23,924 nt of DNA, taken from positions 1-23,924 of IMG/VR virus record IMGVR_UViG_3300046471_000025, one strand, 5' to 3'. This DNA comes from a virus. Under the pieces are notes generated by a model, which saw only the letters and a list, made by a program, of their open reading frames with translations, was not told the DNA's origin and did not search any database. Both the position numbers and the translations under genes were made by a program. How positions within the stretch are numbered: the first letter of the stretch is position 1; every line of letters starts with the position of its first letter. Below, piece by piece: positions 1-23,924 of the stretch.

Positions 1-222
1 TTCACCATGTCCTCATTGCGTCATACGCAATTGAATCTGGTTCCTTCCGCTGTCGCTTAGACAGCTTTGCTGCTCGCCTCCGGGCTTGAGCAGCGCTTTT
101 ATTCCATAGCCGTCGCCTGAGAGATCAAGCGGCGGCTTTGTGCTTTATGCCACCGCGACTCCCCATCGCTGACTGCTGGAAAGACAGCTCAAACAAAAAA
201 GCCCGCGCATGGCGGGCTTGTC
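1..222. other. Intergenic region with inverted repeats
   Basis: No gene can be supported here. A frame open from the left edge ends at a TAG at 58-60 and could be the tail of an upstream rightward gene, but too little is visible to tell. The region holds a 17-bp palindrome at 15-31 (7-bp arms, 3-bp centre) and three successive hairpins: 49-65 (arms GCTGTC/GACAGC), 69-94 (arms GCTGCTC/GAGCAGC, followed by GCTTTT) and 108-137 (9-bp arms with one G-U, followed by TTTGTGCTTT). The last two look like weak rightward terminators. I see no tRNA or promoter of good quality. Confidence 0.6.
193..219 (-). terminator. Intrinsic terminator of the leftward genes
   Basis: Arms AAGCCCGC (199-206) and GCGGGCTT (212-219) enclose a 5-base loop. 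On the minus strand the stem is followed by a run of T (the plus-strand A-run at 195-200). It lies 3 bp past the stop codon of the leftward gene ending at 223, as expected for the end of that transcript. Confidence 0.85.
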
Positions 223-570
223 TCAGTGACACGGATGATTGGGGCTCTCTAGTCGCTCCATCCATTTAACGGCTTCCTCCTGGCTGTCGCTGCGGATCCA
301 GATCTCGACGAGATTCGACAGGATCGCGTATGAGCGCATAGTGTTCCGCTCCTTGAGCGCTTCACGGATCTGCGTCAGGAAATACTTTGCGATGCTGCTC
401 TGAAGCGCACAGATGATGTCGTCGTCGGACATGGCTGCGATGCGCTGCTCGATCAGCTCGTCGCGCTTCTGTGCGATCAGTTCGTCGCGCTGCTCGGCCG
501 CGTCAATGGCGGCTTCGATCTTGGCGTCGGGCGCTTCGTGTAACCAGTAGTGGATGTCGGCTTGGTTCAT
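223..570 (-). CDS. Hypothetical protein, 115 aa
   Basis: I do not recognise this protein. It is acidic and helical, with no membrane segment or signal peptide. Near residues 27-43 it has a short tandem duplication of the type QRDELIAQ/KRDELIEQ, probably part of a coiled coil or helical hairpin. The DNA repeats there as well (about 459-497). It is the second gene of a leftward pair, 39 bp after the gene ending at 610, and a strong terminator follows its stop. A perfect GCCCGC-loop-GCGGGC hairpin sits in the gap just before its weak GAG ribosome-binding region, which could modulate its translation. Support for being real comes from the terminator placement and operon context. Function unknown; likely an early or accessory phage gene. 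Confidence 0.6.
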   Translation of the reverse strand: MNQADIHYWLHEAPDAKIEAAIDAAEQRDELIAQKRDELIEQRIAAMSDDDIICALQSSIAKYFLTQIREALKERNTMRSYAILSNLVEIWIRSDSQEEAVKWMERLESPNHPCH

Positions 571-585
571 GACTATCTCGTCGGG

Positions 586-601
586 GCCCGCCGAAGCGGG
601 C
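586..601 (-). promoter_or_regulatory. Intergenic hairpin with UUCG-type tetraloop
   Basis: Six-base perfect arms GCCCGC/GCGGGC enclose TTCG when read on the minus strand. There is no T-run after it, so it is unlikely to be a terminator. It lies between the two leftward genes, directly before the start region of the 115-aa gene, where it may stabilise mRNA or affect translation. Confidence 0.4.
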
Positions 602-609
602 GAGTTTGG

Positions 610-843
610 TTAGTGGATGCAGAGGTCGAGATACATGTTGCATTCGTCCTTCATCTTGCAGAATTCGGCATCGCCTGCGAAATCGCGACGATCCAGGCAA
701 AGCGCGATTGCCGCGTCGATCGCTTCCGACCACTCGACCAGAATCGAGAACTCTTCAAGAGTGTTGATGCCGCGGCCAACCGAAGCGGCCAGGAAGTTCG
801 TGTAGTTTTGTGCTGCTTGTGCTGCCTTGGCGATTGCGTTCAT
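610..843 (-). CDS. Hypothetical protein, 77 aa
   Basis: Unrecognised small protein. The first about 25 residues are Ala/Asn-rich and the rest is acidic and helical, with three cysteines in the C-terminal half (around residues 49, 62 and 75). No transmembrane segment is obvious. The start is well supported by a GGAGAG ribosome-binding site 5-6 bases upstream of the ATG (minus strand). It is the first gene of a leftward pair and diverges from the rightward block that begins near 1005. The relatively AT-rich stretch around 885-930 probably holds divergent promoters, although I cannot assign clean -35/-10 boxes. Function unknown. Confidence 0.6.
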   Translation of the reverse strand: MNAIAKAAQAAQNYTNFLAASVGRGINTLEEFSILVEWSEAIDAAIALCLDRRDFAGDAEFCKMKDECNMYLDLCIH

Positions 844-1004
844 GTTTCTCTCCGGTTCGTTTCGCGCTTCGTTCAGCGCATGGTGAAACGATACTAATAA
901 AGCAGTGTTTTAGCAAGCACTTTGTGTAAATGCGCGAGATCACGGATACAAAACGTGATGCGCACCCCATAAGCGAATCGGAAAAAGATACTCGGGAGGG
1001 TCAG

Positions 1005-1262
1005 ATGATCGTGAGCATTCTGTTCGTCGTGCTGTTCGCATGCGTGGTGCTGGCGATCGTCATGTGCGCCGCTGAGTACGACCGCGGGCTGGAAAGCAAG
1101 CGAGATCCGCACGCCGATCTGGCTGACGACATGCACCTTGCCAAAGTGGCGCGGATGGCTGACGCAATGATCGCTGATCGAGAGAAGGCATTCGCCGACT
1201 ACCTGCAAACGCCGGGTAACGCCGTGCCGGTAATCCGGAAACAGACAGGGGATAGCGCTTGA
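1005..1262 (+). CDS. Small membrane protein, 85 aa
   Basis: The frame is open from 930, but I choose the ATG at 1005. It has an excellent GGGAGGG ribosome-binding site 4 bases upstream, and it begins directly with a transmembrane helix (about residues 3-22, rich in Ile, Val, Leu and Phe), followed by a charged helical tail of about 60 residues. The topology resembles a single-pass anchor. It could be an inner-membrane spanin-like or unknown early protein, but it is far from the lysis genes and there is no sequence support for a spanin call. Its TGA overlaps the TTG start of the next gene (TTGA), so translation is probably coupled. Confidence 0.65.
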   Translation: MIVSILFVVLFACVVLAIVMCAAEYDRGLESKRDPHADLADDMHLAKVARMADAMIADREKAFADYLQTPGNAVPVIRKQTGDSA

Positions 1263-2425
1263 TCGATCCGAAACTGCGAGATTGGGCGACGCCGCGGCAG
1301 ATCGAATTCCTGGATGCCATCGAGAAGCACGGATCAGAGCGCAAGGCCGCGTCCAAGCTTGGACTGAGCCGCGGAACGGTTGGTAACGCCATTGCCTCGC
1401 TGAAACGGAGGGCCGCGCGCTCGGGATACAGCCCGGATCACGACATGCAGCACGTCGTTCCTGATGGCTTCATGGTGAAAGGCGTTTCGACATACTACGG
1501 CGACGACGGGAAGCCGCGCGGCCAGTGGGTTAAGAGCGCTGTCGACAATGACCGGCAGGCCGCAATCATGCAGGAAGCATTCGCCGCGATGGCGCAAGAG
1601 CTTCCGCGCGTCGATCCGGTTGCTGCGCCTGCGGACACGAAAGCCGATCTGTGCAACGTCTACACGCTGACGGATTGCCACCTTGGCGCGCTTGCCTGGC
1701 ACAAGGAAGGCGGCGCAGATTGGGACGTGAAAATTGCCGAGCGCATGCTTGTTGCTGCGTTTGAGCAGATGGTCAACTCCGCGCCAGCCGCAAAGACAGG
1801 CTTGATCGCGCAGCTCGGCGATTTCCTGCATAGCGACGGCATGCTTCCGGTCACGCCGACGAATGGTCACATTCTGGATCAGGACGGCCGATTCTCGAAA
1901 ATTGTTGGCGCGGCACTTCGCGTGCTTCGCCGTATCGTCGACTTCGCGCTAGAGAGGCATGAGCAGGTTGTCGTGCTGATGGCGGAAGGGAATCACGACC
2001 TGGCATCGAGCATTTGGCTGCGGGCCATGTTCAAGGCGCTCTACGAGAACGAGCCGCGCGTGAAGGTGATCGAGTCGGAGCTGCCGTACTACGTCCACCA
2101 GCACGGAGAGACGCTGGTTGCGTTCCATCACGGTCACATGAAGCGGAACGACGCGCTGCCGATCTTCTTTGCTGCTCAGTTCCCGAAAGTGTGGGGCGCG
2201 ACAACGAAGCGTTACGCGCACACAGGGCATCGGCATCACGTCGAGGAAAAGGAGCACAGCGGAATGACTGTGATCCAGCATCCGACGATCGCCGCGCGTG
2301 ACGCATATGCCGCGCGTGGTGGCTGGCTGTCGGAGCGCGCCGCGGTGGCGATCACGTATCACTCGCGATTCGGCCAGGTGGCGAGAACCATCGTCACGCC
2401 GGATATGTTCGAGGGCGCGACATGA
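1259..2425 (+). CDS. HTH-metallophosphoesterase fusion protein, 388 aa
   Basis: Residues about 12-50 form a helix-turn-helix of the kind that senses repeated or stacked DNA sites (SERKAASKLGLSRGTVGNAI region). Residues about 132-388 form a calcineurin-like metallophosphoesterase with the expected metal ligands: DCH at 139-141, GDFLHSD at 187-193, GNHD at 244-247, HHGH at 290-293 and GHRHH at 323-327. Such enzymes hydrolyse phosphodiesters using two metal ions. Phages often carry proteins of this kind just upstream of the terminase, but their substrate is not established. The start is a TTG that overlaps the previous stop and is preceded by AGGGGA. All ligand motifs are intact, so an active enzyme is likely. 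A role in DNA processing or repair is inference. Confidence 0.85.
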   Translation: MIDPKLRDWATPRQIEFLDAIEKHGSERKAASKLGLSRGTVGNAIASLKRRAARSGYSPDHDMQHVVPDGFMVKGVSTYYGDDGKPRGQWVKSAVDNDRQAAIMQEAFAAMAQELPRVDPVAAPADTKADLCNVYTLTDCHLGALAWHKEGGADWDVKIAERMLVAAFEQMVNSAPAAKTGLIAQLGDFLHSDGMLPVTPTNGHILDQDGRFSKIVGAALRVLRRIVDFALERHEQVVVLMAEGNHDLASSIWLRAMFKALYENEPRVKVIESELPYYVHQHGETLVAFHHGHMKRNDALPIFFAAQFPKVWGATTKRYAHTGHRHHVEEKEHSGMTVIQHPTIAARDAYAARGGWLSERAAVAITYHSRFGQVARTIVTPDMFEGAT

Positions 2426-2634
2426 GCCGAATCGACCCGCACGTCGACATAGACACGCTCTCCGACGCGCTGGCGGTCGCCATGCATCACATGTACGTGA
2501 CAGGCGCACTAGAGATGAACGAGGACGCTGTAGAGCTTCTCGTGCAGCGCGCGGCCTGTTACGAGGCTGACGACCTGATGGACCTATTCGAAGCTGCCGC
2601 GAAGATCATGGCGCGCAGCAGGGCAGTGCACTGA
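2422..2634 (+). CDS. Hypothetical protein, 70 aa
   Basis: Small acidic helical protein, overlapping the metallophosphoesterase stop by the ATGA arrangement, so it is probably co-translated with it. It contains DALAVAMHHMYVTGALEMNEDAVELLV-like helices and no membrane segment or cysteine motif. No family is recognised. It may be a partner or modulator of the preceding enzyme, but only the coupling supports that. Confidence 0.65.
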   Translation: MSRIDPHVDIDTLSDALAVAMHHMYVTGALEMNEDAVELLVQRAACYEADDLMDLFEAAAKIMARSRAVH

Positions 2635-2674
2635 AGTGTAGTGAAAACACGCAAGGCACGAGTGCGACAACCGT

Positions 2675-2752
2675 GTCAGCCGCGCGGGTCATGGAAGCGC
2701 ATATTTCCGCCCGGTACGTCGGGAGCTTTATGCGCGCCAGGCGTGGCAACCC
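2675..2752 (+). ncRNA. Candidate structured RNA, copy A
   Basis: A 78-base element that folds into nested stems. P1 is GCCGCGC (2679-2685) with GCGTGGC (2741-2747). P2 is GCGCATA (2697-2703) with TATGCGC (2729-2735). P3 is CCCGG (2710-2714) with TCGGG (2719-2723), closed by a UACG tetraloop. The joiner between P1 and P2 contains UCAUGGAA. The element ends in AACCC and lies 32 bp before the start of the 64-aa gene. Copy B at 3028-3105 aligns without gaps and preserves the stems by compensatory changes. It may be a cis-acting leader; I do not recognise a known riboswitch class. Confidence 0.6.
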
Positions 2753-2783
2753 AATCAACCTTTACGCCTCTGAGGATGCGGAC

Positions 2784-2978
2784 ATGACTAAAAAGATTGA
2801 ATACCGGGTGCGCCCGGTGCAGCGCTACGTAATCACGCGATACGAGCAAGAGATTCAGCCGGACGGCGGATTCAGCGCGGGATGTGTGTCGCTCGGTGAA
2901 TTCGACAACCACGATGGCGCAATTGATATAGCGCAGCGCCTTACGGCGACGGAAGAGGGCGCCGAGTTCGCTCAGTAG
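2784..2978 (+). CDS. Hypothetical protein, 64 aa
   Basis: The frame is open from 2673, but I choose the ATG at 2784 (protein begins MTKKIEYRVRPVQRY). The upstream part of the frame runs through the RNA element, and a GAGG lies 9 bases before this ATG. The product is small and probably a beta-rich fold with alternating strands (YRVRPVQRYVITRY), followed by an acidic helix. No catalytic motif or membrane segment is visible. It stands between the two copies of the structured RNA. Function unknown. Confidence 0.6.
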   Translation: MTKKIEYRVRPVQRYVITRYEQEIQPDGGFSAGCVSLGEFDNHDGAIDIAQRLTATEEGAEFAQ

Positions 2979-3027
2979 GGCATTGCAGCACTGACTTCAT
3001 CACCCCAGGCGCAGGTGGGAAAACAGC

Positions 3028-3105
3028 GTCAGCTACGCGGCTCATGGAAGCGTGACGCTCCGCCCGGTACGCCGGGAACTCGACACGCGGCAGGCGTAGC
3101 AACCC
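3028..3105 (+). ncRNA. Candidate structured RNA, copy B
   Basis: Gap-free homologue of the element at 2675-2752. P1 is GCTACGC (3032-3038) with GCGTAGC (3094-3100). P2 is GCGTGAC (3050-3056) with GACACGC (3082-3088), with one A.A mismatch. P3 is CCCGG (3063-3067) with CCGGG (3072-3076) around UACG. Relative to copy A, P1 changes C-G to U-A and G.U to A-U. P2 changes C-G to U-A, A-U to G-C and A-U to C-G. UCAUGGAA, the CAG before P1' and the terminal AACCC are conserved and mostly unpaired. It lies just upstream of the ribosome-binding site of the 62-aa membrane protein gene. Confidence 0.6.
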
Positions 3106-3126
3106 CTTAACTTACCGGAGAAGCCA

Positions 3127-3315
3127 TTGAAAGCAATTGTCGCGATCCTGTCTATTTTCGTCACTGCCCCCATTTGGTATTTCCTGCTCTACAAAATACT
3201 TCAGCTCGTCGGCGCGACGGATGTTATGTGGCTTCTGTACTGGGTATACCTGCCGGTCTGTGTGATGGTGCAAATCATCGCGAAGCTGGCCGACGTCGGT
3301 GAAGCCAAGAAGTAG
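3127..3315 (+). CDS. Small two-helix membrane protein, 62 aa
   Basis: Starts at TTG 3127, with CGGAG about 8 bases upstream; no ATG start fits better. It has two predicted transmembrane helices (residues about 4-22 and 34-51) and a short charged C-terminus (VGEAKK). Its topology is compatible with a small holin, a superinfection-exclusion protein or an unknown envelope protein, but the position just before the terminase genes does not decide between these. It follows copy B of the structured RNA, which may control it. Confidence 0.6.
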   Translation: MKAIVAILSIFVTAPIWYFLLYKILQLVGATDVMWLLYWVYLPVCVMVQIIAKLADVGEAKK

Positions 3316-3327
3316 CAACCCTCTTTC

Positions 3328-3380
3328 GCGCGCTCCCGGTCAGGGCTGGAACCCGGATCACATACGGGCCGGAAGCGCGC
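3328..3380 (+). promoter_or_regulatory. Large dyad upstream of the TerS gene
   Basis: The arms at 3328-3339 and 3369-3380 form a 12-bp stem with one C.A mismatch (outer GCGCGCT/AGCGCGC, inner CCGG/CCGG). Inside is a smaller CCCG/CGGG hairpin (3352-3355 with 3365-3368). There is no T-run, so it is not an intrinsic terminator. It may be a structured leader or a protein-binding dyad, possibly part of the packaging start. Confidence 0.4.
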
Positions 3381-3392
3381 ACCCATCAAAAG

Positions 3393-3420
3393 TAGACGGA
3401 TTTAGACGGAAATAGACCCA
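3393..3420 (+). repeat. Three 10-bp phased repeats before TerS
   Basis: TAGACGGA occurs at 3393-3400 and 3403-3410, and TAGACCCA at 3413-3420, ending directly at the ATG of the next gene. The exact 10-bp period puts the copies on one face of the helix. Small terminase subunits of headful phages bind sites in or near their own gene, so this is a candidate pac site. Duplication of the weak CGGA ribosome-binding region is the alternative. Confidence 0.45.
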
Positions 3421-3708
3421 ATGGCTAAAGGTGCCAAGACTGGCGGCCGAGTCAAGGGCACGCCGAACAAGAACACGGCTGACATTCGCGCGCTCGCACA
3501 GAACTACGCGCCCGAGGCGATCGCCATGCTGGCCACGATCCTGACGACGAGCGAGAACGATTCGGCTCGCATCTCTGCGGCGAAGGAATTGCTTGATCGC
3601 GGATACGGCAAGTCGACGCAGGCTGTCGAGATGACGGGCAAGGATGGCAACCCGCTCGAAGTGACGCAGATCGTGCGCCGGATTGTGGACCCTGCTGGGG
3701 GCGCTTAA
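3421..3708 (+). CDS. Candidate terminase small subunit, 95 aa
   Basis: Short protein with a basic, glycine-rich N-terminus (KGAKTGGRVKGTPNKN, residues 3-18), followed by helices with the AAKELLDRGYGK segment around residues 54-65. This architecture is common in small phage proteins encoded directly before TerL. The small subunit recognises packaging DNA and regulates the motor. At 95 aa it is shorter than P22 gp3 (162 aa). Its TAA overlaps the TerL ATG (TAATG). Only a weak CGGA is seen before the ATG. The assignment rests mainly on position and on the basic N-terminus. Confidence 0.6.
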   Translation: MAKGAKTGGRVKGTPNKNTADIRALAQNYAPEAIAMLATILTTSENDSARISAAKELLDRGYGKSTQAVEMTGKDGNPLEVTQIVRRIVDPAGGA

Positions 3709-4943
3709 TGTCCGATCTCGTCATTGATACGCCGCGGGTGTACGTGCCGCTGCTCGGGCCGGCTCGCTACAAGGGCGCGCACGGCGGGCGCGGCTCGGGC
3801 AAGTCTCACTTCTTTGGCGAAATGCTGATCGAGCGGTCGATCATGGAAAAGACGGACGCCGTTTGCGTTCGTGAAGTGCAGAAGTCGCTGAAGCAATCGG
3901 TCAAGAAGCTGCTGGAAGGCAAGATCGAGGCGCTGAATGCCGGCGCCTACTTCGACGTGCAGGACGCACAGATCAAGTCGACGCATGGCGGCCTGATTAT
4001 CTTTCAGGGTCTGCAGAATCACACGGCTGACTCCATAAAGTCGCTGGAAGGCTTCGACATCGCATGGGTAGAGGAAGCGCAAAGCGTCAGCCAGCGATCG
4101 CTAGACATGCTGCGTCCGACGCTGCGGAAGCCTGGCTCTGAACTGTGGTTCTCGTGGAATCCGAGCGCGGCAACCGATCCAGTCGACGCGCTGCTACGTT
4201 GCGTAGAGCCGCCGCCCGGTTCTGTCATTGTTGAAGCGAACTACATGGACAACCCGTGGCTGCCTGACGAACTGCGGATTGAAATGGAGTACGACAAGCG
4301 CCGCGATCCGGACAAGTACGCGCATATCTGGCTTGGCGCATACCAGCAGAACAGCGAAGCGCGCGTGTTCAAGAACTGGCGCATCGAGGAATTCGAACGG
4401 CCGGCAGGAACGATTCACCGGCTCGGCGCGGATTGGGGCTTCTCTGTCGATCCGTCGGTGCTGATCCGCTGCGACATCGAGGGCAACCGCCTGTATGTCG
4501 ACTACGAGGCGTACATGGTCGGCTGCGAGATCGTGAACCTGCCCGAACTGTTCATGGGCGTTCCCGACGCCGAGAAATGGCCTATCACGGCTGACTCTGC
4601 GCGCCCGGAAACGATCAGCCACATGCAGAAGAACGGCTTCCCGAAGATCCGGCCAGCCATCAAGGGTGCGAAGTCGCTGGAAGAGGGCGTCGAGTTCCTG
4701 AAGTCGTTCGACATCATCGTTCATCCGCGCTGCAAGCACCTGATCGACGAACTGACGCTCTACAAGTACAAGGAAGACCCGCTGACGGGCGCCATCCTGC
4801 CGATGCTCGAAGACAAGGACAACCACGTCATAGACGCGCTGCGGTACGCCTGTGAGGGCGCACGACGCGCCGGCAAGGCTCCGAAACCATCTAAACCTAT
4901 TGTCCGCCGCACGATTGTTGGTGCTGGTGGCTGGCTCGCATAA
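3708..4943 (+). CDS. terL: Terminase large subunit (TerL)
   Basis: ATP-driven DNA packaging motor and nuclease. The ATPase domain has Walker A GGRGSGKS (residues 26-33), Walker B with catalytic acids in FDIAWVEEA (116-124), and the coupling motif FSWNPS (148-153). The RNase H-like nuclease domain has acidic ligands at ADWGF (D242), TADSARPE (D296) and the C-terminal DNHVIDALRY segment (D376 and neighbours). All key residues are present, so it should be active. At 411 aa it is shorter than P22 gp2 (499 aa) and looks like the PBSX/Terminase_3 type. It is coupled to the preceding gene by TAATG and abuts the portal gene. Confidence 0.95.
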   Translation: MSDLVIDTPRVYVPLLGPARYKGAHGGRGSGKSHFFGEMLIERSIMEKTDAVCVREVQKSLKQSVKKLLEGKIEALNAGAYFDVQDAQIKSTHGGLIIFQGLQNHTADSIKSLEGFDIAWVEEAQSVSQRSLDMLRPTLRKPGSELWFSWNPSAATDPVDALLRCVEPPPGSVIVEANYMDNPWLPDELRIEMEYDKRRDPDKYAHIWLGAYQQNSEARVFKNWRIEEFERPAGTIHRLGADWGFSVDPSVLIRCDIEGNRLYVDYEAYMVGCEIVNLPELFMGVPDAEKWPITADSARPETISHMQKNGFPKIRPAIKGAKSLEEGVEFLKSFDIIVHPRCKHLIDELTLYKYKEDPLTGAILPMLEDKDNHVIDALRYACEGARRAGKAPKPSKPIVRRTIVGAGGWLA

Positions 4944-7064
4944 ATGGCACGAAAAAAGCAAGAAAGCCCCAGCGCAAAGATTGTCGCTGAGGCGAAAGAG
5001 CGTTTCGCGCGCTGCGAGGAAGCCGAAAGCGACTTCCGCAAGCGCTTCGTCGAGGATTTGAAGTTCGCCAATGGCGACGCCGACAACGGCTGGCAATGGC
5101 CTGATGCGATCCGCAACACGCGCGAAGGCGATCAGCGGCCGTGCCTGACGATCAACAAGACGCGTCAGCACAACCTGCAGATCATCAACGACGCGAAGCA
5201 GAACAAGCCGTCGGTCAAAACACTCCCTGTCGACGGTGACGCTGACATTGAGATCGCCAAGATTCTCGATGGCATCGTGCGCCACATCGAATACAACTCG
5301 CACGCCGAGATTGTCTATGACACGGCGACGGAGTTTGCTGTTCAGGCCGGGCTCGGTTACTGGCGCGTTGTGTGCGAATACGCTCACGACGGCTCGTTCG
5401 ATCAGGAGATATTCCTGCGCCGCGTCAAGAACCCTCTGACGGTCTACACCGACCCGGATATTGAGTCGGCCGACGGCTCGGATATGAAGTTCGCCTTCGT
5501 GTTCGAGCAGATGAGCAAGACCGAATTCGAGGCGACCTATCCGGGCGAGGACGCGCAAAGCGTCGTGTTCGGTGACGACTCGACCGGCGATGACTGGATC
5601 GGCAAGGACAAGATTCGCGTTTGTGAGTATTTCCGCAAGACGCACAAGACCGACACGCTGATCAATCATCCGATCAACGGCCCGATGATGCTATCGGACG
5701 TTCAAGACCCGGAAGAACGCAAGATCATCGAGAACGATCCGAGCGTGCAGAAGCGCCCGGTCAGCCAGCCGCAAATCACTTGGTATCTGATTGCCGGCGA
5801 CAAGATCATCGACGAGAAGCCGTGGGCGGGGCGTTACATCCCGATCGTGCGCGTCATCGGCGAAGAGATCGTGATCGACGGCAAGGTGGAGCGCAAAGGC
5901 CACACGCGCAACCAGAAAGACGCGCAGCGCATGTACAACTACATGTCGAGCGCCAACGTCGAATACATCGCGCTTCAGACGAAAACGCCATTTGTCGGCC
6001 CGGCCGCAGCTTTCGAGGGATTCGAAAGCGAGTGGGCGAACGCGAACAAAGACAACCTGCCATATCTGCCCTACAACGCCTACGACGAGTCGGGGCAGCC
6101 TATCGATCGTCCGCAGCGCGAGCAGCCGCCTGTAGGGGCTTCTGCGTACCTGCAAGGCATGCAGACAGCGCAGCAAGAACTGATGATGACGACCGGCCAA
6201 TATCAGGAGCAGTTCGGCCAGCAGTCGAACGCTCAGGCAGGCGTCGCCATTCAGGCGCGGCAACGGCAGGGCGATCGTGCAACGTATCACTTCATCGACA
6301 ACGTTGCTCGAGCAATTCGCTACACCGGCCGCATCCTGATTGACCTTATCCCGAAGATATACGACACGCAGCGCGTGATTCGCATCATCGGCGAGGACGG
6401 CACGGAGACCTTCGCGCAGTTCAACCCGGATCAGCAACACCCGGTCGGATTGCCTGACGGACAGCCGGCGCCGCCTGAGAGCGAGCGCGATCACCTGAAG
6501 GACGTGGCGCTGATCTATAACCCCGGCATCGGCCGCTATGACGTGACGGTCGAAGTCGGCCCGAACTACGAGACGCGCCGTCAGGAAGCATTCAACGCGC
6601 TCACGCAGATCATGAGCCAGGATCAGGAACTGATGAAGGTTGCCGGCGACTTGCTGTTCAAGGCTGCCGACTTCCCGATGGCTGATGAAGTGGCCGAACG
6701 TCTGCACCGCACGATCTCTCCGGCGATCTTGGGCGAAGGTCCGAGCCCGCAAGAACAGGACATGCAGCAGAAGATGCAGCAGATGGGCCAGATGATCGAG
6801 CACCTGACGCAAGAGCTGCAGAACGCGAAGCAGGGCAAGGATCAGCAGGAGACGGACATCAAGGCGTTTGACGCTGAGACGAAGCGCCTGCAAGTCGTCG
6901 GCCCGGCTGTCGATCCGCAGATGATCTCGCACCTTGCAACGCAGGTCGTGATGCAGATGATGCAGGAAGGAGGGCTGCCGCAAGGCGCTCCGCCGCCTGA
7001 CCCCATGCAGCAGCAGCAACCCCCGAACCCGCCGAGTGCGGGTAATTTTTTGCCCGCTCAATAA
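4944..7064 (+). CDS. Portal protein, P22-type
   Basis: Forms the dodecameric ring at the unique capsid vertex through which DNA is packaged and ejected. The 706-aa length is close to P22 gp1 (725 aa). The N-terminal region (AEAKERFARCEEAESDFRKRF, then NGWQWPDAIRNTREGDQRPCLTIN) is characteristic of P22-like portals. The C-terminal 90 or so residues are rich in Gln, Met and Pro with helical stretches (residues about 610-706), consistent with the long helical barrel of this family. The start directly abuts the TerL stop. It is followed by a clear AAGGAA ribosome-binding site for the next gene. Confidence 0.93.
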   Translation: MARKKQESPSAKIVAEAKERFARCEEAESDFRKRFVEDLKFANGDADNGWQWPDAIRNTREGDQRPCLTINKTRQHNLQIINDAKQNKPSVKTLPVDGDADIEIAKILDGIVRHIEYNSHAEIVYDTATEFAVQAGLGYWRVVCEYAHDGSFDQEIFLRRVKNPLTVYTDPDIESADGSDMKFAFVFEQMSKTEFEATYPGEDAQSVVFGDDSTGDDWIGKDKIRVCEYFRKTHKTDTLINHPINGPMMLSDVQDPEERKIIENDPSVQKRPVSQPQITWYLIAGDKIIDEKPWAGRYIPIVRVIGEEIVIDGKVERKGHTRNQKDAQRMYNYMSSANVEYIALQTKTPFVGPAAAFEGFESEWANANKDNLPYLPYNAYDESGQPIDRPQREQPPVGASAYLQGMQTAQQELMMTTGQYQEQFGQQSNAQAGVAIQARQRQGDRATYHFIDNVARAIRYTGRILIDLIPKIYDTQRVIRIIGEDGTETFAQFNPDQQHPVGLPDGQPAPPESERDHLKDVALIYNPGIGRYDVTVEVGPNYETRRQEAFNALTQIMSQDQELMKVAGDLLFKAADFPMADEVAERLHRTISPAILGEGPSPQEQDMQQKMQQMGQMIEHLTQELQNAKQGKDQQETDIKAFDAETKRLQVVGPAVDPQMISHLATQVVMQMMQEGGLPQGAPPPDPMQQQQPPNPPSAGNFLPAQ

Positions 7065-7073
7065 GGAACAAGA

Positions 7074-7382
7074 ATGCCCGGCTATATCGGAATTTTGCAG
7101 GACGGCTCGAACCTGAAGCCGGTCGACACGCTGTTCGTCATCCGCCAAACCCTCACGCCCGCATCGGTCGGCGCCAACACGAGCGCTGAACAGACGTTCG
7201 CCGTCCCCGGCCTGCAGCTTGGCGACTCAATCGACATCAACAAGGCGTCGCATCAGGTCGGACTGAGCATCGGCAACGTGCGCGTCTCCGCGGCGAACAC
7301 GCTGGCGATCCAGTTCGTGAACACGACGGGCAGCCCGATTGTGCCGACGGCCGAGCAATACATCATCGGCGGCCAGCGATGA
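7074..7382 (+). CDS. Small beta-rich protein, probably structural, 102 aa
   Basis: Preceded by AAGGAACAAGA and an ATG. The sequence alternates hydrophobic and Thr/Ser residues (VRVSAANTLAIQFVNTTGSPI near residues 63-83), which suggests a beta sandwich. Similar small proteins occur between portal and scaffold in podoviral genomes, and a decoration or head-completion role is possible but not shown. The stop overlaps the next ATG as ATGA. Confidence 0.65.
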   Translation: MPGYIGILQDGSNLKPVDTLFVIRQTLTPASVGANTSAEQTFAVPGLQLGDSIDINKASHQVGLSIGNVRVSAANTLAIQFVNTTGSPIVPTAEQYIIGGQR

Positions 7383-7687
7383 CACCCGAACAGTTCGCTT
7401 ACTGGCTGCATGGGTTCGTCGAGCTTGGGAAGGGTGCGGCGCCGACTGCTGAACAGTGGAAATCGATTCGCGAGCATCTTGATACGGTGTTTAAGAAGGT
7501 AACACCGGCCGTGGGTGATGAGCCGAAGAAAGTTGAATCTGACCTTGCGCGCAGCCTTCGCGAGTTCTCGGAGAAGCAAGCGCAGCAGCAGCAACAGCAA
7601 GCCTTCCCGTATTACCCGCAGCAGCAGCCGTACTGGCTCGGAACCGGCATCGCGCCGGGGATCGCGCCCTATACGTTCACTTGCTGA
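7379..7687 (+). CDS. Conserved phage hypothetical protein, 102 aa
   Basis: The N-terminus (MTPEQFAYWLHGFVEL, then PTAEQWKSIREHLDTVF) belongs to a family I recognise as recurrent in phages but without a known function. The first 60 residues are helical. The C-terminal third is unusual: a run of glutamines (about residues 66-74) followed by a Pro/Tyr/Gly-rich tail. It is translated from an ATGA overlap and followed 20 bp later by a terminator. Confidence 0.7.
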   Translation: MTPEQFAYWLHGFVELGKGAAPTAEQWKSIREHLDTVFKKVTPAVGDEPKKVESDLARSLREFSEKQAQQQQQQAFPYYPQQQPYWLGTGIAPGIAPYTFTC

Positions 7688-7707
7688 CCTAGCAACACCG
7701 TTTCCAG

Positions 7708-7740
7708 AAGGCCCGTTTCCGAAAGGAGCGGGCCTTTTTC
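7708..7740 (+). terminator. Intrinsic terminator before scaffold gene
   Basis: Arms AAGGCCCG (7708-7715) and CGGGCCTT (7729-7736) enclose a 13-base loop, followed by TTTTT. It lies between the 102-aa gene and the scaffold gene. The 47 bp after it contains another small CCGGT/ACCGG inverted repeat (7750-7767). Confidence 0.85.
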
Positions 7741-7787
7741 ATTCGCGTACCGGTGCGCCATCACCGGGCTAAATCCTTGGCCTAGCC

Positions 7788-8504
7788 ATGCAAATCGAAG
7801 ACAACACGCCGCAAGAAAACGTCACGCCTACGGAGCAGGAACAGGCGCAACAGCCCGCAGAAGTAGTCTCTGAACCGGGCGCAGAGCAAAGCACGCAAGC
7901 CGCCGAGCAGCCGCAGCAGGACAAGCCCAAGAGTGATTGGGTCCAACGGCGCATCGACCAGCTTACGCGTGAGAAACACGAGGCACTTCGACGTGCAGCC
8001 GACGCAGAAGCGCGATACAGCCAGGGTCAACCGCAAGCCGAGCAGCACAACGGCCAGCCGATGACGCCTGACCAGATTCGCGCCGAGGCGAAGAAGCTCA
8101 TTCAGCAGGAAAAGTTCGACGCCGACTGCAACAAGGTTTTCGAGTCTGGCGCGACTGAGTACGGCCGCGAATGGGATTCGTCGCTTCGCACGTTCCAGAT
8201 GCTGGGCGGCGCCCCCGCTGAGTTCCTGGAAGCCGTCACGGCGATGGATCACGGCCACAAGGTGCTTCACGCCTTGGGTCAAGACCCCGAAGCCGCTGAA
8301 CGTCTGTTGTCTCTCCCCCCGTTGCGCATGGCGCTTGAACTGGCCCGCCTTGAGGCGAAGGTCGCTCAAGCCACTCCCCCGAAACAAGTTTCCAAGGCGC
8401 CCGCACCGATTACCCCGGTTGGCGGGAAGTCCGCGCCAGTCGAACCCGCTGAGTTCGGGTCGACGGCCGAGTACATCGCCTGGAAGAAACGAAACAAAGG
8501 CTGA
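7788..8504 (+). CDS. Capsid scaffolding protein
   Basis: Directs coat assembly and is removed or ejected before DNA packaging. The 238-aa protein is Gln/Glu/Ala/Pro-rich and low in hydrophobic residues. It has a coiled-coil segment near 51-77 (WVQRRIDQLTREKHEALRRA), a long helical middle, and a basic C-terminus (EYIAWKKRNKG), as in P22 gp8 where a charged C-terminal helix-turn-helix binds coat. Its place directly before the coat gene supports the call. The ribosome-binding site is poor, so the start at 7788 is the least certain point. P22 gp8 is 303 aa. Confidence 0.85.
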   Translation: MQIEDNTPQENVTPTEQEQAQQPAEVVSEPGAEQSTQAAEQPQQDKPKSDWVQRRIDQLTREKHEALRRAADAEARYSQGQPQAEQHNGQPMTPDQIRAEAKKLIQQEKFDADCNKVFESGATEYGREWDSSLRTFQMLGGAPAEFLEAVTAMDHGHKVLHALGQDPEAAERLLSLPPLRMALELARLEAKVAQATPPKQVSKAPAPITPVGGKSAPVEPAEFGSTAEYIAWKKRNKG

Positions 8505-8507
8505 TAA

Positions 8508-9716
8508 ATGGCAAATACGCTTCTCACCCCGACCAAGATTCTCGACGAATCGCTGATGATTCTTGAGAACAACCTGACGTTCTCCTCGCGCATCAACCGC
8601 GAATACAGCAAGGAATTCGCTGTCAGCGGCGCGAAGATCGGCTCGACCGTCAACGCACGTAAGCCGAACCGCTTTGTCGGTACGACCGGCCCGGCACTGA
8701 ACCTCGAAAACGTGAACGAAACTTCGGTTCCGATCACGCTGACGACTCAGTTTCACGTTGACTTCACGTTCAGCTCGCAAGAACTGACGCTGGTTGTCGA
8801 CGAATTCGCCGATCGCTACATCAAGCCGGCAATGGCGACGATCGCCAACAAGATCGATTTCGACGGCCTCGCACTCGCAGGCAACGTTGCAAACAGCATC
8901 GGCACGGTCGGCACCACGCCGAACGATATCTCGGTTCTGCTGAATGCGGGCGTCAAGCTCGATAACGAAGCGGCGCCGCGCGATGGTCAGCGCACCGTCG
9001 TGTGGGATCCGGCGACGAACGGCTCGATGGTCAAGGCTGCTGCTGGCCTGTTCAACCCGTCGAACAAGGTCGGCGCGCAGTATGAGTCGGGCATCTTCTC
9101 GCCGTCCGGCCTCGGCTTCGACATCGGCATGGATCAGAACGTGAACGTGTTCACGACTGGCACGCGCACCAACGGCACCGTTTCCGGCGCAGGTCAAACC
9201 GGTTCGTCGCTGCTCGTGACGGGCCTGGGCGCTGCTGCCACGGTCAAGAAGGGCGATGTGTTCACGATCGCGGGCGTGTTCGGCGTCAACCCGCAGAACC
9301 GCCAGACGACCGGCGTGCTTCGCCAATTCGTCGTCACGGCTGACGCAACGGCCGACGGCTCGGGCAACGCAACGCTCGCGATCTTCCCGGCGATCAATAC
9401 CGCGGCATCGAACCAGCAGTACCAGACCGTTTCGGCAGGTCCGGCGAACGCGGCTGTGGTGACGTGGGACGTCGTTGCATCGACGCAATACAGCGCGAAC
9501 CTCGGCTATCACAAAGACGCGTTCACGCTCGTGACGGCTGACCTTGAGGACGTCGCGCAGTACGGCGCATGGGGCGCTCGCCGCATGCACAAGGGCATTT
9601 CGATGCGTATCAGCCGCCAGTACGCGATCGGCACGGACACCGTTCCTTGCCGTATTGATGTCTTGTACGGCTATAGCGCGATCTACCCGGAACTTGCAAC
9701 GAAGATCATCCGGTAA
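8508..9716 (+). CDS. Major coat protein, P22 gp5-type
   Basis: The main capsid subunit (HK97 fold). The N-terminus (NTLLTPTKILDESLMILENNL) and the pattern of early strands and helices (residues 1-120) match the P22 coat family; 402 aa compares with 430 for P22 gp5. Residues about 220-290, rich in Gly, Thr and Val with VKKGDVFTIAGVFGVNPQ, correspond to the inserted beta-barrel (I-domain-like) region. A strong terminator 21 bp after the stop would limit downstream expression and fits a very abundant product. Confidence 0.93.
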   Translation: MANTLLTPTKILDESLMILENNLTFSSRINREYSKEFAVSGAKIGSTVNARKPNRFVGTTGPALNLENVNETSVPITLTTQFHVDFTFSSQELTLVVDEFADRYIKPAMATIANKIDFDGLALAGNVANSIGTVGTTPNDISVLLNAGVKLDNEAAPRDGQRTVVWDPATNGSMVKAAAGLFNPSNKVGAQYESGIFSPSGLGFDIGMDQNVNVFTTGTRTNGTVSGAGQTGSSLLVTGLGAAATVKKGDVFTIAGVFGVNPQNRQTTGVLRQFVVTADATADGSGNATLAIFPAINTAASNQQYQTVSAGPANAAVVTWDVVASTQYSANLGYHKDAFTLVTADLEDVAQYGAWGARRMHKGISMRISRQYAIGTDTVPCRIDVLYGYSAIYPELATKIIR

Positions 9717-9737
9717 ATGCCGCTGATCCAGCAATCG

Positions 9738-9761
9738 AACCCCTCTTCGGAGGGGTTTTTT
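9738..9761 (+). terminator. Strong intrinsic terminator after coat gene
   Basis: Perfect 8-bp arms AACCCCTC/GAGGGGTT enclose a TTCG tetraloop and are followed by an uninterrupted T-run. The next start codon is only about 15 bp away, so no promoter fits between them. Confidence 0.93.
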
Positions 9762-9776
9762 CATTCTGAGGGCTCG

Positions 9777-10109
9777 ATGGCATACGAAGAGTTTCCGAAG
9801 TGGGTCACTGGCCCCGATGGCGCGCAGAAGATCGTCAACAGCGCCGACGAACAGGCCGCGCTTGGCGATGGATGGGTCGCGCCCGCATACGTGCCGCCTG
9901 TGCCGCGCGAAGAATCCCCCGAATTTGTCGCTTATCCAAAGTGGATCGGCGACCAGCTTGTGCAATCGGCTGAAGAAGAAGCAGCGCTGCTCGGCTCCGA
10001 TAGCGAGGACGAGCGCGAAGCACTGATCCAGATCGCCGCCGAGAAGGGCGTGAAGATCGATAAACGTTGGTCCGACGACAAGATTCGGGCCGCACTTGAG
10101 GCTGCTTGA
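9777..10109 (+). CDS. Small protein with duplicated PKW motif and HeH-like C-terminus, 110 aa
   Basis: The frame extends 20 codons upstream through the terminator, so I place the start at ATG 9777, after a GAGG. Residues 6-33 (FPKW..., IVNSADEQAALGDGW) and 53-74 (YPKWIGDQLVQSAEEEAALLG) are a degenerate internal repeat. Residues about 77-108 (EREALIQIAAEKGVKIDKRWSDDKIRAAL) resemble the helix-extension-helix (HeH/LEM) fold found in small phage proteins. Position between coat and gp4-like genes suggests a head-associated role, which is inference. TGATG coupling to the next gene. Confidence 0.7.
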   Translation: MAYEEFPKWVTGPDGAQKIVNSADEQAALGDGWVAPAYVPPVPREESPEFVAYPKWIGDQLVQSAEEEAALLGSDSEDEREALIQIAAEKGVKIDKRWSDDKIRAALEAA

Positions 10110-10825
10110 TGGCTACGACCGCGCTTGATCTCATTACGCTTGCGTTGAAAGACATCGGCGCGCTCGGCATCGGGCAGTCGATCTCTGCCGACGACACCGC
10201 GGACGCGCTCGCCACGCTGAACATGATGCTCGGTCAGTGGCAGGGCGAACGTCTGAGCGTCTATCACCTGGTGGATACCGCCATCCCGTCGACCGGCGCG
10301 CAGTCCTACACCGTCGGCGTTGGTGGCAACTTCAACATTCAGCGGCCGATTGCGATCAATGCGGCATACGCGCGGCTGAACGCGGGCAGCGCAACGCCGA
10401 TCGATTACCCGGTGACGATCATCGACGCGCGCGAGGACTATGCGCGCATCGCTCTGAAGGCGCTGCAGTCGTTCCCGTCGTATGCGTATTACGACCCCGC
10501 ATTCCCGCTCGGCAACCTGATTTTCTACCCAGTCCCGAACAACACGTTCGAGCTGCACATCGTGACGATGGAAGCGCTGCCGCAGTTCGCGACGCCGGCA
10601 ACGGTCATCAACCTGCCGCCTGAGTACATGACGGCGATTCGCTACAACCTGGCGATGTTTCTGGCCCCGTCGTATCAGATCGACCCGCAGCGCACGCTGA
10701 TCGGCCTTGCGGTGAACGCCAAGCGCATCGTGAAGCGAATGAACACGAGCATCCAAGCCATGACGATGCCGCGCGGGCTCGGCTCGAAACAGCGGTTCAA
10801 TATTTATGCGGACCGCCCTTACTAG
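10109..10825 (+). CDS. Head-completion / tail accessory protein, P22 gp4-like
   Basis: In P22, gp4 binds beneath the portal and begins tail assembly; a muramidase activity has been reported for it. The first 60 residues (TTALDLITLALKDIGALGIGQ, then ADDTADALATLNMMLGQWQ) are the typical helical start of this family. The middle is beta-rich, and residues about 165-205 form helices containing NLPPEYMTAIRYNLA. At 238 aa it is longer than P22 gp4 (166 aa), as in many relatives. ATG 10109 is preferred over a TTG one codon earlier because it gives the TGATG overlap with the previous stop. Confidence 0.85.
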   Translation: MATTALDLITLALKDIGALGIGQSISADDTADALATLNMMLGQWQGERLSVYHLVDTAIPSTGAQSYTVGVGGNFNIQRPIAINAAYARLNAGSATPIDYPVTIIDAREDYARIALKALQSFPSYAYYDPAFPLGNLIFYPVPNNTFELHIVTMEALPQFATPATVINLPPEYMTAIRYNLAMFLAPSYQIDPQRTLIGLAVNAKRIVKRMNTSIQAMTMPRGLGSKQRFNIYADRPY

Positions 10826-10835
10826 GTAAAAATAA

Positions 10836-12371
10836 ATGCGAATCCCGCTCACGTCCGGCGCATACATGGCGCGCAGCGTAATTGCCAACGCGCAGCGCTG
10901 CGTGAACCTGTACGTCGAGTCGAATCCGCAAGACTCTCCCTCGCCGACGACGCATTACCCGACGCCGGGCCTGACACTCGCATCGACGCCGCCGATCGTG
11001 GCGGAAAGCCGCTGCATCTACACCGCCAGCAATGACAACCGATACGAAGTCGTCGGCTCGAATCTGTACTTTGTCGACGCCTCGCTGACATACAACCTGC
11101 TCGGCGCGCTCTCGACGTCAAGCGGCCCGGTGGCGATGGTCGACAACGGCACGCAGGCGTTTGTGGTGGATGGAACGAGCGTTGGATTTACGGTCGACAT
11201 CACGCAGAACAAGATGTCGGCAGTAACTGATCCGGCGTTCTATGGCGCTGATGCGGTCGGATACGTCGACGGCTATTTCGTGTTCAATAAGCCGAATTCG
11301 CAGCAGTTCTACATCTCGAAGTTCAACGACATCACGTTCGATCCGCTCGACATCGCGTCGAAATCGACATATTCGGACAACCTCGTAACGCTCGCTGTGA
11401 TGCACCGCGAAGTTTGGTTGTTTGGCGAGTTGACAACTGAGGTCTGGTACAACACCGGCGCGTCCGACTTCACGTTCGGGCGCATGCCGGGCGTGTTCAT
11501 CGAGCACGGCTGTGCGGCGAAACACTCTGTTGCAAAGATCGACCTGGCGCTGTTCTGGCTCGGGAAAGATCTGCAGGGGCAGGACGTCGTATTCGCTGGC
11601 AAGAACTACGGCGCCGAGCCGATTTCAACGCCTGCGCTCGCGCATGAATTCAGCACTTACAGCCGGACCGATGACGCGATCGGCTTTTCGTACTTGCAGG
11701 AAGGTCATGCCTTCTATGTGCTGACCTTTCCGACCGCCAACAAAACGTGGTGCTTCGATCTGGCGTCCGGCATGTGGCATCAGCGCGCCTATCTGGAAGC
11801 AGACGGCAGCCTGTCGCGCCATCGCATGAACTGCCATTCGTTCTATGGCGGTCAAAACCTCGTCGGCGACTGGCAAACGGGCCAGGTGTACGCGCTGGAT
11901 CCGAACGCCTATACCGACAACGGCGCGGCAATGATCCGCATCCGCAGTTTCCCGCATATCGCCGGCAAAGACGGCAACCGCGTCATGTTCCGCCAGTTCA
12001 TCGCGGATATGGAAGTCGGCAACACATATCAGCCGGTCATGCTCACGCAGTACTCGTCGCCATTGCTGACGACGGACGGCGGCGCAACGGTCGTCACTGC
12101 CGACCAGGTGAGCAGTTTTATCGCAGAGCAAGCGGCGCTTGTTCCGGACGCCCGGCCGCCAATGGTATGGCTGCGGTGGAGCGACGACCGCGGGCAATCG
12201 TGGGGCAACCCTGTTATGTCGAGCCTCGGCAAGACGGGCGAGTTCCTGACGTCGATCCAGTTTCAGCGGCTCGGCTATTCGCGCGACCGCGTATTCGAGT
12301 TGTCATGGTCCGCGCCAGTCAAGACAGCACTGAACGGCGCGTTTGTTGACGCATCACCGGCCAGAACATGA
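10836..12371 (+). CDS. Packaged DNA stabilisation / tail hub protein, P22 gp10-like
   Basis: Forms the hexameric tail hub between the gp4-like ring and the needle and spikes, retaining packaged DNA. The 511-aa length compares with 472 in P22. The N-terminus (MRIPLTSGAYMARSVIANAQRCVNLYVE) and the beta-propeller-like repeats of short strands (for example YFVFNKPNSQQFYISKFNDITFDPLDIASK) are typical. It is in the expected position after the gp4-like gene, with an AGGT ribosome-binding region. The stop overlaps the next start as ATGA. Confidence 0.88.
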   Translation: MRIPLTSGAYMARSVIANAQRCVNLYVESNPQDSPSPTTHYPTPGLTLASTPPIVAESRCIYTASNDNRYEVVGSNLYFVDASLTYNLLGALSTSSGPVAMVDNGTQAFVVDGTSVGFTVDITQNKMSAVTDPAFYGADAVGYVDGYFVFNKPNSQQFYISKFNDITFDPLDIASKSTYSDNLVTLAVMHREVWLFGELTTEVWYNTGASDFTFGRMPGVFIEHGCAAKHSVAKIDLALFWLGKDLQGQDVVFAGKNYGAEPISTPALAHEFSTYSRTDDAIGFSYLQEGHAFYVLTFPTANKTWCFDLASGMWHQRAYLEADGSLSRHRMNCHSFYGGQNLVGDWQTGQVYALDPNAYTDNGAAMIRIRSFPHIAGKDGNRVMFRQFIADMEVGNTYQPVMLTQYSSPLLTTDGGATVVTADQVSSFIAEQAALVPDARPPMVWLRWSDDRGQSWGNPVMSSLGKTGEFLTSIQFQRLGYSRDRVFELSWSAPVKTALNGAFVDASPART

Positions 12372-12730
12372 GCGCACAAAACTTCCCCGATGTTGGGGCG
12401 CCGTTCACCGACCCAAAGACAGGACGAATCACGCCCGTCTGGTTGCCGCTCGTGCTGTCGCTATTCAATCGAAGCGGCGCGATCTCAGGCGTTGTTCCGG
12501 GCTCCACTGACGGCGCGAACGCGCTACTGCTGGATAACGGATTCGTGAGCCATCCAGACGCCGCTCTGCTGGCTCGGATCGCTGCTCTAGAGGAATTGGT
12601 AGCCAGCAATTCGGCAAGCCAGCAGAACGCCGATCTACGCGCGCGCATCACTGCGCTTGAACAGACCATCGCAGGGCTGCAGCCGCCTCCGCCGATCAGC
12701 GGCACCGTACTCGTAATAGGGAAATCATGA
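12368..12730 (+). CDS. Coiled-coil protein at tail-needle position, 120 aa
   Basis: Occupies the position of P22 gene 26 (tail needle), but is only 120 aa versus 233 aa. The N-terminal 60 residues (FPDVGAPFTDPKTGRITPVWLPLVLSLF) look like a virion-binding segment. Residues about 64-104 carry heptad hydrophobics (LLARIAALEELV, then DLRARITALEQTIAGL) suited to a trimeric coiled coil. A PPPP linker and a short hydrophobic tip (GTVLVIGKS) follow. A short needle or plug is a reasonable inference; the sequence alone does not prove it. Coupled by ATGA on both sides. Confidence 0.65.
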   Translation: MSAQNFPDVGAPFTDPKTGRITPVWLPLVLSLFNRSGAISGVVPGSTDGANALLLDNGFVSHPDAALLARIAALEELVASNSASQQNADLRARITALEQTIAGLQPPPPISGTVLVIGKS

Positions 12731-13047
12731 TCACCTGGAAACAACTCGCTCAATCGGTCCTGGCGGCATCGCCTTCGCAACTCTACGCGGCGCCGACGAA
12801 CACTTACGCGACGATCCAAGCGGCGAACCTTTGGAACCCGACCGGCGCGCCTGTGACGGTCAAGTTCTACATTGTCCCGGTCAGCGGATCGGAAACGGAC
12901 GCAACGACGGTTGAATCGATCGTCGCGCCGGCCGGCCAGTCAATTCAAGTGCCGAACCTAATCAATCACAAGCTCGTTCCGGGAATGATGCTTTGGGCGA
13001 CCGGCTTGGGCGTCACTTGCACGGTTTCCGGCGCGGAGAGCGTCTAA
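12727..13047 (+). CDS. Beta-rich small virion protein candidate, 106 aa
   Basis: Translated from an ATGA overlap with the coiled-coil protein. After a short helical start (MITWKQLAQSVLAASPSQLY), the sequence alternates strands and turns (TIQAANLWNPTGAPVTVKFYIVPVSG), as in small jelly-roll or Ig-like structural proteins. I recognise similar proteins in podoviral tail modules but no specific function. It could decorate the tail or capsid. Confidence 0.65.
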   Translation: MITWKQLAQSVLAASPSQLYAAPTNTYATIQAANLWNPTGAPVTVKFYIVPVSGSETDATTVESIVAPAGQSIQVPNLINHKLVPGMMLWATGLGVTCTVSGAESV

Positions 13048-13050
13048 CGC

Positions 13051-13422
13051 ATGCTGCGGCGAATGTATGAGTGCGTCGACGCGGCGCGACATGGCATTGC
13101 GTGGGATGACTTCAGACGGCATTTCGAGGGGTGGGCAATACATCCCCTGATGTCGTCCGGCGCAGAGGTTGGCGCAGTCGCGCAGCGCGGTCCCGAAGTA
13201 CATATCGTTTTCTTCTCCGACCCACAGAGCAGCATCCGCGGTCATTTGATCCAGCACCTTCAACGCACGATTGACGAATTCGGCTATGCCGAAACGCTCG
13301 TTGAAATCGGCAATGAGAAAAGCATGCGCTTCTGCAAGCGGCTCGGGTTCAAGCCAGTCGAGATTCGGGGCGGGGCGATCTTAATGCGCTGCAAACAATT
13401 TGCATATTCGAGGCAAACATGA
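13051..13422 (+). CDS. GNAT-like acyltransferase-fold protein, 123 aa
   Basis: The C-terminal half (HLIQHLQRTIDEFGYAETLVEI, then GNEKSMRFCKRLGFK at about 87-101) resembles the last helix-strand pair of the GCN5-related N-acetyltransferase fold, where N..S..F..RLGF is common. The acetyl-CoA loop is not clearly recognisable, so the protein may be non-catalytic. It stands directly before the ejection proteins, the position of P22 gene 14. Proteins of this fold occur near internal virion genes in T7-like phages (gp13). GGAG lies 10 bases before the ATG; a second ATG four codons downstream is possible. Confidence 0.65.
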   Translation: MLRRMYECVDAARHGIAWDDFRRHFEGWAIHPLMSSGAEVGAVAQRGPEVHIVFFSDPQSSIRGHLIQHLQRTIDEFGYAETLVEIGNEKSMRFCKRLGFKPVEIRGGAILMRCKQFAYSRQT

Positions 13423-14309
13423 GTCTTATCGGAAGCATCGTAAGCGGCGTTGGAAGTTTGGTGGGCGGCATTGCCGGCGCGAGCGCGAGCAAGAGCGCGG
13501 CCAATACGCAGTCAGATGCCGCGAAATACGCCGCCGATCTGCAAAACCAGCAATACCAGCAGACGCGCACGGACCTTCAGCCGTTCACCGATTTCGGCAA
13601 GAACAACATCACGAGCCTGCAATCGCTGCTGAACAACCCAGCGCTCACGCAGGGCTTCTATTACGACAAGTTCAATGCGCCGGCAGCGTTCACCGCTCCG
13701 ACCGCAGCGCAAGCGCAGGCTACGCCGGGCTATCAGTTCACGCTCGATCAGGGGCTTAAGTCGACGCAGAACAGCGCTGCGGCGCGCGGGCTCGGGACAT
13801 CTGGCGCGGCGCTCAAAGGCGCGGCGAACTACGCGACCGGCCTTGCTGACTCGACCTATAACGACGTGTTCAATCGTGCGCTGCAAAGCTACAACACGAA
13901 CTTCAACACATCGCAGTCGGCCTACAACACGAACTACAACAGCGCGCTTGGACAGTACAACACGAACCAGTCGACGCTTGGCAACCAGATCAGCCGGCTT
14001 TCGGGCGCGGTATCGATGGGCCAGAACTCGGCGGCACAGACTGGAAGCTTGGGCCAACAGGCGGCGACCAATCAAGGGAATATGCTGACGAGCGCGGCGA
14101 ACGCGACGGCATCGGGCACCGTGGGGGGCGCCAATGCACTGACGAGCGCGCTAAACGGCGTCGGAAGCAATGCGATGCTGTACGGCTTGGCTCAGAACAA
14201 CGCAGGCGGCGGAAGCGGGACGGGCGCCTCTGGACTTTCAACACTGCGCGCGAATCTTTCCAGCGATCCAATCGCGTCTCTGAACGCCAGCCAAGGCTGG
14301 ACGGTATAA
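13419..14309 (+). CDS. DNA ejection / internal virion protein, P22 gp7-like
   Basis: The N-terminus is a glycine-zipper hydrophobic segment (SLIGSIVSGVGSLVGGIAGAS, residues 2-22) able to insert in a membrane, as expected for an ejection protein that helps form the conduit across the envelope. The rest is Ala/Asn/Gln/Ser-rich. Residues 157-189 contain three tandem 11-residue repeats with YNTN at 158, 169 and 180. It is coupled by ATGA to the GNAT-like gene and followed by two more ejection genes, the same order as P22 7-20-16. Confidence 0.8.
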   Translation: MSLIGSIVSGVGSLVGGIAGASASKSAANTQSDAAKYAADLQNQQYQQTRTDLQPFTDFGKNNITSLQSLLNNPALTQGFYYDKFNAPAAFTAPTAAQAQATPGYQFTLDQGLKSTQNSAAARGLGTSGAALKGAANYATGLADSTYNDVFNRALQSYNTNFNTSQSAYNTNYNSALGQYNTNQSTLGNQISRLSGAVSMGQNSAAQTGSLGQQAATNQGNMLTSAANATASGTVGGANALTSALNGVGSNAMLYGLAQNNAGGGSGTGASGLSTLRANLSSDPIASLNASQGWTV

Positions 14310-14322
14310 GGACACTCTACGA

Positions 14323-15816
14323 ATGCCGATCGATCCAAATATCGCACTCAACGCGAACGCTCCGCAGCCGACGAATCCGCTGCAACAGGCGCTACAAGTG
14401 GCGCAGTATCGCGCCTATAACGCGAACGGCCAAGCTGCGCAGCAGGGTCTCGACGCGAACCGCGCCATTTCTAGGGCGTATCAGCAGGCGACCGACCCGA
14501 CGTCCGGCCAAGTCGACAACAATAAGCTGATGGCGCTGATTAGCCAAGACCCCGAAGCCGGGTTCAAGCTCGGCGAAGTGGTGCAGGGCATCAACACGCA
14601 GCGGCAGCAGCAGGCGACGCTCGACTCAACAAAGCTCGACCAGGCGCAAAAGGCGCAGGCCGCCGTGCGTACCGGCCTTGGCTCTTTGCTGACGAAGCCT
14701 GATCTTTCGCCCCAAGATATTCATGGGTTCGTCGGCACGATGGTTAAAGCCGGTTCGATCCCGCAGCAAGTCGCGGATGCTGAATTGCAGAGCTTGCCGC
14801 AGGATCCGGCTCAGATCCGCCCCTGGCTCGCGCAGCACTTTAATTCGGCGCTCTCGGCCGAGCAGCAGCTGACGAACATGAAGCCGCAATTTGCGCAGGT
14901 CAACACCGGCCCGGCGACTGTCGCTGTCAACCAGAACCCGAACGCGATCAGCGCGACAGGTCAGCCGATAGGCGTTGGCGCGGTTGGCTATTCGGTCAAC
15001 AACGGGCTCACGCCGGCCGACGCAGCGGGCCAGGTGTCGGTTATAAACCCGGATGGAACACCAGGCACCCGCAGCAAGGCAAGCGTCCTGCAAGAGCAAG
15101 GGCTCGGCGGCATGCTTCCTGCCGGCGCGCAAGGCGGGGCCGGATCCGGTCGATATGGCGCATCGAATGGCGGCGTCGTCACGACAGGCCCGGCTCCTGG
15201 TGTCGCAGAGGCGAACCAGAAGGCGAACGCGGCAGGCGGCGATATTCTCGTTACAGACCAGCAATCGAATGCTCAGTCGGGATCGCGCATCAACATGCTG
15301 CAGAGCGCGGGCGATGCGCTGGCGAAGGCGCAAACCGGAACGGGCGCAGACAAGTTGCAGGCGATCAAGGGCGTTGTTGCGATGCTCGGCGGTCCCGCAG
15401 ACGCTGCCGCAGACTACGACAAGGCGAACAAGTACCTCACCCAATACGCGCAGCAGAAGGCGGCCGGCATGGGTGGCGGCACTGACGCGCAATTGGCGGC
15501 AACTGTCTCCGGTAACGCGAGCACGAAGATTAGCAACCTCGCAGCTCAGGACGTCGTTAAGGTCAACATGGGGCTTGAGCGCATGGAGCAGGCCCGCATG
15601 AAGGCATGGGAAAGCGCGAATCTGCCGCCGTCGGACTATGCCAAGTGGAAGTCTCAGTTTGGCTCGACGATGGACCCGCGCGTGTTCGTTGCTGACCAGA
15701 TCGACCCGAGCAAGGTTCAGGGCATGGTCAAGAAGATGAACCCGAAGGAACAGGCGACGTTCCGCACACAGTACAACTGGGCGGTTCAAAACGGCTTCAT
15801 TAACGGTCCCCAATAA
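14323..15816 (+). CDS. DNA ejection protein, P22 gp20-like
   Basis: A 497-aa, Gln/Ala-rich, mainly helical protein without signal peptide or membrane segment, as typical of the middle ejection protein (P22 gp20 is 471 aa). The first 160 residues are strongly helical (LQQALQVAQYRAYNANGQAAQQ). A Gly/Ala-rich, low-complexity stretch (about 230-290) separates them from helical C-terminal parts ending in MNPKEQATFRTQYNWAVQNGF. AAGGACA precedes the start. Its TAA overlaps the next ATG. The name rests on composition and position. Confidence 0.72.
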   Translation: MPIDPNIALNANAPQPTNPLQQALQVAQYRAYNANGQAAQQGLDANRAISRAYQQATDPTSGQVDNNKLMALISQDPEAGFKLGEVVQGINTQRQQQATLDSTKLDQAQKAQAAVRTGLGSLLTKPDLSPQDIHGFVGTMVKAGSIPQQVADAELQSLPQDPAQIRPWLAQHFNSALSAEQQLTNMKPQFAQVNTGPATVAVNQNPNAISATGQPIGVGAVGYSVNNGLTPADAAGQVSVINPDGTPGTRSKASVLQEQGLGGMLPAGAQGGAGSGRYGASNGGVVTTGPAPGVAEANQKANAAGGDILVTDQQSNAQSGSRINMLQSAGDALAKAQTGTGADKLQAIKGVVAMLGGPADAAADYDKANKYLTQYAQQKAAGMGGGTDAQLAATVSGNASTKISNLAAQDVVKVNMGLERMEQARMKAWESANLPPSDYAKWKSQFGSTMDPRVFVADQIDPSKVQGMVKKMNPKEQATFRTQYNWAVQNGFINGPQ

Positions 15817-18431
15817 TGGCGAATTACGACGATGTTTTCGAGGCTGCGGGCAAGCAATTCAACGTAGACCCGAAACTTCTGAAAGCCATGATGACGCAGG
15901 AAAGCTCGGGTAATCCGAACGCCGTATCTCGAAAGGGCGCAGCGGGCCTCATGCAATTGATGCCAGCGACCGCCAAAGAGGTCGGCGTGACGAACCCGAA
16001 CGATCCGACGCAAAACATCATGGGCGGCGCTCGGTATATGTCGCAGATGCTCGACAAGTTCGGCGACGTTCCGACCGCGCTGGCGGCCTATAACGCCGGC
16101 CCTGGTGCTGTCGGCAAGGCGGGCGGTATCCCGAACTTTCCTGAAACACAGAACTACGTTTCGCGCATCACGGCGAACTATCAAGGGAAACCAATGGCGC
16201 AGCAATCGACGATGCCGGGTTTGCCGCCCACTGCTGACGCTGGAAGCGCGGGCGATGACCCGTTTTCTAAGCTTATGGCTTCTGGCGGTAGTGCTCCGGC
16301 TGCCGCGCCAGCTAAGGGCGCTCCTGCGGCTGCGCCTGCTGCTGGAGACGATCCGTTCAGCAAACTCATGGCGTCCAAGCCTGCCGCTCCGGCTGCGCAG
16401 CCGGCTAAACCCGGAGCTCAACCGCACGACACAACGCCGCTCGACATCATCGGCGGCGCTGTCGAGCCGATTGCCACGATGGCGACGGGCGCGCTCGGCA
16501 GCCTGGCGGGCGGCATTACTCGCCTCGGTGCGGCAGCGCTTGGCAGCAGCTACAAAGACGCGCAGGCGACCGGTAACAAGGTTACGGATGCGCTGACCTA
16601 TCATCCGCAGACGCAGGGCGGCCAGCAGGCTCTGGCGGGCCTTGGCGCGTCTGCAACGGGCATCAAGAACGCCGTCATGGGTTCGCCTGTCGGCCCGGCG
16701 CTGTCGGCCGTCGGCAATGCCTATGACAACACGTTCGTCAAGGGTGCGACGAACCCGCTGATGGCGACCATCAACGATCAGGTTCCGACCGTGACGGCAA
16801 ACCTTGTGGCGCCGGCTGCGATCAACGCCATCAAGGGCGCACCGAACGCGCTGCGCGCGGCGATTGCGAAGCCTGCCGCTGTTGCCGAGCGCGTCGAGCC
16901 GAGCATTGGCGGCCAGCCCGGCGCGACACCCCCTCCGAGCGGCCCATCTGCGTCGCCCAAGGGCGCAGGCTTCATGTCAGACACGGCGTCGACGATGCCT
17001 TCTGGCGCGGCGCCTGCCGTTGCTGGCGGCCGCGGAAGCGTGGGCGCAGCAGGAACCAGCTTCGCGGATCAGGCTCGCGCAGAAGGTGTGCCGGATCATC
17101 TCGTCCAGAGGATCGCGCAGCAAGAGCAGGCAGGCACCCTGCATCCGACCGCGGCAGAGCGTCACATCGAGGCGGGCTCGCTCCCGGTTCCTGTCGAGCT
17201 CACGGCGGGTCAGGCTACGGGTGACATCAATCTGCTTTCTCATGAGCAGAACATCCGCGGGAAGGCGCCAGAATTGGCGAATCGGTTTAATGCTCAGAAC
17301 GGCCAGATCAACGACAACCTAACGGCGCTTCGGGATAAGGTGTCGCCTGACGTGACCGTTCCTTCTGGTGCGCCGACAGGGCAAGCGATCGTCGATGCTT
17401 ACAAGGAGATGGACGCGCCGGTTCGACAAAATATCTCGGACCTGTACGCGAAAGCGCGCGGGGCTGACGGTGCGCCGGCATTGGTCGACGCTGCGCCGCA
17501 GATGCAAGCGTTCGAACAGTCGATCGGTCCTACGCGGTTCAATGCGCTTCCGGCTCGTGTTCAGCAGATTTTCGCGGACGCCAAGGCGAATCAGGTTTCT
17601 CTGCCGTCCACGTTCGATCAGTCGGCGGGATCCGCGCGTCCAATGAGCGTCGCCGATCTAATGGACATCGACAAGACGCTATCCGGCGCACTGGCTGATG
17701 TAAAGGATGGCTCCGTTCGCCATGACATAGGCATGCTTCGGGACAAGATCATCGGGTCCAATCTCAATCCTTCGTCCGCTGGCTCTGAAGCATTCCAGGC
17801 GTACAGGGATGCACAAGCCGCAGCGCGCGCTCGGTTCCAGGCGATGGACTCGGACCCTGCATACAAGGCGGCGGTCGGCGACAGCTCGGCGAGCGGCGAA
17901 CCTTCCGCTCTGGCGGATGACTTCGTGCGCAAGTACATCGCAGGCGGGAAAACGGCCAACGTGCAGAACATGGTCCAAAACCTGGCTAACAATCCTGGTA
18001 ACGCTCAGTTGGTTGCATCCGGCCTGATGGATCACATCAGGAGTCAGGCGGGCGTCGATCTGCGCACCGGGACCGGAAATATCAGCCAGGCGGGACTGAA
18101 TAAGGCCATTCAGAATCAGGGCGATAAATTGCGCACGGTTCTCGGCCCCGATGTCTCGCAGACGCTAGAAAGGCTCGGCAACGTTGCGCGATATACGCAG
18201 GAACAGCCGCGCGGTAGCTACGTGAACAACAGCAACACCTTTGTCGCAGGCGCAGCCAACGCTGCGAAATCTGCGGCGGAAGGCGCTGCCAACGTTGCGG
18301 CGCATGGCATACCGGTCGGCACATGGACGCGTCAAGCGCTGGCGAAGCGGGCGCTCGGGAAAGAGGCGGCTAAGTCGTTAGAGCCGGGTGCGGGGCTTAA
18401 TAAGCTCCGATCCTCTATCGGGAAGAACTAA
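15816..18431 (+). CDS. Ejection protein with lytic transglycosylase domain, gp16-like
   Basis: Residues about 1-125 form a soluble lytic transglycosylase domain: catalytic Glu29 in QESSGNPNAVS, the GLMQLMP motif (44-50) and AYNAGPGAV (91-99). It should cut peptidoglycan during DNA entry. An Ala/Pro-rich linker follows, containing GDDPFSKLMAS twice (146-156 and 177-187). Residues about 205-340 have Gly/Ala-rich hydrophobic helices that may insert in membrane. The remainder is helical. P22 gp16 (609 aa) lacks the transglycosylase domain; T7 gp16 has it N-terminally, so the architecture combines both patterns. TAATG coupling with the previous gene. Confidence 0.85.
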   Translation: MANYDDVFEAAGKQFNVDPKLLKAMMTQESSGNPNAVSRKGAAGLMQLMPATAKEVGVTNPNDPTQNIMGGARYMSQMLDKFGDVPTALAAYNAGPGAVGKAGGIPNFPETQNYVSRITANYQGKPMAQQSTMPGLPPTADAGSAGDDPFSKLMASGGSAPAAAPAKGAPAAAPAAGDDPFSKLMASKPAAPAAQPAKPGAQPHDTTPLDIIGGAVEPIATMATGALGSLAGGITRLGAAALGSSYKDAQATGNKVTDALTYHPQTQGGQQALAGLGASATGIKNAVMGSPVGPALSAVGNAYDNTFVKGATNPLMATINDQVPTVTANLVAPAAINAIKGAPNALRAAIAKPAAVAERVEPSIGGQPGATPPPSGPSASPKGAGFMSDTASTMPSGAAPAVAGGRGSVGAAGTSFADQARAEGVPDHLVQRIAQQEQAGTLHPTAAERHIEAGSLPVPVELTAGQATGDINLLSHEQNIRGKAPELANRFNAQNGQINDNLTALRDKVSPDVTVPSGAPTGQAIVDAYKEMDAPVRQNISDLYAKARGADGAPALVDAAPQMQAFEQSIGPTRFNALPARVQQIFADAKANQVSLPSTFDQSAGSARPMSVADLMDIDKTLSGALADVKDGSVRHDIGMLRDKIIGSNLNPSSAGSEAFQAYRDAQAAARARFQAMDSDPAYKAAVGDSSASGEPSALADDFVRKYIAGGKTANVQNMVQNLANNPGNAQLVASGLMDHIRSQAGVDLRTGTGNISQAGLNKAIQNQGDKLRTVLGPDVSQTLERLGNVARYTQEQPRGSYVNNSNTFVAGAANAAKSAAEGAANVAAHGIPVGTWTRQALAKRALGKEAAKSLEPGAGLNKLRSSIGKN

Positions 18432-18568
18432 GGGCGGCTTTCGAAGGCATCCATGCCGAAAAAGAGCGCGATTCCGACAAATACCCCGAGCGGCCAGAAG
18501 ATGAAGGCGGCGATCGCGGTGAGGATCGCCTTTCCAGTCCATGCCGCAACCTTCTTTGCCTTGTGCAT
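18428..18568 (-). CDS. Antisense small membrane protein, 46 aa
   Basis: Begins at an ATG with a strong AGGGGG ribosome-binding site 6-7 bases upstream (minus strand). It encodes a basic N-terminus (MHKAKKVAAW), a hydrophobic segment at residues about 14-38 and a short acidic tail ending at TAG. The stop overlaps the stop of the ejection gene on the other strand (shared CTAA). The clean topology following the positive-inside rule and the ribosome-binding site argue for a real gene. No promoter is evident, since the two hairpins upstream are rightward terminators. Function unknown; a late antisense membrane protein or a morphogenesis-independent accessory gene is possible. Confidence 0.6.
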   Translation of the reverse strand: MHKAKKVAAWTGKAILTAIAAFIFWPLGVFVGIALFFGMDAFESRP

Positions 18569-18582
18569 TTGATTCCCCCTGA

Positions 18583-18604
18583 GCCCGCCACAGTGCGGGC
18601 TTTT
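18583..18604 (+). terminator. First of two tandem terminators before tailspike
   Basis: Arms GCCCGC (18583-18588) and GCGGGC (18595-18600) with a 6-base loop, followed by TTTT. It ends the ejection gene transcript. Confidence 0.85.
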
Positions 18605-18612
18605 CTCATTCT

Positions 18613-18641
18613 AGGCCGCCATTGTGCGGCCTTTTTGTTTT
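18613..18641 (+). terminator. Second of two tandem terminators before tailspike
   Basis: Arms AGGCCGC (18613-18619) and GCGGCCT (18626-18632) with a 6-base loop, followed by TTTT and a T-rich tract. The tailspike start is 10 bp later, after a GAGG, so no promoter fits between. Confidence 0.88.
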
Positions 18642-18650
18642 TGAGGCCAC

Positions 18651-20138
18651 ATGCAAATTTTGCCTTTGGGGAAATCCCAGTTCATCGACAGTAACGGGGC
18701 GCCACTGGCCGGTGGTCAAGTGTTTTACTACGCGCCCGGCACGACGAACCCGGTCAACACGTATCAGGATTCGTCCGGCACTGTCCCGAACACGAACCCG
18801 GTCGTGCTCGATTCCAACGGGCAGGCGGTCATTTGGGGCTCGGGCTCGTTCCGGCAGGTGGTGCAAAACTCTGCCGGCGTGACGATCTGGGATCAGGTGG
18901 TGCAGTCGGCCGACTCGGGTTTCGTGCTGTTTCAGTCGAACCTCGCCGATCCGTCGCTTGTCGGCAATGGCGATGCGCTGGTCGCGGTCAAGCAGCCGTA
19001 TTCCGGCGCCGTATCGCGCAACCAGCACCAGAAGAACGCCGAGCGGATCAGCATCAAGGATTTCGGCGCGAAGGGTGATGGCGCGACGAACGATAGTCCC
19101 GCATTCCAAGCCGCCGAGAACGCATGCGCGGCCGGCACCGTGCTTAACGTGTTCATCCCTGACGGCACGTATCTGTTGAATACGAACGTTACGGCCGGGC
19201 CCGGAACGATCAATTGGCAGTTCTCGGGCGGCGCATCGCTCTCTGGCACTGGCACGCTCGCGCATCAAGCGTCGTCGATGACGTACAACGCGACGCCGAA
19301 CGTCAGCAAGCGCATGTCCGTGTGGCATGGCACGGCGGCCAATCCGACAACGGACGGCACGACGCCGACCGCCTACATTCAGCGCGTCGACAAGTCGGTG
19401 TCCGGCGACACCGCGGCGAACCTGATCCCGGCGCTCTACGTCACGCACAAGCGGCTTCCTGGCGGTACTGGCTGGCTCTATGGCGGCTACTTCTACCTTG
19501 AGGACCAATCGACCAGCGGCGCGGCGCAATCGGTCGGGCTCGCCTCGTCGGCGCACGGCGTGAGCACCGGCGCGGTATGGGGCTTGTACACGGAGGCATG
19601 GGCGCACAACCACGCTGTGACGGCTACCGGCTTCGAAGTCGACACATACAACTATTCGGGCAGCGATTACACCTACAACGACACATTCCCGACGACTGCG
19701 CCGTTCACTTGCGGTGTCTGGAATATCTCGTTCGGCCCGAACAAGAACACTTTCGCGCATGGCATTGCCAGCGGCAGCGTTGCCAACCAGTGGCGCACCG
19801 GCATTTACATGAAAACGTTCTCTGTCGATCACATCGGCATCGACATTCAGGCGCAGCCGCAGACGCTTATCAACTTCAAGTATGGCGCATCGACCGATGG
19901 AACCGGCATCACGCCGGGCGGCATTGGGCTCGACGTCGGACTGAAGGCCGCTGCTTCGTATGGCACCGGCCCGAATCAATGCGCAATTCACATGCGCGAT
20001 CAGCGGCTGGGCTTCGGCAGCTTTGCCTTTATGCAGTTCAACGTGGCGACCAACGCCATCGAACTGTGGGTCTACAACGGCTCGACTTACGACCGGCGCG
20101 GCTACTTCGACCTTGCCGCGGCCGACCACGCATTCTAA
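18651..20138 (+). CDS. Tailspike / receptor-binding protein, 495 aa
   Basis: The N-terminal 120 residues (QFIDSNGAPLAGGQVFYYAPGTTNPVNTY, then DSNGQAVIWGSGSFRQVV) are a virion-attachment domain common in tailspikes of podoviruses. Residues about 131-200 begin a pectate-lyase-like right-handed beta-helix (DFGAKGDGATNDSPAF at 137-152, FIPDGTYLL at 168-176). The remainder is rich in Gly, Thr, Tyr and Trp and does not show the long regular helix repeats of P22 gp9 (667 aa), so the enzymatic region is short or of another kind. Host polysaccharide binding or cleavage is expected for the class. Starts after GAGG following the tandem terminators. Confidence 0.82.
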   Translation: MQILPLGKSQFIDSNGAPLAGGQVFYYAPGTTNPVNTYQDSSGTVPNTNPVVLDSNGQAVIWGSGSFRQVVQNSAGVTIWDQVVQSADSGFVLFQSNLADPSLVGNGDALVAVKQPYSGAVSRNQHQKNAERISIKDFGAKGDGATNDSPAFQAAENACAAGTVLNVFIPDGTYLLNTNVTAGPGTINWQFSGGASLSGTGTLAHQASSMTYNATPNVSKRMSVWHGTAANPTTDGTTPTAYIQRVDKSVSGDTAANLIPALYVTHKRLPGGTGWLYGGYFYLEDQSTSGAAQSVGLASSAHGVSTGAVWGLYTEAWAHNHAVTATGFEVDTYNYSGSDYTYNDTFPTTAPFTCGVWNISFGPNKNTFAHGIASGSVANQWRTGIYMKTFSVDHIGIDIQAQPQTLINFKYGASTDGTGITPGGIGLDVGLKAAASYGTGPNQCAIHMRDQRLGFGSFAFMQFNVATNAIELWVYNGSTYDRRGYFDLAAADHAF

Positions 20139-20146
20139 GGACAAAC

Positions 20147-20317
20147 ATGAATTTCAACGAACGACGCGCTTTTTTGAACAACCAGATTTCGCAAGCCAAG
20201 TCGCTATTGGCTGACGGCGTGCGAATGAAGGAAGAAGCCGAAAAGAGCCTGCTGGGCCTGTATTCCGCGCTTGAAACGATCGATGCGATCGAACAAGACC
20301 TCAGCCAGAAGGCATAA
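20147..20317 (+). CDS. Small coiled-coil protein, 56 aa
   Basis: ATG with AAGGA 5 bases upstream, 8 bp after the tailspike stop. The product is a single long charged helix (ERRAFLNNQISQAKSLLADG, then EEAEKSLLGLYSALETIDAIEQDL) with heptad hydrophobics. It may be a tailspike partner or chaperone, judged only by the close spacing. A terminator follows at once. Confidence 0.65.
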   Translation: MNFNERRAFLNNQISQAKSLLADGVRMKEEAEKSLLGLYSALETIDAIEQDLSQKA

Positions 20318-20321
20318 ACCC

Positions 20322-20349
20322 AAGCCGCCCACAGAGGCGGCTTTCTTTT
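20322..20349 (+). terminator. Intrinsic terminator before lysis genes
   Basis: Arms AAGCCGCC (20322-20329) and GGCGGCTT (20336-20343) enclose a 6-base loop and are followed by TCTTTT. The holin candidate starts 12 bp downstream after GGGG, leaving no room for a separate promoter. Confidence 0.85.
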
Positions 20350-20360
20350 CGGGGAAACCG

Positions 20361-20549
20361 ATGCAATCAGAAGCATCCGCAGTAATCGGGTCGGTGGTAA
20401 AGACCACGCCTTCATGGATTGTCACAGCGCTTGCCTGGGGCGACGTCAATTTTCCGCGACTCCTGCTCGTGCTGTCGATCGCATACACCGCCGTTCAACT
20501 GTATTCGGCCGTTAAGCGGCTGAAGAAGGGCAAGCCTGTCCATGAATAA
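20361..20549 (+). CDS. Holin candidate, one TM, 62 aa
   Basis: I choose ATG 20361, which has GGGG 7 bases upstream, over an earlier in-frame ATG that overlaps the previous gene and the terminator. The protein has an amphipathic N-terminus with a weakly hydrophobic segment (about 17-27), one clear transmembrane helix (about 33-49, LLLVLSIAYTAVQLYSA) and a basic tail (VKRLKKGK). Small size, basic tail and overlap with the endolysin start fit a phage holin. Holin function is inferred from position. Confidence 0.72.
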   Translation: MQSEASAVIGSVVKTTPSWIVTALAWGDVNFPRLLLVLSIAYTAVQLYSAVKRLKKGKPVHE

Positions 20550-20994
20550 CCAGAATCTTCAAACGCTGATCGCCGAGCTGCGACGCGATGAAGGCGTTCG
20601 GTATCTGCCGTATCTGGATACGGCAAATCCGCCAAATTGGACTATCGGCGTGGGTCACAACATGGATAGCAAGCCACTCACGATTGGGTGGAAGCCTCCG
20701 CTGAACGACACGCAAGTCAATGCGCTGCTCGACGACGACCTTGAGGATGTATTTCACGATCTCGACCGCAACCTGCCGTGGTGGCGTGATCTTAACGACG
20801 TGCGCCAGCGTGTCATAGCAAACCTTTGTTTCAACATGGGGATAACGCGCCTGCTCGGGTTCGTGAAAGCGCTCACGGCGGCTCGCCAGGGCAAATACGA
20901 CGTCTCCGCGAATGAACTGCTCAACTCGACGTGGGCCACTCAAGTAAAGGGCAGGGCGCAACGCCTCGCCGACATGATGCGCAAAGGGGTCTGA
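20542..20994 (+). CDS. Endolysin, T4-type lysozyme (GH24)
   Basis: Cleaves the beta-1,4 MurNAc-GlcNAc bond of peptidoglycan. The catalytic triad of the family is visible: Glu17 (RDEG), Asp26 (PYLDT) and Thr34 (NWTIGVGHN). The 150-aa length is close to T4 lysozyme (164 aa). There is no signal peptide or SAR anchor, so it must be released by a holin. It overlaps the holin candidate by 8 bp and is followed after one base by a second holin-family gene. The residues DRNLPWWRDLNDVRQRVIANLCFNMG are also typical of this family. Confidence 0.95.
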   Translation: MNNQNLQTLIAELRRDEGVRYLPYLDTANPPNWTIGVGHNMDSKPLTIGWKPPLNDTQVNALLDDDLEDVFHDLDRNLPWWRDLNDVRQRVIANLCFNMGITRLLGFVKALTAARQGKYDVSANELLNSTWATQVKGRAQRLADMMRKGV

Positions 20995-20995
20995 C

Positions 20996-21538
20996 ATGGA
21001 TTGGAAGTCGATTCTCGGCGGCGTTGCGCCGACATTGGCGACGGCTCTGTCTGTCGTTGGCGGTCCGGCCGGCATGGTCGCAGGCGCTGCATTGCGCGCG
21101 GTGAGCAGCGCCGTGCTCGGGCATCAGGACGGCACATCTGACCAGGTGACGCAGGCGATTCAAGCCGGTCTGTCGCCGGACGCCATTGCAGCGCTTCAGA
21201 AGGCCGACAACGACTTCAAGGTTCAGATGGCGCAGATTGCCGCGGCAACAGAGCAGGCGTCGATTAAAGCCAGCTCTGACGCGATCGGCGACGTCAACGA
21301 CACGATGCAGAGCGAGGCGAAGTCAGATCACTGGCCTTCGTACACCTGGCGCCCGTTTATCGGCTTCACGTTCGGCTTCTACATCATTTCGCTGTTCGTC
21401 CTGCCGCTGTTCCATGTGCAGCCGGTTTCCCTCTCTACCGACCTGACGCTGACGATCGGCGCCGTGCTCGGTGTCGCATCGTTCTTCCGCGGGAAAGCAC
21501 AGGCAGACCCGCGCATCAACACCGACAACCGCGGTTAA
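20996..21538 (+). CDS. Holin-family protein, 3 TM type, 180 aa
   Basis: Resembles the holin-of-three-TM family found with gene-transfer agents and phages. It has a hydrophobic Gly/Ala-rich N-terminal region (about 5-42), a helical linker with charged residues (about 60-110), and two C-terminal transmembrane helices (WRPFIGFTFGFYIISLFVLPLF and LTLTIGAVLGVASFFRGKA). It follows the lysozyme by one base. It could be the main holin, an antiholin or a second pore protein. No Rz/Rz1 spanin pair is visible nearby. Confidence 0.8.
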   Translation: MDWKSILGGVAPTLATALSVVGGPAGMVAGAALRAVSSAVLGHQDGTSDQVTQAIQAGLSPDAIAALQKADNDFKVQMAQIAAATEQASIKASSDAIGDVNDTMQSEAKSDHWPSYTWRPFIGFTFGFYIISLFVLPLFHVQPVSLSTDLTLTIGAVLGVASFFRGKAQADPRINTDNRG

Positions 21539-21562
21539 ACGATCTTTTTACGAGCGCAATAA

Positions 21563-22468
21563 ATGGCAAATACCATCAGTCTTAACCAGCTTCCCGCCGA
21601 GTCAGTCGCGCCGGCTGGTGGCGTCCTGCATTGCTACGACCCGACGCAGCCGGTCGGCTTGCGCGATGTCCAATTAGCCGTGACGGCGTTTCAGGGCGCG
21701 ATCTCCACGCAGACGGCTAATACCGTCTTTGCCGGTCCGACTAGCGGCGGCTCTGCTGCGCCTAGTTTCCGATCGCTCGTGGTGGCGGATCTTCCGACCG
21801 TCGATATTGCGCACGGCGGCACTGGCGCCACGACGCAGGCGGCCGCGCTCGCTGCTGTGCTCGGGGCGTCGGCGATCCAGGTTGTCAACGGCGGCACTGG
21901 TCAGAACTCATTCCCGGCACATAGCGTTGTGCTCGGGCAGGGCGGTGGCACGGCATTCGCTGCGGCATCGATCGGCGCAGCCGGCACGGTGCTCGCCAGT
22001 AGCGGCATCGGCGCAGATCCGGCTTTCCGGCTGCTGACATCGGCAGACGTGTCAGGCACCGCGACGAACAACAACGCGGCATCGGGCATCGTCGGCGAAT
22101 ATCTGACGAACTCGACGGCAGGAACCTCGCTGACGACGGCGACGCCCGGCAATGCGACCAGCATCAGCCTGCCGGCCGGCGATTGGGATGTGTCGGCGGT
22201 TGTCACGTTCGTTCCGGCTGGCTCAACCGTGCCGTCGATCCTGTCAACGGGCGTCAACACGACGTCGGCCACGCTGCCGGGCTCGAATACGGGCGGCTAT
22301 GTGCAGCTCGCAAGCAGCTTCCCGGCCGGCGCTGCGCAGGTTCAGAACTCGCCGACGGTGCGCGTCAGCCTCGCCAGCACCACGACGGTCTACGCGGTCG
22401 CTCAGTCGACATTCACCGTTAGCACGATGACCTGCAACGGCTTCATCCGCGCGCGCCGGGTTCGCTAA
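21563..22468 (+). CDS. Second tail-fibre-like protein, 301 aa
   Basis: The N-terminal 130 residues contain repeated glycine motifs (HGGTGATT, NGGTGQNS), as in phage tail-fibre shafts. The C-terminal 140 residues (SISLPAGDWDVSAVVTF, then TVYAVAQSTFTVSTMTC) look like a jelly-roll receptor-binding tip of the kind seen at the ends of fibres. It is shorter than most fibres and lies past the lysis genes, apart from the tailspike. An accessory adhesin or alternate receptor-binding protein is likely. Its stop meets the antisense 49-aa gene at a CTAA. Confidence 0.75.
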   Translation: MANTISLNQLPAESVAPAGGVLHCYDPTQPVGLRDVQLAVTAFQGAISTQTANTVFAGPTSGGSAAPSFRSLVVADLPTVDIAHGGTGATTQAAALAAVLGASAIQVVNGGTGQNSFPAHSVVLGQGGGTAFAAASIGAAGTVLASSGIGADPAFRLLTSADVSGTATNNNAASGIVGEYLTNSTAGTSLTTATPGNATSISLPAGDWDVSAVVTFVPAGSTVPSILSTGVNTTSATLPGSNTGGYVQLASSFPAGAAQVQNSPTVRVSLASTTTVYAVAQSTFTVSTMTCNGFIRARRVR

Positions 22469-22614
22469 TCACGCCACGCCATGTAGCGCATCATCATGCC
22501 GGGCGGCATGTGATCGAGTGCAGGCGGCCTATCGGTCGCTTGCGCTTCTGTTTCACGTACGTCCTGCTGCGCCGCTTCTTGGATGGCGGCGACTTCCCCG
22601 ATGTTTTCGTTCAT
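22465..22614 (-). CDS. Antisense small protein, 49 aa
   Basis: Starts at an ATG on the minus strand with only a weak GAG upstream. The product begins MNENIGEVAAIQEAAQQDV and ends with a methionine-rich PPGMMMRYMAWRD; it has no membrane segment. Its stop overlaps that of the fibre-like gene at CTAA. It reads in the same direction as the replication-region genes and could be the last cistron downstream of them. I do not recognise it. Support is limited to the compact placement and its plausible composition. Confidence 0.5.
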   Translation of the reverse strand: MNENIGEVAAIQEAAQQDVRETEAQATDRPPALDHMPPGMMMRYMAWRD

Positions 22615-22684
22615 TTTGGTTCTCGGTCTTGGGGCCAAGGTGGTTTCGTCAGGATATTACCGGCCTTTCATCAGACGAGCAGAA

Positions 22685-22727
22685 CTTTTTTCGCGGTTGA
22701 CATAATAGAGTTTATCGATAATTTTGC
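22685..22727. promoter_or_regulatory. AT-rich block left of iterons (candidate DUE)
   Basis: AT-rich stretch in otherwise GC-rich DNA, including a perfect palindrome TTATCGATAA (22712-22721). It directly borders the iteron cluster, as duplex-unwinding regions do in iteron origins. A TTGACA at 22697-22702 is also present, but the best -10 candidate (GATAAT) is only 14 bases away, so a standard promoter is doubtful. Confidence 0.45.
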
Positions 22728-22729
22728 GG

Positions 22730-22890
22730 GTGTTCGCTATGGGAACGCTAGGTGGTCATTTAGCGTTCGGCTACAGTAACGCTAAGCCTGTGGATAACTT
22801 TTAAGCGTTCGCTCTGAGTAACGCTAGAAAATGCTAGCGTTACGCCAGCCGAACGCTAAACCCCCGTAGCGTTACTCTAGCCGAACAGAA
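22730..22890. repeat. Iteron cluster, five copies of a 24-bp unit
   Basis: Consensus TAGCGTTCGGCTANAGTAACGCTA. Copies 1-3 read on the plus strand (22730-22750, degenerate and shorter; 22761-22784; 22803-22826). Copies 4-5 read on the minus strand (22835-22858; 22867-22890, one degenerate end). Each full unit has TAGCGTT and AACGCTA arms separated by 10 bp. Neighbouring copies of the same orientation are 34, 42 and 32 bp apart, close to whole helical turns. This is the pattern of a Rep-bound plasmid origin; control of the adjacent gene by the same sites is also likely. Confidence 0.85.
22789..22797 (-). promoter_or_regulatory. Perfect DnaA box
   Basis: TGTGGATAA on the plus strand is the exact complement of the consensus DnaA box TTATCCACA. 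It lies between iteron copies 2 and 3. Host DnaA binding next to iterons is a standard feature of theta-replicating plasmid origins. Confidence 0.8.
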
Positions 22891-22914
22891 CTATCTATAT
22901 CTTATAGAAGCATC
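22891..22914. other. AT-rich segment between iterons and Rep candidate
   Basis: Short AT-rich stretch (CTATCTATATCTTATAG) between the last iteron and the stop codon of the leftward winged-helix gene. It may contribute to origin melting. No clear terminator is visible. Confidence 0.35.
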
Positions 22915-23520
22915 TCAGCCGCGCGATCCTTCGATGCGCCTTCGAGTGTCCATCAAACGGCGGACGGCAGGATGGGCGTTTTCCTCGTCGATTGGTTCGG
23001 GCGCCGGTCGAAGATCATCGGGCGGCAGTGATCCGGCCATAACGCCTCGCTCTGGATCCCATCGGAAACCCTCTCCAGGGATGATCTCGCATTCGGCAAG
23101 CGCTTCAGGGTCGACGCGCCCCTGCTTGTTGACGGCATCCCCAATAGCCTGGATCTTCTCGCCCATGTGCCACGGCACGTAATCGATAACGACCGTACAT
23201 AGAATCCGCTTCCCGACCCGTATATCCATGCGCTCACGCGCTATGTAGCGGGTTCCCGCCTTCCCCTTCCCTTTCTCAAGCACGCGCAGCAGTTTATTCG
23301 CGACCAGTATCTTCACGCTCTCGGAAACCGTCGACAGGCTCATTCCGGTCATTGCAGCCAGACGGCGCATTCCGGGATCAGCCTCGCCGGTGTCGTTGTC
23401 CGCGTGCTGCTTGATGGCCGTCCAGAGCATGAAGGCGTTGCTGCCGATGGTTGCGGCCAGTCCGGACGCGAATAGATCCTGCTGCGCCGTGGTGTAGCTG
23501 GTGTCGATTGTTGACTTCAC
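22915..23520 (-). CDS. Winged-helix DNA-binding protein, candidate replication initiator, 201 aa
   Basis: Residues about 28-95 form a winged helix: MRRLAAMTGMSLSTVSESVKILV (51-73) is the recognition element and LRVLEKGKGKAGTRYI (78-93) the wing. A second alpha/beta part (about 98-160, ILCTVVIDYVPWHMGEKIQ) precedes a Pro/Glu-rich tail. It starts at GTG overlapping the previous stop by one base, with GGGGG upstream. Its gene ends 24 bp from five iterons and a DnaA box, so an origin-binding Rep role is plausible. It is shorter than, and not recognisable as, a two-WH Rep_3 initiator. A copy-control or transcriptional regulator is the alternative. Confidence 0.6.
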   Translation of the reverse strand: MKSTIDTSYTTAQQDLFASGLAATIGSNAFMLWTAIKQHADNDTGEADPGMRRLAAMTGMSLSTVSESVKILVANKLLRVLEKGKGKAGTRYIARERMDIRVGKRILCTVVIDYVPWHMGEKIQAIGDAVNKQGRVDPEALAECEIIPGEGFRWDPERGVMAGSLPPDDLRPAPEPIDEENAHPAVRRLMDTRRRIEGSRG

Positions 23521-23768
23521 TATGCCCCCGCAATCTCGGCGTAACCCATCTCGACCAGGTAGTTGAGGGCACTCTGGACGAGCTTTTCGCTCATGCCCAA
23601 CTCCTTGGACATTGTTGCTAGAGAGGCAGGCTGCTCGTCAAAAAGCTGTTTGGTGCTCAGGTAGCAGAACACGCCGAACGTCGCCACGCCAATTTTGGCG
23701 ATCATGCCGTCTTGGATCATGGCGTTTAGCTGCTGATCGTTCGGCACATGCTTAATGCGTGGAATCAT
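23520..23768 (-). CDS. Small winged-helix protein, 82 aa
   Basis: Strong AGGAGGGG ribosome-binding site 7 bases before the ATG (minus strand). Residues about 24-78 form a winged-helix core (GVATFGVFCYLSTKQL, then SLATMSKELGMSEKLVQSALNYLVEMGYAEI). The fold resembles that in the next gene, with which it overlaps by one base, so the two may act together or derive from a duplication. A replication accessory, repressor or partition role is possible; the sequence does not decide. Confidence 0.7.
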   Translation of the reverse strand: MIPRIKHVPNDQQLNAMIQDGMIAKIGVATFGVFCYLSTKQLFDEQPASLATMSKELGMSEKLVQSALNYLVEMGYAEIAGA

Positions 23769-23769
23769 T

Positions 23770-23924
23770 TCAGTACCCCTCCTTCTCTGCCGCGGCTATC
23801 TCTCGATCCAGCGCTTTCTCAAGCGCCTCAGACACGAACCCCTTTAGGTTTTCGATTCTCCCCCATGTCTTGAGGGTGTGGAGCTTCGTCTGAATCCGGC
23901 GCGGCACTTCATAATTGGCCTTGA
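23770..23924 (-). CDS. Ribbon-helix-helix-like protein, C-terminal part
   Basis: Truncated by the window edge; 51 complete codons are visible, ending in TGA two bases (plus overlap region) before the next ATG. The pattern of a short strand (YEVPRRIQ), a helix (TKLHTLKTWG) and a second helix (NLKGFVSEALEKALDREI) fits a ribbon-helix-helix DNA-binding fold. Such proteins act as plasmid partition partners, copy-number repressors or antitoxins. It is the first visible gene of the leftward set with the two winged-helix genes. Confidence 0.6.
   Translation of the reverse strand, partial: KANYEVPRRIQTKLHTLKTWGRIENLKGFVSEALEKALDREIAAAEKEGY

Follow-up and report, generated by a model that had tools for sequence, protein, structure and literature searches.

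RNA-based processive antitermination is known from phage HK022 and its close kin. In the cryo-EM structure of HK022 putRNA, A3-G7 is paired with C15-U19 while U21-C25 provides a third strand, stem I closes at A9-G35, and stem II begins at G36; the RNA is bound at the β′ zinc-binding domain beside the RNA exit channel, where R77, L78 and K79 are among the residues named as contacts, and it suppresses pausing and termination with no phage protein required (PMC9378689). By our comparison, an H-type pseudoknot with a covarying helix S1 can be drawn for putL, for putR (L161 29455-29500) and for five other put-like sites (L292-L296), so that all of them except putL itself extend the cryo-EM finding, which was made on putL. 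The lambda Q/qut and N/nut systems also render transcription of phage operons resistant to terminators, the outcome proposed below for the RNA element described here, but they need a phage protein, and qut works as DNA, at the late promoter, whereas the element is an RNA and, in P22 and HK022, is encoded kilobases from the start of the operon. The phi29 pRNA is another structured phage RNA, and the element is encoded near packaging genes in the stretch analysed here, but it is without any Rfam match and is untied to terminase genes across its family.

That stretch, the window, comprises positions 1-23,924 of the virus record IMGVR_UViG_3300046471_000025 (23.9 kb). Its head region is P22-like, with terS, terL, portal and major head protein genes, and the locus of interest has the order gene A, copy 1 of the element, gene B, copy 2, gene C, a hairpin, and terS. 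The gaps between genes in which the copies lie measure about 150 nt, and each RNA copy takes up most of its gap. The features, all on the plus strand, are as follows.

2422-2634, plus: gene A, 70 aa, without family, 5′ of copy 1, retained in relatives
2645-2752, plus: RNA element copy 1, full extent, from the covariance-model match and the repeat with copy 2
2650-2677, plus: copy 1 H-type pseudoknot, the 5′ domain
2650-2653/2663-2666, plus: copy 1 S1, CGCA/UGCG
2655-2660/2672-2677, plus: copy 1 S2, GGCACG/CGUGUC
2667-2671, plus: copy 1 L3, ACAAC
2678, plus: copy 1 junction, one unpaired A between pseudoknot and hairpin, an invariant column in alignments A1 and A2
2679-2747, plus: copy 1 long hairpin
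2679-2685/2741-2747, plus: copy 1 P1, 7 bp
2687-2689/2736-2738, plus: copy 1 P1b, 3 bp
2690-2696, plus: copy 1 bulge, CAUGGAA
2697-2703/2729-2735, plus: copy 1 P2
2710-2714/2719-2723, plus: copy 1 P3 with UACG loop
2784-2978, plus: gene B, 64 aa from the ATG at 2784, 3′ of copy 1
2998-3105, plus: RNA element copy 2, full extent, from the covariance-model match
3004-3030, plus: copy 2 pseudoknot
3004-3007/3016-3019, plus: copy 2 S1, CCCA/UGGG
3008-3012/3026-3030, plus: copy 2 S2, GGCGC/GCGUC
3020-3025, plus: copy 2 L3, AAAACA
3032-3100, plus: copy 2 long hairpin, with P1 at 3032-3038/3094-3100 and inner helices at the copy 1 positions +353
3127-3315, plus: gene C, 62 aa, TTG start, 3′ of copy 2; the product looks like a membrane protein
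3421-3708, plus: terS, terminase small subunit, PHROG matches
3708-4943, plus: terL, terminase large subunit, PHROG matches

A first-pass annotation of this DNA had aligned 78 bases of the two copies without gaps (2675-2752 with 3028-3105). That alignment is correct (61/78 identical), but the actual repeat is longer, at 105 nt, again without gaps (2648-2752 with 3001-3105, 75% identity). Folding predicts the same long hairpin for both copies, with a 1x2 internal loop between P1 and P1b and a pyrimidine-rich one between P2 and P3. The pair changes described earlier for P1 (C-G to U-A and G.U to A-U) and P3 (G.U to G-C) are present in the copies, as are the three given for P2 (C-G to U-A, A-U to G-C and A-U to C-G), but the P2 account omitted a pair that is broken (U-A to A.A). 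Also missed were the 5′ pseudoknot domain with its helices S1 and S2 and one more P1b pair that changes with compensation (G-C to C-G), and no mechanism was proposed. Between the copies, the second pair of S1 changes from G-C to C-G, while in S2 an A-U pair becomes G-C and the terminal G-C of copy 1 is replaced by A.A in copy 2. Apart from this A.A at the end of S2 and the one in P2, the helices stay paired across both copies. The folding energy of the single copies is unremarkable (z -0.7 to -1.5), so the case for RNA structure rests on comparison.

For the window's own group, the sample consisted of 80 terL-related viral loci, 41 of which carry the element, its 3′ end lying 364-1329 nt upstream of terL at the 32 loci measured. 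A covariance model, R1, was built from 17 of these loci with the window copies left out. In its alignment, 93.7% of cells are paired, versus 74.5% when shuffled and 28-43% with slid partners; 17 of the 29 pairs show compensatory change, and the covariation score is 0.481 versus at most 0.077 for slid structures. The first pass had suggested searching phage genomes with a covariance model of the two copies; R1, which holds neither, matches copy 1 (83.7 bits, E 2.8e-17), copy 2 (85.2 bits, E 1.2e-17) and the relatives at these loci. The covariation test was then extended to a combined alignment of 32 sequences, in which, with rows placed by the model and so biased toward the structure, 94.0% of cells are paired versus 64.8% in shuffles, both sides change, with compensation, in 23 of 25 modelled pairs, and the score is 0.632 versus at most 0.091 for slid structures. 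S1, the pseudoknot helix that cannot be held in a covariance model, was scored separately: it forms in 30 of the 32 rows, whereas combining strands from different rows gives 55% and shuffling 13%. AAC closes the strand that follows S1′ in 31 of the 32 members.

Homologues with broken stems, named in the first pass as evidence that would speak against an RNA, were looked for, and the stems were found retained instead: the homologues maintain all of them through compensatory changes and frequent G.U pairs. The early reading of the repeat as an RNA rather than a protein or DNA repeat is thereby upheld, and the element is, on these sequence comparisons, nearly certainly a real structured RNA family. 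The Rfam check, also suggested at that stage, gave no family matching the element in Rfam 15 at gathering or permissive thresholds, and the family is apparently undescribed, being absent from Rfam 15, from the annotations examined, and from the open-access papers found. A variant with CGUAAG in place of the UGGAAG bulge occurs in L017 (3944-4051), L005 (172-277), and L134 and L143 (1501-1611), which suggests two alternative loop modules.

Records of the window's terL-related group have one RNA copy each. The window's count of two reflects an additional cassette of element plus small gene, copy 1 with gene B, that is absent from its close relatives, in which the order may be gene A, element, gene C (L035) or gene A, element, hairpin, terS (L002). 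The statement that the element stands just before a small gene holds for both window copies (genes at 2784-2978 and 3127-3315) but is not general, as in several relatives another hairpin and terS follow directly, with no small gene next.

Beyond this group, querying cultured phages by Blast with the window element gave nothing useful, and the relatives in P22 and HK022 were reached only through a topology descriptor combined with a covariance model. Model R2, which contains no enterobacterial sequence and hence none from HK022, matches HK022 at 39762-39858 (L161; 27.8 bits, E 2.9e-4), between the lysis genes and terS, and confirms a descriptor match at 39767; the few further descriptor matches in HK022 and the window are apparently due to chance. 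Blast from the HK022 element then extends the family, with identities of 90-100%, to over 150 phage records, among them P22, HK97, HK620, Sf6, CUS-3, ST64T and BTP1. The P22 copy lies at 40188-40315, after rha (L165 2508-2606). Copies in enterobacterial phages are mostly unannotated or lie beneath a hypothetical protein, and in P22 and HK022 a conserved structured RNA thus stands unannotated in the late operon. The BTP1 transcript STnc6030 is excluded as a candidate for the element, being transcribed antisense to the tailspike region (PMC7067206). Positions 43000-48502 of lambda hold no copy.

In Burkholderiaceae, 13 of 398 genomes have a match, most of these belonging to a divergent class with the pseudoknot CCCCAGCCGGCGGUGGG...AACACCGGCA. 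The annotated copies are mostly in prophages, where they precede genes for terminase, tail fibre or baseplate or follow a TerS-like gene; in Pandoraea eparura an intrinsic terminator is followed directly by the element and then by terS. Viral contigs were searched with a degenerate pattern that fixed S2, part of S1′ and AAC, and model R3 gave at least 63 matches among those listed for the 82 loci so found. Because of what the pattern fixed, only P1 and the 5′ strand of S1 are independent evidence there: among the matches listed, P1 forms in 65 of 87 dereplicated copies (shuffle mean 26) and the S1 5′ strand pairs in 67 of 87 (shuffle mean 24). Neighbours of the environmental copies include genes for DNA polymerase, Cas4-type exonuclease, DNA helicase, primase/helicase, MazG, terminase and head-tail adaptor, and the genome searches add copies in operons, chromosomal or of mobile elements, that contain TraI_2, R2K ATP-grasp, uracil-DNA glycosylase, RecJ or SRAP genes. 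The element is on the sense strand and mostly intercistronic within one operon; in P22, HK022 and the window group its place is in the middle of the operon or late. Contexts across the family are operon-wide rather than gene-specific.

With its conservation, fold, orientation and operon placement established, the element can be compared with put RNA (putL, putR; HK75, HK639, phiEt88). Both are phage RNAs in which an H-type pseudoknot, whose third strand is A-rich and precedes S2′, is followed by a one-nucleotide junction and then a long imperfect second stem, in the same order of parts. The third strand of put, UAAAC (U21-C25, engaged in a minor-groove triplex), would have its counterpart in the equivalent loop of the element, ending in AAC in all but one of the 32 members aligned. 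Moreover, the β′ zinc-binding domain of Burkholderiaceae hosts retains C70/C72/C85/C88 as well as R77, L78 and K79, and so has the residues given as put contacts. The differences are also clear: the junction nucleotide is A in the element and G in put, L2 has 2-4 nt rather than 0, and the second stem is longer, with the UGGAAG bulge and a pyrimidine loop. The element lies mid-operon, in late or early operons, whereas put lies just after PL/PR, and the element is found together with Q and, in HK022, alongside put. With filters off, R3 leaves putL unreported and putR without a score in HK022 28150-29650 (best anywhere 0.1 bits), and the descriptor, composed after the put paper, makes a match to putL that is not independent. 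Homology to put is therefore unsupported, membership in put is not claimed, and the shared topology could be convergence.

We infer put-like action from how the parts are arranged, from the AAC strand and the single-nucleotide junction, and from the host β′ residues, and control of transcription elongation by the nascent RNA is the best explanation of the element, although our confidence in it is evenly balanced. Each copy, as about 100 nt of nascent RNA, would act in cis on the polymerase that is transcribing the phage operon. The RNA would fold while leaving the polymerase and dock beside the RNA exit channel, for put at the β′ zinc-binding domain, and the docked polymerase would resist pausing and termination over the genes downstream, in the window the small genes and the terS-terL-head operon. 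Such docking and antitermination are consistent with contexts that span terS/terL, tail fibre, baseplate, adaptor, replication and mobile-element operons. Against them stand the want of put homology, the co-occurrence with Q, the distribution of terminators, and the context of one chromosomal copy (L300).

Regarding Q, it should already render late transcription terminator-resistant, and P22 and HK022 have both the element and Q in the same phage, which excludes the element as a replacement for Q. A PF06530 search matched 0 of 25 records, missing even PBR31, which has a gene annotated as Q, and is thus uninformative on Q presence; a homologue of the PBR31 Q was found in only one of the genomes examined. 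Regarding terminators, three of the four copies that the model found in chromosomes or mobile elements are followed by an intrinsic terminator within 37-55 nt, which favours antitermination, versus 3 of 61 environmental copies among the matches listed (about 1 expected), 1 of 14 prophage copies and 0 of 32 terL-linked copies, so that these last three sets show no general terminator enrichment beside the element. The L300 copy (7826-7945) has intrinsic terminators on both sides and no close downstream sense gene; antitermination does not readily explain it.

An effect at the level of the mRNA, in which the element marks or blocks RNase processing between genes or tunes translation of the next gene so that segment stability or output differ, is less likely: its usual intercistronic position fits this, as do the Shine-Dalgarno sequence and start codon that many members have within about 20 nt downstream, but many relatives have no close start codon and another hairpin next, the downstream genes are unrelated, and the conserved parts share no pairing with the ribosome-binding site. 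It is distinctly improbable that the element works in trans, as a small RNA or protein-binding RNA that is excised from the operon or produced next to it and has its effect elsewhere. The compact autonomous fold and the terminator-flanked L300 copy would suit such a role, but most copies lie inside operons without their own promoter or terminator, as promoter matching at the window copies also indicates, with no own promoter found there, and the conserved positions are located in structured loops.

A packaging RNA or pac/cos-linked element serving the terminase, in the manner of phi29 pRNA, is very doubtful despite the position upstream of terS in the window group and P22-like phages, as in other members the neighbours are genes for tail fibre, baseplate, DNA polymerase or exonuclease or those of mobile elements, and many phages with closely related terL lack the element. 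A terminase-linked role is rejected on these contexts, the family not being restricted to the terminase neighbourhood. That the copies are a DNA feature, a recombination or protein-binding repeat whose inverted repeats merely resemble RNA, is scarcely credible, for although element and small gene are gained or lost as a cassette at the window site, the frequent G.U pairs, the crossing pseudoknot helix, the conserved non-palindromic loops and the single orientation relative to the operon all argue otherwise.

If the element does control elongation as put does, RNA-based antitermination would be a common strategy, found in P22, HK97, Sf6 and many environmental phages, and could be tested directly in standard laboratory phages with the existing put assay. 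More tentatively, and at less than even confidence, the family may represent a large unrecognised class of RNA-only transcription processivity elements in phages and mobile elements of Proteobacteria, including the late operons of P22, HK97 and HK022, with put as a small branch or a convergent case. Even with another mechanism, a conserved 100-nt RNA in the P22 late operon with no RNA annotation in the records examined needs explanation.

Two other features of the window deserve mention. A second conserved hairpin lies at 3320-3395 (GCGCGCUCCCGG...CCGGAAGCGCGC), between gene C and terS; hairpins of this type are directly 3′ of the RNA element in several relatives, and one is retained in L040, where the element is lost. 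It is possibly another RNA or a packaging site. At 22759-22883, direct and inverted repeats of 26-32 nt are clustered around TAGCGTTACGC / GCGTTCGGCT, possibly forming an operator array.
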